Shown piece by piece: positions 1 to 64,000 of a stretch of DNA of 64,000 bases. This DNA is from Marivirga aurantiaca (GTDB taxonomy: Bacteria; Bacteroidota; Bacteroidia; Cytophagales; Cyclobacteriaceae). Where the stretch lies: NCBI RefSeq assembly GCF_016679925.1, contig NZ_JAEQBW010000011.1, positions 1 to 64,000 of the forward strand. Reading direction: 5' to 3'. A model generated the notes under the pieces. That model ran no database searches. It had not been told where the DNA came from and saw only the letters and a list, made by a program, of their open reading frames with translations. How positions within the stretch are numbered: position 1 is the stretch's first letter; every line of letters begins with the position of its first letter. A program made the position numbers and the translations under genes.

Positions 1-127
1 CTCCATTTTGTAATTTGTTCACTTTCGTGGCATCTATATCAACACAAATCACATGGTTCCCTGTTTCTGCAAAACAAGTCCCTGTTACTAAGCCTACATA
101 TCCTGTTCCTACTACTGCTATTTTCAT
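1..127 (-). CDS. ugd: UDP-glucose 6-dehydrogenase, N-terminal part only (gene runs off the window)
   Basis: The first 42 codons on the minus strand begin [20 protein letters not shown], followed by an acidic end of the second strand (CVDID). This is the NAD-binding Rossmann start (GxGxVG) typical of UDP-glucose/UDP-mannuronate dehydrogenases, which oxidise UDP-glucose to UDP-glucuronate for exopolysaccharide and cell-surface sugars. The rest of the gene lies outside the window, so the exact substrate (UDP-glucose versus UDP-ManNAc or a related sugar) cannot be settled. [10 protein letters not shown] favours the UDP-glucose type. Confidence 0.85.
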
Positions 128-191
128 GAGTATATAATTTGTTTTTTAATGGTCACATGGAATTCGCACAGTTGATATTCATCCTCGCCTG

Positions 192-208
192 TCCCGAAAT
201 TATCGGGA
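192..208. repeat. Short palindrome, possible dispersed repeat
   Basis: TCCCGA and TCGGGA arms flank a 5-base spacer. The ten bases GCCTGTCCCG at 187-196 recur, inverted, at 26213-26222, also in an intergenic region. That suggests, weakly, a small dispersed intergenic element. Two copies of a 10-mer in 64 kb is thin evidence. Confidence 0.3.
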
Positions 209-267
209 GTTGGTGTTTCTCAATCATGCTCATTTCATGTTTTGGTTATTTCTTAAGATTTACTAAC

Positions 268-294
268 CCTAAAAAAAGAGCCGGACAGCTCTTT
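268..294 (-). terminator. Rho-independent terminator
   Basis: AAAGAGC (275-281) pairs with GCTCTTT (288-294) around a 6-base loop. Read on the minus strand the hairpin is followed by seven T residues. It would end transcription of the TonB receptor gene before ugd, although its distance from the stop codon (about 270 bases) is long. Confidence 0.6.
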
Positions 295-566
295 GAAGGG
301 ATGAGTTTATAATAGTTTTTTCACAAAAATAGGGCATCCTGATGAAATAGCTATTATTTGAAGGGAAAATATACATTTTATAAATAATAAACGAATAACT
401 TGAATCTTTCTCAACTAGCAGGGCCTGGATTCCGTTTAACACGCTTTTTTCATTAAGGAGGAGGAAATGCTATTAAATTAAGTTTTTACTCAAACCTCAA
501 CCTTTCTTCGTTCTCCGAAGAGAGATAGAAAATTATTATAACCTCATAGCATTCAGGAGGCTTTCA

Positions 567-2969
567 CTAAAAATCTATAACTATCCCTAACGTTGGTAGC
601 AAAGAACTGTTATTCACTTCCTCAATAATTGTGAGTTGACGTGGCTGTACAATTTCACCATCATCATTTCGCACCAATCCGTAATTAGGCTCAGAAGGCA
701 ATTGTTGAACGAAAGCATTCTGAAATTCCAGAAACACGTTTAAGGTAAGCTTTTTGAAATTCCATTTTTTATCGATCCTGATATCAGTCTGGTTAAAAGG
801 CTCTAATAATAAATCTCCTTGTCGGGAATAATCCCTGATGATATTAGGGTAACTATTTAAAGTGGCTTCTTCATCCACAGGAGCTAAAGGTGTCTGACCT
901 AAGTAACGTACCCTTGCACTTACTTCCCAGTTATTTCCAAACTTATACCCACCTGTGAAAGTAATCAGATTGCGGTTATCCCAGGTAGATGGCAAATACT
1001 CTTCCGGATTGAATCCTGTAAATTCACTTTTATATAAAGTGTAGGCCAGAATTGCATAAAAGTTTTTAGTGAATTTACGTTGGTAGAGAAATTCCATACC
1101 ATAAGCTCTTCCTAAACCTAGACTTTTTACTTTTTCATTGCCCAATACTGAAAATCCTCCCCCCAAATTGGCCAATGAAACACTATCTACTACCGAGACA
1201 GGGTAATCTTCATATTGCTTATAAAAACCTTCTATGCTAAAGCGTGAAGAAGGTGTGACTAAATATTCTATCCCAGCCACTAAATGGTCACTTTGGATGT
1301 ATTTGGTGTCTTTATTGAGGAAATTTCCATTGTTATCAGAAAATCCAAGAACAGTATAAGGAGGGATTTTAAAATACCTTCCAATGGAAGCACTTGCCAC
1401 CCATTTCCGCTCTTTATCTAATTCATAAGACAGTGACAAGCGGGGGCTAAACGTTTTATGGATTTCATTCCCGCTTTCCATAAAAGTATTTCCATCCATT
1501 CTAAAGCCTGCCGAAAAACCCAATCTGTCATTCAAAAATTTTCGAGATGCCTGGGAATGAATCCCATAACGGGTGAAATTGAGTTCGTTTACGTAGGAGA
1601 ATCCTCTGTCAGCATCAACCAATTCACTCTCATTAGAATAGATAGATTGCTGAACAATAAATCCGGAATTAATAGTCCAGTCGGCCAAAAACTTTGAGAG
1701 ATTATATCTAAACTTCACTTCCTGCTCCTGAGAGTTGTTGGTAAATACCAGTCCTTCTTGATTTACATTATCGTCAAACTGCTCAAAGCGGTTATTTAAA
1801 ATATTCGTACTTAAAGCCGTGGTCATAAATCCGGAATTATCTTTAAAACGATTTTTCCAACTAATCCCTGCAGTAGTCGTCCATTGATTGATAATAGGAA
1901 TCTGATCTAAAGTAGCTTGCTGGTCAGGACTATATTCGTCAGGCACATTAATGGAAATATTGTCAAGAGAACCGACACCAGTAAAATTCAACTCATTGTA
2001 TTTGTCTATTTTATGAGTGAATTTATATTGATAGTCCCAGTAGTCCGGAAGAAAAGGAAGATCAATTGCCTGAAAAAGTAATTGTAAATAAGAGCGTCTT
2101 ACGGAAGCAATAAAAGAAGTATTGCTCTGCTCTTCATTTTTACTTTTAAACAAAGGGCCTTCTGTAGTAATGGCAGCTTCACTGCTACTTACCCTAAAAT
2201 TAGTCCGGTACTCCCGGGAATTTCCATCTCTCTGATCAAACTGTAACACCCCAGACAATACATTGTCATATTGTGCACCAAAAGCGCTGGAAGACAAAGT
2301 TACCCCTTCAAAAAAGGAAACATTTAACAAGCCCACAGGCCCTCCTGCACTTCCCTGGGTACTGAAATGATTAATATTAGGAATTTCAATACCATCCAGG
2401 TAATAGACATTTTCATTGGGAGCACCACCTCTGATGATGACATCATTTCTGAAACCTCCAACTGATCCGCTCACCCCAGGCAGTGACTGGACCACTTTGG
2501 CTATATCATTATTACCTCCCGGATAGGTAGCAATTTCCTCAGGTGATAACCGCTGAATAGAAAGCGGAGTTTCTTCATTCTTCCTGAAGGGGTTAGCCCT
2601 TACAGTAACTCCCTCCAGCTGCTCCACACTTTCACTTAGTGTAAAATTGACATTTGGCACTCCTCCGCTTTTCACAACTATGTTAAATTTAGTTTGGCTT
2701 TCATAGCCCACATAGGAGGCTTTTACATTATAAGTTGTTGGTGTAACTTCAGTAATTGTATAAAATCCTTCAATATCTGTAACTGCTCCTAAGTCCGAAC
2801 CGACCAATTGTACTGTAGCACCAATTAATGGCTCATCGGTTTTAGAATCCCTGACATAACCTGATAATTTAGCCTCGGTTTGAGCCATTAAACCTTCTGT
2901 ATTAACTAACAAAGCATACAAAAGGAAAAAAAGAAAAATTGGTGGCAATTTAATAGTTCGTAAGGTCAT
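567..2969 (-). CDS. TonB-dependent receptor with N-terminal carboxypeptidase-like domain
   Basis: The 800-residue outer-membrane protein has a signal peptide (about residues 1-30, ending LMAQ). Next comes a carboxypeptidase-D-regulatory-like beta-sandwich of about 85 residues (GYVRDSKTDEPLIGATVQL), then a plug domain (VVQSLPGVSGSVGGFRNDVIIRG region) and a large beta-barrel ending in the aromatic-rich tail LGIVIDF. It should import a substrate across the outer membrane using TonB energy. No SusD-like partner lies next to it, so a SusCD glycan system is unlikely, and the substrate cannot be read from sequence. It stands alone between the crt operon and ugd. Confidence 0.9.
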   Translation of the reverse strand: MTLRTIKLPPIFLFFLLYALLVNTEGLMAQTEAKLSGYVRDSKTDEPLIGATVQLVGSDLGAVTDIEGFYTITEVTPTTYNVKASYVGYESQTKFNIVVKSGGVPNVNFTLSESVEQLEGVTVRANPFRKNEETPLSIQRLSPEEIATYPGGNNDIAKVVQSLPGVSGSVGGFRNDVIIRGGAPNENVYYLDGIEIPNINHFSTQGSAGGPVGLLNVSFFEGVTLSSSAFGAQYDNVLSGVLQFDQRDGNSREYRTNFRVSSSEAAITTEGPLFKSKNEEQSNTSFIASVRRSYLQLLFQAIDLPFLPDYWDYQYKFTHKIDKYNELNFTGVGSLDNISINVPDEYSPDQQATLDQIPIINQWTTTAGISWKNRFKDNSGFMTTALSTNILNNRFEQFDDNVNQEGLVFTNNSQEQEVKFRYNLSKFLADWTINSGFIVQQSIYSNESELVDADRGFSYVNELNFTRYGIHSQASRKFLNDRLGFSAGFRMDGNTFMESGNEIHKTFSPRLSLSYELDKERKWVASASIGRYFKIPPYTVLGFSDNNGNFLNKDTKYIQSDHLVAGIEYLVTPSSRFSIEGFYKQYEDYPVSVVDSVSLANLGGGFSVLGNEKVKSLGLGRAYGMEFLYQRKFTKNFYAILAYTLYKSEFTGFNPEEYLPSTWDNRNLITFTGGYKFGNNWEVSARVRYLGQTPLAPVDEEATLNSYPNIIRDYSRQGDLLLEPFNQTDIRIDKKWNFKKLTLNVFLEFQNAFVQQLPSEPNYGLVRNDDGEIVQPRQLTIIEEVNNSSLLPTLGIVIDF

Positions 2970-3103
2970 TGTGTAGCTTTAAACACTTAATATATAATTT
3001 AATAGATTAATCACTACACCTAACATTACTATCACAATCTTGTTTGAAGATCATGGTAGTAATTATTAATAATATGTTGCAGGCTATGTTTCATTTTATG
3101 AGA

Positions 3104-3610
3104 TCATCGTTCAGCATCTGAATTTTCTTTTCTATGCTCCTGTATGGTATCATATTTTTCCGGGGCATAAAGAAAACCAAAAGCTTCGGCTCCTTCTTTA
3201 GTGTGCACTTCATGATGAATATAATGTGCTTTCATCATCCTTTTAAGGTAAGGATGCCTGGCTTTAAATTTTATATTTATTCTCCGATGCACCAGTACGT
3301 CATGAAATAACACATAGAACAAACCATAACAGGCCACTCCTATTCCTACAAACAGTAACCAGCGAACTTCAGGAAATTCAATACCTGCCATAATTAAAAT
3401 AGCAGAGGGCACACTAAACACCACTGCAAAAAGATCATTTCGCTCTAGCACATGATTATGTACCTTATGATGTGATTTGTGCCAGGACCATAAAAATCCG
3501 TGCATAATATATTTATGGGTAAACCAGGCTACTCCTTCCATAAAAAGAAAAGTGCCTACAATTAAAAAACCGTAGAATATAATCAATAATATATCAGACA
3601 TATCAAACAA
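3104..3610 (-). CDS. crtZ: Beta-carotene 3-hydroxylase (CrtZ type)
   Basis: A 168-residue membrane protein of the fatty-acid hydroxylase/sterol desaturase superfamily. It carries the di-iron histidine clusters of CrtZ: HKYIMH (H32, H37), HKSHH (H44, H47, H48), HDVLVH (H103, H108) and HYIHH (H129, H132, H133), between hydrophobic segments. The family adds 3-hydroxyl groups to beta-ionone rings, turning beta-carotene into zeaxanthin. It is the last gene of the carotenoid operon, 18 bases after ispH. No lycopene cyclase is in the window, so that step must be encoded elsewhere. A start at residue 4 is also possible. Confidence 0.92.
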   Translation of the reverse strand: MFDMSDILLIIFYGFLIVGTFLFMEGVAWFTHKYIMHGFLWSWHKSHHKVHNHVLERNDLFAVVFSVPSAILIMAGIEFPEVRWLLFVGIGVACYGLFYVLFHDVLVHRRINIKFKARHPYLKRMMKAHYIHHEVHTKEGAEAFGFLYAPEKYDTIQEHRKENSDAER

Positions 3611-3628
3611 ATATACTACAGAATAACA

Positions 3629-4474
3629 TCAATAATTTAAAAGTTCATCTCTTACTTGTTCCATCAACCACATGGGAGTTGATGTGGCCCCACAGATTCC
3701 CACAGAGTCATTTTCCTGAAACCAATCTTTATTGAGTTCAGAGGTATTTGAAATAAAGTATGTGTTGGGGTTCTGATCTTTGCAAACATTGTAAAGTACT
3801 TTGCCATTTGAAGATTTTGTACCCGAAACGAAAACAACTTTATTGAAAACACCTGCAAAAACCCGTAACTCTTTGTCCCTGTTGGAAACCTGCCTGCAAA
3901 TAGTATCATTGGAATTAACTGTAATTCCTGATTTTGTAAGTATCTCTTTAATTTCGTAAAATTTATCTGTGCTTTTAGTGGTCTGGCTATAGAGTGTTAA
4001 ACTCCTTGGCAGAGAATCAATATCTAATTCCTTTATATCCTGAAAAACAACAGCTTCCTGATTGGTTTGTCCGAGAAGCCCCTCCACTTCCGCATGGCCA
4101 TGCTTGCCATAAATGTAAATCTGTTCCTTTTTGTCGAAGGAATTTTTGATTCTATTCTGCAATTTTAGCACCACAGGACAAGAGGCATCAATTAAAGTAA
4201 GATTGTTTTCAATAGCCAATTTATAAGTTGAAGGCGGTTCCCCATGGGCTCTAATCAATACCTTTTCATTCTTAATATGTAACAGGTCTTCTCTATCAAT
4301 AATTTTGAGTCCTTTTTTCTCCAGCCTTTTTACTTCTTCATCATTATGCACAATATCACCCAGGCAAAACAAGTGTCCTTGCTCTTCAAGCATGTCTTCT
4401 GCCATCTCTATAGCATACACTACTCCGAAACAGAAACCAGAATTATTGTCTATTTTAACACTTAAATTTAACAT
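3629..4474 (-). CDS. ispH: 4-hydroxy-3-methylbut-2-enyl diphosphate reductase
   Basis: This 281-residue enzyme performs the last step of the MEP pathway, reducing HMBPP to IPP and DMAPP with a [4Fe-4S] cluster. The three cluster cysteines are C15 (GFCFGV), C99 (DASCPVV) and C193 (TICRQVSNR). The substrate-binding histidines H43, H77 (RAHGEP) and H127, and the proton-relay E129 (HAEVEG), are all present. It sits inside the carotenoid operon, 12 bases after crtB, so isoprenoid precursor supply is co-expressed with pigment synthesis. Length and motifs are those of a complete enzyme. Confidence 0.95.
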   Translation of the reverse strand: MLNLSVKIDNNSGFCFGVVYAIEMAEDMLEEQGHLFCLGDIVHNDEEVKRLEKKGLKIIDREDLLHIKNEKVLIRAHGEPPSTYKLAIENNLTLIDASCPVVLKLQNRIKNSFDKKEQIYIYGKHGHAEVEGLLGQTNQEAVVFQDIKELDIDSLPRSLTLYSQTTKSTDKFYEIKEILTKSGITVNSNDTICRQVSNRDKELRVFAGVFNKVVFVSGTKSSNGKVLYNVCKDQNPNTYFISNTSELNKDWFQENDSVGICGATSTPMWLMEQVRDELLNY

Positions 4475-4486
4475 GGCTGAATTAAA

Positions 4487-5329
4487 TTATAAAGCATTGA
4501 ACTGATGTTTTAAATAACTACTGAACAGTAAAAATAGTTTTTGAGAATCCTTTATCCGGACCCTTTCATTCATTATTTTTTGGGGAGGATAGTTTTTTAT
4601 TTTTTTGAAAAGGTTTAAATAATAACTGTAGGCAAGGTAAACCCCTAACCTGGCTCCTGCCGGCAAACGTACAATTCCTTGATATGCGGCATCAAAATCC
4701 GCTTGTATATCAGACTCAATTTGATCTTTATGGTTTTTGGAGAAACTTTTGAAATCGATCCCGGGGAAATAAACCCTGCCCCTGTCATGATAATCCGATT
4801 TAATATCTCTCAGAAAATTAATTTTTTGAAAAGCAGCTCCCAAATTTTTAGCTGCAGGAAGTAAATCATTGTACTTTTCATCATTCCCCTCACAAAATAC
4901 CTTAAGACACATGAGTCCTACCACTTCTGCAGAACCATAGATATATGTTTCATAAGTTGGTTGATCATAATCAATATCATGTAAATCCATCTCCATACTA
5001 TGCAAAAATGCTTCTATCAAATCCAGCGGAATGTTATATTCATTCACTACCATTTGAAAGCAATGTAAAACAGGATTGAGGCTTATTTTTTGCTCAATTG
5101 CTTCATAGGTGTGCTTTTTGAATAATTTTAAAAGGTTTGCTTTATCCTTATCATGAAAAGTATCCACAATTTCGTCAGCATATCTAACAAATCCATAAAT
5201 GCCATATACCGGATATTGAAACCTTTTATGCAAAGTTTTTATACCAAGCGTGAAAGAAGTACTATAACGCTGAGTAATCAGCTTGCTACATTCAAAAGTT
5301 GTTTGGTCAAATAATTCTTTAGCATCCAT
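4487..5329 (-). CDS. crtB: Phytoene synthase
   Basis: A 280-residue all-helical squalene/phytoene synthase that condenses two geranylgeranyl diphosphates head-to-head to phytoene. Both Mg-binding aspartate motifs are visible: DEIVD at 52-56 (RYADEIVDTF) and NFLRDIKSD at 171-179, followed by DRGRVYFP. It lies 8 bases downstream of crtI and 12 bases upstream of ispH, in one operon. The C-terminal region with several lysines (IKNYPPQKIMNERVRI) is normal for the Bacteroidota enzymes. Confidence 0.95.
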   Translation of the reverse strand: MDAKELFDQTTFECSKLITQRYSTSFTLGIKTLHKRFQYPVYGIYGFVRYADEIVDTFHDKDKANLLKLFKKHTYEAIEQKISLNPVLHCFQMVVNEYNIPLDLIEAFLHSMEMDLHDIDYDQPTYETYIYGSAEVVGLMCLKVFCEGNDEKYNDLLPAAKNLGAAFQKINFLRDIKSDYHDRGRVYFPGIDFKSFSKNHKDQIESDIQADFDAAYQGIVRLPAGARLGVYLAYSYYLNLFKKIKNYPPQKIMNERVRIKDSQKLFLLFSSYLKHQFNAL

Positions 5330-5337
5330 GAGACTTT

Positions 5338-6816
5338 TTACATTTTAAAATCTTTCACTACCTCTTTGCCCACTACTTGTCCTGAAATCAAAGATGGGGG
5401 AACTCCCGGACCGGGTACAGTTAACTGCCCGGCATAATAAAAGTTTTTCAACTTCTTGTTTTTCAATGAGGGCTTCAGGATAGCCGTTTGCTTAAGTGTA
5501 TTGGCAAGCCCATATGCATTCCCCTTATAAGAATGATAATCGCTTTTAAAGTCATTGTGCGCAAAACTTCTCTTATAAACAACATGCTCTTTAATTTCCT
5601 CGCCCAACAACATTTCCATTCTATCTATTATCAAATGATAATATTTCTCCCTTATTTCTTCCGTATCCTCTAAATCAGGAGCAACCGGCATAAGTATAAA
5701 AAGGTTCTCCATACCCTCAGGCGCTACTGTATCATCTGTTTTGGAAGTAGCACTCACATAAAAAAGTGGTGCTTCCGGCCATTTTGGATCAGAATAAATT
5801 TCCCTTGCATGCGGGCCAAAGTCATGGTCAAAAAATAAATTATGATGAACAAGCCCCTCTATTTTTTTATCAATTCCGAGGTAAAAAATAAGAGAGGAAG
5901 GTGCTAAAGAGCGTGTATCCCAGTATTTTTCAGTATAATTCCCATAAGCTTTGGGCAGTATCTTTTGGTCGGTATGTTCATAATCTGCAGAAGAAACCAC
6001 CGCATCTGCGTGATAAGAAGCATTTTGAGTTATAACTTTTTTAACAAATTTACCTTCACACTCTACAGACATTACTTCCTGTTCAGCAATAAATTTCACT
6101 CCTTTTTCTTTTGCCAGATTTACCATAGCCTCCACAATTTTATACATTCCTCCTTTAGGATACCATGTACCAAGGCTAATATCAGCATAATTCATTAAAC
6201 TATAGAGGGCAGGAGTATTTTCAGGTAAAGCACCTAAAAATAGTATAGGGAATTCCATGAGACGTATGATCCTCTCATTTTTAAAATACTTCCTGACATG
6301 GCTGTGAATTGATGAAAATATATCCAAACGAACCATATCAAAAAGCAGCTTTGGGTTCATAAATTCCATCAATGAGCGACCAGGCTTGTATACCAGATCG
6401 TTGATGCCTTTTTCATATTTGTAGGCAGCTTGCTCCAAAAACTTCTCCAAAGCTTTGGCACTTCCGGGCTCCATGTTTTCCAACATCTCCTTGAATCGTT
6501 CCATATTGGCAGGTACTTTCAGGATGTCATCCTTACCAAAAACAACATGATAAGAGGGGTCTAATCTCTCCAATTCATAAAAATCCGATGTTTTCTTTCC
6601 AAATGTTTCAAAATACCTATCGAAAACATCGGGCATCCAATACCAGCTGGGTCCCATATCAAAGGTAAAACCCTCTGCCTGGAACTGACGAGCCCTTCCT
6701 CCTAATTCCTTATTTTTTTCCAATACGATAACTTCGTATCCCTTGTCGGCCAAAAAAGTAGCTGTGGATAAACCAGCAAAGCCTGAACCAATCACTACAA
6801 CTTTCTTCCCGGACAT
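5338..6816 (-). CDS. crtI: Phytoene desaturase (CrtI-type)
   Basis: A 492-residue FAD-dependent carotene desaturase. It has an N-terminal dinucleotide-binding motif (VVIGSGFAGLSTATFLA, then ExxxxxGGRA) and the C-terminal family signature FYYAGQLTVPGPGVPPS. CrtI enzymes introduce the four double bonds that turn phytoene into lycopene. The gene starts 6 bases after the sigma-factor stop and ends 8 bases before crtB, so the three are co-transcribed. Related desaturases and ketolases exist, but the pairing with crtB supports phytoene desaturase. Confidence 0.94.
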   Translation of the reverse strand: MSGKKVVVIGSGFAGLSTATFLADKGYEVIVLEKNKELGGRARQFQAEGFTFDMGPSWYWMPDVFDRYFETFGKKTSDFYELERLDPSYHVVFGKDDILKVPANMERFKEMLENMEPGSAKALEKFLEQAAYKYEKGINDLVYKPGRSLMEFMNPKLLFDMVRLDIFSSIHSHVRKYFKNERIIRLMEFPILFLGALPENTPALYSLMNYADISLGTWYPKGGMYKIVEAMVNLAKEKGVKFIAEQEVMSVECEGKFVKKVITQNASYHADAVVSSADYEHTDQKILPKAYGNYTEKYWDTRSLAPSSLIFYLGIDKKIEGLVHHNLFFDHDFGPHAREIYSDPKWPEAPLFYVSATSKTDDTVAPEGMENLFILMPVAPDLEDTEEIREKYYHLIIDRMEMLLGEEIKEHVVYKRSFAHNDFKSDYHSYKGNAYGLANTLKQTAILKPSLKNKKLKNFYYAGQLTVPGPGVPPSLISGQVVGKEVVKDFKM

Positions 6817-6822
6817 TATTTC

Positions 6823-7335
6823 TTAATTCGTTTTCGCATACACTTTAAGAGCATATTTCAACTCTTTCCTAGCAATATGGATTCTATTCTTAACAGTTCC
6901 AATAGGAATTTCCAATTTCTCAGCGATTTCATGGTATTTGAATCCCCTGAAGTGCATCATGAATGGGTTTTTATAGACTTCATCCAATTTCTCCACCTGA
7001 TTTATAATATCTGCCATGGCAAAACTTCCATATGCAGTGTTTTGGGCAATATTCTCTGTTGAATTAATAAAATGCAGATTCTCTGTTGTATCAATAAAAG
7101 TTTTTCTTCTCACCATTCTCTGATAATTAGTGATGAAAGTATTCTTCATAATAGTGAACAGCCATGCCTTTAGGTTGGTACCCTCAGAAAATTTATCCCT
7201 GTTTGAAAATGCCTTTAATACAGTTTCCTGTATTAAGTCATTCGCCTGCTCCATGTCCTTTGTTAATCTCAAAGCAAAAGGCTTCATAGATTTTGTCATG
7301 TTATTAATTGCGTAACCAAATTCTATAGCTGTCAT
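6823..7335 (-). CDS. RNA polymerase sigma factor, ECF type, first gene of the carotenoid operon
   Basis: A 170-residue sigma-70 family protein with region 2 (KDMEQANDLIQETVLKAF and LKAWLFTIMKNTFI) and region 4 (KYHEIAEKLEIPIGTVKNRI, a helix-turn-helix), and no anti-sigma gene beside it. An upstream in-frame start at 7383 exists, but it lies inside the promoter (boxes at 7360-7367 and 7388-7391). The start chosen is therefore ATG at 7335, about 18 bases after the predicted transcription start. It is the first gene of the operon with crtI, crtB, ispH and crtZ. Its likely role, inferred from position, is to direct light- or stress-linked transcription, possibly of this operon itself or of distant partners. 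Confidence 0.88.
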   Translation of the reverse strand: MTAIEFGYAINNMTKSMKPFALRLTKDMEQANDLIQETVLKAFSNRDKFSEGTNLKAWLFTIMKNTFITNYQRMVRRKTFIDTTENLHFINSTENIAQNTAYGSFAMADIINQVEKLDEVYKNPFMMHFRGFKYHEIAEKLEIPIGTVKNRIHIARKELKYALKVYAKTN

Positions 7336-7351
7336 GATTGTTCTATTTAGT

Positions 7352-7383
7352 TTGTTTAACAAATGTATATTATAATTAAACAA
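7352..7383. promoter_or_regulatory. Inverted repeat across the crt promoter, candidate operator 1
   Basis: TTGTTTAA (7352-7359) and TTAAACAA (7376-7383) form a perfect 8-base inverted repeat with a 16-base spacer. The spacer contains the -7 box of the crt operon promoter. A dimeric repressor bound here would block RNA polymerase. The same half-site recurs at 7397-7427. The CarH-like protein encoded just upstream is the natural candidate to bind, but that is an inference. Confidence 0.5.
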
Positions 7384-7391
7384 AATGCAAA
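7360..7391 (-). promoter_or_regulatory. Promoter of the sigma factor-crtIB-ispH-crtZ operon
   Basis: Read on the minus strand, TTTG (7391-7388) is followed by 20 bases and then TACATTTG (7367-7360). This matches the Bacteroidota primary-sigma promoter (-33 TTTG, -7 TAnnTTTG). Transcription would start near 7353, about 18 bases before the ATG at 7335. Confidence 0.75.
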
Positions 7392-7396
7392 CTTTC

Positions 7397-7427
7397 TGTT
7401 TAATTTATTTACCACTTATATTAAACA
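7397..7427. promoter_or_regulatory. Inverted repeat upstream of the crt promoter, candidate operator 2
   Basis: TGTTTAAT (7397-7404) and ATTAAACA (7420-7427) form a perfect 8-base inverted repeat with a 15-base spacer, just upstream of the -33 box. The half-site TGTTTAA and the spacing closely match those of the repeat that straddles the -7 box. A fifth copy of the half-site is at 7527-7535 (TTGTTTAAT) without an obvious partner. Confidence 0.45.
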
Positions 7428-7842
7428 TAATGATAATTTATAGCTCTTCAATTTGAATTATATGGCGATATAATGCCTATAAAACCCTAATTTAATGTAG
7501 TTACACGTATTATTTAAGAAATAGTTTTGTTTAATATTTCATGTAAAAAATTAATCTTACGAAGCACTATCAAAAATTCATTATTAATTACGCATTCTAA
7601 TAACATATCAGATTTCTGAAAAATAATAGTAGAGCAGACACAGTGAGGTGAGAGGAATATCTAAAATGCAACTATTGATTTTTACTCTCTTTATCAGTTT
7701 AGAGGCTTCAAAGAGAAATATAATTAGTGTATTACTGAATTTTTGATTTCAGTTAGCTCCCATGGATGGAAGAAGCGTAAGGAATAATTGATATAAGGTA
7801 TAAATTTCAGAAATTGGCCTGAGAAAATAATCCTCCAAATCT
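7428..7842. other. Long AT-rich leader region between the regulator and the crt operon
   Basis: About 415 bases without a supportable gene. Apart from one TTGTTTAAT half-site at 7527-7535 I see no terminator-like hairpin after the regulator gene and no structured RNA. The length is unusual for this window, where most gaps are under 150 bases. Confidence 0.5.
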
Positions 7843-8778
7843 TTAATGATATCTCATTTCTTGTTCGGTGTTTTTATCATGAGGAACGTACTTTAAATCT
7901 ATGTTTTCCAGATAAGAATTTAGATCTTCCATTTTCATGAGAAACTCCACATTCTTTTTCCTCTTAATGTCCTGTCCGATCACCTGAAAGCCTCCCACAA
8001 AAATAGTAGCATCACTAAATAAATCAGCTACTTCATTAATGTACTGCTGAATTTCAGCTTTTTTAGGTGCAGTAGTGCAAGTAGTCAGTACAAAATCCGG
8101 CTGGTGAATCCCCTTTACTGAAGATAAATCTTCTTTTGGCAGGCTCTGTCCCAAGTAAATCACTTTATGTTTTTTTGATCTTAACAAAAAAGCTGCAAAC
8201 AGCAAAGATAGCTCATGCAACTCATTTTCAGGCAAGTACAGCAGCCATTTCCCTTTGGATTCCCTTTCGGTGACATATTGCCCGTCAATGGCTACTATCA
8301 ATTTCTGCCGGATCAAATTGGAGATAAAGTGTTCTTGCGCTGGCAAGATGCTCCCTGTTTGCCATAGCATGCCAATTTTAGAAAGGAAAGGATAAATAAT
8401 ACTAATCATGGCTCTTTCAAAGCCATGTTTTATGATATTATTGCTCAATATCTTCTCAAATCTATCCTCATCCATATCAATCATGCTCAGTGTTAGAGAA
8501 TTGATTTGATCCGGAAACCTCAGGTTCGATTCTGCAATTTTCAAAACCGCTGCAGCCATCTCTGATTCAGTCATTTTAGCGATATTGGAGATTTTATACC
8601 CATTCTCCTTCAGTGTGGATATATTAAGTATCAACTTCAAATCCTTGTCACTATAATAGCGAATATTGGTAGTTGTCCTTTGGGGTTCAATAAAATTGTA
8701 CCGCTGCTCCCAAATCCTAAGGGTATGGGCCTTAATACCCGATAAATGCTCTAAATCCTTGATAGAATAGTTACTCAC
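7843..8778 (-). CDS. MerR-family regulator with cobalamin-binding domain (CarH/LitR-like)
   Basis: A 311-residue protein. Residues 1-70 are a MerR winged helix (YSIKDLEHLSGIKAHTLRIW, then the RYYSDKDLKLI wing). Residues 90-165 are a four-helix B12-cap domain. Residues 175-290 are a Rossmann B12-binding domain. The CarH photoreceptor signature W-x9-EH is intact (W139, E149, H150), and the lower-ligand histidine is in place (H188, in ELHELS), though the usual glycine three residues on is serine. In the known family, adenosylcobalamin-loaded CarH represses carotenoid genes in the dark and releases DNA in light. Its position upstream of the crt operon on the same strand fits that role. Confidence 0.85.
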   Translation of the reverse strand: MSNYSIKDLEHLSGIKAHTLRIWEQRYNFIEPQRTTTNIRYYSDKDLKLILNISTLKENGYKISNIAKMTESEMAAAVLKIAESNLRFPDQINSLTLSMIDMDEDRFEKILSNNIIKHGFERAMISIIYPFLSKIGMLWQTGSILPAQEHFISNLIRQKLIVAIDGQYVTERESKGKWLLYLPENELHELSLLFAAFLLRSKKHKVIYLGQSLPKEDLSSVKGIHQPDFVLTTCTTAPKKAEIQQYINEVADLFSDATIFVGGFQVIGQDIKRKKNVEFLMKMEDLNSYLENIDLKYVPHDKNTEQEMRYH

Positions 8779-8924
8779 TTTCCTTTTTTCCTTTCTCCTT
8801 ACCTGAAATTTAAATAAAACATATATAACTATAAATAGATAAGTTTAAAAATAACCAAAGGAAGAGTGTAAATGTTTTCAGAATAAAATTAAAACCTTCA
8901 AATTTGCAAAAAAAGCGAAAGCAT

Positions 8925-9227
8925 ATGATTATTTATAATGTGACAGTAAATGTAGAAAAAGATGTGATAGATCAGTGGGTTAGTTGGATGAAGGAAACAC
9001 ATATTCCTGATGTTTTGGCAACAGGTTATTTCCATGACCACCGGATGCTTCGATTATTAAACGAAACCGAAGGAGAAGGCGAAACTTTCGCTATACAATA
9101 TTATGCAGAAAATTTAGAACAACTGGAAAAGTATATGCTGGAAGAAGCCCCCAGGCTTAAGCAAGATCATTTTGCTAAATTTCAAAACAAATGTGTTTCT
9201 TTCCGGACTTTTTTGGAGACTATGTAA
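8925..9227 (+). CDS. DUF4286 family protein
   Basis: A 100-residue protein starting MIIYNVTVNVEKDV. It resembles the DUF4286 family, small ferredoxin-like-fold proteins common in Bacteroidota with no known function. Conserved-looking features are WVSWMKETHIPDVLATG and an acidic middle (ETEGEGETFAIQY). The start at 8925 is chosen because the seven extra residues of the longer frame (MQKKRKH) are unlike the family and the domain begins right at MIIYN. It is divergent from the CarH-like gene, about 146 bases away, and ends at a strong bidirectional terminator. Confidence 0.8.
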   Translation: MIIYNVTVNVEKDVIDQWVSWMKETHIPDVLATGYFHDHRMLRLLNETEGEGETFAIQYYAENLEQLEKYMLEEAPRLKQDHFAKFQNKCVSFRTFLETM

Positions 9228-9230
9228 TTA

Positions 9231-9276
9231 AAATTCATTGTTCAGCCTCAGCTATGTACGGCTGAACAATGAATTT
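9231..9276. terminator. Bidirectional terminator, perfect 17-base stem
   Basis: The 17-base arm at 9231-9247 is exactly complementary to 9260-9276 with a 12-base loop. It lies between convergent genes. The AAATT/AATTT ends provide weak T-runs on both strands. Confidence 0.75.
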
Positions 9277-9299
9277 GTATGGCTCAAACTGACCTTTGG

Positions 9300-9779
9300 C
9301 TAACTTGAATAAATAGATTTGTATTGTTCCTTTTTGACAGTACAGTTAATCCACCCTTCATCAAGATCTGCCCCAATATTTTTATAAAAAGCAATGGAAG
9401 GTTCATTCCAGTCCAATACCTGCCAGGTACATAACCTGCAATTTTGTTTATCTGCCTCCTCAAGAATGGCATTCAATAAATCTCTGCCATAGCCTTTTCC
9501 CCTTTCTTGTTCGGTAACAATTAAATCTTCCAGATAGAGTACTTTTCCATTCCAGGTAGAATAGCGGAAATAATAAAGAGCTATCCCAACAATTATTTGT
9601 GCTTCATCTTCTCCTACAAACAAACCATAGGCTGGATTGCTCCCGAAACCATCCCGTATCAATTCATCTTCATTGATGACTACCGCATTAGGCTCGCGTT
9701 CGTAAATAGCTAATTCCTTTATCAGTTCCAACACCCGTGGAATATCCTTCTTTTCTGCTCTTCTGATTTTTATACTCAT
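9300..9779 (-). CDS. GNAT acetyltransferase, spermidine/thialysine N-acetyltransferase-like
   Basis: A 159-residue GNAT enzyme. It resembles eukaryotic SSAT1/SSAT2 in order and content: the YYFRYSTWNGKVLYLEDL stretch, the acetyl-CoA loop ERGKGYGRDLL, and WNEPSIAFYKNIGA near the C terminus with EGW just after. Family members acetylate polyamines or thialysine-like primary amines. An arginine decarboxylase lies elsewhere in the window, so polyamines are plausibly made, but the substrate is not proven by sequence. It is a single gene, convergent with the DUF4286 gene. Confidence 0.85.
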   Translation of the reverse strand: MSIKIRRAEKKDIPRVLELIKELAIYEREPNAVVINEDELIRDGFGSNPAYGLFVGEDEAQIIVGIALYYFRYSTWNGKVLYLEDLIVTEQERGKGYGRDLLNAILEEADKQNCRLCTWQVLDWNEPSIAFYKNIGADLDEGWINCTVKKEQYKSIYSS

Positions 9780-9914
9780 ATTTTTAATTTTAAAGACGCC
9801 TAGGCTTAGGTTTCAGAATTAACTTTGAGAAATAAAAACTAACAGTTGACAAACCGACCAATTGACAAAAAGTGAATTTTGCAAACTGTTTTTTTAGTCA
9901 ACTGCCAATTAATT

Positions 9915-12047
9915 TTACATCTCATCATAAGGCACTACTCCCATGTTATACCAGGCAAAAGCGTATTTATCAGCTATTTCGTCTATAATTTTATCAGTTG
10001 GCTTACCTGCTCCATGCCCCGCATTGGTTTCAATACGGATAAGTACAGGATTATCTCCCGCATGTTTACTCTGTAGCTCAGCAGCAAATTTAAAAGAATG
10101 TGCAGGCACCACTCTGTCATCATGATCCGCTGTAGTAACCATTGTAGCAGGATACTCCACTCCTTCCTTCACGTTATGCACTGGAGAATAGCCCAGAATA
10201 TACTCAAACATTTCTTTACTCTCTTCAGAAGTGCCATAATCAGTGGCCCAGCCCGCTCCAGCGGTAAATGTATGGTATCGCAGCATATCCATTACACCCA
10301 CAGCAGGAAAAGCTACTTTTATCAGATCAGGCCTTTGAGTCATAGTTGCCCCTACTAACAATCCCCCATTTGAACCTCCTGAAATTGCGAGATGATCTGA
10401 ATCAGTATAACCAGCTTCTTTTAGATACTCAGCAGCGGCAATAAAATCATCAAATACATTTTGCTTGTTCATCTTAGTGCCAGCTTTATGCCATGCCTCG
10501 CCATATTCGCCACCACCTCTCAAATTAGGCTGTGCGTAAACCCCTCCTTGTTCCAACCATACCAATCGTGCAATACTAAAGCTCGGTCTTAAGCTCACAT
10601 TAAACCCTCCATAAGCATACAATTCTGTAGGGTTCTTACCATTTTTCTCCAGCCCCTTTCTATGTGTAATAAACATTGGGATTTTAGTGCCATCCTTGCT
10701 CTCGTAAAACACCTGTTCAGTCACATAAGCTTCAGGATCGAAGTCAATTTCCGGTTTCCAATACAACTCAGAGGTTCCTTCTTCAATATCATATTTAAAA
10801 ATAGCGGAAGGATAAGTGAAGGAAGTAAATGAATAATAAAGAACTGAGTCTTCCTTTTCAGCACCGAAACCACCGGCCGTACCAATTCCCGGTAATTCAA
10901 CTTGCCTTATTTTATTCCCTTCATAATCAAATTGATGAATTTCTGTTTTCACATCCACCATATAATTAGCGAACAGACTACCACCTGCGGTGCTCACGCT
11001 CAATACATTTTCAGTCTCAGGGATAATATCCTGGTAATTATCGGTGGTTGGGTTTTCAGCATTTACTGCTACCAGTCTACGGTTAGGGGCATCAAGGTTT
11101 GTGATTATAAGAAGCTTTTCTCCTTCATTATCCAATACATAATGCTCACTTTCAAATCCCTTTGCAATTGGAACAATAGGACTGTTGTTTTTACTGAGAT
11201 CCTTCATGTACAGTTCATTTCCGCTTGTACTCTCCGAGGCAGAGATGAATAAATATTTCTCATCATCGCTCACATAACCTCCTATATACCTTCTTGGAGT
11301 TTCTGATCCACCAAATATCAATTGATCTTCAGATTGTTCGGTACCCAACTGATGATAAAATAATTTATGTTCCTGTGTTTTAGCAGAAAGTTCACTTCCT
11401 TTTGGCTTTTCATAGCTACTATAATAGAAGCCTTCATTCCCCTTCCATGACACACCGCTGAACTTCACATCCCTGATAGTATCTTCCACTATGCTTTTAT
11501 CTTCAGTATTCATTACAATGATCTTTCTCCAATCAGAGCCACCTTCAGATATGGAATAAGCCAGTAAGGAGCCATCTTTTGTAAATGATGTCCCTGCTAA
11601 AGATGTAGTGGCATCTTCAGAGAAAGTATTCGGGTCAAGAAATAATTCTTCCTCACCATCTACGCCTTTCTTTCTGTAAATGACCCATTGGTTTTGAAGT
11701 CCGTCATTTTTATAGGTATAGTAATAATCACCATGTTTCTGTGGCGCACCTTCTTTTTTATAATTCCAGAGTTCCGTCAGACGGGATTCTATTTTATCTC
11801 TGAAGGGAATGCTGTTCAGATATCCGAATGTAACTTCGTTCTGCGCCTTTACCCAATTAGCAGTTTGTTCAGAGCGGTCATCCTCCAGCCATCTGTAAGG
11901 GTCGGGAATATCAGTACCAAAGTATGTGTCTACTGTATCTACTGTAGCTGTTTCGGGATAATCTTTTATTGTCATTTGCGATTTCTTTTCTTCACTTCCA
12001 CATGCAAATAATAACATGCCAAGTGGAAAAACCAATAATTTTCTCAT
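9915..12047 (-). CDS. Prolyl oligopeptidase family serine peptidase, lipoprotein
   Basis: A 710-residue S9A peptidase. The chosen start (12047) gives a lipoprotein signal, MRKLLVFPLGMLLFACGS, with the lipid-modified cysteine at residue 16. The upstream start at 12071 would put a polar stretch before it. After the signal come the PDPYRWLEDDRSE motif typical of prolyl endopeptidases, a beta-propeller, and the alpha/beta-hydrolase domain with nucleophile GGSNGGLL, aspartate in ADHDDRVVP and histidine in NAGHGAGK. It should cleave short proline-containing peptides in the periplasm. Confidence 0.93.
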   Translation of the reverse strand: MRKLLVFPLGMLLFACGSEEKKSQMTIKDYPETATVDTVDTYFGTDIPDPYRWLEDDRSEQTANWVKAQNEVTFGYLNSIPFRDKIESRLTELWNYKKEGAPQKHGDYYYTYKNDGLQNQWVIYRKKGVDGEEELFLDPNTFSEDATTSLAGTSFTKDGSLLAYSISEGGSDWRKIIVMNTEDKSIVEDTIRDVKFSGVSWKGNEGFYYSSYEKPKGSELSAKTQEHKLFYHQLGTEQSEDQLIFGGSETPRRYIGGYVSDDEKYLFISASESTSGNELYMKDLSKNNSPIVPIAKGFESEHYVLDNEGEKLLIITNLDAPNRRLVAVNAENPTTDNYQDIIPETENVLSVSTAGGSLFANYMVDVKTEIHQFDYEGNKIRQVELPGIGTAGGFGAEKEDSVLYYSFTSFTYPSAIFKYDIEEGTSELYWKPEIDFDPEAYVTEQVFYESKDGTKIPMFITHRKGLEKNGKNPTELYAYGGFNVSLRPSFSIARLVWLEQGGVYAQPNLRGGGEYGEAWHKAGTKMNKQNVFDDFIAAAEYLKEAGYTDSDHLAISGGSNGGLLVGATMTQRPDLIKVAFPAVGVMDMLRYHTFTAGAGWATDYGTSEESKEMFEYILGYSPVHNVKEGVEYPATMVTTADHDDRVVPAHSFKFAAELQSKHAGDNPVLIRIETNAGHGAGKPTDKIIDEIADKYAFAWYNMGVVPYDEM

Positions 12048-12231
12048 TGTATGATGGATTTGATTACACAACTAAAATAAAAGGTTTTTATGAGAAACAG
12101 ATAGAAACAAGTTCAATTTATAACAGTGGTTGTTGTTGGGGGTGGTTGGTTATTAATAAAAATATCCTTTAAAATTTCAAGGTTCTGATTTAAATGATAT
12201 CTTCACTTATAATTCAATCTTAACTAAACTA

Positions 12232-12963
12232 TTGGAAGTATTAGGCATTGATATAGGAGGTACCGGCATGAAAGCCGCTATTGTGGATTTAGAAAAAGGA
12301 GAGTTCATCAGCAAAAGAAAAAGATTTAAAACTCCTCAACCGGCTACGCCTGAGGCTATGGTTAAAACAATTCTCAAATTACAAGAACATTTTTTATGGA
12401 CCGGCAAAATAGGCTGCGGTTTTCCGTCAGCTATAGTAAATGGTATTGTAAAAACAGCCTCTAATATTGACAAAAGCTGGATAGGTCAACCTATCAATGA
12501 TTTGATTTCTAAAGCTACCGGATGTCCAGCAAGCGTAATGAATGATGTAGATGTGGCCGGACTGGCTGAAATGCGATATGGTGCCGGAAAAAACTACCAG
12601 GGAACCGTGTTAATGATAGCCGTGGGCACAGGAATTGGCTCTGCGTTATTTCACAAACAGATGCTGATTCCCAATACAGAACTAGGCCATATTCAACTTA
12701 AAGGAGATATTGCAGAAGCATATGCTGCCAATTCTGTACGGGAAAATGAAAACCTTGACTGGGAAACTTGGGGTAAACGCTTGAACTTGTATCTTCTGGA
12801 GGTAAATAAACTGTTCTACCCTGAATTGATCATATTAGGAGGTGGTGTAAGTAAACGCTTCTCCAAATACAAGAAATATATAGACCCAAAACTTAATATA
12901 GTACCTGCCGCTCTTAAGAATCATGCGGGGATTATTGGCGCAGCAGGACAACTTCTGAGTTAA
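12232..12963 (+). CDS. ppgK: Polyphosphate glucokinase (ROK family), TTG start
   Basis: A 243-residue ROK-fold sugar kinase beginning VLGIDIGGTGMKAAIV (phosphate loop), with AVGTGIGSALF and NTELGHI, the pattern of polyphosphate-dependent glucokinases. It phosphorylates glucose using polyphosphate and sometimes ATP. The first codon is TTG at 12232. No in-frame ATG lies upstream near enough, and the family starts at exactly this point (MEVLGIDIGGTG). A small lipoprotein gene follows 38 bases later. Confidence 0.87.
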   Translation: MEVLGIDIGGTGMKAAIVDLEKGEFISKRKRFKTPQPATPEAMVKTILKLQEHFLWTGKIGCGFPSAIVNGIVKTASNIDKSWIGQPINDLISKATGCPASVMNDVDVAGLAEMRYGAGKNYQGTVLMIAVGTGIGSALFHKQMLIPNTELGHIQLKGDIAEAYAANSVRENENLDWETWGKRLNLYLLEVNKLFYPELIILGGGVSKRFSKYKKYIDPKLNIVPAALKNHAGIIGAAGQLLS

Positions 12964-13001
12964 ATTACTAGTTAAAAGTAATAAATCAACAAATTTTAAC
13001 T

Positions 13002-13373
13002 ATGAAAACCTTAAGCATTTTTATTTTTACCATTCTAATAATGACTGCCTGTAATAATAACAAAGATCGCTCGAAAATTGATTCAGAAAATATTGATCAA
13101 GTTTCACTGGAGGTCCCCTCTGGCGAAACCCTTAGATACCAATTAGCTACAGGAATAGCTACTGAGGGAGGATTTAGTATTTCTTCTCAGCCAAAAAACT
13201 ATAGCGTAAGCAAAATTGAATGGAACAACAGTGAAAATCAATTAGAATACATTTACCAATCGAAAGAGGGTTTTACCGGCAAAGTAAACGTAGAAATTAT
13301 TGAAGAAATAAGCATCGGAGATAGTGAAAACAATACTCAAAGGATGTTGAATATTACTATTGAGGTGAAGTAA
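13002..13373 (+). CDS. Small hypothetical lipoprotein
   Basis: A 123-residue protein with a lipoprotein signal (MKTLSIFIFTILIMTACNNN, cysteine 17). An acidic linker and a probable beta-rich domain of about 85 residues follow (VSLEVPSGETLRYQLATG, then alternating hydrophobic strands to LNITIEVK). I do not recognise the family. The fold could be immunoglobulin-like or cadherin-like from the strand pattern, but that is a guess. It sits 38 bases after ppgK, before a strong terminator. Confidence 0.65.
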   Translation: MKTLSIFIFTILIMTACNNNKDRSKIDSENIDQVSLEVPSGETLRYQLATGIATEGGFSISSQPKNYSVSKIEWNNSENQLEYIYQSKEGFTGKVNVEIIEEISIGDSENNTQRMLNITIEVK

Positions 13374-13377
13374 TTCA

Positions 13378-13417
13378 GAAACAGCTCAGGTATTTCACTT
13401 GAGCTGTTTCTTTTTTT
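13378..13417 (+). terminator. Rho-independent terminator
   Basis: GAAACAGCTCA (13378-13388) pairs with TGAGCTGTTTC (13400-13410) and is followed by seven T. It ends the ppgK-lipoprotein unit. Confidence 0.88.
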
Positions 13418-13420
13418 CAA

Positions 13421-14908
13421 TCAATTTTCATTATACAAAGCTTTACCTGCCTCATAATACTTATCCCCTTCAGTCCAGAAAGGTGTTTCCGAATCGTTAG
13501 CAATTAAGCGCGCTGATAGAACAAAAGCACTGAAAAACTTCTCTAAATAATCATAATCCATTGTTTCAGGGTTATCTGCTTGTTGGTGGTAATACTTTCC
13601 TATCTCCGCATCGAAAGCGGTGAAACCTAAGCTGAAAGTAGGTGCAGGAATTCCTTTTTTGGCAAAATTCACATTATCAGAACGATCGAAAAGCCCTTGC
13701 TCACCGGCCGGATCATCAATGGCCGTCAATCCGAAAGTTTCAGCAGCTTCTTTGATATGTTTCTCTGCGGTAGTGCGGCCCAAGCCGACAATAGTGGCAA
13801 TACTTGTGTCATTGTAGCCTCCGTTATCACTATTGAAACAATATACCATTTGTTCCAAAGGCAAAAGCGGATTTTCAGTATAGTATCTACTGCCTAACAA
13901 TCCTTTTTCTTCGGCAGTAAATAAAATAAACAGTGCCGATCGCTTGGTAGGGTTTTTAGCAATACTTTCAGCAGCACTCATCACTGTTACAACACCTACT
14001 GCATTATCCCTGGCTCCATTATAAATAGAATCACCTTCAGCATTGGGCTTGCCCACTCCTATATGATCGTAATGTGCAGAATAAATCACGTATTCATTCT
14101 TCAACTCAGGATCGGTTCCTTCTACCATACCTACTACATTTTTAGAAGGGATTTCTATTTGCATCTCCTTGCTTATTAGCACCTCAAACAACGGCTTCTT
14201 TTTATCTGAAACTGCTTTTTGGAAATTGCTGTCATAATCCTTTACCCACAAATTGAAAAATCCACTATTTGAGGACTCTTCCTCTCTTTTAATACCAACA
14301 ACACTGCCACCGGTAAAGCGTTTAAACTGAATCCAGTTGTCCGGTGACTGAGTGTGCAATTCTACCAAGCCTAAAGCACCTGCCTCTTTGGCTCTTTTAG
14401 ATTTAGCTGCACTTTCCATAAAAACAGACCTCCAATCCTGGGCATCTTCTCTCCCGGCCAATACAACTGCAATTTTACCAGCTAATTTTTTATCTTCAAA
14501 GTCCTTTTCCAAACCATAATTCATAAAAACTATTTCAGCTTTTGTATCAATGTTAGCTCCCTCAAGCCTTAATAAACCCTCAGGATCTACTACTCTGTCA
14601 CCTATTTTCAAAGAGTACGCATCAGGTGTGATGGTCTTCACCAAAGGCACTTCCTGAAAGTACCCCTCAGTAGCACCAGGCACTGGAGCTACTCCATATC
14701 TTTGGAAAGTGGTAGATAAATATTTAGCAGCAATATCGATTTCCGGTGAGCCTGTTTCACGACCTCTTAGCTCATCTGATGCCAGGAAGTAGATATGGCC
14801 TTTAATCGTGCTTTTTTGTACTGTCTCACGTGTGAGGGCTTCATCGTTCTGCGCAAACCCACAAAACCCAATTAATAAGAAGGAGAGTATTAAGATGTTC
14901 TTTTTCAT
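13421..14908 (-). CDS. M28 family zinc aminopeptidase with PA domain, secreted
   Basis: A 495-residue protein with a signal peptide (MKKNILILSFLLIGFCGFAQ). A protease-associated insert covers about residues 125-240. The M28 metallopeptidase core has zinc ligands in SAHYDHIG, the bridging aspartate in GARDNAVG, the catalytic pair in FTAEEKGLLG, an aspartate in NSDNGGYND and a late histidine in YYHQQADNP. Family members are exported aminopeptidases that trim peptides. Its start is only 9 bases from the end of the BASS transporter gene, so the two are co-transcribed. Confidence 0.92.
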   Translation of the reverse strand: MKKNILILSFLLIGFCGFAQNDEALTRETVQKSTIKGHIYFLASDELRGRETGSPEIDIAAKYLSTTFQRYGVAPVPGATEGYFQEVPLVKTITPDAYSLKIGDRVVDPEGLLRLEGANIDTKAEIVFMNYGLEKDFEDKKLAGKIAVVLAGREDAQDWRSVFMESAAKSKRAKEAGALGLVELHTQSPDNWIQFKRFTGGSVVGIKREEESSNSGFFNLWVKDYDSNFQKAVSDKKKPLFEVLISKEMQIEIPSKNVVGMVEGTDPELKNEYVIYSAHYDHIGVGKPNAEGDSIYNGARDNAVGVVTVMSAAESIAKNPTKRSALFILFTAEEKGLLGSRYYTENPLLPLEQMVYCFNSDNGGYNDTSIATIVGLGRTTAEKHIKEAAETFGLTAIDDPAGEQGLFDRSDNVNFAKKGIPAPTFSLGFTAFDAEIGKYYHQQADNPETMDYDYLEKFFSAFVLSARLIANDSETPFWTEGDKYYEAGKALYNEN

Positions 14909-14917
14909 AAATTTATT

Positions 14918-15814
14918 TTAAGATAATTGTAGTTCTTTTCTTGATTCTGCCGCATTGCCATTTCTGGAGCTCAAAATAACCACCGCAGCAGTCACAAACA
15001 TTAATAAACTGTAAATAGCTCCCGGTACTGCCATTTGCGTATTATTTAATATCACCGGGCTTAATGCCAATGCAATAGCTAAAGTACCATTTTGTATGCC
15101 AGTTTCAATGGCGATTGCACTGCTTTGTCTTTTATTTAAACTAAACATTTTCCCTAAATAATAGCCAATCAATAAGCTTAACACATTTAATAACAACGTG
15201 GCTAAACCTGCTTGTTTAAAATATGGTATAATGTTTTCCCTTTCTTTAAGTATGGCAGCCAATAAAATCAGAATGAAAAAAAACAGGGAAATAATATTCA
15301 TCGCTTTTTGAGACCTTAATGCAAAAGCCGGATATTTTCTCTTGATCAACATTCCGATACTTACCGGGAGAATAGTAATAACAAAAATTTGCACAAAAGT
15401 TTTGAAAAGTGGCAATTGCACCGCCTGATCCCCTCCCATATAATGGAAAAGTGCCACATTTAGTAATATAGGAATACTAAAATTCGTGATGAGACTGCTG
15501 ATGGCAGTCAAACTGATTGACAATGCTAAATCTGCCTTAGCCAAATGGGAAATAAGATTGGAAGTAGCACCTCCAGGACATAAGGCAATTAAAATAAAGC
15601 CAACAGCCAGTTCAGGCGATTCAAAAAAAACTGCTGCAAGCCCAAAACCCAATAAAGGCAAAATAACTATTTGGCTGCTCAAACCAATTATAGCTGCTTT
15701 CGGGTAAAGCACCACTCTTCTAAAGTCTGAAACGTTGAGGGTCATCCCCATTCCCAACATAATTATTCCTAAAGCGAGGGGTAGAAAAATGGCCGTTAAT
15801 GTGCTTTGTTCCAT
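14918..15814 (-). CDS. Bile acid:sodium symporter family transporter
   Basis: A 298-residue polytopic membrane protein of the BASS family, about nine or ten hydrophobic helices. The sodium-site motif AIETGIQNGTLAIALAL (glutamate and glutamine of the crossing helix) is intact. So is the ALCPGGATSNLISHLA motif of the other repeat. BASS proteins carry organic acids such as bile acids, pyruvate or pantothenate with sodium. Here the substrate is unknown. It forms an operon with the downstream M28 peptidase. Confidence 0.9.
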   Translation of the reverse strand: MEQSTLTAIFLPLALGIIMLGMGMTLNVSDFRRVVLYPKAAIIGLSSQIVILPLLGFGLAAVFFESPELAVGFILIALCPGGATSNLISHLAKADLALSISLTAISSLITNFSIPILLNVALFHYMGGDQAVQLPLFKTFVQIFVITILPVSIGMLIKRKYPAFALRSQKAMNIISLFFFILILLAAILKERENIIPYFKQAGLATLLLNVLSLLIGYYLGKMFSLNKRQSSAIAIETGIQNGTLAIALALSPVILNNTQMAVPGAIYSLLMFVTAAVVILSSRNGNAAESRKELQLS

Positions 15815-15955
15815 AGTAATATCAGCAAATTTGCTTCACAAAATGCTGAATAAAATTGGTTTGTGCAAACCTGGAGATGATAGATGGGGCCTGGAAATAA
15901 AAAACTCACATTTCATTACCTATAATAATACAAGTAAACCCAAAGGAGGGATTGC

Positions 15956-16348
15956 TTAATAGGATAAGTAATTAGCAATCTCAGTTAACATTTCTTCAAC
16001 TTTTTCTATTAAAGGATCCACATCTTCCGCATTATATTCAAAAGCATTATCATAATCTCCTTTTTGTCTCCAATCAAACAAACGAGAGTATAATATTCCA
16101 TATTTTTTAGGGAGTTTATCAGGCTTGATAAAATGTTGGGAAAACTGGGTCTTAGTAGAAGTATGAGATTTTATGTGTACTTTTTCAGAAACCAATAATG
16201 CATTCACAGCATAAAAGGATGCATAATATAACCTGTTAACAGCTGAATTCCAATACCCATTTTGGGCTAAAAGTTTAGCCGCATCAAAAGTACTGAATGA
16301 AGTTTTAATTCTGTATTTGATATAATCATTCCTCTCTTCCTGATTCAT
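15956..16348 (-). CDS. HEPN domain protein, partner of the MNT protein
   Basis: A 130-residue helical protein of the HEPN class (AVNRLYYASFYAVNALL core helix and the later RQKGDYDNAF). Its ATG overlaps the stop of the nucleotidyltransferase gene by 4 bases (ATGA), the usual arrangement of HEPN/MNT modules. I do not find the RX4-6H motif that marks RNase-active HEPN toxins such as HepT. This member may therefore not be a nuclease, or may act only as a complex with the MNT protein. Confidence 0.82.
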   Translation of the reverse strand: MNQEERNDYIKYRIKTSFSTFDAAKLLAQNGYWNSAVNRLYYASFYAVNALLVSEKVHIKSHTSTKTQFSQHFIKPDKLPKKYGILYSRLFDWRQKGDYDNAFEYNAEDVDPLIEKVEEMLTEIANYLSY

Positions 16349-16656
16349 AAGCTGATTCCTTCCTCGCCTACATTCTCATAAAAAGGAGTAAATTTCTGTT
16401 TTGTTTGCCACTCCTTTTTGGAATAAATAAAGGTAGATAATGACTCCCCGGTCTCTAACTCAATATCATAAAGTTTTTCTCTTATAGCTTCTTCATTGAC
16501 TATATTAACAGGAAAGCTGGTAAGAATTAAAATATCCCAATCAGAATCTTTACGGGCATCACCTCTGGCACGTGAACCATACAAGATAACTTCAGCTGAT
16601 GGATCCACTTGTAAAGCGGCTTCCTTAACACGTCTTATTATTTCTGAATTGTTCAT
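16345..16656 (-). CDS. Minimal nucleotidyltransferase (MNT) domain protein
   Basis: A 103-residue pol-beta superfamily protein with the GSRARGD motif (27-33) and the SDWD aspartates (D39, D41) that bind metal and nucleotide. In characterised HEPN/MNT pairs the MNT protein is the antitoxin and AMPylates the HEPN toxin. Gene order here (MNT first, HEPN second, 4-base overlap) fits. It lies 40 bases upstream of polA on the same strand, with no terminator seen between them and the HEPN gene. Confidence 0.85.
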   Translation of the reverse strand: MNNSEIIRRVKEAALQVDPSAEVILYGSRARGDARKDSDWDILILTSFPVNIVNEEAIREKLYDIELETGESLSTFIYSKKEWQTKQKFTPFYENVGEEGISL

Positions 16657-16696
16657 GAATTGAAAACATTAAATAAATAAAATAAATTCTTTAATC

Positions 16697-19504
16697 TTAA
16701 TGAGCATCCATCCAATTATCGGCAACACCCACGCCTATATCCATTGGAACATCTAATTCCATGGCTGTTTTCATAAAGTGTATTACTTTTTCTTTCAACA
16801 GCTCTAGTTCATCTTTATGTACATCAAAAATCAATTCATCATGCACCTGCATAATCATTCTGGATTTTAGCTTCTCTTCCTTCATCCAGTTATGAATATT
16901 AATCATAGCCAGTTTGATCATATCAGCAGCACTACCCTGGATAGGAGCATTGATAGCATTTCGCTCTGCATAACCACGCACTGTTTGATTTCTGGAATTG
17001 ATGTCCCGTAGAAATCTTTTTCTGCCCAGGATGGTCTTTACATATTCATTTTTTCTGGCTTCTTCTATACAATCATTCATATAAGCACTCACATTCGGGA
17101 ACTCCTTAAAATACGCTTTAATGATATTTGAAGCTTCAGTTCTCGAAATGTTTAGATTTTGGGCCAGACCAAAAGCCGAGATTCCATAAATAATTCCGAA
17201 GTTAACTTCCTTGGCTTTTCGTCTCATGCCGGGATCAACATCTTCCAACTTTACACCAAATACTTTGGCCGCTGTGGTAGCATGAATATCCCTGCCGGTT
17301 CTGAATGCTTCTAGCATGGCCTCATCTTTTGAAAAAGCTGCCATTATTCGCAATTCTATTTGAGAGTAATCCGCTGACATTAATAAATAATCTTCACTAC
17401 GTGGCACAAAAGCTTTACGAATCAACCTGCCTTTTTCTGTACGAATAGGGATGTTCTGCAAATTGGGATTGTTTGAGCTCAACCTTCCAGTGGCAGCCAC
17501 AGCTTGCCTGTAATCAGTATGGACTCTGCCGTCTTTTTTACTTATCAGTTTAGGCAATGCATCTACATAAGTGGATTTAAGTTTTTGATATTCCCTAAAC
17601 TCCAAAATCTTCTCTGCTATCTTATGCTCATTGGCTAACTTGGAAAGAATTTCCTCTCCTGTAGCATATTGCCCTGTTTTGGTCTTCTTGGGTTTATCCA
17701 CCAACTTCATTTGATCAAACAGGATTTCTCCTAATTGTTTGGGCGAGGCAATGTTGAACTCCTGTCCGGCTATCGCAAAGATTTCAGCTTGTGTATCTGC
17801 CGCAGATTTCTCCAATTCTTTAGACATCACAGCCAGTGCTTTCTCATCAATCTTCACTCCTTCATATTCCATATCGGCCAAAACGTAGGAAAGCGGCTCT
17901 TCCACTTCATGAAGTAAATGTTCTAATTCATTGGCTTTGACTTCTTTCTCTAGAATATGCTTCAGTTGTAAGGTGATGTCAGCATCTTCACCTGCATATT
18001 CAACCACTTCTTTAATTTCCACATCCCGCATATTTCCCTGCTTCACCCCTTTCTTACCAATTAATTCGGTGATGGAAACCGGAGTATAATTCAGGTAATT
18101 CTCCGCCAGGGCATCCATATTATGGCGGGTTTCCGGATCCAGAAGGTAGTGCGCCAGCATAGTATCGAACATCTTTCCTTTCAAATTGATGTCGTAGTTA
18201 CGCATCACCTGGATATCATATTTTAGGTTTTGCCCAATCTTCACGATTTTATCATTCTCCAATACTTCTTTGAACTCATCAGCGATTTTTTGGGCTTCTT
18301 TTTGATCTGCCGGAAATGGCACGTAGTAAGCCTCTCCTGCCACATATGCAAAAGCCAAACCTACCAATTCCGCATCTGTGGGTTCCAGGTTGGTAGTTTC
18401 AGTATCAAAACAAAATTCATCCTGGATGGAGAGATAGTAAATCAAATCCTTTCTTAACTCGGCTGTATCAATGAGGTGATAATTATGAACTGTATTGAGA
18501 ATATTCATCTTCTCCTTTGCAGGCTCTGCTTCAGAGAGGGCATTCTCTTCCGGTGAATCTGTAAACATGGAGATCTGGGCCGGATCTACCTTGGCGGAGG
18601 ATGATGATTTTGCCGCAGGAGGTTCTTCGCCAAGCACTCTTTTCATTAGGGTGCGGAATTCTAACTCATCAAAAAGCGCCCTTAGCTCATCCTCTTTAGG
18701 TCCATTATATAATAATTTTTCAGGATCATAATCTATAGGCACATTGATATTAATAGTCGCTAATCGTTTTGAAAGCAAGGCCTGTTCTTTGAACTCCTCC
18801 ACCTTCTCTTTCATTTTACCTTTTAAATCGGCTGTATTGGCAAGTAAGCCTTCTACAGAACCATATTCTTTCAAGAACTTGATAGCTGTTTTTTTTCCTA
18901 CTCCCGGTATTCCTGGAATATTATCCGACACATCTCCTTCCAGTCCGAGTATGTCAATCACCTGCTCTACTCTATCAATATCAAACTTTTTAAGCACTTC
19001 AGGAATCCCCAGGACATCTACTCCATTGCCCATAAATGAAGGCTTGTATAAATACACATGCTCTTTTACCAACTGAGCAAAATCCTTATCAGGCGTCATC
19101 ATAAACACCTCAAAACCCTGATCAGCAGCTTTCTGAGCAATGGTACCAATAATATCATCTGCTTCGTAACCATCCATGATCAGTACCGGAATATCAAATG
19201 CCTCCACAATTTTCTTTACATAAGGAATGGCTACCCGGATATCTTCAGGTTGTTCCTCTCTTTGCGCTTTGTAGGCAGGAAACTCTATGTGCCTGAAAGT
19301 TGGGGCGCTGGTATCAAAGGCTACCCCAATATGTGTTGGTTTCTCTTTCTTGAGAATTTCCATGAGGGAATTGGTAAAGCCCAAAGCAGCTCCGGTATTT
19401 AACCCTTTTGAATTAATTCTCGGGCTCTTACTAAAGGCAAAATGCGCTCTGTAGATCAGCGCCATTGCATCTAAAAGGAATAGTTTTTTCTCAGGTTTGC
19501 TCAT
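16697..19504 (-). CDS. polA: DNA polymerase I
   Basis: A full-length 935-residue Pol I. The N-terminal 5'-nuclease domain carries LDAMALIYRAHFAF, DGYEADD and the H3TH region around GVGKKTAIKFL. The 3'-5' exonuclease domain retains its acidic motif (FDTETTNLEP). The polymerase domain has motif A (SADYSQIELRIMA), motif B (RRKAKEVNFGIIYG) and motif C (QVHDELIFDV). All catalytic residues expected for proofreading and synthesis are present. It works in repair and Okazaki-fragment processing. Confidence 0.97.
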   Translation of the reverse strand: MSKPEKKLFLLDAMALIYRAHFAFSKSPRINSKGLNTGAALGFTNSLMEILKKEKPTHIGVAFDTSAPTFRHIEFPAYKAQREEQPEDIRVAIPYVKKIVEAFDIPVLIMDGYEADDIIGTIAQKAADQGFEVFMMTPDKDFAQLVKEHVYLYKPSFMGNGVDVLGIPEVLKKFDIDRVEQVIDILGLEGDVSDNIPGIPGVGKKTAIKFLKEYGSVEGLLANTADLKGKMKEKVEEFKEQALLSKRLATININVPIDYDPEKLLYNGPKEDELRALFDELEFRTLMKRVLGEEPPAAKSSSSAKVDPAQISMFTDSPEENALSEAEPAKEKMNILNTVHNYHLIDTAELRKDLIYYLSIQDEFCFDTETTNLEPTDAELVGLAFAYVAGEAYYVPFPADQKEAQKIADEFKEVLENDKIVKIGQNLKYDIQVMRNYDINLKGKMFDTMLAHYLLDPETRHNMDALAENYLNYTPVSITELIGKKGVKQGNMRDVEIKEVVEYAGEDADITLQLKHILEKEVKANELEHLLHEVEEPLSYVLADMEYEGVKIDEKALAVMSKELEKSAADTQAEIFAIAGQEFNIASPKQLGEILFDQMKLVDKPKKTKTGQYATGEEILSKLANEHKIAEKILEFREYQKLKSTYVDALPKLISKKDGRVHTDYRQAVAATGRLSSNNPNLQNIPIRTEKGRLIRKAFVPRSEDYLLMSADYSQIELRIMAAFSKDEAMLEAFRTGRDIHATTAAKVFGVKLEDVDPGMRRKAKEVNFGIIYGISAFGLAQNLNISRTEASNIIKAYFKEFPNVSAYMNDCIEEARKNEYVKTILGRKRFLRDINSRNQTVRGYAERNAINAPIQGSAADMIKLAMINIHNWMKEEKLKSRMIMQVHDELIFDVHKDELELLKEKVIHFMKTAMELDVPMDIGVGVADNWMDAH

Positions 19505-19749
19505 GGAATTTTAAAAATTTATTTTCTGGATAAGTTTTTAAAGGTAGGAAAAGTTTAGGCTTTTTGGAATCCGAAAGTATATTTAAATGATATTAGTCTA
19601 GCCGGAATATCTTGAATACCGCATAACTTTATTATCAAAAACAATCAAAAATAAATTACTAAATAACGGAATCACCTCCCATAAAATAATCCTTCTGTAT
19701 TTATTTCATATTCAGTAACTTTCTAAGTAAGATTAACTACAATAAAATC

Positions 19750-21827
19750 ATGAATATGAAACATATTAAGATAAAGGCATCCAATTTTACTCTGGCAGCC
19801 GGAGCAATTGCCTTGATAACATCCTGTGAAAATAAACAGGAACAAAAAACCGAAGAAATACAAGCAATTAATATGGCCTACATGGATTCCACCGTTCGGC
19901 CAGCTGATGATTTTTTTCAATTCGTCAATGGCGGATGGATAAAAAGCACCGAGATTCCAGGTGACCAAGGCCGTTGGGGAAGTTTTAACGAACTAAGGGA
20001 AACCACCAACGAAACAGTACTTAATGTTTTGGAAACTGCTGCAGCTAATGAGAAATATGCAGAAGGAACGGATCAGCGCAAGGCTGCAGATTTTTATGCT
20101 ATTGGAATGGATTCATTATTGGCTGAAAAAAGAGGAACGCAACCTTTAAACCCTTACTTTGAACAAATAGAAAGTATTGAAAATGCTACTGATTTACAAA
20201 AGTATTTGGCGCAACAGCAAATTATTGGTGGTGGAGCTTTCTTTAGCTTTGGTATTTTACCTGATTTAAAAAACAGCAAAGTAATGGCTGCATACCTTTT
20301 TCAAAATGGATTAGGACTTCCTGATAGAGACTACTATACCAAATCAGATAGCAAATCAAAAGAAATACGAGCTAAGTATGAAACCCATATTCTACGGGTA
20401 CTAAGTCTTTTAGGTGATAGTAAGGAATCAGCAGAGAAGCAATCTAAAAACATCATGGATTTAGAAACTCGTCTTGCAGAAGCTTCTATGACAAATGTGG
20501 AACAAAGAAATATTCCAGCACTTTACAACAAAATGTCATTATCTACACTTTTAGAAATAGTTCCCTCTATCAACTGGAAAGAATATTTGAGCGATTTGGG
20601 AGTGAAAGATCTTGACACTTTAATTGTAGGACAGCCAGAATTTATGAAAGAATTTCAGGCAGTGGTAAAAGAAGTGCCTGTAGCACAATGGAAGGAATAT
20701 TTAAGATGGAGGTTAATTGATCGTGCATCTGCCTATCTGAACAATGATTTCGTTCAGGCCAATTTTGATTTCTATAGTAAAGAATTAAACGGTATAGAGG
20801 AAATGCGGCCAAGATGGAACGTATTTTGGCTACTACAAATAGTTCTTTAGGTGAAGCAATTGGCAAATTATACGTAGATGAAACTTTCCCACCCGAAGCC
20901 AAGCAGAAAGCGCAGGAAATGGTAGAAAATATTAAACTAGCTTTTGCTGACAGAATAAATGCACTTGATTGGATGTCTGATTCCACTAAAACAAAGGCTT
21001 TAGAGAAATTAAAGACTCTGACAGTGAAAATTGGCTACCCTGATGAATGGAGAGACTACTCTTCATTAGAAGTAAGTGCTAATCCTGAAAAATCTTCGTA
21101 TGTGCAAAACCTGATAAATGCAACCAAATTCGAATTTGAGTATGAAGTAGCTAAACTAGGCAAGCCGGTTAATAAAAAAGAATGGGGAATGAGCCCGCAA
21201 ACAGTAAATGCTTATTTCAACCCACTATTTAATGAAATAGTATTTCCTGCAGCCATTCTGCAACCTCCCTTCTATAATTATAAAGCAGATGCTGCAGTAA
21301 ATTACGGTGGTGTAGGTGCAGTAATTGGTCATGAAATCTCTCATTGTTTTGATGACCAGGGAAGTCGATTTGATGCTGAAGGCAATATGAAAAACTGGTG
21401 GACAGACACAGATCTGGAAAATTTCCAAAGTAGAACCGGAATGTTAGTTGCTCAATATGATGCTTTCGAACCATTGGACAGTGTACATGTAAACGGGCAA
21501 TTTACTTTAGGTGAAAATATTGGTGATTTAGGCGGAATTAATGCTGCTTATGATGGTTTGCAAAAACATCTGGCTGAAAATGGAAATCCGGGTTTAATTG
21601 ATGGTTTAACTCCAGAACAAAGATTTTTTATGTCATGGGCAACAATCTGGCGTATTAAATACAAAGATGAAGCATTAAGAACTCAGGTACTTACAGATCC
21701 ACATTCTCCTGGTATGTACAGAGCAAATGGTCCTTTACATAATCTTGAGACTTTCTATCAGGCTTTTGATGTAAAAGAAGGCGATGGCATGTACCGAGCT
21801 GACAGTGCCAGGGTCAAAATATGGTAA
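19750..21827 (+). pseudogene. M13 family metallopeptidase (neprilysin/PepO-like) interrupted by a one-base deletion
   Basis: Two overlapping frames together make one complete M13 peptidase of about 692 residues. The first frame (19750-20850) encodes a lipoprotein signal (cysteine 26, ITSC) and the N-terminal half (PADDFFQFVNGGWI). The second frame (readable from 20814 to 21827) carries the zinc site GHEISHCFDDQG, the third ligand in ENIGDLGG and the conserved C-terminal tryptophan. The break is at 20815-20820: TGG AAC GTA should read TGG AAA CGT (W K R), so one A is missing after TGGAA. Both halves are otherwise intact, so this is either a very recent mutation, a sequencing error in a short A run, or frameshifted translation. 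Confidence 0.88.
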
Positions 21828-21875
21828 AAGAATAACTCAATAATTTCTCGAAAAGGAATTACCCATTGAGATAAA

Positions 21876-21910
21876 AAAAGCCCAAAATCATTTCTTGATT
21901 TTGGGCTTTT
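21876..21910 (+). terminator. Rho-independent terminator
   Basis: AAAAGCCCAAAATCA (21876-21890) is complementary to TGATTTTGGGCTTTT (21896-21910) with a 5-base loop. It lies between convergent genes and has A/T-runs on both sides, so it can work in both directions. Confidence 0.88.
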
Positions 21911-21933
21911 TAGTTTTTCAAAGCAATTCTTTA

Positions 21934-22788
21934 TCAGTCCTCAATTTTAAAAGTTAACACAGGTCTTTTGCTGTGATTCACAACATCCTCTGCAATGCTT
22001 CCGCTTAGCAAATGCATCAATCCTTTTCGTCCATGGGTTCCCATAGCTATCAGATCAATATTGTTTTCCTTGGTAAACTCAAGGATGCCTTCTTCCTCAT
22101 TACTGGCATTATAAACATGTCTTTGTGCTTCTAAACCATTTTTTCGCATATACTCATCCATTTTCTTGTGCATTGAAGAAGTAGACTCAAAATTGTTGGG
22201 AGTATTCACTTTTAATAAGTGAATCTTGGCATCAGAAAGCTCCAAAATTTTCTTTAAACTAGCTATAATTCCCATATCATCATTTTTCAATGAACTGGCA
22301 AATAAAACATTGTTGATATCCGATAAGCTGATTTTCTCCTTTAATGTAAGTACAGGACAGGAAGCATTCCTCACAACTTTTTCGGCATTAGAACCAATCA
22401 ATATTTCTTCCATACCCGAGCTACCACTGGTTCCCATCACAATTAAATCAGGCTCCAGTTCATTTACAATAGTTGAAATGTTGTAATAAGCATTTCCGGC
22501 TTTTAGCTCAGTTCTTAAGCTAACACCCTCCAGAAAAGCACTATTCGCTGTTTCTCTCAATTTCTCTTTTCCTCTCTCTAACATTTTCATCACGAAAACC
22601 CCTTCCATTCCATCACCATATGCTGATGAGGCCTCACCTGTTACATTAAAAGATGGTTGCTGCCCTGGTATTTCTACCACATGAAGTAAAACTAATTCAA
22701 CTTTACCTTTTTTAGCTATTTCTGCTGCAAGTTGTAAAGCGGATGCTGCTTGTTCTGAAAAATCAGTAGGTACGAGTATTCTTTTCAT
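21934..22788 (-). CDS. Universal stress protein, tandem UspA domains
   Basis: A 284-residue protein made of two UspA domains, about 1-145 and 150-284. Each keeps an ATP-binding G-x2-G-x9-G(S) motif, in MGTSGSSG...GSNAEKVV and MGTHGRKG...GSIAEDVV, and each ends in PVLTxK. Such proteins are stress-induced nucleotide binders. No operon partner was seen: the next gene on the strand, menA, ends about 78 bases upstream. Confidence 0.93.
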   Translation of the reverse strand: MKRILVPTDFSEQAASALQLAAEIAKKGKVELVLLHVVEIPGQQPSFNVTGEASSAYGDGMEGVFVMKMLERGKEKLRETANSAFLEGVSLRTELKAGNAYYNISTIVNELEPDLIVMGTSGSSGMEEILIGSNAEKVVRNASCPVLTLKEKISLSDINNVLFASSLKNDDMGIIASLKKILELSDAKIHLLKVNTPNNFESTSSMHKKMDEYMRKNGLEAQRHVYNASNEEEGILEFTKENNIDLIAMGTHGRKGLMHLLSGSIAEDVVNHSKRPVLTFKIED

Positions 22789-22866
22789 GATTATGTGTTT
22801 CGATTAGGTTTATTTTTAAGTATACGTTTTTTTAATGTAAATGATTTTGAGGCAAGTAAATTACAT

Positions 22867-23766
22867 TTAGAAAAGTACAATTCCAAATCCGAAAGTTAAC
22901 ACAAAAAAAAGCGTGGATAAGGCTAGCTGCTTCAATAAAGGATCAATTTCTTTTCCTCTATTGCTTTTCCACAATAAAATAGCATGATAAATAAATAATG
23001 GAAATGACAGAAAGACTAACAGATTCCATTGGGATTGGTAATGAATTACAATAAATGAAATCACAGAAATCCATGCAAATCCAATCAATAAATAGTGGTA
23101 AATTTTAGCATTTTTTTGACCTATTCTAACCGGAATACTTCTTTTTCCAGCCAGCTCATCAGATTTGATATCCCTGATATTGTTCACATTAAGTACTCCG
23201 GCAGCTAAAAAACCACAGGCCATTGCCGGAAGAAAAATAGTGGGTTCAACTGATTCCGCATGTAAATAGTAAGTGCCTACCACTCCTACCAATCCAAAAA
23301 AAAGAAAAACAAAGATGTCCCCTAGACCCATATAACCATAAGGCCTTTTCCCATTAGTGTAAGCAATGGCAGCAAATATGGCCAGTAAACCGATCCCTAA
23401 AAAAACATAAAAAGTAACAGAACCTATTCCCACTGCAAAATGTAGTAAAAGTAAGCCACTAATGAAGGACAATATAGAACAAATAATAATAGCCCTCATC
23501 ATGGATTTTGGTGAAATAGCTCCTTTTTGTACAGCTCTTGAAGGCCCCTCTCTTTCTGTACTATCTGCTCCATGAATGGTATCCCCATAATCATTGGCAA
23601 GATTGGAAAGTATCTGTAAAAACAGTGTGGTAATTAAACTCAGCACACAAACAATCCAATTAAAAGTAGTAAAAAAGGCCGCCAGAAAACTACCCATTCC
23701 TATACATGCCAATGCCAGGGGCAAAGTCCTGAGCCTAAAAGCTTCTATCCAATGTTTTAGCATCAA
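22867..23766 (-). CDS. menA: 1,4-dihydroxy-2-naphthoate polyprenyltransferase
   Basis: A 299-residue membrane prenyltransferase of the UbiA superfamily with both aspartate-rich motifs: NDYGD followed by GPSRAVQKG, and DIKSDELAGKRSIPVRIG. It attaches the polyprenyl tail to DHNA in menaquinone synthesis, which fits a respiratory chain using the SdhCAB complex in this window. The gene starts 3 bases after gpx and is probably co-transcribed with it. The pattern of about eight hydrophobic helices is as expected. Confidence 0.93.
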   Translation of the reverse strand: MMLKHWIEAFRLRTLPLALACIGMGSFLAAFFTTFNWIVCVLSLITTLFLQILSNLANDYGDTIHGADSTEREGPSRAVQKGAISPKSMMRAIIICSILSFISGLLLLHFAVGIGSVTFYVFLGIGLLAIFAAIAYTNGKRPYGYMGLGDIFVFLFFGLVGVVGTYYLHAESVEPTIFLPAMACGFLAAGVLNVNNIRDIKSDELAGKRSIPVRIGQKNAKIYHYLLIGFAWISVISFIVIHYQSQWNLLVFLSFPLFIYHAILLWKSNRGKEIDPLLKQLALSTLFFVLTFGFGIVLF

Positions 23767-23769
23767 TCC

Positions 23770-24294
23770 TTATAATTTCTCAGCTATTTCACCCGGATTG
23801 ACTGATGATGGATAGAAACTTACTTCTTTTCCATCATCAGAAATTAAATATTTGCAAAAATTCCAGTTAGGCTCTTTTCCCGTTTTCTCTTTTAACCAAA
23901 CATACAGAGGATGCTGCTGCTCCCCTACCACATCCATTTTAGAAAAAAGGGGGAAATCCACTCCGTAATTTTTTTCACAAAATGAAGCTATTTGCTCATC
24001 AGTTCCCGGCTCCTGTCCTCCAAAATTATTGGCAGGAAAACCTAACACTTGTAATTGATCCCCAAAATTCTCATGTACCAATTGTAAGTCAGCATACTGA
24101 GGTGTGTATCCACATTCAGAGGCCGTATTTACAATTAAAATTTTCTTCCCTTTGTAATCAGAAAAATCAATCATCTCACCTGAAAGGGATTGTATTTGAA
24201 AATCGTATATGCTCATTTTTGTTGATTTAGATTGTGAAAATGATGTATGAATGATCAATACAAAAGCTTGAATCAATACTAAGGTTATTCTCAT
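23770..24294 (-). CDS. Glutathione peroxidase family protein, exported
   Basis: A 174-residue thioredoxin-fold peroxidase. It has the catalytic cysteine C61 (NTASECGYTPQ), Q94 (NNFGGQEPG) and W144 (PNWNFCKYL), all in the standard places. Cysteine replaces selenocysteine. A hydrophobic N-terminal segment ending SFSQS (about residue 20) suggests export to the periplasm, with M27 as an alternative cytoplasmic start. It lies directly upstream of menA. Bacterial members generally use thioredoxin rather than glutathione. Confidence 0.9.
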   Translation of the reverse strand: MRITLVLIQAFVLIIHTSFSQSKSTKMSIYDFQIQSLSGEMIDFSDYKGKKILIVNTASECGYTPQYADLQLVHENFGDQLQVLGFPANNFGGQEPGTDEQIASFCEKNYGVDFPLFSKMDVVGEQQHPLYVWLKEKTGKEPNWNFCKYLISDDGKEVSFYPSSVNPGEIAEKL

Positions 24295-24363
24295 TCTTTT
24301 ACTCCGTTATTAAGGTTTAAAAACGCATTACTTACTCAACTGTTTAATTTAACTGCCAGGAGG

Positions 24364-26154
24364 TTACATCTTCTCCGGTACTTCAATCCCCAATAATTCC
24401 ATAGAGGATTTAATTACTCTGGCCACAATTTCAGAAAATGCAATTCTAAATGCCAAAGAAGTAGTGTCTGCCTCATTAAATATAGAAACTTCCGCATAAA
24501 ATCTATTATACGCTTTAGCCAGTTCATACACATAATTAGCAATCACCGATGGTGCATAAGCCTGAGCTGCTTCCTCTACTTTTTGAGGGAAATCCTGCAG
24601 CAGACTCATCACATAGCGCTCCGAAGGTTCCAGGCCTTTTAGCTTGGAAGAAACTTCAGGATTTACACTTATTTGCTTTGCCTTTCTCAACAGGGCGCAT
24701 ATCCGCGCATGTACATACTGAATAAAAGGACCAGTATTCCCCTGGAAATCAATCGATTCTTCGGGGTTAAACAGCATTCTTTTAACCGGTTCCACTCGAA
24801 GCAAATAATATTTTAGAGCTCCCAAGCCCAAATCTTTGTATAACTTATTCGCATCTTCTTCTGAGAAACCAGCAATTTTACCTAATTCATCAGTTCTTTG
24901 CTTGGCGGTATCAAACATGTCCTGCATCAGATCATCAGCATCCACTACTGTGCCTTCCCGGGATTTCATTTTGCCAGAAGGTAAATCAACCATTCCATAA
25001 GCCAGGTGATAGCAGCTTTTAGCCCATGCATAGCCCAACTTTTCAAGTATCACAAACAGCACTTTAAAATGATATTCCTGTTCATTGCCCACAGTATATA
25101 TTTGCTGTGAAATACCAGGAAAATCCCTGTAGCGCAGAATAGCAGTACCTATATCTTGTGTCATGTACACTGAAGTACCATCTTTTCTTAGTAAAAGCTT
25201 TTCATCCAATCCTTCCTCTTTCAGGTCAATCCAGACGGAGCCATCTTCTTTTTTGAATAAAATGCCCTGATCCAATCCTTTTAATACTTCTTCTTTGCCT
25301 AAAGTATAAGTTTCTGATTCGTAGTAAAGCTTATCAAAATCCACTCCCATGGTATTGTAGGTATCTTCAAAACCTTTATATACCCAGGCATTCATCTTTC
25401 TCCAAAGTGCTGTTACTTCAGGATCGTTTTGTTCCCATTTAAGCAGCATTTCCTGTGCCTCCAGCATAATAGGAGCTTCTTTTTCTGCTTCCTCTTTCGA
25501 TTTCCCCTCTTCTACGAGCTGGGCTATTTGCTCTTTGTATTTCTGATCAAAAATAACATAGTATTTACCTACCAGCTTATCACCTTTCATGTCGGACGAT
25601 TCTGGTGTTTCTCCTTCTCCAAATTTATCCCAGGCCACCATTGATTTGCAGATGTGGATTCCACGGTCGTTAATGATCTGTACCTTATATACTTTATTTC
25701 CCGCAGCTTTCAATATTTGCGCTACAGAATAACCTAGAAAATTATTACGTAAATGCCCCAGGTGCAAGGGTTTATTGGTATTGGGAGAGGAATATTCCAC
25801 CATCACTTCCCTGCCCGTGGATGCATGTTTTCCAAAATCAGGTTTAGCATGAATTTCAGCTGCCAATTGAAGCCAAATAGCATCTGAAATACTTAAATTT
25901 AAAAATCCTTTTACCACGTTAAAATCGGCAACTATGGAAGTAGTGTCCTTCAAATATTGGCCAAGCTTCTCTGCCGTTTGTTCGGGGTTCAATTTCGAGA
26001 AGCGTCCCAAAGGAAAGCAAACCAGCGTATGACTTCCTTCAAATTCTTTCCTGGTTGGTTGAAAATTGAGCAGATCTTCTGTTATTTGTTGACCGAACAA
26101 TTTTTCAAACGCAGACAGGCTGAACTTTTTGAGTTCCTTTTCTATATTAAGCAT
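24364..26154 (-). CDS. argS: Arginyl-tRNA synthetase
   Basis: A 596-residue class I synthetase with an N-terminal Add-1 domain, the HIGH-type motif in SPNTNKPLHLGHLRNN and the KMSK-equivalent KMKSREGT, followed by the helical anticodon-binding domain (FIQYVHARI, ending GIEVPEKM). It charges tRNA-Arg. The length is normal and there is no frameshift. It is transcribed alone, with an imperfect hairpin about 150 bases upstream. Confidence 0.97.
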   Translation of the reverse strand: MLNIEKELKKFSLSAFEKLFGQQITEDLLNFQPTRKEFEGSHTLVCFPLGRFSKLNPEQTAEKLGQYLKDTTSIVADFNVVKGFLNLSISDAIWLQLAAEIHAKPDFGKHASTGREVMVEYSSPNTNKPLHLGHLRNNFLGYSVAQILKAAGNKVYKVQIINDRGIHICKSMVAWDKFGEGETPESSDMKGDKLVGKYYVIFDQKYKEQIAQLVEEGKSKEEAEKEAPIMLEAQEMLLKWEQNDPEVTALWRKMNAWVYKGFEDTYNTMGVDFDKLYYESETYTLGKEEVLKGLDQGILFKKEDGSVWIDLKEEGLDEKLLLRKDGTSVYMTQDIGTAILRYRDFPGISQQIYTVGNEQEYHFKVLFVILEKLGYAWAKSCYHLAYGMVDLPSGKMKSREGTVVDADDLMQDMFDTAKQRTDELGKIAGFSEEDANKLYKDLGLGALKYYLLRVEPVKRMLFNPEESIDFQGNTGPFIQYVHARICALLRKAKQISVNPEVSSKLKGLEPSERYVMSLLQDFPQKVEEAAQAYAPSVIANYVYELAKAYNRFYAEVSIFNEADTTSLAFRIAFSEIVARVIKSSMELLGIEVPEKM

Positions 26155-26302
26155 GGTATTATGTTATTTTTTCAAAGTTGTTTGTTAAAACCTATAGGTA
26201 CCCTATGTTTTACGGGACAGGCTCATCCTTCATTCCTTTTCTAAGGAAGAAGAACTTGATCAAACGTTTAATTTGTTTTATATAAAATCTGATATTTTTT
26301 TT

Positions 26303-26355
26303 CACGAAAATCCCTGGGGTTGTTGAAATTCAACAAATCCCCTCTTATTCTCGTG
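26303..26355. repeat. Extended imperfect hairpin in the argS upstream region
   Basis: Nested inverted repeats: CACGA (26303-26307) with TCGTG (26351-26355), GGGG (26316-26319) with CCCC (26339-26342), and TTGTTGAA (26320-26327) with TTCAACAA (26329-26336). No T-run follows on the minus strand (it is an A-run), so it is not a normal intrinsic terminator. It could be a leader structure upstream of argS or a processed element. Confidence 0.4.
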
Positions 26356-26382
26356 CAATAAGCACTTATGTAAATGAAAAAA

Positions 26383-27336
26383 TCAGGATGATTTAGGTAG
26401 AAAAACTTCCGCCATCATGCACCTTGCACTTCCCCCGCCCAAGGCTTCGATTGTGTCTAGAGAGCTACTAATAATTTCACAATGTTTCTCAATACTTTTC
26501 AATTGTTTATCCTTCAGAGATTGATGAGCCGCCCCGGACATGACCAAATATGATTTACCATCAATAGATTTCACTTGTAACATATTGCCGGCAAAGTGAT
26601 GTTCTTGGTTCTCAGAAATTTCTATTACTTCTTTCCCCGTATTCTCCAGACTTTGTATCACAGCTTTTCTTTCAGCTTCATCATCAATGGCGTCAGCACA
26701 AAGTATAGCAAAATTATCTGCCACACACATCATTACATTAGTATGATAAATCGGCAGGCGTTGATTATCCACTGTTTGTTTGGCTACGAATTTCACTGCC
26801 TTATAATCAAACTTTTCGCAAAATTCCTGTAGCACTTTTTCATCCGTCCTTACAGAAATAGCTGCATAAACAATACCATTCGGCCTATCTAAAATCATAC
26901 TTCCTGTACCTTCCAGAAACTTGTTTTCTGCTTCATAGGTAGTGAAATCAACAATTTCGGAGATTTTGAGTCCGTAGTTTTGTTGAAGTTTACGTAGGAT
27001 ATCTTTTCTTCTCTCTATCCTTCTGTTTTCTGCAAACATTGGGTACAAACCCACTCTTCCATCCTGATGAAAAGAGATCCAATTATTAGGAAATATAGAA
27101 TCAGGTGTATCAGTGTCTTCAGAATCATCAATAACAATTACTCTAATTTTTTTAGCCCTTAATTTTTCTACAAACCTGTCAAATTCCTGTACAGCCTTAT
27201 ATTTTACTTCCTCAGGTTTTATCCCATCAATTACTCTTTGGTAATAGTTATTAATAGCCGTTTGTTCATTGAACCTGAAGTTAATAGGCCGAATCATCAT
27301 TAAGGTATCAGTACTTTGTTTTTCCATTTTATTCAA
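26383..27336 (-). CDS. Amidinotransferase-fold hydrolase, CtlX/FN0238 type
   Basis: A 317-residue guanidino-group hydrolase of the arginine deiminase superfamily. Visible active-site features are a glutamate in FLEGTGSMILDR, a histidine in PIYHTNVMMCVAD and the nucleophile cysteine in GGGSARCMMAEVF, and the N terminus TLMMIRPINFRFNEQTA marks the FN0238-type subfamily. The exact substrate (arginine, citrulline or another guanidine/ureido compound) is not clear. It starts 9 bases after a second hydrolase of the same fold and is divergent from an arginine decarboxylase, which suggests a role in arginine use. Confidence 0.85.
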   Translation of the reverse strand: MNKMEKQSTDTLMMIRPINFRFNEQTAINNYYQRVIDGIKPEEVKYKAVQEFDRFVEKLRAKKIRVIVIDDSEDTDTPDSIFPNNWISFHQDGRVGLYPMFAENRRIERRKDILRKLQQNYGLKISEIVDFTTYEAENKFLEGTGSMILDRPNGIVYAAISVRTDEKVLQEFCEKFDYKAVKFVAKQTVDNQRLPIYHTNVMMCVADNFAILCADAIDDEAERKAVIQSLENTGKEVIEISENQEHHFAGNMLQVKSIDGKSYLVMSGAAHQSLKDKQLKSIEKHCEIISSSLDTIEALGGGSARCMMAEVFLPKSS

Positions 27337-27345
27337 GTCTTAAAA

Positions 27346-28266
27346 TTAATTTTTATCCCTAATCAAAGGCAGGGTAGAACATCTCAACAGACCTTCCATT
27401 TTGGATATCTCGGCATACGGAACACGTTCCACAGTAAATCCTTTTTCTTCTAATATTTTTGTCAGTCTTTCAAACTTTTCCTCTACTACAACCACTTTGG
27501 GGCTGATGGAAAATACATTCGAAAACATATTATACATTTCATCACGGGTAATATGTATCAGATTTTCTTCCCCGAAATAGTTTTTAAGGTATTCATAATC
27601 TTCCAATCTTTTAAACCCTTCTTTATAGATAATCGCCTGGTTTTCCCCTATTGGCTGGAAACAACAATCTAAATGTAAGGCATTATCTTTGGCAATATCA
27701 TCGGATTTATTGAGTTGAAAGCCCTTTACTTTTTTGTCAGGAAATTCCCTTCTCAAAAATTCCAATCCTTCCCTATTGGTTCTTGCCACTATATATTTAT
27801 CAAAATCCTCTTTCTCAGAGTAGCCCACGAAAATATGATCTTTCCAGGGCATTACGTCCCCACCTTCAATTCTAACATCAACAGGCACATTGAGTATATT
27901 CTCTTCGGCTATTTGATCTATTACATATTGAATGCCTTGAATTTCTTCTTTTCTGTCTTTTAAAATACGTGGTTTTACAAATTTATTTCCAATTACAAAA
28001 CCGATATCACGGGAAAAAATTTGGTTATAATCTTCAATAATTTCAGGTCTGTAAACCTTCACATTGTATTTCTCAAGAATTTTAGCAAAAGCCTCCATTT
28101 CAGCCTTCATAGCCTCCTCTTTAGGATAAGTGCCAGCAGCAATATGTTCTTTGGATTTCGGATCATACGCATCTTCCATCTTGGGCACATCCCCCACACC
28201 TACTGCTGTCCCCAAAATTACTGCCCTCAAAGGTGATGTTTCATCACCTACATAAACATCTATCAT
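27346..28266 (-). CDS. Dimethylarginine dimethylaminohydrolase/arginine deiminase-like hydrolase
   Basis: A 306-residue protein of the amidinotransferase/arginine deiminase fold, unlike the downstream gene in sequence. Catalytic residues can be placed: glutamate in RIEGGDVMPW, histidine in ALHLDCCFQPIG and cysteine near the C terminus in GLLRCSTLPL. It opens VYVGDETSPLRAVILGTA as in arginine deiminase-like enzymes. It is first of a two-gene unit with the CtlX-type gene. Whether it acts on arginine, agmatine or a methylated arginine is not shown. Confidence 0.85.
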   Translation of the reverse strand: MIDVYVGDETSPLRAVILGTAVGVGDVPKMEDAYDPKSKEHIAAGTYPKEEAMKAEMEAFAKILEKYNVKVYRPEIIEDYNQIFSRDIGFVIGNKFVKPRILKDRKEEIQGIQYVIDQIAEENILNVPVDVRIEGGDVMPWKDHIFVGYSEKEDFDKYIVARTNREGLEFLRREFPDKKVKGFQLNKSDDIAKDNALHLDCCFQPIGENQAIIYKEGFKRLEDYEYLKNYFGEENLIHITRDEMYNMFSNVFSISPKVVVVEEKFERLTKILEEKGFTVERVPYAEISKMEGLLRCSTLPLIRDKN

Positions 28267-28321
28267 AAAAAGTATGAATTATTTAGTATGAACTTTATTC
28301 TATTTTTAATTGCTAATATTT

Positions 28322-28329
28322 TAGCTTTG
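28322..28329 (+). promoter_or_regulatory. Putative -7 box upstream of the arginine decarboxylase gene
   Basis: TAGCTTTG matches the Bacteroidota -7 consensus TAnnTTTG, 60 bases before the ATG. The -33 box is not clear. Confidence 0.4.
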
Positions 28330-28389
28330 CAAAGATTGTAAATTTATCTCAATATTGCACATTAGCCTAAAAAAGCAAATCTTAATTGA

Positions 28390-29778
28390 ATGAAGAATTA
28401 TATTGACTTGATTGAGCAAACCTTTGAATTCCCTCAGCCTGAATTTAAAGTTGAAAATAACGAACTACATTTCAATGATGTCCCATTAATGGATATTATT
28501 AAACAATATGGCACACCATTGAAACTGACTTATTTGCCTAAAATAAGTCAAAATATCAATAAAGCAAGAGGATATTTCGCCAATGCTTTCAAAAAACATA
28601 ATTATAAAGGAAGTTATACTTACTGCTATTGCACGAAATCTTCTCATTTTTCTTTTGTAATGGAAGAAGCGCTAAAGGCAGGTGTGCACATGGAAACTTC
28701 TTCATCCTTCGATATTCCGATTGTAAGGAAGCTGGAAGAAAAAGGATTATTAACAAAACAACATTATGTGATTTGTAATGGTTTCAAAAGACCTTTATAT
28801 AAAAAATATATTAATGAACTGATCAACGATGGTTTTGAGAATGTGATTCCTATTCTTGATAATCTTAATGAGTTGGAAGCTTATGAAGAAGGTGCAACAA
28901 AGCCTTATAAAGTGGGCATCCGTATAGCTTCTGATGAAGAGCCGAATTTTGAGTTCTACACCAGTCGTCTAGGGGTTCGCTACAATGATGCAGTTGATTT
29001 ATACAAGGAAAAAATAGAGCCTAGTAAAAAAGCCACACTTAAAATGTTGCATTTTTTTATCAACACCGGTATTAAGGACACTGCCTACTACTGGAGTGAA
29101 CTCAGCCGGTTTATGTACAAATACTGTGAACTGAAGAAATTATGCCCTGAATTGGATGCAGTGGATATTGGGGGTGGTTTTCCGATTAAAACTTCATTGG
29201 GCTTCGAATATGACTACCAATACATGGTAGATCAGATAGTTGAAAATATTCAGTGGATCTGTCAGAAGAACAATGTGGACGTACCAAACATTTTTACGGA
29301 ATTTGGAAGTTATACCGTGGGAGAAAGCGGTGCTACTATTTATTCAATAATGGATCAGAAGCTGCAAAATGATAAAGAATTGTGGTATATGATTGATGGA
29401 TCATTTATAACGCACCTGCCGGATGTGTGGGGAATGAACCAAAAATTCATTTTGATGGCTGTTAACAACTGGGAAGAACCTTTTCATAAAGTAAATGTAG
29501 GAGGTCTCACCTGCGACTCTATGGATTACTACAATTCCGAAGCTCATTCTTTTGAGGTTTTCCTTCCCAAAGTGGAGCCGACAACACCTCAATATATAGG
29601 TTTTTTTCATACAGGCGCCTATCAGGAATCGCTTGGTGGCTATGGAGGCATCCAACATTGTTTAATTCCAGCGCCAAAACATGTGCTGATTAGAAAGGAT
29701 AAAAAAGGAAAAGTTTCTTCAGAACTATTTTCTGATGAACAGGGCAGTGAAAGTATGCTCAAATTACTAGGTTACTAA
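28390..29778 (+). CDS. Arginine decarboxylase (fold III, PLP-dependent)
   Basis: A 462-residue alanine-racemase-fold decarboxylase. The PLP lysine is in CYCTKSSHF and the PLP phosphate loop in AVDIGGGFP. The C-terminal domain holds VNVGGLTCDSMDYY and FFHTGAYQESLGGYGG, the cysteine/aspartate and tyrosine elements of the family. It is much shorter than E. coli SpeA, as is usual for Bacteroidota arginine decarboxylases. Product would be agmatine, the first polyamine precursor. It is divergent from the two guanidino hydrolase genes. Diaminopimelate or ornithine decarboxylase is less likely from overall resemblance. Confidence 0.82.
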   Translation: MKNYIDLIEQTFEFPQPEFKVENNELHFNDVPLMDIIKQYGTPLKLTYLPKISQNINKARGYFANAFKKHNYKGSYTYCYCTKSSHFSFVMEEALKAGVHMETSSSFDIPIVRKLEEKGLLTKQHYVICNGFKRPLYKKYINELINDGFENVIPILDNLNELEAYEEGATKPYKVGIRIASDEEPNFEFYTSRLGVRYNDAVDLYKEKIEPSKKATLKMLHFFINTGIKDTAYYWSELSRFMYKYCELKKLCPELDAVDIGGGFPIKTSLGFEYDYQYMVDQIVENIQWICQKNNVDVPNIFTEFGSYTVGESGATIYSIMDQKLQNDKELWYMIDGSFITHLPDVWGMNQKFILMAVNNWEEPFHKVNVGGLTCDSMDYYNSEAHSFEVFLPKVEPTTPQYIGFFHTGAYQESLGGYGGIQHCLIPAPKHVLIRKDKKGKVSSELFSDEQGSESMLKLLGY

Positions 29779-29791
29779 GTTAAACCTGGAG

Positions 29792-31012
29792 CTAAGCCAA
29801 TGGGAGAGTGAAGGAAAAGGTACTGCCTGAATTTTCTTCACTCTCTATTTTCAAGGAGGAGTTATGTTTTTCTAAAAATTCATTAATTAATTTCAGACCT
29901 AAGCCAGAACCTTTTTCTTTTCTTGTTCCGGTAGTACTGATTTTCTTATCTCCCTTAATAATGCGGTTCCTGAGGGTATCCGGCATACCAATACCATTAT
30001 CTTTTACAGCAATAAATAACACTTCATTATCCTTCTTAATTGCCGAAATGGTTATTTCGCCATTTTCAGTAAATTTAATAGCATTTCCTACCAAATTTCT
30101 CAAGATAAACCTTAGCATAGAGGGATCTGCCATCACCTTGCACTCTTTATCGATAGAAGCGCTCAAAGTGACATTCTTTTTTGTAGCCTGCGATTGTAAA
30201 AGCATAATCACTTCCTCGACACAATCATGCACAGAAAAAGGTTTTACATGAAATTCACCAACACTTTGCGACCATTCTAACAAATTCTCAATAAGGTTAT
30301 GAATTCCCTGAATGCTCTGTTTAATCACCGGGAATAATTGAAACATTTCCTCTTGGGCAGATTTCTTAAAAGAATTAGAATCAAAATAGGATAACACACT
30401 GGAAATAGGCCCTCTCATATCATGTGAAATAATACTTGTCATTTCCGTATTCATTTTATTCAAAGATTCCAATTTCTCATTCTGCACAGCAATGGTTCTT
30501 ATTTTACTTTCCAATTGCTTCTTTTTATCCCTCAGCTCTATCAACTTTGAAATTTGGTTGCCAAGAATTTCCAATGCTTTCCTTTGATATTCGTCCAATT
30601 TCCTTGGCACTGAATCAAGAACGCATAATGTACCAATATTATATCCCTTTTCTGAAACCAGAGAAATTCCTGCATAAAAATGGATACGGAATTCCGCTGT
30701 TACAAATGGATTATCATGAAATCTCTCGTCCTTACTGGCATCTTCCACTACAAATAGCTCATTTTGATTGATGGTATGCCCACAGAAAGAAATTTCTCTA
30801 GCGGTAGAGTCCAAATTAACCCCTTTTTTAGCTTTAAACCATTGCCGGGAAGAATCAATCAAAGTAACAAGTGAAATGGGTGCTTCACAAATGATAGAAG
30901 CTAACTCTACTACATCATCGAAATCTTTTTCAGATTCAGTATCCAGTATGCTATAGCTATATAATTCTGCTAAACGTTCTTTTTCATTATGCGGGATTTT
31001 AGGTGTTATCAT
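29792..31012 (-). CDS. GAF-domain sensor histidine kinase
   Basis: A 406-residue soluble kinase: GAF domain (about 10-160, with ISFCGHTINQNELFVVEDA), a short coiled coil (161-190), DHp helix with the phospho-acceptor H197 (SIISHDMRGP) and a catalytic ATPase domain with N box (LRNLVGNAIKFT), G1 (DNGIGM) and G2 (GSGLGLKL). No membrane segment and no neighbouring response regulator were seen, so it is an orphan kinase. The GAF ligand is unknown. The stop lies 13 bases from the convergent arginine decarboxylase stop. Confidence 0.92.
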   Translation of the reverse strand: MITPKIPHNEKERLAELYSYSILDTESEKDFDDVVELASIICEAPISLVTLIDSSRQWFKAKKGVNLDSTAREISFCGHTINQNELFVVEDASKDERFHDNPFVTAEFRIHFYAGISLVSEKGYNIGTLCVLDSVPRKLDEYQRKALEILGNQISKLIELRDKKKQLESKIRTIAVQNEKLESLNKMNTEMTSIISHDMRGPISSVLSYFDSNSFKKSAQEEMFQLFPVIKQSIQGIHNLIENLLEWSQSVGEFHVKPFSVHDCVEEVIMLLQSQATKKNVTLSASIDKECKVMADPSMLRFILRNLVGNAIKFTENGEITISAIKKDNEVLFIAVKDNGIGMPDTLRNRIIKGDKKISTTGTRKEKGSGLGLKLINEFLEKHNSSLKIESEENSGSTFSFTLPLA

Positions 31013-31028
31013 GTTTTCTTGAATAACA

Positions 31029-31065
31029 TGAGATCGATTACAAAACTTATTTGCAATCGATCTCA
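31029..31065. terminator. Inverted repeat after fabD, possible terminator
   Basis: TGAGATCGATT (31029-31039) is exactly complementary to AATCGATCTCA (31055-31065), and the stem extends inward with CAAA/TTTG after one mismatch. It lies between the fabD stop and the histidine kinase start, both on the minus strand, but has no T-run. Confidence 0.5.
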
Positions 31066-31087
31066 GGGAATTAACTCTCGCTCTAAA

Positions 31088-31969
31088 TTACGTCAATTGA
31101 TCTACTTCGGATTCCCTGTTAATCTTTTTCACCAGACCTTGTAGGACTTTACCCGGACCACTTTCAATGAAAATTTCAGCCCCATCAGCTACCATTTGTT
31201 GTACAGACTGGCTCCACCTTACAGGAGCTGTTAACTGTGCAATGAGGTTAGCTTTAATATTGGATATATCCACGGAGGATTCCGCATTAAAATTCTGGTA
31301 AATGGGGCATTTTGGAGTTGAAAAAGTTGTTTGTTCAATGGCTTTTGCCAATTCCTCCCTTGCAGGCTCCATTAGCGGTGAGTGGAAAGCCCCTCCTACA
31401 GACAAGGGCAGGGCACGCTTTGCTCCTGCTTCTTTCATTTTCTCACAGGCTATTTCAATTCCTTTGTTCGAACCGGAAATCACCAATTGTCCTGGGCAGT
31501 TATAGTTAGCAGGAACTACAATTTCCTCTGTAATGGAAGCGCAAATTTGCTCTACTTTTTCATCCTCCAGACCTATAATGGCTGCCATAGTAGAAGGGTT
31601 GATTTCACAGGCTTTCTGCATAGCCAGGGCTCGTTTATAAACCAGCTTTAAACCATCTTCAAAGGAAAGGGTTCCATTCGCTACTAAGGCCGAGAACTCG
31701 CCTAAAGAATGGCCTGCTACCATATCGGGTTTAAAATCAGGATTTACAATAGCATTAATAACTGAATGAAGAAACACAGCAGGTTGAGTAACCTTTGTTT
31801 CTTTCAGTTGCTCATCTGTACCTTCAAACATGATTTTGGTTATCTCAAAACCTAAAATCTTATTTGCCTGATCAAAAAGTTGATTCGCTTCGGGCTTAGT
31901 GTCATATAATTCTTTCCCCATTCCCGAAAATTGGGCTCCTTGTCCCGGAAAAATGTATGCTTTTTTCAT
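31088..31969 (-). CDS. fabD: Malonyl CoA-acyl carrier protein transacylase
   Basis: A 293-residue transacylase that loads malonate onto ACP for fatty-acid synthesis. The nucleophile is S88 in GHSLGEFSAL, the histidine is H196 in AFHSPLM, and the protein opens with FPGQGAQFSGMG. Length and motifs are complete. It is a single gene here, not in a fab cluster. Confidence 0.96.
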   Translation of the reverse strand: MKKAYIFPGQGAQFSGMGKELYDTKPEANQLFDQANKILGFEITKIMFEGTDEQLKETKVTQPAVFLHSVINAIVNPDFKPDMVAGHSLGEFSALVANGTLSFEDGLKLVYKRALAMQKACEINPSTMAAIIGLEDEKVEQICASITEEIVVPANYNCPGQLVISGSNKGIEIACEKMKEAGAKRALPLSVGGAFHSPLMEPAREELAKAIEQTTFSTPKCPIYQNFNAESSVDISNIKANLIAQLTAPVRWSQSVQQMVADGAEIFIESGPGKVLQGLVKKINRESEVDQLT

Positions 31970-32158
31970 TTGTATATTATTGTTTTTTAATTGTCACAAG
32001 AAATCTTTGATTAAAAATTCACCTTCGTTGGTGTTAATTCGAATCTGACTTTCAAGGTCAGTTTCATATTAATATTGATTTCTATAATCCATTTAGAAAT
32101 AAATTAAGCGGCAAGTTATAAATTTTTAGAATACCCTTAAACCAAAGGGGGATAAGAT

Positions 32159-32554
32159 TTATTCCAAAAACCTTTCCTTAATATCAGGTGTGGCCAGCCT
32201 ACAGCTATCTTCCTTGCCAAACCATTTATATCGATTCCTGGCAATAATATCATAGAAAAAATCCCTGATAAATGGTGGGATAATGATGAAGGTATAAACC
32301 AATGGCCAGCCTCCTGCCAATTTCCGGGATATGCGCAAGGCTGCACTACTTTTTTGGTAAAGCTTGCCATTTTCAAAGAGAACAATACTATCTAATTGTT
32401 CCGCCTTTTCTTCTCCCAAATACTGTTTGGCTATTTCTGATTGTAAGGGAGCCAATTTAAAATATGCATTAGGATCCCTGTCTATGACAAAGTTAACCGC
32501 CCCATTACATAAATTACAAACTCCATCAAAAAATATAATACTTTTATCGGACAC
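32159..32554 (-). CDS. DCC family thiol-disulfide oxidoreductase-like protein (DUF393)
   Basis: A 131-residue protein with the hallmark FFDGVCNLCNGAVNF, cysteines C13 and C16 in the DxxCxxC pattern that names the DCC family. A hydrophobic patch follows (WPLVYTFIIIPPFIRDFFYDIIARNRYKWFG). The family is predicted to have a thioredoxin-like fold and redox role, without a known substrate. It begins 4 bases after the large secreted protein gene and is probably co-transcribed with it. Confidence 0.9.
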   Translation of the reverse strand: MSDKSIIFFDGVCNLCNGAVNFVIDRDPNAYFKLAPLQSEIAKQYLGEEKAEQLDSIVLFENGKLYQKSSAALRISRKLAGGWPLVYTFIIIPPFIRDFFYDIIARNRYKWFGKEDSCRLATPDIKERFLE

Positions 32555-32558
32555 TGAA

Positions 32559-35348
32559 CTATCTGATTATTTGTACCCAACCTTTATAAAATTTCTGTTT
32601 GTTCGAAGGCCTCAACATTTTAAATGTGACCAGGGCTTCATAGAAATAAGTGGCAGAGGGCAATTCCTCTCCATTGAAATTGGTACCATCCCAATTGATA
32701 TACAGGCTATTTTCTCCTCCGCTGGTATAGCTGTAAACCTGTTTACCATATCTGTTGTAAACTTTAAACTCTATTTTCTCCAAAAATCTCGGACACTTAT
32801 CGAATGGGATTGAATTTTCATAAGATGCTCCCTGATAAAATGGAGTAAATATGTCATTTCTTTCATCATCATTCGGAGTGAATACGTTGGGAAAAGCAAT
32901 ATTAGGACAATTTTCCTTGCAGAATATTTCTGAGAAAGGGCTTCTGTTTTCCGACTGATCTACTGCTCGTATCCTATAACACCCGGCAAATTCAGGCAGG
33001 TTCTCATGAGTAAAGCTTGTTTCAGTAGTTGTACCGATCAATTCAAATTCCCCTTCTAAAGTATTGGTATAGTATATTTCATAATAGCTAATACTGGCAT
33101 CACAGCTATCCACTAAATTAGCTTCCCATAAAAGAGTGTTTTCAAATTGATTGAACTCGCATTCTTTGTCTGCCAAAAACGCCAGGCAATCATCCTCAGA
33201 ATTCAGTTTAAAAGACACTTCAAATGGCGGACAAGGATCAATATTGTCATCCGGCATGCTACAGAGTATCTGAGAATTATTCAACAAAGGTTCAAATATA
33301 TCATCATTTCCGTAACTGCCTGAAGTGGTTACAAAGTAGCAGTATTCTTTATTATTGGAGAGCTTTTTATTGTTAAAGGCCCCGCTATCAATGTATTGGT
33401 ACCCATATTGAGTCACATCAACTGAATCTATTAATACCAACTCGGTTGAATCTGTATTTACTTTGTTCCTGTAAATATAATGATAAGGGGCTGCCTGATT
33501 GGTATTGGACCATGGCACATTAGCATCCCATTTTAATTGTATAGCTTCAAACAATGAAACTGAGCCTAAGCTTACAGTAGAAGCATTTGCAGAAATCTCA
33601 ATCAAATTATCTTCATTAACTTCAGCATTAATAGGATATAATTCCAATCTATAATTGTAAGTTTCTTCTTCGGTATTCAATCCGGTATCTGTGTAAGTAG
33701 TATCGTTTTCAACCACAGCAATAGGATTAAAAATCCCGTTTGCACCTCTCAATAATTGATATTTATAGGGGGGTGGATAAATAGCGGTATCAATTTCAAA
33801 AGGATCTAACCAGCTCACTGTAATTTCCCCGTTATTCAAACTGGTAGATTCTATACTTACATTGGTTATAATAGGTCCTGTTGCTGCTATTTTCTGACAA
33901 ACTTCTTCTGAAGCATAGCTTACCCCCCCTGTTGGCAATTCAAAAATCGCCACCAAACGATAACAATATTGGGCACCAAAATCCAATCCTCTACCCGCAT
34001 TATCATCAAGAAATGAATTTTGAGCAACAGGCACAGCTCCTACAAGCTCGTACCCTCCGTTCTCAGGGATTCCGATTTCACAGTTTTCAGGATCAAAATC
34101 AAAGCTATCTACTCTCCTATATACTTGTATGACTTCAGCAAGCCCACAATCATAAGCATCCCATGAAATTTCAATTGATCGCTGAGGCTTACTTTCAGCA
34201 ACAACATTCTTTGGTGATGGAGGTACCACGGTTACACTCCAGGTTTCGAAACTGGTGAGACGTATTCCCGGGCCATTGTCAGTAGCTTTAAACCTTATGA
34301 GATAAGGATCTTCCCTGATATGATCGCAAGTCGTTTGCCAGCTAAAATCAGAAGTGGTTGGACTTTCACTAAATACTGCGGGGTCAGGGCTTAAAGTTGC
34401 CGCAGGGCTTAAAGTGAATGGTCCACCAAAAGCCTCTATTTTCACTAAAGATTCCTCATTTGGATCAGTAGCAATAATCTGGGCCTCAAGAAGTGCTCCT
34501 GCTTCGATACAAGTATCTAAAGGAATTTCAAGCTCCGGTGGGTCATTATCTGTTTCTCCTATAATAATTTGCATATCGCGGGTAACACTTCCCAGGAATC
34601 TCCATTCTCCTGATATTTTACGCCATTCTTCCGCTATAAAGGCTATGTTAAACTCCCCTTGCATGCCGGGTGCATCCCATATTACATCCCCTAATATTTC
34701 ATCTAATGTATAAGTAGCCGGTCCGGTTTGTTGACTATTCTGCCCTCCTCCCGCTACATCAGGAAACCGATAATTAGGAACATTCACACCAGATCTGCTT
34801 TGAGGAATAGTCATTTTAAAAGAAATGCTATCGCCATTAATATCAAAGGCTCCCGGATTATGAAAAAACAAAACTCCTACAGCTCCTTTGTCAATTGGCG
34901 GAATTAAAAATACAGGAGAATCATTACAACCAAAAAAAGGATCTAAACGAATAGTGGTTTCTACAAAAAATGGCACTGTGACAGAATTGTTCATATTTAC
35001 GATATTGGCATTTCTATAATCCTCATTATAAGAAACTGTAAAACTACCATTACCCGAATAGGTATGTTGCAGTTTGAATTGCACCATTTCTATTTCATCA
35101 TCAATTAATTCCTTCTTGAAAAATCCTTCCGGATTGAGAGATACCGTTTCCCCATCACCAAAATCAAAAATGCCATTTCCAAAGAGAATTTCTGAACCTG
35201 TATCACGATAAGCTGTAAGGGTGAACTCATAGGTAAAGCCATTGCAACCCAACCTTTTTGCTGTAATCTCTCCTGCACGAATATGAGTGGCATGGGCTGT
35301 GGTGCTCACACTCAATATAATAACGATGGCTAAGAGTAGATTTTTCAC
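32559..35348 (-). CDS. Large secreted protein with type IX secretion, type B C-terminal sorting domain
   Basis: A 929-residue protein with a signal peptide (residues 1-20, ending AHA). The N-terminal part starts THIRAGEITAKRLGCNGFTYEF, followed by repeated beta-sandwich segments (fibronectin III-like, about 370-780). The C-terminal gliding-motility-associated domain begins FPNVFTPNDDERNDIF and ends with YNRYGKQVYSY, WDGTNFNGEELPSATYFY and GWVQIIR. That tail is the type B sorting signal (CHU_C), so the protein should pass the T9SS and stay at or beyond the cell surface, possibly as an adhesin. No catalytic motif was found. Confidence 0.9.
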   Translation of the reverse strand: MKNLLLAIVIILSVSTTAHATHIRAGEITAKRLGCNGFTYEFTLTAYRDTGSEILFGNGIFDFGDGETVSLNPEGFFKKELIDDEIEMVQFKLQHTYSGNGSFTVSYNEDYRNANIVNMNNSVTVPFFVETTIRLDPFFGCNDSPVFLIPPIDKGAVGVLFFHNPGAFDINGDSISFKMTIPQSRSGVNVPNYRFPDVAGGGQNSQQTGPATYTLDEILGDVIWDAPGMQGEFNIAFIAEEWRKISGEWRFLGSVTRDMQIIIGETDNDPPELEIPLDTCIEAGALLEAQIIATDPNEESLVKIEAFGGPFTLSPAATLSPDPAVFSESPTTSDFSWQTTCDHIREDPYLIRFKATDNGPGIRLTSFETWSVTVVPPSPKNVVAESKPQRSIEISWDAYDCGLAEVIQVYRRVDSFDFDPENCEIGIPENGGYELVGAVPVAQNSFLDDNAGRGLDFGAQYCYRLVAIFELPTGGVSYASEEVCQKIAATGPIITNVSIESTSLNNGEITVSWLDPFEIDTAIYPPPYKYQLLRGANGIFNPIAVVENDTTYTDTGLNTEEETYNYRLELYPINAEVNEDNLIEISANASTVSLGSVSLFEAIQLKWDANVPWSNTNQAAPYHYIYRNKVNTDSTELVLIDSVDVTQYGYQYIDSGAFNNKKLSNNKEYCYFVTTSGSYGNDDIFEPLLNNSQILCSMPDDNIDPCPPFEVSFKLNSEDDCLAFLADKECEFNQFENTLLWEANLVDSCDASISYYEIYYTNTLEGEFELIGTTTETSFTHENLPEFAGCYRIRAVDQSENRSPFSEIFCKENCPNIAFPNVFTPNDDERNDIFTPFYQGASYENSIPFDKCPRFLEKIEFKVYNRYGKQVYSYTSGGENSLYINWDGTNFNGEELPSATYFYEALVTFKMLRPSNKQKFYKGWVQIIR

Positions 35349-35493
35349 TTGTTTTTCAGCTGTGACAATTAAAACGTTAAGATATAAAATATTGTTCTTA
35401 AAACATCTAAAACAATCGGATTCTAATTGGTGTTGAACGGAATATACAAAAATAAATTATACTATTTAGAACGTTTTAAAATAAAAAACACAA

Positions 35494-35524
35494 TTGTTTT
35501 ATAAGAGTTCCAAATGTAACTTTG
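35494..35524 (+). promoter_or_regulatory. Promoter of the sdhCAB operon
   Basis: TTG (35494-35496), 20 bases, TAACTTTG (35517-35524): a consensus Bacteroidota promoter. Transcription would start near 35531, so the upstream in-frame TTG at 35494 cannot be the start of SdhC, which begins at 35563. Confidence 0.8.
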
Positions 35525-35562
35525 AAGCATTCAATTTAAACCCTATTAATTTAAATAAAAAT

Positions 35563-36240
35563 ATGAGTTGGCTTGCAGATACTTTAACAAGTTCGATCGG
35601 CAGAAAATTAATCATGTCTCTGACCGGTCTTTTTTTAATAGTTTTCTTAGTAGTTCATTTATCAGGTAACTTTCAATTGTTGGCAAATGATGGAGGTGAA
35701 TCCTTTAATGCTTATACAAAATTTATGACTACTAACCCCCTTATTGCTACCATATCATATGGTTTGTATTTTTTCATTTTGTTACACATTATTATGTCTA
35801 TTGTACTTTACAGAAGGAACAGGTCAGCCAGGCCTATTACTTACAAAAAATACGATGGAAGTGCCAATAGTAGCTGGGCATCAAGAAATATGGGCATATT
35901 GGGTACTGTGATCTTGATTTTTCTAGTGATTCACTTAAGGAATTTTTGGTACGAAATGAAGTTTGGCAGCTTACCATTGGATGAGTTTGGTAACAAAGAC
36001 CTATACCTTATTGTTAGTCAGGCATTTTCTGATGTATGGTATGTTGCACTCTATGTGGTTTGCATGATAGGTTTGGCATTTCACTTATCGCATGGCTTTG
36101 CAAGCGCATTTGCCTCATTAGGAGTATCTCATAATAAATATACTCCTTTCATAAAAAAGTTTGGAATTGCCTTTGCCATCATCATTCCTTTAGGATTTGC
36201 AGCAATACCAGTTATAATGTTTATAAATAGTTTAGGATAA
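35563..36240 (+). CDS. sdhC: Succinate dehydrogenase cytochrome b subunit
   Basis: A 225-residue membrane anchor with about five hydrophobic helices and histidines in helices that can bind two hemes ([36 protein letters not shown]). It belongs to the single-subunit type B cytochrome b family, as in Bacteroidota and epsilonproteobacteria, and carries electrons between the flavoprotein and menaquinone. The start is fixed by the promoter at 35494-35524. It is followed after 10 bases by sdhA. Confidence 0.93.
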
Positions 36241-36250
36241 TTACTGTACT

Positions 36251-38185
36251 ATGAATTTAGAATCAAAAATACCCGAAGGTTCATTAGCTGAAAAATGGAC
36301 AAATCATAAATTTAATGTAAAGCTGGTAAACCCGGCCAATAAGAGAAAGTACGATATTATTGTAGTAGGTACAGGTCTTGCCGGGGCTTCAGCTTCAGCT
36401 TCCCTTGCAGAACTTGGCTATAATGTGAAAGCTTTTTGCTTTCAGGACAGCCCAAGGCGTGCTCACTCCATAGCTGCACAAGGGGGAATTAATGCTGCAA
36501 AAAACTATCAAAATGATGGTGATAGTATTTTCCGTTTATTTTATGACACCATTAAAGGTGGCGATTACCGTTCCAGGGAAGCCAACGTTTACAGATTGGC
36601 TGAAGTAAGTGTCAATATCATTGACCAATGCGTAGCCCAGGGCGTTCCTTTTGCAAGGGAATATGGAGGGCTTTTATCCAACAGATCTTTTGGAGGTGCG
36701 CAGGTGTCACGGACATTTTATGCTAAAGGACAAACAGGCCAACAATTATTGCTCGGTGCCTACAGCGCATTAAGCAGACAAATAGCCAACGGAAAAGTAG
36801 AGATGTTTCCGAGACATGAAATGCTTGAATTGGTAAAAATTGAAGGTAAAGCAAAAGGAATTGTTACAAGAAATTTGGTAACAGGAAAAATAGAATCTCA
36901 TAGTGCCCATGCAGTAGTATTAGCCACTGGGGGATACGGCAACGTATTCTTCCTTTCTACCAACGCCATGGGCTCAAATGTAACAGCAGCCTGGAGAGCA
37001 CACAAGCAAGGCGCATTGTTTTCCAATCCTTGTTATACTCAAATTCACCCAACTTGTATTCCTGTAAGTGGTGACCATCAATCCAAGCTGACGTTGATGT
37101 CAGAATCCTTACGAAATGATGGCCGTGTTTGGGTTCCTGCTACGAAAGAGTTGGCTGAAAAAATCCGTAAAGGAGAAAAGCATCCAAATGATTTAACCAT
37201 AGACGAAAGAGATTATTACCTTGAAAGAAAATATCCTGCTTTTGGTAATCTTGTTCCACGTGATGTAGCATCAAGAAATGCAAAATATGTATGTGATGAA
37301 GGCCGTGGAGTAAATGAAACAGGTAAAGCTGTCTACCTTGATTTCAGGGATGCTATTGAAAGGGATGGAAAAGACGTTATTGAAGGGAAATACGGTAACT
37401 TATTTGATATGTACATGCAGATTACCGGGGAAAATCCTTATAATCAACCTATGAAAATCTACCCTGCGGTCCATTATACAATGGGTGGCCTTTGGGCAGA
37501 CTACAACCTTATGACTAATGTGCAAGGTCTTTATGCAACTGGAGAAGCCAATTTTTCCGACCATGGAGCCAACAGACTGGGAGCAAGCGCTTTAATGCAA
37601 GGTTTAGCGGATGGTTATTTCGTATTACCATACACTATTGGTGACTTTTTAGCCGGTGAGAAATATGAAAAAATATCTACCGAACATGAAGAGTTCAAAA
37701 AAGCAGAGAAAGCAGTAAAAGATCAGATAGACAGGTTCTTAAGTATAAAAGGAACTAAATCTGTAGATCACTTCCATAAGGAGCTAGGAAAAATCATGTG
37801 GGACTACTGTGGTATGTCCAGAAATGCTGAGGGCTTAAAGAAAGCCAAAGTAATGGTACGTGAATTAAGGGAAGAATTTTGGAAAGATGTAAAAGTGCTG
37901 GGCACAAATGATGAATTCAACAATTCATTGGAGAAAGCCGGTAGAGTAGCGGATTTCTTCGAATTAGGTGAACTGATGATTGATGACGCTTTGCACAGAG
38001 AGGAGTCTTGTGGCGGTCACTTCAGGGAAGAATATCAAACTGAAGAAGGTGAAGCCAAGCGTAATGACGATGATTTTGCCTATGTAGCTTCATGGGAATT
38101 CACAGGAGTAGGCAATCCTGCGAAGCTTCATAAAGAAGATTTAATTTTTGAAAATGTTAAACTGACACAAAGAAGCTACAAATAA
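36251..38185 (+). CDS. sdhA: Succinate dehydrogenase/fumarate reductase flavoprotein subunit
   Basis: A 644-residue flavoprotein that oxidises succinate to fumarate. It has an FAD-binding start ([18 protein letters not shown]), the flavinylated histidine in [18 protein letters not shown] and the catalytic region with [15 protein letters not shown] and [12 protein letters not shown]. Length is normal for type B enzymes. It lies in the sdhCAB operon. Confidence 0.97.
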
Positions 38186-38224
38186 TCTAAACTTATTATT
38201 AGCGGATTTTAAAAAATAACTGTT

Positions 38225-38974
38225 ATGAAATTTAATTTAAAAATCTGGAGACAGAAAAACAATAAAGACAAAGGCGGTTTTAAAGATTATGTACTTGATG
38301 GTGTATCTAAAGACATGTCCTTCCTGGAAATGATCGATATCCTGAATGAACAACTTACCGAGAAAAATGAGGATCCGGTTCATTTTGATCATGATTGCAG
38401 AGAAGGGATTTGCGGATCATGCAGTATGTATATCAATGGAAGACCGCATGGGCCTTTAAGGGAAGTGGCTACTTGCCAGTTACACATGAGAAGCTTTTCA
38501 GATGGTGAAACCATTGTAATTGAACCATTCAGATCTAAAGGATTCCCGGTAATAAAAGACCTGGCAGTAGACAGAGGTGCATTTGACCGCATTATTCAGG
38601 CAGGTGGTTACATCAGTGTCAATACCGGTGGTACACCAGATGCCAACGAAATCCCAATTTCCAAAACTGTAGCAGATGAAGCTTTCAATTCTGCTACCTG
38701 CATTGCTTGTGGTGCTTGTGTAGCTGCTTGTAAGAATAGTTCAGCCATGCTTTTTGTAGGGGCTAAAATATCTCAACTAGCTTTGTTGCCTCAGGGAAAA
38801 GTAGAGCGCAAAGAAAGAGCCCAGAAAATGGTGGCTCAAATGGATGCAGAAGGTTTTGGAGCTTGCACCAATACTGGAGCTTGTTCCATTGAATGCCCGA
38901 AGGGGATTACTTTCTCTAATATTGCCAGAATGAACAGGGAATATTTGAGTGCAGAAGTCACCAGTGAAAAATAG
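38225..38974 (+). CDS. sdhB: Succinate dehydrogenase iron-sulfur subunit
   Basis: A 249-residue iron-sulfur protein. The [2Fe-2S] ligands are in CREGICGSC with a later CQ. The two ferredoxin-type motifs are [11 protein letters not shown] and a [15 protein letters not shown]. It relays electrons from FADH2 in SdhA to the heme of SdhC. It lies 39 bases after sdhA and ends at a strong terminator. Confidence 0.97.
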
Positions 38975-38993
38975 AAAATCAACTTAAGAAATG

Positions 38994-39019
38994 AAAAGGG
39001 CACTTCGCCCTTTTTTTTT
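38994..39019 (+). terminator. Rho-independent terminator of sdhCAB
   Basis: AAAAGGGC (38994-39001) pairs with GCCCTTTT (39007-39014) around ACTTC, followed by a continuing T-run to 39019. Confidence 0.92.
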
Positions 39020-39151
39020 GCTCTATATATTTTTCTTAACTTCATATTTTAAAAGAAACCAATAAATTGGTTGGAAAGCCTGTTTTCCTGTAAAAATCGC
39101 CAGGGCAATTTTTAATTTAATTCCGATCAAAACTGACCCTAACATAGTAAT

Positions 39152-40759
39152 ATGCATATAATAGACATACTCATTTTCATCGTTTACATAGTGGGAATGC
39201 TTGGTGTAGGTTATTATTTCTTCCGTAGTAACACCGGGTTAGATGATTATTATGTAGGAGGTAGAAATATGTCCAGCTGGCATATAGGACTTAGTGTGGT
39301 TGCAACAGATGTTGGAGGTGGTTTTTCAATTGGCCTTGGCGGACTTGGTTTCACTATTGGACTTTCCGGCTCCTGGATGCTATTTACTGGTCTTATTGGT
39401 GCCTGGCTGGCAGCAGTCTTTCTCATTCCTGTAGTGAGGGGAAATAAAGCTTTTGCCAAATTTCACACCATGCCACAAATTTTCGAATACTTTTTTGATA
39501 AAAAAGTAGCGTTGTTGGCTGCTCTTATATCAGCTATAGGCTATGCAGGATTTACCAGCTCTCAGTTGCTTGCAGGAGCCAAATTAGCCTCAGGCACTTT
39601 TCCTGAAGTAAGTCTAACCTCGGCCCTTGTGGTAATGGGGGCTATTGCTGTGATATATACAGTAATCGGAGGTATTAAAGCCGTGATTTATACTGATACG
39701 ATTCAGTGGATCATTCTTCTTTCCGGGTTGGTTTTCATTGGCATTCCTCTTTCCTATCAGGCAGTTGGGGGCATGAAAGCTATCAGGGAAACACTTGATC
39801 CCAGCATGTTAAGCCTTACCAATATTTCCTGGCAGGATATTGTTTATTGGGTAGCTACCATCATCCCCATATGGTTTGTGGGCATGACTTTGTACCAAAG
39901 AATATACGCCAGTAAAGATGTGAAAACCGCCAAAAAGGCCTGGTTTATTGCCGGGTTATTTGAATGGCCTGTAATGGCTTTTATGGGAGTAGCTTTGGGA
40001 CTCATGGCCAGAGTTGCTGCTGAACAAGGAATGTTTGCTCATTTAGGTACAATGGGGATAGTAGATGCAGATCCGGAACAAGGATTACCCATGATGTTGG
40101 CAACTGTTTTGCCTGTTGGTTTGTTAGGATTAATGATGTCTGCTTATTTTTCTGCAATATTGTCAACAGCTGATAGTTGCCTCATGGCATCTTCCGGAAA
40201 TATAGTTACGGATTTTATTCAAAAATTCTCCAATAGGTTTTCAACTGACAAATCATTTCTGCGTTTATCCCAATTAGTCACCTTTGGTGTTGGGATATTG
40301 GCCCTTCTATTGGCCAGCGTAATGGAAAACGTGCTGGATTTGATGCTTTATAGCTATGCCTTTATGGTCTCTGGTTTATTTATACCCATCATAGGAGGTC
40401 TTTTCTGGAAGAAAAGCAGCACAACCGCAGCTTTTTATTCTATGCTATCAGGAGGGTTCACCACTGCATTTTTGCAAGCAAACAAAGTAACTTTGAGCCT
40501 TGCGTCAACTCGTGAACAATTAATGGAAAGAATGGTAGATTTCAGTCACCTGATGGGATTTAATTCCAATGCCTTTGAGGCAATGACTCCCGGACAAATT
40601 GCTGAAACAGTTAACAAGATTCAAATAATAAGTATACCATTTACCAATTCGTTCTTTAAACTACCATTGAACCTTGATCCCAATGTATTTGGGATTACAG
40701 TATCAGCCATTATTTTCATTTCTTTCTCATATTTATTTCCCAATACTAAAAAAAAGTAA
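39152..40759 (+). CDS. Sodium:solute symporter (SSS family)
   Basis: A 535-residue polytopic transporter with about thirteen hydrophobic helices of the LeuT-type SSS fold. Characteristic are YYVGGRNMSSWHIGLSVVATDVGGG near the start and SAYFSAILSTADSCLMASSGN, which includes the sodium-site serines. Family members import sugars, amino acids, proline or nucleosides with sodium. The substrate is unknown. It heads a five-gene run (GNAT, racemase, amidohydrolase, alanine racemase), with only 4 bases to the GNAT gene, so an amino acid or acyl-amino acid is a reasonable inference. Confidence 0.9.
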   Translation: MHIIDILIFIVYIVGMLGVGYYFFRSNTGLDDYYVGGRNMSSWHIGLSVVATDVGGGFSIGLGGLGFTIGLSGSWMLFTGLIGAWLAAVFLIPVVRGNKAFAKFHTMPQIFEYFFDKKVALLAALISAIGYAGFTSSQLLAGAKLASGTFPEVSLTSALVVMGAIAVIYTVIGGIKAVIYTDTIQWIILLSGLVFIGIPLSYQAVGGMKAIRETLDPSMLSLTNISWQDIVYWVATIIPIWFVGMTLYQRIYASKDVKTAKKAWFIAGLFEWPVMAFMGVALGLMARVAAEQGMFAHLGTMGIVDADPEQGLPMMLATVLPVGLLGLMMSAYFSAILSTADSCLMASSGNIVTDFIQKFSNRFSTDKSFLRLSQLVTFGVGILALLLASVMENVLDLMLYSYAFMVSGLFIPIIGGLFWKKSSTTAAFYSMLSGGFTTAFLQANKVTLSLASTREQLMERMVDFSHLMGFNSNAFEAMTPGQIAETVNKIQIISIPFTNSFFKLPLNLDPNVFGITVSAIIFISFSYLFPNTKKK

Positions 40760-40763
40760 CAAC

Positions 40764-41201
40764 ATGGAATATCAAACATTAACATCAATAGACACAGCAA
40801 CCACTCTTCAAAAGAATGAGATAGCGGATTTCCTGTATACCCATCTGGATCAATACGGGGATAAAAAAGAAGACATTATGAAATGCCTTGATTATGCGCT
40901 AAGTTCTTTTGGGCATCAGGGTGGCTTTGTTGTGATGGCCAGGGAAAACAATGAAATCAAAGGGGCAGTAGTAGTAAACCAAACAGGGATGTCAGGTTAC
41001 ATACCTGATAACATATTGGTTTATATAGCTGTACACAGTGACCAGCGAGGCAAGGGAGTGGGCAAAGAGCTGATGAAAAAAGCCATTAGCATGGCCAAAG
41101 GGGATATCGCATTACATGTGGAGCCGGACAACCCCGCAAAATTTCTTTATGAAAAATTAGGTTTCACCAATAAATACCTTGAAATGAGGTTAAAAAAATA
41201 A
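40764..41201 (+). CDS. GNAT family N-acetyltransferase
   Basis: A 145-residue GNAT enzyme with VAVHSDQRGKGVGKELMKKA-like acetyl-CoA loop (RGKGVG) and a C-terminal FLYEKLGFTNKYLEMRL strand. The start at 40764 is used because the in-frame extension upstream lies within the transporter gene. It ends 2 bases before the racemase gene, so the two are translationally close and probably work on related substrates. Amino acid acetylation is plausible but unproven. Confidence 0.87.
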   Translation: MEYQTLTSIDTATTLQKNEIADFLYTHLDQYGDKKEDIMKCLDYALSSFGHQGGFVVMARENNEIKGAVVVNQTGMSGYIPDNILVYIAVHSDQRGKGVGKELMKKAISMAKGDIALHVEPDNPAKFLYEKLGFTNKYLEMRLKK

Positions 41202-41203
41202 TT

Positions 41204-42274
41204 ATGGCATTCTTAAAATTATATAGAGATAAGCTCAAACATAACTTCGACTTTCTTCATGAATTATTTACCAAAAACAATCTTGATTGGGGAGCTGTAA
41301 CCAAACTATTTTGTGGTAATGAATTATACCTTAGGGAAGTAATTAACCTTGGATTCAGGGAAATACATGACTCGAGGATCAGTAACTTGCAAAAAGTAAA
41401 AGCCATCGATTCTACTGTAAAAACATGCTACATCAAACCCCCCGCCAAACGAAGTATCAAAGATGTGGTAATGTATGCGGATATGAGTATGAATACTGAA
41501 TATTATACATTAAAATTACTCTCGGAAGAAGCTGTAAGACAAGAAAAAATCCATAAAGCCATCATTATGGTTGAAACCGGAGATTTACGTGAGGGAGTAA
41601 TGGGCGATCATTTAATTGACTTTTATGCCAAGGTTTTTGAGTTGCCCAACATTGAAATTGTCGGAATAGGCACTAACCTTAATTGTTTACATGGAGTAAT
41701 GCCTTCGCAGGATAAACTGATTCAATTAAGCCTTTATAAACAAATTATTGAGTTGAAGTTCAACAGGAAAATACCACTAGTTTCCGGAGGCACATCGGTT
41801 ACTATTCCTCTGATCATGAATAAGCAAATACCACAGGGAGTGAACCACTTCAGGATTGGTGAAACACTTTATTTTGGAGCAAACTTATTTGAAGAAACCA
41901 CTATTGAAGGAATGCATGATGATTGCCTTGAACTTTTTACTGAAATCATTGAAATTACTCAAAAACCTAAAGTACCAATGGGAGAAATGGCCGCCAATCC
42001 GCAGGGAATGATGACCGAAATAGACGAATCCTTATATGGCCAGACTAGCTTTAGAGCAATTTTAGATATAGGTGTCCTGGATATAGATCCTAAATACTTA
42101 ATTTTAGATGATTATGATTTTGAAGTAGTAGGCTCCAGTTCCGATATGATAGTGATCGACCTGGGAGATAACACTGCCAATCGTAAAGTAGGGGATTTAA
42201 TTAATTTCAAACTGAAATATATGGGTGCATTGGGAATTCTCAACTCTAATTATATTGAAAAAACTGTGGAATAA
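41204..42274 (+). CDS. Alanine/ornithine racemase-family PLP enzyme
   Basis: A 356-residue PLP enzyme of the fold III racemase family, different from the true alanine racemase encoded 1.3 kb downstream. The PLP lysine is in WGAVTKLFCGN. Other landmarks are ETGDLREGVMG, GIGTNLNCL and SGGTSVTIPL, typical of the ornithine racemase/YhfX-like branch. A basic amino-acid racemase is the best guess. The GNAT partner lies 2 bases upstream. Confidence 0.83.
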   Translation: MAFLKLYRDKLKHNFDFLHELFTKNNLDWGAVTKLFCGNELYLREVINLGFREIHDSRISNLQKVKAIDSTVKTCYIKPPAKRSIKDVVMYADMSMNTEYYTLKLLSEEAVRQEKIHKAIIMVETGDLREGVMGDHLIDFYAKVFELPNIEIVGIGTNLNCLHGVMPSQDKLIQLSLYKQIIELKFNRKIPLVSGGTSVTIPLIMNKQIPQGVNHFRIGETLYFGANLFEETTIEGMHDDCLELFTEIIEITQKPKVPMGEMAANPQGMMTEIDESLYGQTSFRAILDIGVLDIDPKYLILDDYDFEVVGSSSDMIVIDLGDNTANRKVGDLINFKLKYMGALGILNSNYIEKTVE

Positions 42275-42396
42275 GCTCAAAAACCAACCTTAGAATTCTC
42301 TTAATTATTTAAGAACATTTCTTATTTGTTAAATTGGAAAAGAAATACAAGATATAGTATTCGTAAATGCTTATCATCTGTAAACAATTTTTATTT

Positions 42397-43545
42397 ATGC
42401 CATTTTCACCTGATTTAGATGAACTCAAAACTTTAAGACAAGAGTTACACCAAAATGCAGAATTATCCAACCATGAAAAGAAAACTGCTGAAATTATTAA
42501 ACATTATTTATCAAAATATGATCCTGACGAAATAATTGAAAATATTGGCGGCTATGGCTTGGTTGCAATATTTAAAGGTAAAAAGAAAGGAAAGAATATA
42601 GGAATCAGGGCTGATATGGATGCTTTGCCTATTGCTGAACATCTTGAATTGACTTATAGCTCTACAACCGAAAATGTCGCCCATAAATGTGGTCATGATG
42701 GCCATATGACGATGGTATCGGGACTTGCTGCTTATCTTCATGCCAATAAGCAGGAATTCGGTGATGTGCATTTACTTTATCAGCCGGCTGAGGAAACAGG
42801 AGAAGGTGCCGAAAGGATAAGTAAAGGTTTAACCGAGAAAAATATTCAACTTGATTATTTATTCGGGTTACATAATCTGCCGGGATTTGCCAAAGGGGAA
42901 ATAGTTTCTAAAAAAGGGACTTTTGCCGCAGCATCCAAAGGGATGGTCATCAAACTCACAGGAGATACAAGCCATGCTGCAGAACCCGAGAATGGAAGAA
43001 GCCCGGTCCTGGCCATTTCCAGAATAATAGCAGAAATGACAGATGCCCACAAAAATCATTCATTTTCTGCACTTACCCTGGCTACGGTAATCCACGTGCA
43101 AATGGGAGAAATTGCCTTTGGCACTACCCCGGGATATGGAGAGGTAAGAATTACCTTACGAGCCATGGAGGACAATGACATGAACCAACTCACTCATATA
43201 GCAGAAAATTTAGTGAAAGAATCGGCTGAAGAATATGGATTAGACCATGATATCAGTTATATAGAAAGTTTCCCGGCCACGGAAAATAGTGAAGCCTTAT
43301 TTGAAACAATAAAAGAAGTAGCACTATCAAAAGATATGACCTTTAATGAAATAGAAAAACCCTTTAAATGGAGTGAGGATTTTGGACATTTCAAAAAAAT
43401 AACGCAGACAGGTTTTTTCGGATTAGGTGCAGGTGAGAGTACTCCCGGGTTGCATAATAAGGAGTATGATTTTCCGGATGACATTACTGAAAATGGCCTT
43501 CAAATGTATATTGGTTTAATAGAACATCTTGCTAAAAATGTATAA
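42397..43545 (+). CDS. M20D family amidohydrolase (N-acyl amino acid or related)
   Basis: A 382-residue metal-dependent amidohydrolase. Metal and catalytic elements are HKCGHDGHMTM (cysteine and histidine), the glutamate pair in PAEETGEGAE, FGLHNLPG and the late histidine in TPGLHNKEYDFPDD; GIRADMDALPI holds the conserved aspartate. These enzymes release amino acids from N-acyl (often N-acetyl or indole-acetyl) conjugates. The start at 42397 is favoured over 42367 because MPFSPDLDELKTLRQELHQ matches the family N terminus. It overlaps the alanine racemase gene by 8 bases. Confidence 0.88.
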   Translation: MPFSPDLDELKTLRQELHQNAELSNHEKKTAEIIKHYLSKYDPDEIIENIGGYGLVAIFKGKKKGKNIGIRADMDALPIAEHLELTYSSTTENVAHKCGHDGHMTMVSGLAAYLHANKQEFGDVHLLYQPAEETGEGAERISKGLTEKNIQLDYLFGLHNLPGFAKGEIVSKKGTFAAASKGMVIKLTGDTSHAAEPENGRSPVLAISRIIAEMTDAHKNHSFSALTLATVIHVQMGEIAFGTTPGYGEVRITLRAMEDNDMNQLTHIAENLVKESAEEYGLDHDISYIESFPATENSEALFETIKEVALSKDMTFNEIEKPFKWSEDFGHFKKITQTGFFGLGAGESTPGLHNKEYDFPDDITENGLQMYIGLIEHLAKNV

Positions 43546-44728
43546 CACCAAAGATCCTTTTAATACTTCACAAATACAGATCAGCAAACCTGCTGTTAAG
43601 CAGAATGTTAAATTTGTAAAGAAGCTAATTGGCAAGAACGTTAAACTGTCAGCAGTGGTAAAAGGAAATGCCTATGGGCATGGAATAGAGCAAATGGTTG
43701 AGATTTTCGAGTCTTTCAAGCTCACTCACCTTTCCGTTTTTTCGGCTCATGAAGCTTTTCGGGTATGCCAGGTAAAGCATCCAAACACACAAGTTATGAT
43801 TATGGGATGGCTGAATGATGATCAGATATCCTGGGCAATAGAGAATGATGTTGAATTTTATGTGTTTGACATCGACAGACTTTCAGAAGCAATAAAACGT
43901 GCTAAGGAGATTGGCAAAAAAGCCAAAATCCATTTAGAGGTGGAAACAGGAATGAACCGCACAGGCCTGGAAGAAAAATATTTCCCGGATGCGATCAAAA
44001 TGATGTCTGAGAATCTGGAACATCTCATATTTGAAGGCATGTGCACTCATTATGCAGGTGCAGAAAGCATATCCAATTACCTAAGAATCAAAGACCAAAT
44101 AGAATTGTTTGGCAGGTATTTGGAAGAATTTAAAAAACATGACCTTGTGCCTAACATAAAACATACAGCTTGTTCTGCAGCCGTAGTTTCTTACCCGGAA
44201 ACTCAAATGGACATGGTGCGAGTAGGGATTTTATTGTATGGCTTTTGGCCCAGCAGAGAGACTTTCATCCATTATCTTAGAAGTAATGGTTTTAATGAAA
44301 AAGGAAAAGAGAAATCAAGTGATCCTTTGAAGAGAGTAATCAGTTGGAAAAGTAAAATAATGTCACTCAAAGATTTGCCGATGGGTGAATTTGTTGGTTA
44401 CGGCACAAGCTATCAGGCTCCTAAAAAAATGAAAATAGCCACAGTACCCGTGGGCTATGCTTATGGCTTTTCCAGATCTTTGAGTAACCAGGGCAGGGTA
44501 ATAGTGAATGGGAAGCGCGTTGCGGTAATTGGTACCGTAAATATGAACCTTATGATCATTAATGTGAGTGAATGTAAAGAGGTGAAAAAAGGAGATGTAG
44601 TGACCATTATAGGTGCTCAGGGCAAAGTAAAAGTAACTGTAGCTAGCTTTGGTGAAATGAGTAATTTATTGAATTATGAGCTATTGAGCCGATTACCAAT
44701 GGATATACCGAGGGAAGTAGTAGATTAA
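43538..44728 (+). CDS. alr: Alanine racemase
   Basis: A 396-residue PLP enzyme that makes D-alanine for peptidoglycan. The PLP lysine is in SAVVKGNAYGHG, the catalytic tyrosine in EFVGYGTSYQAPKK, and VNMNLMIINV lies near the PLP end of the C-terminal domain. An in-frame TTG at 43529 is also possible but the ATG at 43538 overlaps the upstream stop by the usual few bases. It is the last gene of the amino-acid run. Confidence 0.92.
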   Translation: MYNTKDPFNTSQIQISKPAVKQNVKFVKKLIGKNVKLSAVVKGNAYGHGIEQMVEIFESFKLTHLSVFSAHEAFRVCQVKHPNTQVMIMGWLNDDQISWAIENDVEFYVFDIDRLSEAIKRAKEIGKKAKIHLEVETGMNRTGLEEKYFPDAIKMMSENLEHLIFEGMCTHYAGAESISNYLRIKDQIELFGRYLEEFKKHDLVPNIKHTACSAAVVSYPETQMDMVRVGILLYGFWPSRETFIHYLRSNGFNEKGKEKSSDPLKRVISWKSKIMSLKDLPMGEFVGYGTSYQAPKKMKIATVPVGYAYGFSRSLSNQGRVIVNGKRVAVIGTVNMNLMIINVSECKEVKKGDVVTIIGAQGKVKVTVASFGEMSNLLNYELLSRLPMDIPREVVD

Positions 44729-44772
44729 TCTTCAATTTTTTCTAATTTTACTGGATTCTAATTTTATTACAG

Positions 44773-45483
44773 ATGAGACATCGCTTTTTATTCCTTTTAA
44801 CACTTATTTCTTCGGTTATTTATACTAATAGGGCATATTCTCAAATGTATAACTCAGTAGCTGTTGAAGCTACTTTAAGAAAAGCAGAAGATAGTCGAAT
44901 AAGTGAGATAAAAACAAACATTTACATCAGTTCAAGTGGTAAAATGGTTACCTACTATTCAAAACCTGATAATATAGTAATCATAAATAATGAAAAAGGG
45001 AATGTGAGTATTTATGATAAAAACAATAATACTGTGGTTCAATCACAAAATTCGCATTACAGTAGTAAAACAAATCAACTTTATTATTTCCTTAATAATA
45101 AAAAAGGTGATTTAGGTTTGTCTGAAATTGGATTTTCAATAAAAGATGTTTCTTATGAAGATGGGTTAACTGTTACTATCTGGACTCCTCCTATGGATGG
45201 TATGAAATATTTTTCTTCAGTAAAACTTGTCCATGATAATGATAACCCTATCTATATGGAGTATTTAGATAATAATGAGATGGTGGTAAAGAAAGTATAT
45301 TTTTATCATTATGAAAAATTTGATCACTTTGACATTCCTAAATCCATTACACAAATAGATTTTAAGTCAGAAAATGATTCAATAGTTTCAAAAACACAGT
45401 TCAAAAATGTTAGTTTTGATTCTTCAGAGATAGTCGAAAAATTAGCATATAAAATACCCAATGATGCTAAGCTTATTAAATAA
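44773..45483 (+). CDS. Exported LolA-fold-like protein of unknown function
   Basis: A 236-residue protein with a signal peptide (about residues 1-23, ending AYSQ) and a beta-rich body (KTNIYISSSGKMVTYYSKPDNIVIINNEKG, TIWTPPMDGMKYFSSVKL) whose pattern of strands resembles LolA/LolB lipoprotein carriers and outer-membrane lipoprotein-sorting domains. I do not see a defined ligand motif. It is the first gene of a four-gene overlapping unit and overlaps the YidD-like gene by 23 bases. Confidence 0.65.
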   Translation: MRHRFLFLLTLISSVIYTNRAYSQMYNSVAVEATLRKAEDSRISEIKTNIYISSSGKMVTYYSKPDNIVIINNEKGNVSIYDKNNNTVVQSQNSHYSSKTNQLYYFLNNKKGDLGLSEIGFSIKDVSYEDGLTVTIWTPPMDGMKYFSSVKLVHDNDNPIYMEYLDNNEMVVKKVYFYHYEKFDHFDIPKSITQIDFKSENDSIVSKTQFKNVSFDSSEIVEKLAYKIPNDAKLIK

Positions 45484-45898
45484 AAAAATCTTCATTCTAT
45501 TGTTTTTATTTTTTACTCATATTTCCAGTAAAGGACAATCGATTATTCATGATTTAGATTTAATCAAGAGCAACAATAAAAAAGACGTAGTTATTAAAGA
45601 AATAGAGCCCGAAAAAAAAATTCTACAAAAAATCAATCCTTTAAACATCCTTTACACCTCAAGCCTTACTTTCTACCAAAAAAATATAAGTGTCCAGATT
45701 GCCGCCAATTGCGTATTTGAGAAATCATGTTCTCATTTCAGTAAAGACTTAACCCAGGAATTTGGAATATTGGGAGGTGTGATACTTTCAATAGATAGGC
45801 TAAGCAGGTGCAATAGAATTTCCCTTTTAGAAACAAGTCCGCTTAACTTCAATAAAGAAGGTAGGATTAAAGAGAGTATCAATGATTATAGGTTTTAG
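45461..45898 (+). CDS. Exported YidD-like (membrane protein insertion efficiency factor) protein
   Basis: A 145-residue protein whose residues 60-130 match the YidD domain: FYQKNIS (71-77), C84, KSCSHF around C90, a GG at 105-106 and RLSRCN (113-118). Ordinary YidD is a small protein on the cytoplasmic face of the membrane. This one has a hydrophobic N-terminal signal (about residues 8-25, FILLFLFFTHISSKGQS) that should place it in the periplasm. It is translationally coupled to its neighbours (23 and 17 bases overlap). The PSCSxY of typical YidD is changed to KSCSHF. Confidence 0.78.
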   Translation: MMLSLLNKKIFILLFLFFTHISSKGQSIIHDLDLIKSNNKKDVVIKEIEPEKKILQKINPLNILYTSSLTFYQKNISVQIAANCVFEKSCSHFSKDLTQEFGILGGVILSIDRLSRCNRISLLETSPLNFNKEGRIKESINDYRF

Positions 45899-46754
45899 AG
45901 GTAGCTTACCCATTGTGGTTCTTGCTGTTTTATTATTGCTTAATCACAATAGTATTGGCCAAAAATCAGAAAATGACTTCATTAATTATTTATATTCTTC
46001 CCATCAACACCAACATCTGATTGATTATTTAAAACACATTAAAAAAGATGATGATATTGGAATCAATCGTGATACAACTAATTTCCTGATAGGAAAATCT
46101 TATTATTACCTTCAGGAACATGAAAAATCAAACAAGTATTTAAGCAAAGTTTCAATATCATCTTCCCCTTACCTACAGTCTCAATTCTTAATTAATATTA
46201 ATGCTATTTACAGTAATGACTTTAAAAGTGGATTTAATGTATTACATGAATTAAAAAGCGAAGACAGCATTATTAATGATTTGAAGTCTTTCGAATTATC
46301 AGGTTTGGCCTTACTTAACAGAAATGTTCCCTTGTATGAAGAGTATGACTATGATATTTCAAAAGATTATTATTTCCTCAGTAATGAAAGGGCCACATTG
46401 AAAACAGTGGCGGATGATCTGAGGGAAAAAAAACTAAAATCTCCATGGGTAGCAGGTATAGCTACTGCGATTATACCTGGAGCAGGAAAGTTCTATGCGG
46501 GAAAAAGGGGCCAGGGGATTTATTCCTTTGTCATTAGCACCTTTCTAGCCTTACAGGTTTGGGAAAGTTATAATAAAGATGGGATTGAAAGCCCTCGCTT
46601 TATCATTTATGGAAGTTTGTTCTCTCTCTTTCATGCAGGGAATATATGGAGCAGTGCTTTAACAGTCAAAAACTATAATAATGAATACAATGAGGCCGTC
46701 AACTATCGTATTAAAATGGATATGCATATTCCTATTCGTACCTTTTTTAATTAA
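45882..46754 (+). CDS. TPR-like protein with C-terminal glycine-rich YAGK membrane module, copy 1
   Basis: A 290-residue protein with a signal segment (residues 1-26), a helical repeat region (30-180, tetratricopeptide-like, e.g. IGKSYYYLQEHEKSNKYLSKV) and a C-terminal hairpin of hydrophobic segments. The key motif is IPGAGKFYAGKRGQGIYSFVI (motif core 198-208), as in the DUF5683/TM2-like family. It is a paralogue of the next gene, and overlaps it by 74 bases. Function is unknown; an envelope role is inferred from signal and membrane segments. Confidence 0.75.
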   Translation: MIIGFRGSLPIVVLAVLLLLNHNSIGQKSENDFINYLYSSHQHQHLIDYLKHIKKDDDIGINRDTTNFLIGKSYYYLQEHEKSNKYLSKVSISSSPYLQSQFLININAIYSNDFKSGFNVLHELKSEDSIINDLKSFELSGLALLNRNVPLYEEYDYDISKDYYFLSNERATLKTVADDLREKKLKSPWVAGIATAIIPGAGKFYAGKRGQGIYSFVISTFLALQVWESYNKDGIESPRFIIYGSLFSLFHAGNIWSSALTVKNYNNEYNEAVNYRIKMDMHIPIRTFFN

Positions 46755-47556
46755 AGCTCAAAATACCGATAGTAGTATTGATAGTCTGTGCGATACAGGA
46801 AATCATCAGTTATCAACAGTTTTTCTTGAAAAGCAGGTGTTTGAAGCTAAAAATCAAAATGATAGAAATATTGCTCTTTTATTAAAAGCTTATTGTTATA
46901 AACATCAGAAGCAATTTGGCATGGTTGCTGAAACTTTAAAAAGAGCTTATCCTCAGGCTTCAAATGATTCCCTTAGATTTTTAATTGGCTATGAATCTGC
47001 TCTTGGAAATTACTTAAACGCAGAATATTCCAAAGCCAAATTATCTCTCATCCAATTAAAAAACCACACTAACTCAGCTGAATATGAAAAGAAAGCTTTG
47101 TACCTGGAAATATTAATAGCCCATGAACTGGGAAAATGGGATGAAGCACAGGCAGCAAGCCTGAAAATCGGAAGTGAATCTCAGTCATTTCAGGATTCTT
47201 TAAAGAATTTTTATACTGAAATGGCAGAGATTAAACTGAAAGATCCTGCAAAGGCAGAAAAACTCTCTCACTTTATTCCCGGATCAGGACAAATTTATGC
47301 AGGGAAAATATTTAGAGGAATTACTTCAATGGTCATTCAAACCGGACTGTTAGGTTTTGCAGCTTACAGCTTTCTAAACGGATACTACTTCTCCGGCACA
47401 TTTACAGGAGTAAGTTTATTCTATGTATTTTATATGGGGGGAGCAAGGCATGCTGAATATTTAGCTCAAGAATACAATAAAGACAAGATTGGAACTGTTA
47501 AAAATAAAATTGAATCATCTTTGTTTGACTACATTAAAAAAGGGGATGCTTTTTAA
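46681..47556 (+). CDS. TPR-like protein with C-terminal glycine-rich YAGK membrane module, copy 2
   Basis: A 291-residue protein with the same layout as the upstream gene: signal (1-26, ending IKAQ), helical repeats to about 190, then IPGSGQIYAGK at 199-209 followed by GITSMVIQ and two hydrophobic segments. The motif falls at almost the same residue number as in copy 1, so the two arose by duplication. The coding sequence begins inside copy 1 (74-base overlap, or 65 if the second ATG at 46690 is used). A terminator follows. Confidence 0.75.
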   Translation: MNTMRPSTIVLKWICIFLFVPFLIKAQNTDSSIDSLCDTGNHQLSTVFLEKQVFEAKNQNDRNIALLLKAYCYKHQKQFGMVAETLKRAYPQASNDSLRFLIGYESALGNYLNAEYSKAKLSLIQLKNHTNSAEYEKKALYLEILIAHELGKWDEAQAASLKIGSESQSFQDSLKNFYTEMAEIKLKDPAKAEKLSHFIPGSGQIYAGKIFRGITSMVIQTGLLGFAAYSFLNGYYFSGTFTGVSLFYVFYMGGARHAEYLAQEYNKDKIGTVKNKIESSLFDYIKKGDAF

Positions 47557-47569
47557 CACCCCCTTTTTT
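47536..47569 (+). terminator. Rho-independent terminator overlapping the end of the gene
   Basis: AAAAAAGGGG (47536-47545) pairs with CCCCTTTTTT (47560-47569). The stem begins inside the last codons of the copy 2 gene. It lies between convergent genes. Confidence 0.8.
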
Positions 47570-47592
47570 ATTACATTTTTTTTAATGCTTTC

Positions 47593-47994
47593 TTACCACA
47601 TAATGAATTTATCATTGCCAACATAGGCGCTGATATCATCATAATTAATTGCAAGAACAATTAAATCAACTAAAGGCACTACACCAAATATACCTCCACA
47701 AGTAATGAAGTATATTAGTATTAAAGTTGGCCTTCCATCTAGATAAACCCTATGAATACCTAATCCACCAACAAGTATATCTAAAAGAATAGCAATGAGA
47801 GGGTCTTTCTCGTTTAGCATTTCTTGATGACCTAAAACAGAGTTGGTGTTTAAGTTAAATACAGGATTAACTTCTACTCCTGATGATAACACCTCTTCAA
47901 CTGCACTGTCATTGATATAATAACTGTTGTTTGCATAAGAGTTTGACAATCCCACACATGAGATTAAGCAAATTAATAATAGTAATTTTTTCAT
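47593..47994 (-). CDS. TM2 domain-containing protein with signal peptide
   Basis: A 133-residue protein: signal peptide (MKKLLLLICLISCVGLSNSYA), a spacer of about 45 residues, then a TM2 domain (PLIAILLDILVGGLGIHRVYLD, loop, a second hydrophobic helix with CGGIFGVVPLVDLIVL). TM2 proteins are small two-helix membrane proteins of unknown role. The start at 47994 is preferred over 48003 because the signal peptide begins there. It is convergent with the YAGK-module pair, whose C-terminal module belongs to the same broad superfamily. Confidence 0.8.
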   Translation of the reverse strand: MKKLLLLICLISCVGLSNSYANNSYYINDSAVEEVLSSGVEVNPVFNLNTNSVLGHQEMLNEKDPLIAILLDILVGGLGIHRVYLDGRPTLILIYFITCGGIFGVVPLVDLIVLAINYDDISAYVGNDKFIMW

Positions 47995-48003
47995 TGTATA
48001 CAT

Positions 48004-48451
48004 TACGGTTTATGTTTATGCCAAATTAGTATAATAGAACATATCTACAAAAAGAATTAAGATTTTTATTAAAAAAACCATATGGATTTTATTACAATAT
48101 CTTTAGTATTTATTACAATATATTCGTCTTTCTTCACTCTTTTGAAAAATATGGAATGTAACGCAATTAAAAAGATGGCTTAGTGAAAGCTGGTTATACA
48201 GGAATTGAAACTAAGAGTTCTAATAGAGCATCAAATAATAAATTTAACCTATCCTACTTCCCCCTTTATCGTTTTAAAGCAGAGATATTATAGTTATTGA
48301 AGAGAAAATGATCTTTATCAAAAAGTTACTATGAGCTATAATAATATGAAAAATGGTAGCTTTAACTAAATTTACAACTAAATCAAGGAAGAAAAATAAT
48401 ACCCATTCAATCATTTACATTACCGAAGTAAAAAACCAATTAATTATTTTG
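48004..48451. other. Intergenic region between TM2 gene and helical repeat gene
   Basis: About 450 bases, AT-rich. I see no convincing gene. A 36-codon frame at 48183-48293 has a GTG start and no family resemblance. No hairpin with a T-run was seen. Confidence 0.5.
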
Positions 48452-49531
48452 ATGAAAATTATATTTAAGGGATTTCTAATTGTGTTTTTCACTTTAGCAT
48501 TATCAATTCACCATGAAATTCATGCCCAAAACTCCTTCCCTTTAAAAGAGACCGTTTTGGCTAAGCTGTACAATTTCGAATTTTCCCAGGCTGACAGTCT
48601 CATCACTTCTGTCGATAGTGTAAAAAACACTTCTGATTTTAATTTTCTAAAAACTCATTATTACAGATGGTCTTACTTACCTATACATGAACAAAATGGG
48701 CATATTCTGAAAGAATATAATTTGTATCTATCAGCCATTAAGCAACAATCAAATAAAAACAATGATAGTAATGAAACAGATTATAATTATATTAATAGTA
48801 TACTGCTAAAGGCAGAATTTCATTACAATCAAGGAAGTTATTATAAAGCTTTTCAGAATGGATCTGAAGTATATGACATCATTAAACTAAAGCTGGAAAA
48901 AGAGCCAAAACAACCGGAAATAAAGTTTTTGGCAGCATTATATCATTATTATTATCAATATTACCGATCACAAAAAACAGTCTATGGAGCAATGATGTGG
49001 CTTTTTCAGGAAGGGGATAAAGAGAAAGGGCTGCGATGGTTAGAAGAAGTAGCAAATGAAGAAAGTATAGTAAAGACAGAAGCTTTGATTTATTTATCTC
49101 ACATTTACCTAAGACTAGAAAACCAACCGTATAAGGCATATTATTTTGCTCAAAAACTCCATCAAAAACACCCACAGAACCTGAAATTCTATGAACTACT
49201 GCTGGAAAGTGCTATAGCTAGCAACAACTTAAATGAGAACATGGAGAACCTGGCTAATATATTAGTTGGATCAGGAAACAAATATTTCCGAAAATACGGG
49301 GTAACCTATTCTACCTTAATCAGCATCCAAAAAGAAAAACTTACTGATGATGAAAGGTTATATAAACTGACCAAAGCCACTGATTTTATCAGGAAAAACG
49401 GAGGAGGAAATCATCTTTTAAGTTTATTATACAAGCAATTAGCCGAAATACCCCAAACGAAAAAAAGCTACACTTCCGAACTACTTTCCACCAGAGTATA
49501 TGATTATGCATTGACAACTTTGAACAAATAG
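48452..49531 (+). CDS. Exported helical repeat (TPR-like) protein, unknown function
   Basis: A 359-residue protein with a signal peptide (from M at 48452, MKIIFKGFLIVFFTLALSIHHEIHA), then alpha-helical segments with TPR-like pairs (ILLKAEFHYNQGSYYKAFQNGSEVY and ALIYLSHIYLRLENQPYKAYYFAQKL). The start at 48452 is used because the 33 residues before it are lysine-rich and lack a signal. I do not recognise a named family. No operon neighbour on the same strand within 100 bases. Confidence 0.7.
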   Translation: MKIIFKGFLIVFFTLALSIHHEIHAQNSFPLKETVLAKLYNFEFSQADSLITSVDSVKNTSDFNFLKTHYYRWSYLPIHEQNGHILKEYNLYLSAIKQQSNKNNDSNETDYNYINSILLKAEFHYNQGSYYKAFQNGSEVYDIIKLKLEKEPKQPEIKFLAALYHYYYQYYRSQKTVYGAMMWLFQEGDKEKGLRWLEEVANEESIVKTEALIYLSHIYLRLENQPYKAYYFAQKLHQKHPQNLKFYELLLESAIASNNLNENMENLANILVGSGNKYFRKYGVTYSTLISIQKEKLTDDERLYKLTKATDFIRKNGGGNHLLSLLYKQLAEIPQTKKSYTSELLSTRVYDYALTTLNK

Positions 49532-49605
49532 CACTTACGGGTGTGTAGAATTAATACTTGATACAATTTGTAACAACAGTTACCAACAATAAGCCTTCTA
49601 ACCCG

Positions 49606-49613
49606 TATCTTTG
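49606..49613 (+). promoter_or_regulatory. Putative -7 box of the rhodanese-thioredoxin unit
   Basis: TATCTTTG matches TAnnTTTG, 32 bases before the rhodanese ATG. A -33 box is not clear. Confidence 0.45.
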
Positions 49614-49645
49614 GGAATAATTAAGTACTCATTAAAATTCATTTT

Positions 49646-49960
49646 ATGAATCATAAAAACATTAAACCGGAAGAATTCGATCGATTATCAAAAGAAGAAA
49701 ATACAGCAATCATTGATGTGAGAGCCCCAGAAGAAGAAGTGGAGGGCTTTATAGAAGGTGCTACCGTAATCAATATTATGGGGCCTGATTTTGCAGATAA
49801 AATAAACGAACTGGACAAAGACAAAACCTATTTGGTCTATTGCAGAAGTGGCAATAGAAGCAGCACGGCTTGTGGTTTTATGGCCAGCAACGGATTTGAC
49901 AAATTGTACAATTTGGAGGGAGGCATTCAAGCCTGGAATCAATACATAAACACAAAATAG
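49646..49960 (+). CDS. Rhodanese-like domain protein
   Basis: A 104-residue single rhodanese domain. The active-site cysteine is C66 in VYCRSGNRSS, and the CRSGNRS loop is typical of sulfurtransferases of the PspE/GlpE type. IDVRAPEEEVEGFIEGA is the N-terminal substrate loop. It is 2 bases upstream of a thioredoxin gene, which suggests a role in sulfane sulfur or disulfide handling. No signal peptide. Confidence 0.92.
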   Translation: MNHKNIKPEEFDRLSKEENTAIIDVRAPEEEVEGFIEGATVINIMGPDFADKINELDKDKTYLVYCRSGNRSSTACGFMASNGFDKLYNLEGGIQAWNQYINTK

Positions 49961-49962
49961 TC

Positions 49963-50259
49963 ATGGCTAGATTTAGCGATTTGATAAATGATAAAACACC
50001 TGTTTTGGTAGATTTTTATGCCGATTGGTGTGGGCCTTGCAAAACAATGGCTCCTTATTTGGAGGAAGTCGCTCAAAAAATGAAAGGAAAAGTGAAAGTG
50101 ATCAAAGTAGATGTAGATAAGAACCAAACAGCTGCTCTGAAATACAGTGTCAGAAGTATTCCCACACTGATACTATTCCGCAATGGAGAAATAGAATGGA
50201 GGAAAGCAGGAGTTGTAGATGTTCAAAGTATTATCAACCAAATTGAAAAAATAGCCTGA
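49963..50259 (+). CDS. Thioredoxin
   Basis: A 98-residue thioredoxin with the WCGPCK motif (C23, C26), VLVDFYADWCGPCK and the cis-proline in RSIPTLILF. It is a complete cytoplasmic thioredoxin that reduces protein disulfides. Between the rhodanese gene and a small membrane protein gene, with gaps of 2 and 1 bases. Confidence 0.94.
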   Translation: MARFSDLINDKTPVLVDFYADWCGPCKTMAPYLEEVAQKMKGKVKVIKVDVDKNQTAALKYSVRSIPTLILFRNGEIEWRKAGVVDVQSIINQIEKIA

Positions 50260-50260
50260 T

Positions 50261-50494
50261 ATGCTAAAGAACAAATGGGCAATAGCAATTGTGGGGACTT
50301 TAACCTTAGGCCTTGCTCCTTTTGTGCCTGAACCTCACTTTTTCGGAAAAGTGAGATGGATATTAGGCGGAGGGGTAGGCATGCAGGCTACAGACTATTT
50401 TGATTTGATGTTTCATGGATTGCCCTGGATTTACCTTGGCTATTTGATCATCTCAACAGTTATTAAGAATTTGAAAGCTGGTTCCTTTTTTTAA
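50261..50494 (+). CDS. Small membrane protein of unknown function
   Basis: A 77-residue protein with two hydrophobic helices (AIAIVGTLTLGLAPFV and WIYLGYLIISTVI) joined by a conserved-looking loop, PEPHFFGKVRWILGGGVGMQ, DYFDLMFHG. I recall similar small proteins, sometimes labelled RND transporter in databases, which is not supported by the size. It is the third gene of the rhodanese-thioredoxin unit. Confidence 0.75.
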   Translation: MLKNKWAIAIVGTLTLGLAPFVPEPHFFGKVRWILGGGVGMQATDYFDLMFHGLPWIYLGYLIISTVIKNLKAGSFF

Positions 50495-50616
50495 GAAAAA
50501 ACTCTGCAAGAGTCTTTTGATAAATTGAAGCTTCTCAAAAACTTATCATTTACCTAATTCCGCTAAACAGCTTATTAGCTACGTAAATTTTTCACAGACA
50601 TAACCGCTAATTTTCA

Positions 50617-50624
50617 TAGTTTTG
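50617..50624 (+). promoter_or_regulatory. Putative -7 box of the YdcF-like gene
   Basis: TAGTTTTG matches TAnnTTTG, 16 bases before the ATG at 50641, giving a short leader. Confidence 0.4.
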
Positions 50625-50640
50625 AGAAAATTTATCGGTT

Positions 50641-51399
50641 ATGTTTTTTATTCTTTCCAAAACCATCAGCTTCTTATTCCTTCCCAGCACTTTAATTGGG
50701 CTATGCTGGTTGGCTTACTTCATCTTCCATAAACATCGATGGAGAAAATATTTGGCGATTGCCGGATTTAGTCTTTTCCTCCTCTTTACAAACGATTTTT
50801 TGGCCAATTCATTTCTCGGAGCTTGGGAAACGGACCCGCTTCCCATGGAAAAACTAGAGAACCAATCTTTTCACTATGGAGTACTCCTCACAGGCATGAC
50901 CAATACACAAAAGATGCCTGACGACAGAGTTTATTTTCAACAAAATGCAGACCGCTTGTTACAGGCAATGGCCTTGCTTCAACAGGATATCATTGATACT
51001 TTATATATTTCGGGTGGTGGGGCTACTGCGCTAAGATCAGATCTTCAGGAATCAAGGGTGTTATTGAATTACCTCCAGTCTATCCGGTTTCCTATTGAAA
51101 AAGTAAAAATTGAGGATCAATCACGAAATACAGTAGAAAGCGCAGAAATGGCTCTCGATTATATCGGAAAAGAGCAGAGTATCCTCCTGATCACCAGTGC
51201 AAGCCATATGCCCAGGGCAGCTGCTTGTTTTGAAAAGCAAGGTTTTGAGGTAATTAAATTCCCAACAGTTTATCTCACTACAGATGATGCCCTTTCACCA
51301 GCCATGTTCTTCCCAAGCTATGAAGCCCTTATGAAATGGCACATATTATTCAAGGAATGGATGGGTTATGCAGCTTATAAGGTAGCTGGCTACCTATAA
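50641..51399 (+). CDS. YdcF family membrane protein (DUF218)
   Basis: A 252-residue protein with two N-terminal membrane helices (about 5-28 and 38-56) and a DUF218 domain (GVLLTGM, DTLYISGGGATAL, EDQSRNTVESAEMAL, ILLITSASHMPRAA). Members such as ElyC/SanA/YdcF act in envelope maintenance, vancomycin resistance or undecaprenyl-phosphate metabolism. The exact role is unknown. It is a single gene followed by a strong bidirectional terminator. Confidence 0.9.
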   Translation: MFFILSKTISFLFLPSTLIGLCWLAYFIFHKHRWRKYLAIAGFSLFLLFTNDFLANSFLGAWETDPLPMEKLENQSFHYGVLLTGMTNTQKMPDDRVYFQQNADRLLQAMALLQQDIIDTLYISGGGATALRSDLQESRVLLNYLQSIRFPIEKVKIEDQSRNTVESAEMALDYIGKEQSILLITSASHMPRAAACFEKQGFEVIKFPTVYLTTDDALSPAMFFPSYEALMKWHILFKEWMGYAAYKVAGYL

Positions 51400-51428
51400 A
51401 AAAAGCCTTGATGAAACATCAAGGCTTT
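51398..51428 (-). terminator. Bidirectional rho-independent terminator
   Basis: AAAGCCTTGATG (51402-51413) pairs with CATCAAGGCTTT (51417-51428). Read on the minus strand it ends in seven T, so it terminates the M16 peptidase pair; on the plus strand it can end the YdcF gene. Confidence 0.88.
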
Positions 51429-51451
51429 CTGAAAGGATAATCTTTCTATTT

Positions 51452-53524
51452 TTATTTTATTAAGAAAACATCATCAGCCAGATCAGTATTTACTTCAGCT
51501 GATTTTAATGTAGCATCAATAGGCATTCCTTGATTGATAGATAACTTGGAAGGAACCTTTACACCATCAAATTCTTCATAAGCTTTGAATTCCTGAGTGA
51601 CTGTCATTTCTCCAGCAGGCGTTTTTTGAGTAGTAAGGGATTTTATCTTAAGTCCACTTTCCAGATCAAAATAATCAGTAGAAGTACTTCCTGAAGGCAT
51701 TGTAACCTTTACTGCATAAGCACTCTTCCCATTCAAATCATCAATGCTTTTTAATTCATAACCGATAGAAAGTTCATCATAATGAAGTTCAGGGAAAACC
51801 TTTGCATCAATTGCTAAATCCAATTTCTTGTCATCCGGAACAGGAATTTCCTGACCTTGCTGAACTACCTTTACATTCTCTCCATCAAAAACAGATTTTG
51901 TGATAACCATTCCCATCATACTTACTTCCTGCATGGATCCGGTATTGTTTTTCACAAAAGAAAGATTGATCGTCTGACCCTGAACAGATGCTTCGTAAAC
52001 CATTTTCATGTTATTTACAGTCATCAATTTCTCCTTTCCTCCCAAAGCTGCAAAATAGTTTTGCATAACAGTTTGAGCTGTTACCCCTTCAGGAATTTCC
52101 ATATTATCTTTCGGATCGTACTCATTTCCTTTTCTATCGAAATATTTCACTTCACCGAACTGCTTCAGACCTTGAGCAACATCTTCGCCTTTTCCTACTA
52201 CAAGGATGTTGGCATTTCCGGGAAGAATATATTTCTGAGCCATTGCTTTTACATCTTCCAAAGTAACAGCTTCTAGTCTCTTCAAATAATTAGTGTAATA
52301 ATCCGCAGGCAAATTATAAATAGCAGTATTAATAGCAAATGAAGCCACTGTTTGAGGGCTTTCCAAAGACCTTGCAAAACTACCTGCAATAGAAGCTTTT
52401 GCTGCATCAAGCTCTTGCTGTGTCACACCTTCTGTGGTAATTTTCTTCAATTCCGACATGAATTCATACACAGCACTATCCGTTACTTCATTTCTCACGC
52501 TTGCACTTGCCGTAAAGCTACCTACCAATTTATCGCTACTTAATGAAGAGCGGGCTCCATAAGTAAAAGCTTTATCTTCTCTTAAATTCTGCATTAAGCG
52601 GGAAGAAAAACCTCCTCCAAGAATTTGGTTAAGTACCCTTGCCTTGATTACATCATCAGAACCAACTTTTAAATCCACAGGATAGGTCACATTAATGACA
52701 GACTGTACAGAAGCTTCTCTGTCCACCAAAGCCACGTAAGTTTTCTCCGGAGCTTTTGGCATAGCATATTCAGCTGTTGGAATATTTCCTTTCTCCCATT
52801 TGCCAAAATTCTTCTTAATCAGTTTTTCGGCTTCCTTAGGAGTGATATCCCCCACTATCGCCAAATAAGCAATATTTGGTTTAAAATAAGTTTCATAGTA
52901 TTTTTTAGCATCGGCCAGGGTTATGTTTTCAACGCTTTCCTCTGTAGTAAATTCACCATAAGGATGATCCTTTCCATAAACCAAAGTACCTCTTACATCA
53001 GAAGCAATTGAATTGGGATCATCTTTGGAAGCCGCCAAACCAGATAATGTCTGCTTCTTCAACTTTTCCAATTCGTCTTCAGGAAAAGCAGGATTAAAGA
53101 GTATATCTGTCATCAATTCCATCAATTTATCCTTATGCTTGGTTAAGGAAGTAGCATAAAGTCCTGTAGAGGAAGCATTAATATTGGCACCTATAAAATC
53201 AATTTCAGCATCCAACTCTGCTTTTGTTCTGTTTTTGGTTCCTTTGGTCAAAAGCTGGCCTGCCATACTTACATATCCTGCTTTATCCTTTTCCAAAATA
53301 GGATCTCTGTCCAACGATAATGAAAATGCAACTCTCGGTAATTTATGATTCTCCACCACATACACTTTCAGTCCATTTTTCAGAGTGAATGAATAGGGTT
53401 TGGCAATGTTGATTTCCGGGGCTGCAGTTGGCTCAGGAGCTTTTGTCCTGTCAACCTGTGCAAATGCCAAGGTACTTACCAAAGCAAATAATACGCTTAA
53501 ATATAATTTAACTATACTTTTCAT
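51452..53524 (-). CDS. M16 family peptidase-like protein, non-catalytic subunit with extra C-terminal domain
   Basis: A 690-residue protein with a signal peptide (1-22, ending FAQ) and two M16 domains (about 40-460). The zinc motif HxxEH is absent: the matching segment reads VSMAGQLLTKG, so H, E and H of the partner are replaced by S, G and Q. The R/Y substrate motif (AFTYGARSSLSS) is present. A C-terminal domain (about 475-690) has a LolA-like beta pattern (VYEASVQGQTINLSF, KSLTTQKTPAGEMTV). It lies 33 bases after the catalytic M16 gene. Confidence 0.92.
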   Translation of the reverse strand: MKSIVKLYLSVLFALVSTLAFAQVDRTKAPEPTAAPEINIAKPYSFTLKNGLKVYVVENHKLPRVAFSLSLDRDPILEKDKAGYVSMAGQLLTKGTKNRTKAELDAEIDFIGANINASSTGLYATSLTKHKDKLMELMTDILFNPAFPEDELEKLKKQTLSGLAASKDDPNSIASDVRGTLVYGKDHPYGEFTTEESVENITLADAKKYYETYFKPNIAYLAIVGDITPKEAEKLIKKNFGKWEKGNIPTAEYAMPKAPEKTYVALVDREASVQSVINVTYPVDLKVGSDDVIKARVLNQILGGGFSSRLMQNLREDKAFTYGARSSLSSDKLVGSFTASASVRNEVTDSAVYEFMSELKKITTEGVTQQELDAAKASIAGSFARSLESPQTVASFAINTAIYNLPADYYTNYLKRLEAVTLEDVKAMAQKYILPGNANILVVGKGEDVAQGLKQFGEVKYFDRKGNEYDPKDNMEIPEGVTAQTVMQNYFAALGGKEKLMTVNNMKMVYEASVQGQTINLSFVKNNTGSMQEVSMMGMVITKSVFDGENVKVVQQGQEIPVPDDKKLDLAIDAKVFPELHYDELSIGYELKSIDDLNGKSAYAVKVTMPSGSTSTDYFDLESGLKIKSLTTQKTPAGEMTVTQEFKAYEEFDGVKVPSKLSINQGMPIDATLKSAEVNTDLADDVFLIK

Positions 53525-53557
53525 TTATATTTAGTTTAAATTTCAATGATAGATGAA

Positions 53558-54886
53558 TTAGTTGTTTTGTTGAGATTTAGGTAAATAATACAACACAACC
53601 CTATTGTCTTTTGTAAGATATTTTTTAGCAACACGCTGAATGTCCTCTCTTGTAACAGCCATATATCTATCAATTTCATTATTAATCAAGTTGGCATCAC
53701 CAAAATACACATGGTAATTCGCCAGGCTTTCAGCAATACCGGTCATCGTACTATTACCGGAGATAAAATCATTCTCTACCTGATTTCTCACTTTTTGAAA
53801 CTCAGTTTCAGTAATCAATTCATCTTTCAGTTTATTGACTTCTGCATCCATTGATTCTTCCAAATCTTTTAAGTTGCCACCTATAGTAGGCAAGCCAAAT
53901 AATAAATATAAACCAGGATCTTCAGAAGAAAATGGTATGGCCACAACCTGTAAGGCTTTTTGCTGCTCATCTACCAATGATTTATACATTCTGGCACTTT
54001 GCCCACCAGACAAAACAGTGCTTAGCATTTCCAAAGCATATGAATCTTCAGAACCTTGCTCCGGCATATGATAAGCCTGGATAACTGCAGGAAGTTGAAT
54101 GTTGTCATAAATAGTATCGCGTACTTCTTCCTTTTGCTCAGGCTCTACTATATCCGGTCTGGGAATTTCATTCTTACCTTTTGGTATGTCTCCAAAATAT
54201 TGCTCAACTAATTCCCTGGCTTCATCCATATTGATATCACCTGCAATAGAAACAGTAGCATTTTCTGGTACGTAGAAAGTTTCATAAAAATCCATAAATT
54301 CATCAAGTGAGGCTGCATTTAAATGATCCAAAGAACCGATGGTTGTCCATCTGTAAGGGTGAACCGTATAAGCCCTTTTGGCAATTTCACTCAAAATAGA
54401 TCCATAGGGTTGGTTATCTACTCTTTGTCTTTTTTCTTCCTTTACAACTTCTCTTTGGGTTTCCACTCCTACCTGGTCAATATTGGCATGTAGCAATCGT
54501 TCAGATTCCAGCCATAGACCCAGTTTCAATTGATTGGAAGGTAACACTTCATAATAATAAGTTCTGTCGTTGGACGTATTGGCATTATTTACGCCTCCGG
54601 CATTGGTGATATATTTATCAAATTCCCCCCTTTTAATATTTTCGGATCCTTCAAACAATAAATGCTCAAAGAAATGGGCAAAACCAGTACGCTCGGGGTT
54701 TTCATTTTTGGAACCCACATGGTACATCACAGATACCACTACTATCGGAGTGGTGTTATCCTGATGTAATATTACATGTATTCCATTATCCAAATCGAAT
54801 TCTTTAAATTCAATTTGCTTATTCTGAGCTTGTGCAGAAAATACTGCTGCCAGAATGAAAAATACAAAATTCAGTTTTTTAATCAT
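53558..54886 (-). CDS. M16 family zinc peptidase, catalytic subunit
   Basis: A 442-residue peptidase with a signal peptide (1-20, ending AQAQ). The inverted zinc motif HFFEH is at 71-75, with the third ligand glutamate downstream in VVKEEKRQ. Family members degrade small peptides in the periplasm, often as a pair in which one subunit holds zinc and the other substrate. It is first of the two-gene M16 unit. Confidence 0.93.
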   Translation of the reverse strand: MIKKLNFVFFILAAVFSAQAQNKQIEFKEFDLDNGIHVILHQDNTTPIVVVSVMYHVGSKNENPERTGFAHFFEHLLFEGSENIKRGEFDKYITNAGGVNNANTSNDRTYYYEVLPSNQLKLGLWLESERLLHANIDQVGVETQREVVKEEKRQRVDNQPYGSILSEIAKRAYTVHPYRWTTIGSLDHLNAASLDEFMDFYETFYVPENATVSIAGDINMDEARELVEQYFGDIPKGKNEIPRPDIVEPEQKEEVRDTIYDNIQLPAVIQAYHMPEQGSEDSYALEMLSTVLSGGQSARMYKSLVDEQQKALQVVAIPFSSEDPGLYLLFGLPTIGGNLKDLEESMDAEVNKLKDELITETEFQKVRNQVENDFISGNSTMTGIAESLANYHVYFGDANLINNEIDRYMAVTREDIQRVAKKYLTKDNRVVLYYLPKSQQNN

Positions 54887-54931
54887 CGGTAGATTGTTTT
54901 TTTAGATTGAACTATTTTCATAAATAACTTC

Positions 54932-54939
54932 CAAATATA
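54932..54939 (-). promoter_or_regulatory. Putative -7 box of the M16 unit
   Basis: On the minus strand TATATTTG (54939-54932) matches TAnnTTTG, about 46 bases before the ATG at 54886. No clear -33 box at the expected place. Confidence 0.35.
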
Positions 54940-55084
54940 ATATAAATATTACATCTGACATTATGAGAAAAATATTTTTTGAGTGGTTATTTAATTTTAT
55001 ATTAAAATTGAAAAGACACCCAAATGATGTGGATATGCCAGGCTTTTCCATGGCTTGTATCCACTAAAAATCAAACTAAAGGAA

Positions 55085-55121
55085 AATAAAAAAGCCTTTT
55101 TGATCATCACAAAAAGGCTTT
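55085..55121 (-). terminator. Rho-independent terminator of the adenosine kinase gene
   Basis: AAAGCCTTTTTG (55091-55102) pairs with CAAAAAGGCTTT (55110-55121) across a 7-base loop. Read on the minus strand a T-run follows. Confidence 0.88.
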
Positions 55122-55143
55122 TCAACATACGAACTATTTATGT

Positions 55144-56145
55144 TTAGCTATGTAGTTTGTGTAAAACTTCTTTGGCTTCGTGCCACTCTAATCTTGGACC
55201 GAATTTGGTCACGATTTTGGAGCTGGCCAAGGAGGCCAATTTACCTGCATCTGCAAAACTATGTCCATTGGTAATAGCATATAAAAATGCTCCGGCAAAC
55301 ATATCACCGGCTCCATTCGAATCCACTGCTTTTACCAAATAAGGCTCAATATCAATAAAAGTATCTCCATCGTAAATCATGGCTCCATTTTTACCCTGGG
55401 TAATAGCAAATCGCTTAGCTACTTTTTTCAATTCTTCCCTGGCGGCCTCAATAGTGTCTTTTCCGGTGAAAAGCATGGCTTCTTCTTCGTTACAAAACAG
55501 TAAATCTACACTGGCCCCTACGATAGATTCCATTTGTGATTTGAAGTATTTTACCATAGCCGGATCAGAAAAAGTGAGTGCCACTTTCACTTCATTTTCC
55601 TCCGCAATTTTTTTAGCTTTTTGCATTGCTGCCAAACCAGTTTCCGAGGTCACTAAATATCCCTCCAGGTACAAATATTTTGAATCCCTCAAGGCATATT
55701 CATGAATCTCATTTTCTGAGAAATCCGAAGTAATTCCCAAATAGGTGTTCATGGTACGCTCAGCATCAGGGGTGGTCATTACCAACACTTTGCCCGTAGT
55801 TCCCTGTGGAGCAGTCTCCAGAGTTAGAAAAGTGTCAATTCCATTTGCCTTAAGATCTTTCAAAAAGAAAATCCCTTCAAAATCATTGGCAACTTTGCAA
55901 GAATAAAAACCTTTACCACCAAATTGACTGGTGGCTACCAAAGTATTGGCCGCAGAGCCACCACCTTGCATGTGTTCTTCAGTAATTTTCATGGCTTTCA
56001 ATAACTGATTCTGTCTCTCTTCTTCCACAAGAGTCATCACTCCTTTTTCCACTTTATTTTCTTTCAGAAAACTATCTGAAACTTCGGTGACAATATCAAC
56101 CAGGGCATTTCCTATGCCATAAACATCATATTTCTTATTGGACAT
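55144..56145 (-). CDS. Adenosine kinase-like PfkB family carbohydrate kinase
   Basis: A 333-residue ribokinase-fold kinase. The N-terminal PfkB signature is GGGSAANTLVATSQFGGKG, and the C-terminal one with the catalytic aspartate is DSNGAGDMFAGAF. It resembles the adenosine kinase branch (YDVYGIGNALVDIV). It would phosphorylate adenosine or another nucleoside or sugar. It is transcribed alone. Confidence 0.9.
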   Translation of the reverse strand: MSNKKYDVYGIGNALVDIVTEVSDSFLKENKVEKGVMTLVEEERQNQLLKAMKITEEHMQGGGSAANTLVATSQFGGKGFYSCKVANDFEGIFFLKDLKANGIDTFLTLETAPQGTTGKVLVMTTPDAERTMNTYLGITSDFSENEIHEYALRDSKYLYLEGYLVTSETGLAAMQKAKKIAEENEVKVALTFSDPAMVKYFKSQMESIVGASVDLLFCNEEEAMLFTGKDTIEAAREELKKVAKRFAITQGKNGAMIYDGDTFIDIEPYLVKAVDSNGAGDMFAGAFLYAITNGHSFADAGKLASLASSKIVTKFGPRLEWHEAKEVLHKLHS

Positions 56146-56218
56146 TTCTTAACGATTAAGTATTATGCAAAAACTAATGGTTATGACATTAGCTTGTACT
56201 TGAAAAATTTAGGCAAAA

Positions 56219-57121
56219 TTAGGGATTCTTACGAAATTTGTTGGCTAATTCCGGATAATCTGTAATAATACCATCTACACCTAAAGTCAGCAACCTTTCC
56301 ATTTGTTCTTCATCATTGACTGTCCAGGGTGTAATTTTCACATTTTGTTCATGCAAATCTTTTATCAGTTGATCATCTACCAACTCGAAATAAGGGCTGT
56401 AAATGTCAGGCACAAAACCCAACTCCTCAAATTGAGATTGCCAGTTGTTGTTTTCATATACCAGTGCAGCTAATTCCACGTTGGGATAGGTTGTATGAAA
56501 ATGCTTCAACACATTGAAATCAAATGACTGTATGTTCCATTTATCCTGAGGATAGTTGTTAATAAGTACTTGATATACCAAATTGCTGAATTCTTCAATG
56601 TCGGGATGGAATATTTTCTTCATCTCCTCCTCATATTTAATTTCCACATTCATATGAGGCAATTCTTTATTCTCTGATTCGCAATAATCTTTAACCTTTT
56701 GAATAATATCCAGCAACAATGGCTTAGGTGTCTTTTTAACTATTTGCTGGTCGGGGAAATTAGGATTTTGAATAGCGCCACAATCGCATCTCTTTAATTC
56801 TTCATAATTCAGTTGATAAATATTCCATTTCAGTTCTTCATTTTCAGGAATTTGATTACCTGCTGTATCTTTACAAATTTGATAATTCAAAAAAGGCTCA
56901 TGTGAGAGCACTACTTTTCTGTCTTTAGTAATTACCACATCCATTTCCAAAGTGGTCATGTCTTGATCAATGGCATACTTAAAGGCAGGCCAGGTGTTTT
57001 CCGGGAAATTCCCCCTGGCTCCCCGATGGCCTTGCCAATCTATATTTTCTGGATTTTTCATGTTTTTCCCGCAGGCAGATAGTAAAAGTATCAGACAAAT
57101 CAGTATAAATAATCTATTCAT
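56219..57121 (-). CDS. Glycerophosphodiester phosphodiesterase, lipoprotein
   Basis: A 300-residue lipoprotein (cysteine 17, LLLSAC) with the GDPD barrel: HRGARG (catalytic histidine), NFPENTWPAF, LEMDVVITKDRKVVLSHE (metal ligands and second histidine) and the late glycine-rich LGVDGIITDYPEL. It hydrolyses glycerophosphodiesters to glycerol 3-phosphate in the periplasm. The motifs are complete. It is a single gene. Confidence 0.93.
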   Translation of the reverse strand: MNRLFILICLILLLSACGKNMKNPENIDWQGHRGARGNFPENTWPAFKYAIDQDMTTLEMDVVITKDRKVVLSHEPFLNYQICKDTAGNQIPENEELKWNIYQLNYEELKRCDCGAIQNPNFPDQQIVKKTPKPLLLDIIQKVKDYCESENKELPHMNVEIKYEEEMKKIFHPDIEEFSNLVYQVLINNYPQDKWNIQSFDFNVLKHFHTTYPNVELAALVYENNNWQSQFEELGFVPDIYSPYFELVDDQLIKDLHEQNVKITPWTVNDEEQMERLLTLGVDGIITDYPELANKFRKNP

Positions 57122-57245
57122 AAGTAAAGTTTGAAAGTGTTTATTGAATGTCGAATTTAAACAAGTATTTTCACACTTTAAATTTCATTAATTTTTACCG
57201 ATTAAAGATTATCAAATCTTTACCTTTTTCTGTAACTAGCGATTT

Positions 57246-58643
57246 ATGTTTCAAAGGCTGAGAAAGTACATCTATTTCTTGCAATATGCCATAAAAGGCA
57301 CTAATGAAGACCTTACCAATATCAAAATAAGCCGGGCCATCATTCTTTTGTCTATTCCTATGGTATTGGAAATGGTGATGGAATCACTTTTTGCAGTGGT
57401 GGATGTTTTCTTTGTAAGTCAAATCAGTACTAATGCTGTTGCCACTGTAGGCTTGACAGAATCTGTAATTACTATCGTGTATTCTTTGGGAATTGGCCTT
57501 AGCATGGCAGCCACAGCCATGGTAGCAAGAAGAATAGGTGAGAAAAAACCCAAAGAAGCATCTTTTACAGCCATTCAATCTATTTTGCTTACACTTGCTA
57601 TTTCACTGGTTTTAAGTGTTGGGGGATTTATTTTTGCAGAGGATATTCTAAGATTGATGGGTGGTGAGGCTGATCTTATTGCAGAGGGAAAATGGTACAC
57701 TAAAATTTTATTCGCCAGTAGCGGATCTATTATGTTGCTCTTCCTTATTAATGGGATTTTCAGGGGAGCAGGAAATGCAGCCATAGCCATGCGAGCCCTT
57801 TGGATCAGTAATATCCTGAATATGCTTCTTGACCCTTTATTTATATTTGGCTGGGGCTTTATTCCGGAAATGGGTGTGGCCGGAGCTGCCGTTGCCACCA
57901 CTATTGGTCGCTCAACGGGTGTTATGTATCAATTATATCATCTGTTAAAAGGAACAGGGATTATCCGTATTAGCTTGAATCAGTTAAAGCCTGATTTCTC
58001 CATTATTATCCGCTTAATAAAAATTGCATCAGGCGGGGTAGGACAGTTCCTGATTGAATCTGCAAGTTGGATTTTTCTTACCCGTATTATTTCCCAATTT
58101 GGCAGCGAAGCTTTAGCAGGTTATACCATTGCTTTGCGCATTATTATATTTACCATACTTCCATCTTTTGGTATTAGTAATGCAGCAGCTACTTTGGTAG
58201 GGCAAAATTTAGGTGCAAAGCTACCGGAACGTGCGGAGAAATCTGTTTGGTTGGCTGCCAGATATAATGTGATTTTTTTGTTCTCCGTTTCCCTGATCTT
58301 CTACATTTTTGCCCATGAGATAGTAGGAATATTCACTGATGTGGCGTCAGTAAAGGCCGAAGCTATTAAAGCAATACGTTATATTTGCTTTGGCTACATA
58401 TTTTTTGCTTACGGAATGGTTGTCAGTCATGCATTTAATGGTGCCGGGGATACCAAAACCCCTACAATCATAAATTTTATATGCTTTTGGGTTATTCAGA
58501 TTCCTCTTTCCTACTATCTGGCTACTAATCTGGGCTGGGAAACAGATGGGGTTTATGCAGCTATTATTACGGCATTCTCCTTACTTGCCATCATTTCAAT
58601 CATTTGGTTCAGGAAAGGTCGATGGAAATTAAAAGAAGTTTAA
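57246..58643 (+). CDS. MATE family efflux transporter
   Basis: A 465-residue polytopic protein with about twelve hydrophobic helices, organised as two homologous halves (LSIPMVLEMVMESLFAVVDVFFVSQI and IKIASGGVGQFLIESASWIFLTRII). MATE proteins export drugs and organic cations in exchange for sodium or protons. Its substrate cannot be told. The last 4 bases overlap the stop of the convergent histidine kinase gene. Confidence 0.92.
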   Translation: MFQRLRKYIYFLQYAIKGTNEDLTNIKISRAIILLSIPMVLEMVMESLFAVVDVFFVSQISTNAVATVGLTESVITIVYSLGIGLSMAATAMVARRIGEKKPKEASFTAIQSILLTLAISLVLSVGGFIFAEDILRLMGGEADLIAEGKWYTKILFASSGSIMLLFLINGIFRGAGNAAIAMRALWISNILNMLLDPLFIFGWGFIPEMGVAGAAVATTIGRSTGVMYQLYHLLKGTGIIRISLNQLKPDFSIIIRLIKIASGGVGQFLIESASWIFLTRIISQFGSEALAGYTIALRIIIFTILPSFGISNAAATLVGQNLGAKLPERAEKSVWLAARYNVIFLFSVSLIFYIFAHEIVGIFTDVASVKAEAIKAIRYICFGYIFFAYGMVVSHAFNGAGDTKTPTIINFICFWVIQIPLSYYLATNLGWETDGVYAAIITAFSLLAIISIIWFRKGRWKLKEV

Positions 58644-60343
58644 GTTTGTGAAGAAAAAAATGAAACAATAAAATTGGATCCTTTACCATGTTCGCTTTCG
58701 ACCCAAATTTTTCCACCCATTTTATCCACCATACTTTTTACTATATACAAACCTAATCCGGTAGATTCGTCAGTCCCTATTGGCTTGGCCGAAAGCTGTT
58801 GATACTTCTTGAACAATCTATTTTTGTCATCTTCAGTAAGGCCCGGCCCCTGATCTTTTACCGAAAATATGATATTATCCCCCTCTCTTGTAACTGTATA
58901 GTTGATCTGCGTTCCGAAAGGAGAGAATTTAATGGCATTTGATACTAAGTTATCTATTATGCGCTTCAGATAAGTTCTGTCTACCTCCAACTGCATATTC
59001 TTTCCTAAAATCTGGGTAATGAAAATGATGTTTTTCCTGGCAGATAAAAGTTCATATGGCACCAGACATTCATCTATTAAGGAATGGAGATCAACAGTTT
59101 CAGGTTTATATTTTTGTTCATCCAATACCATATTCCCGGTATCCAGAAATCCTTTAACAATTTGCAAACCATCTGCAACCACTTGTTTAATCAAATTGAT
59201 TCTTTCAACTTGTTGTTCCGATAAATTCTCCTGGTGATCTGTCAGAAGCAACTGAACAATAGTGTAGACTTTTGCAAAAGGTGTTCTTAAATCATGGGTT
59301 ACTTTACCAAAAATATCATTGTTATCGTACTGTTGAATAATCCTGGATTCTTCAGCTTCCAAATCAGTAATACTCTTTTTGCCTGTTGATTTGGATTGGA
59401 ATTCTGATAAGTTGGCATTTATCTCATCGTAAGCCACATTCAATGTTCTGAACAATGCATTTAATCGTTCATTGGCATAATAAAGTTCGCTTACATTATC
59501 AAAGACCCATAAATCACCTTTTTTTCCATTGATCCTGGCGTTTTTACGGATGACTTTAAGTACTTTATTCTCAAACTTCCATATCCAGTCTTCACCAAAG
59601 CTGGAAGGAAAAGCACCTCCCAGGCTGAACATATTTTTCCCCATCAAATCAACTTCCGCCTTATTGATGACCTTATCCTTAAGGTGTGCAAATTTTTGGG
59701 AAAAGAGTTCAAAACTAATAACAGATTGACCCGAAGACAACTCAAAAAGTTTTAATGCTTCCTTATTTAATAAGGTCGGTCCATTTTCCTCCTCGGAAAA
59801 AACAATAGATTGAGGCATTTGATCAAAAATTGTCTCAAACCTCATGCTTTCTTCTTTCCTGCTTGTCATTTGCAAATAACAAGTGCACAATTCCCTAAGT
59901 CTTTCAGCAATTAATTCCCAATACAATTTAGCACCATTGTCCAACTCAATGGGCTTGGGGGCTGAGAACCCTACCCAAATATTTATTCCATTATACTCGA
60001 AAGGGAAAACCAGATGGTGTTGGTGGATCAAGAAAGGTTTTTCAATTTCAATATGGAAAAAAGTCTTATCAATTTTTTTACAAATCTTGTCTCCAAGAAG
60101 TACTTCTTCTTTAACTAATGGATTATCCAGATTCCATAACAGACTTAAGTCATCTTTGTCTTGTTGAATGATCCAACTTTCTTTGGAATTAAATGATTCT
60201 TCCAAAAACTTTAAAAGACTTTTTAATGCTAGCCCTATCTCCCCATGATACAAGGCAGGTGAACTTAACTGTATCATTTGTAGCAATTTATGCATGTCAT
60301 TTTCTGCTACAATATCTGACGCATGATTCATTTTATACCCCAT
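58640..60343 (-). CDS. Sensor histidine kinase with PAS-like domain
   Basis: A 567-residue soluble kinase. An N-terminal region (1-180) may be a GAF-type sensor. A PAS-like region (about 185-300) is followed by a helix bundle with the phospho-acceptor in GKVTHDLRTPFAKVY, an N box (IDNLVSNAIKFS), DQGPGL and TGLGLYIV ATP-lid motifs. There is no transmembrane segment and no response regulator next to it, so it is an orphan kinase. The start could also be the M at 60331. Confidence 0.9.
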   Translation of the reverse strand: MGYKMNHASDIVAENDMHKLLQMIQLSSPALYHGEIGLALKSLLKFLEESFNSKESWIIQQDKDDLSLLWNLDNPLVKEEVLLGDKICKKIDKTFFHIEIEKPFLIHQHHLVFPFEYNGINIWVGFSAPKPIELDNGAKLYWELIAERLRELCTCYLQMTSRKEESMRFETIFDQMPQSIVFSEEENGPTLLNKEALKLFELSSGQSVISFELFSQKFAHLKDKVINKAEVDLMGKNMFSLGGAFPSSFGEDWIWKFENKVLKVIRKNARINGKKGDLWVFDNVSELYYANERLNALFRTLNVAYDEINANLSEFQSKSTGKKSITDLEAEESRIIQQYDNNDIFGKVTHDLRTPFAKVYTIVQLLLTDHQENLSEQQVERINLIKQVVADGLQIVKGFLDTGNMVLDEQKYKPETVDLHSLIDECLVPYELLSARKNIIFITQILGKNMQLEVDRTYLKRIIDNLVSNAIKFSPFGTQINYTVTREGDNIIFSVKDQGPGLTEDDKNRLFKKYQQLSAKPIGTDESTGLGLYIVKSMVDKMGGKIWVESEHGKGSNFIVSFFSSQT

Positions 60344-60489
60344 GAACTGGAATTGATTATTTTGTTTGTCCCCTAAAACAATCTAAATATAAGGGAAAAT
60401 TCAGTCTTTATCGAAAATAAACTAAGGGAAAATTACAAATGTAAGATAAATTACAAAAAAAATAAACTGACCGTTTAAACCAATTTATA

Positions 60490-60520
60490 TTGTCAAATCA
60501 CCATTCTAATGCCATATTTG
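60490..60520 (+). promoter_or_regulatory. Promoter of the second TonB receptor gene
   Basis: TTG (60490-60492), 20 bases, CATATTTG (60513-60520), one mismatch from TAnnTTTG. Transcription would start near 60527, 19 bases before the TTG start codon. Confidence 0.55.
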
Positions 60521-60545
60521 CATAAAACCACCTTAACCAATTGAA

Positions 60546-62954
60546 TTGAAAAAAATAATCATATTTTTTATTTTTATTTGTGCTTTTCACTGCCCAATCC
60601 TGGCACAAATCATACAAGTTCAGGTATTATCTGAGAAGAATCAACCCCTTCCTTATTCTCAGGTTTATCAGAAAAAATCAGGATTATCGGTGTTGACGGA
60701 TGTGAATGGCATGGCTGACATTAGTCAATTTGATAAAAATGAATCTTTGGAAATTAGGCAACTAGGCTATAATAAAAAGAAAATATCTTTTACTGAATTG
60801 GCAGCATTAAACTTCAAAGTGGTTTTGATCCTGGCTGACCAAATGATGAACGAGTTGGTGGTTTCCGGCAATAGGTGGGAACAGCAATCCAAAGAAATTC
60901 CCGCCAAAATAGAATCTATAAAAGCTGCAGAGATCAATTTTCAGAATCCTCAGACAGCAGCAGATCTACTACAGTTGGCTAATCATGTATATATTCAGAA
61001 AAGCCAAATGGGTGGTGGAAGCCCCATGATTAGAGGGTTTGCCACAAATCGCTTACTATTAGTGGTAGATGGTGTAAGGATGAACAATGCTATTTTCAGA
61101 AGTGGCAATATTCAGAATGTTATTTCTATAGATGCTCAAAACATTGAAGAAACAGAAGTGCTTTTTGGCCCTGGCTCTGTCCTTTATGGAAGTGATGCCA
61201 TAGGCGGAGTAATGGATTTCCATACTTTAAGTCCTCATTTTAACGAAGAATTTAAGGTAGAAGGACTTGTGAACACAAGGTTTTCTTCAGCCAATCAAGA
61301 AAAATCCGGACATGCTGATGTACAGTTATCCTGGAAGAAATGGGCATCCATCAGCAGCTTTAGTTATAGCAATTATTCGGATTTGAAAATGGGCAAAAAC
61401 GGACCTCAGGAATATCTGAGGGATTCTTTCCAAACTACCCTTAATGGAATAGATACCACTTTGATTAATCCCGAGCCGGAATTACAAAAAAGAACAGCTT
61501 ATTCCCAATTCAATATGATGCAGAAAATTGCCTATCAGCCTAATAAAAGTAACACCATTCAGTATGCATTCCACTATGGCAAAAGCTCAGATATTCCCAG
61601 GTATGACAGGCTAACGGAAAAAAGCAATGATCAGTATAAAAATGCTGAATGGTACTATGGCCCACAAATATGGCAAATGCAGCAACTGAAATGGACTCTT
61701 ACAGATACAACTCAGCTCTATGATCACCTAAAATTAAACCTATCCTATCAATATTTTGAAGAAAGCAGAAATGACAGAAGGTATCAATCCAATATTTTAA
61801 GAAACAGAACCGAAAGGGTAAACGCCTATACAGCCACCATCGATTTTGACAAGAAACTGTCTAAAAAAACCGATTTGTTTTACGGGGCGGAATATTGGCT
61901 AAACAAAGTAAATTCAAAAGGAATAGAAAAGAATATCAACAACGAAAATTCCAGTCCGATTCAATCCAGATATCCTAATAATTCCATAATGGATTCATAT
62001 GGACTCTATACCTTACTAAAATGGAAAATCAGCCCCAAATTAATAACAAATACGGCACTGAGATTTAGTCATTTCCGTATTGATGCACCTCTCAATTCTG
62101 ACTTTTTTAATTTCCCTATTGAGAGAGCTGAATTATCAAAAGGCGCCTTAAATGGAAGTATTGGGGCAGTTTATCTCCCTTTGCCAACGGTTAAACTTTA
62201 CAGTAATTTATCCACAGGTTTCAGGGCACCCAACATTGATGATGTGGGGAAAGTTTTTGATTCTGAGCCTGGAATTGTGATTGTGCCCAATGCAGATTTG
62301 GCTCCGGAATATGCTTACAGTGCAGATTTAGGAACTACTTTCAGTATTCAAAATCAGCTGAAATTTGATGTTTCCATTTTCTATACTTACCTCAACAATG
62401 CTTTGGCCAGAAGGGATTTCCACCTGAACGGGGAAGACAGCATCATGTATGATGGTACGTTAAGCAAAGTAGAAGCTATTCAAAATATTGGTTTTGCAGA
62501 AGTATATGGTGTACAAGTTTCAGCGGTGTGGAATTTAAATCCTTTCAAAATATCAGGCGCTTATAATTGGCAACAGGGTATTGAAACGGATGATAATGAA
62601 TTGACTAATGTGCCTTTGAGGCATGTGCCTCCCAGCTACGGAAATGCTCATGTGACCTACAGTAATAATGGTTTTAAATTTGACTTATATACCTTGTTTA
62701 ACGGGGAAATTTCTTTTGCACAACTTGCTCCCTCGGAAAGGAACAAAGCCTATATTTATGCCACTGATGATCGCGGAAATCCTTACTCTCCTTCATGGAT
62801 CACATTAAACCTGAAATCAGAATATAGATGGAAGAATGGATTAAGTGCACAATTCGGAGTAGAAAACATCACGAATAAACTTTACAGACCTTATTCTTCG
62901 GGTATATCAGCTGTCGGCCGCAATTTTATTATAGGAATGAATTGGAGTTTTTAA
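60546..62954 (+). CDS. TonB-dependent receptor, heme/siderophore-receptor-like, TTG start
   Basis: An 802-residue outer-membrane receptor: signal peptide (ending LAQ, about residue 21), a short carboxypeptidase-like domain, plug (RGFATNRLLLVVDGVRMNNAIF, FGPGSVLYGSDAIGGVMDFHT) and beta-barrel to the C-terminal phenylalanine. It contains a FRAP box (559-562) and NADL (582-585) where heme receptors have NPNL, but no histidine between them, so a heme substrate is not certain. The first codon is TTG at 60546; the signal peptide MKKIIIFFIFICAFH begins there. Confidence 0.85.
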   Translation: MKKIIIFFIFICAFHCPILAQIIQVQVLSEKNQPLPYSQVYQKKSGLSVLTDVNGMADISQFDKNESLEIRQLGYNKKKISFTELAALNFKVVLILADQMMNELVVSGNRWEQQSKEIPAKIESIKAAEINFQNPQTAADLLQLANHVYIQKSQMGGGSPMIRGFATNRLLLVVDGVRMNNAIFRSGNIQNVISIDAQNIEETEVLFGPGSVLYGSDAIGGVMDFHTLSPHFNEEFKVEGLVNTRFSSANQEKSGHADVQLSWKKWASISSFSYSNYSDLKMGKNGPQEYLRDSFQTTLNGIDTTLINPEPELQKRTAYSQFNMMQKIAYQPNKSNTIQYAFHYGKSSDIPRYDRLTEKSNDQYKNAEWYYGPQIWQMQQLKWTLTDTTQLYDHLKLNLSYQYFEESRNDRRYQSNILRNRTERVNAYTATIDFDKKLSKKTDLFYGAEYWLNKVNSKGIEKNINNENSSPIQSRYPNNSIMDSYGLYTLLKWKISPKLITNTALRFSHFRIDAPLNSDFFNFPIERAELSKGALNGSIGAVYLPLPTVKLYSNLSTGFRAPNIDDVGKVFDSEPGIVIVPNADLAPEYAYSADLGTTFSIQNQLKFDVSIFYTYLNNALARRDFHLNGEDSIMYDGTLSKVEAIQNIGFAEVYGVQVSAVWNLNPFKISGAYNWQQGIETDDNELTNVPLRHVPPSYGNAHVTYSNNGFKFDLYTLFNGEISFAQLAPSERNKAYIYATDDRGNPYSPSWITLNLKSEYRWKNGLSAQFGVENITNKLYRPYSSGISAVGRNFIIGMNWSF

Positions 62955-62988
62955 TGTATGCTACTTATTCCTTATTCAAGTTAAAGTA

Positions 62989-64000
62989 TTATGGATTTTT
63001 ACCTTTTAACAAATCTGTAAGAAAAACCTGATGCTTTTCACCTCGTTTCATGCAGAGAAATAAATGCCGCTCCTCATCATAAATTACTTTATCGTATTGA
63101 TTATCAATAACTGTATGAACATTCTTGTCCAGAATTCTGTACTTTCCATATTTTTTGACCTTGAAATAATCTCCTAAGACTTCTATTGACTCATAAGAAG
63201 GATAATTCAAAACTCTGCCATTTTCATCGGCTACTCCCCACTGCTTATTTTTATTTAACAGATAAAAGCCATTAAGCTCTATTATCTGATCATAATCAGC
63301 ATCAATTTCATACTTTCCTTCAGCATTGATTATACCGTATTTGTCATTCAATTTAACCACTGCAAAACCATTCCTGAAATCGGAAACTTCTGAAAAATAG
63401 GGTTGTATTTGTAGCTTTTCACTGCGATCAATAAACCCCCAGTTATTTCTGATCTTCACAGCAGCCAATTCCTCCTGAAAATTCCTCACTGAATCATATC
63501 TATTGGCGATCCTTAAAAGGCCTTGATAATTGATAAAACCATAGCTATTATTTTTTATGATAGGAATGTATTCATCAGTACTCAGAAATACCGTATCATA
63601 ACCAGTTATTTGAAACGTTTTTTGACCGCTAGAATTATAAAAACTTAATTTATCACCATTCCGGAAAAGAATTCCTTTGTCATTATGGCCTGCATAACTT
63701 CCGGTGGAAAAATCGGTTATTGCAATTCCTCTTTCATCTACAAGTCTGAACTTCTCTTGCACATCCGTCTCTACTATTATATCACCATAAATATCATAGT
63801 GAAGCCTCGCTTCTGCCTTATGGCTTCCCGAAATAATAAATTCCACTAAAAACTTATCTACTCCGTGGTAAATCCCAATACCAATCTTTTTTAATTGGAT
63901 GTATTCCGGTGAAATGATCCAGTTATTGCTTTCATCAATGACACCCATTCTTTTCCTGAATTTTACCATATAATGAGAATTACCCACTGGCTGTATTTCA
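62989..64000 (-). CDS. WG repeat-containing protein, start missing (window edge)
   Basis: A beta-rich protein of tandem WG repeats, such as NNWGFIDRSEKLQIQPYF, NDKYGIINAEGKYEIDADY and NKQWGVADENGRVLNYPSY, each about 40-60 residues. Such repeats are a common Bacteroidota module of unknown binding function. The frame is open to the last base of the window (EIQPVGNSHYMVKF...), so the true start lies outside. The GTG at 63987 is only an internal candidate. Confidence 0.8.
   Translation of the reverse strand, partial: EIQPVGNSHYMVKFRKRMGVIDESNNWIISPEYIQLKKIGIGIYHGVDKFLVEFIISGSHKAEARLHYDIYGDIIVETDVQEKFRLVDERGIAITDFSTGSYAGHNDKGILFRNGDKLSFYNSSGQKTFQITGYDTVFLSTDEYIPIIKNNSYGFINYQGLLRIANRYDSVRNFQEELAAVKIRNNWGFIDRSEKLQIQPYFSEVSDFRNGFAVVKLNDKYGIINAEGKYEIDADYDQIIELNGFYLLNKNKQWGVADENGRVLNYPSYESIEVLGDYFKVKKYGKYRILDKNVHTVIDNQYDKVIYDEERHLFLCMKRGEKHQVFLTDLLKGKNP

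Follow-up and report, generated by a model that had tools for sequence, protein, structure and literature searches.

Conserved inverted repeats at the carotenoid promoter of Marivirga aurantiaca as the likely operator of a CarH/LitR-like MerR regulator, with a putative light regulon in the Bacteroidia

In the analyzed stretch of 64,000 nucleotides from Marivirga aurantiaca (the window), the promoter of a carotenoid operon carries two inverted repeats of the word TGTTTAA, and these repeats are real and strongly conserved. It is likely that they form the operator of the adjoining CarH/LitR-like MerR regulator, which in its adenosylcobalamin (AdoCbl)-bound form would repress the sigma-crt operon in the dark and release it in the light. 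The analysis shows the repeats, their conservation, symmetry and position at the promoter, the set of genes they precede and how this set depends on the presence of the regulator, the sensor residues and the predicted fold; MerR binding, repression and the control by AdoCbl and light are inferred. The same site was found in front of rhodopsin genes and members of a small number of further families throughout the Bacteroidia, which suggests a light regulon that has not been described.

The genes of the locus are located on the minus strand in the order MerR gene, a 460-bp gap, ECF sigma, crtI, crtB, IspH-family gene and probable hydroxylase gene. The operon that would be controlled starts with the ECF sigma factor gene (6823-7335), whose probable ATG is at 7335; an alternative TTG start at 7383 lies upstream of the -7 box. 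It is followed by the genes of a crtI-type bifunctional phytoene desaturase (CrtID, 5338-6816; NF058655 with 773 bits, cut-off 640), a crtB-type phytoene synthase (4487-5329; SQS_PSY match) and a LytB/IspH-family isoprenoid enzyme (3629-4474; LYTB match). The last gene of the operon (3104-3610) encodes a small histidine-rich membrane protein with no Pfam or NCBIfam match, which is probably a CrtZ-like carotene hydroxylase as judged by its histidine motifs. The promoter is of the Bacteroidetes type. Its -7 box TACATTTG (7360-7367; consensus TAnnTTTG) and its -33 box TTTG (7388-7391), both on the minus strand, are 20 bp apart.

Two perfect 8-base inverted repeats are found at this promoter exactly where the original prediction had placed them, TTGTTTAA (7352-7359) with TTAAACAA (7376-7383) at a spacer of 16 and TGTTTAAT (7397-7404) with ATTAAACA (7420-7427) at a spacer of 15. 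Reduced to the 7-base core common to both, they become a promoter-proximal palindrome TGTTTAA-N16-TTAAACA (7353-7382; half-sites 7353-7359 and 7376-7382) and an upstream palindrome TGTTTAA-N17-TTAAACA (7397-7427; half-sites 7397-7403 and 7421-7427). Also as predicted, the former straddles the -7 box and the latter is located just upstream of the -33 box. The former covers most of the -7/-33 spacer as well, and the -33 box separates one palindrome from the other. The word TGTTTAA occurs 19 times on both strands of the window, and five of these words lie inside 182 bp at the promoter. The only two occurrences of the paired pattern in the window are those at this promoter, and 100 window shuffles gave none. 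A fifth half-site on the plus strand (7528-7534, within TTTTGTTTAAT at 7525-7535), which had been proposed as a further weak site, is present but unpaired and shows no conservation within the genus (mean identity 0.70 in a ten-species Marivirga alignment). It probably lies outside the operator. The merR-sigma spacer contains a second conserved block, which precedes the sigma start by about 150-170 bp (minus strand, 7470-7510). It is an ATGT-n4/5-ACAT inverted element in most Marivirga species, e.g., ATGTATATACAT, and its copy in the window is degenerate (ACGTGTAACTACAT).

For comparison with related promoters we used 110 loci that encode a relative of the MerR protein; the sigma gene follows in 56 distinct loci. 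An unbiased scan of these 56 merR-sigma promoters for every 7-base inverted repeat with spacers of 0-30 ranked TGTTTAA-N16 first of all dyads (39 of 56 promoters; N17 in 13), and the best dyad of any kind in shuffled promoter sets reached 2. Absence of the repeats from close relatives had been named beforehand as the finding that would speak against them; at least one pair with up to two mismatches is present in all 56 promoters, from Cytophagales, Chitinophagales and Flavobacteriales, versus 4% of shuffles. The identity of the four half-sites in ten Marivirga species is 0.99, 0.94, 0.99 and 1.00, with 0.46 for the remaining spacer. N17 in the window results from a 1-bp insertion, the nine other Marivirga species having N16. 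These tests refute chance hairpins, which are common in AT-rich regions like this one, and with an empty result in the window shuffles, a first-ranked dyad and a strong ten-species footprint their probability is negligible.

The sequence logo is symmetric (tTTGTTTAAY), with both halves conserved to a similar degree. Successive pairs are mostly 44-45 bp apart in Cytophagales, and in the Chitinophagales, which form a second group, they are 55-56 bp apart. Overlap of a palindrome with TAnnTTTG was seen in the window as well as in most relatives, and the offset of the -7 box within the palindrome is 14 or 15 in Cytophagales and 4 in Chitinophagales. The operator has moved relative to the promoter and yet still covers the -7 box, a point in favor of repression by exclusion.

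Genome-wide, spacers 16 and 17 gave 146 sites in 59 relative genomes (73 per spacer; summed by hand). Ten other, shifted spacers together gave 53 sites (5.3 per spacer), and a reversed control gave 9. Genomes with the regulator carry 2.7 sites on average and those without it 0.43 (p 2e-4), a comparison that is not fully independent because the regulator-negative genomes mostly belong to one small-genome, partly incomplete family. In one genome (83% complete), in which the regulator was not found, a sigma gene is nevertheless preceded by a site. The two sites of another regulator-negative genome were rejected as promoter sites, since one overlaps an apparent gene start and the other lies inside a local repeat. 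An extra site in the genome of M. aurantiaca itself (C22:75685) was likewise rejected as a target; it precedes an IS1595 transposase and is probably a chance or moved site.

Several genes recur beside the other sites, encoding rhodopsin, 6-pyruvoyl tetrahydropterin synthase (PTPS), a short-chain dehydrogenase (SDR) together with GTP cyclohydrolase I, fasciclin and sigma factors. Within the order of M. aurantiaca, a site with at most one mismatch precedes 38 of 76 rhodopsin genes in genomes with the regulator and 0 of 14 in genomes without it (Fisher 2e-4), and shifted spacers gave 2 of 304. In other orders of the Bacteroidia the site is present at 22 of 50 rhodopsin genes (shifted spacers 0 of 200). 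In one genus, three genomes have both the regulator and the rhodopsin site and a fourth has neither. PTPS genes are preceded by the site in 14 of 30 cases versus 0 of 30 for recA. Even in genomes that have the regulator, a clear site is missing at about half of the genes for rhodopsin and PTPS. The MerR gene itself is preceded by a site with at most one mismatch in 9 of 95 relatives versus 1 of 380 controls. The operator reading of the original prediction is supported at the crt promoter by conservation; the larger putative regulon had not been seen there.

Two further candidates were rejected. Autoregulation of merR in the window was discarded with three mismatches in the best match there. 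Photolyases, two of which are among the genes beside the sites, are not a general target, as the site precedes only 1 of 30 genes of the best-scoring subfamily (one mismatch) and 2 of 20 of the second. Fasciclin-domain genes directly adjoin the palindrome in several genera (eight loci). In three genera, a gene for a TetR-family (TetR_C_23) regulator follows the palindrome on its downstream side and is a possible further target. The PTPS gene of M. aurantiaca (C11:1023709) has no palindrome, its best match carrying three mismatches; the other Marivirga PTPS genes examined have one with 0-1 mismatches, and a recent loss is possible. Genomes with at least two rhodopsins tend to carry the site before one copy only (eight loci), which suggests that the paralogues are controlled differently.

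The palindrome could also be the promoter of the operon's own ECF sigma factor, its halves serving as -35 and -10 boxes in an autoregulated, sigma-driven regulon. Spacers of 16-17 are typical of promoters, the sigma gene adjoins the sites, and the TAnnTTTG box is seldom found at rhodopsin sites (7 of 38). However, the halves are a single inverted word, similarly conserved and with mismatches on either side, and two copies of the element, 44 or 55 bp apart, frequently surround an independent TTG/TAnnTTTG promoter. Moreover, sites with up to one mismatch precede merR without a sigma gene within 3 kb in 4 of 41 cases, and the half-site core fits the CarH recognition word. We regard a sigma promoter as very improbable and favor an operator of the MerR protein.

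This protein (7843-8778, minus strand), the proposed reader of the operator, combines a MerR winged helix (PF13411, E 4e-18) with B12-binding_2 and B12-binding domains (PF02607 and PF02310, the latter with 31.1 bits slightly below its cut-off of 32.1). Its recognition helix contains RIWEQRY, and RxWE[QH]RY is present in 95 of 96 relatives. It matches Thermus CarH in sequence (E 5e-18), and its predicted fold (pLDDT 87) matches Thermus CarH structures best, over residues 86-293 (5c8e: Z 21.5, rmsd 2.6, 199 residues). Sequence and predicted fold thus support the earlier description of the regulator as CarH-like; with 94 bits over residues 3-273 against a curated cut-off of 400, it is not filed as an NF052513 CarH equivalog. 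Among 96 relatives, no variation was seen at the positions equivalent to W131, E141, H142, E175 and H177; the Thermus CarH reference, apart from a few end residues, and the motif columns were taken from the pairwise alignment. The motif Wx9EH, said to separate CarH from CarA, occurs in 96 of 96. From the B12 motif D/ExHx2G/P - SxT/V - GG, the E and the lower-ligand His are invariant in the 96 proteins. The protein of the window has ExHxxS, T for S and an intact GG; the relatives vary, the equivalent of G180 being Ser in 57 of 96 and the first Gly of GG Ser or Thr in most. His132 is the upper ligand in the light state of Thermus CarH, and its equivalent is not conserved among the 96 relatives. 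The photoreceptor signature consists of GxxW, EH, GxxH and GxxxP (PMC11796333). GxxW and EH are found in 96 of 96 proteins, GxxxP in the protein of the window and 83 of 96, and the Gly of GxxH in 84 of 96, with Asn in the protein of the window.

The degenerate B12 motif and the variable His132 position would also suit a MerR protein that reads the operator independently of B12 or light and answers another signal or partner, as known for Myxococcus CarA and class II LitR (PMC9304148, PMC9758184). Against this, the Trp of Wx9EH, which is lost in CarA, as well as EH and the lower-ligand His are all invariant, the GxxW and EH of photoreactive domains are always present, and the target list is light-related. 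Such a regulator is rather unlikely. The favored view is that of a CarH/LitR-like repressor, probably controlled by AdoCbl and light, with an inverted-repeat operator.

Bound to AdoCbl in the dark, dimers or a tetramer of the protein would fill the four TGTTTAA half-sites. With the -7 box and also the surroundings of the -33 box covered in this way, RNA polymerase would be kept out and the ECF sigma-crt operon would be off. Light would break the Co-C bond and loosen the protein, and the operon would be derepressed. The half-sites of the window start at 0, 23, 44 and 68 bp and those of most Cytophagales at 0, 23, 44 and 67 bp, about two helical turns apart. One head-to-tail dimer of Thermus CarH touches repeats 1 and 3, which are 22 bp apart (PMC9304148), and the spacing observed here would therefore fit a CarH dimer. 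As the half-site partners are inverted, the DNA-binding domains would have to turn relative to the Thermus arrangement. Since the operator is found elsewhere in the class before genes for rhodopsin, PTPS, SDR/GTP-cyclohydrolase and fasciclin proteins, and in some cases before merR, a broader light regulon would be under the control of this protein.

Characterized CarH operators are tandem 11-bp direct repeats (PMC9304148, PMC8156234) of the form nAnnTnnACAn (PMC8156234), and operator design within the CarH family is reported to be plastic (PMC9304148). Read as TAAACA, the core of the half-site agrees with TnnACA within this repeat, and only that core is shared. To call the layout a natural CarH operator is only partly right, as the repeats are inverted and not 11-bp direct repeats. 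Thermus thermophilus CarH/LitR shares the MerR winged helix, the two-part B12 domain, Wx9EH, the lower-ligand His and an operator that overlaps the promoter with a core fitting TnnACA. Its operator consists of three tandem 11-bp direct repeats, whereas here inverted pairs 23-24 bp apart are duplicated. The operator of Myxococcus CarA/CarH at P_B is similarly a large (~55 bp) two-part operator at the housekeeping promoter of a crt operon and is bound cooperatively by two CarA dimers. There, direct repeats are described that lie over -35, whereas in Bacteroidota inverted repeats lie over -7 and the first gene of the operon encodes an ECF sigma factor. Pseudomonas PplR/PmlR2 (class II LitR) are also LitR-family repressors, with a pterin gene (folE) and photolyase in their regulon. 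Their site TGTACA-N12-TGTACA differs in word and spacing from the TGTTTAA palindrome, class II LitR is without the full B12 domain, and PmlR2 has a LOV partner; in the available part of PMC9758184, rhodopsin does not appear as a target.

According to PMC3587595, the regulation of proteorhodopsin transcription in marine flavobacteria calls for further work. In Dokdonia (Bacteroidota), rhodopsin expression varies between strains, the cause is likewise left to further work, and beyond sigma factors no regulator or operator is proposed in the available part of that paper. In the open-access literature we found neither a CarH operator in Bacteroidetes nor CarH control of a rhodopsin. On balance, we slightly favor the view that across the Bacteroidia the genes for proton-pump rhodopsins are, together with carotenoid and pterin genes, under the direct control of a B12-based photoreceptor of the CarH type whose operator is an inverted repeat, which would explain light-induced proteorhodopsin expression in this group. 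The CarH operator design would also extend to inverted repeats. The palindrome and the adjoining regulator offer a specific DNA word and a specific candidate for the photoreceptor through which light may control pigment and rhodopsin genes in the Bacteroidia. The operator makes proteorhodopsin regulation directly testable and predicts which strains would be light-inducible and which constitutive.
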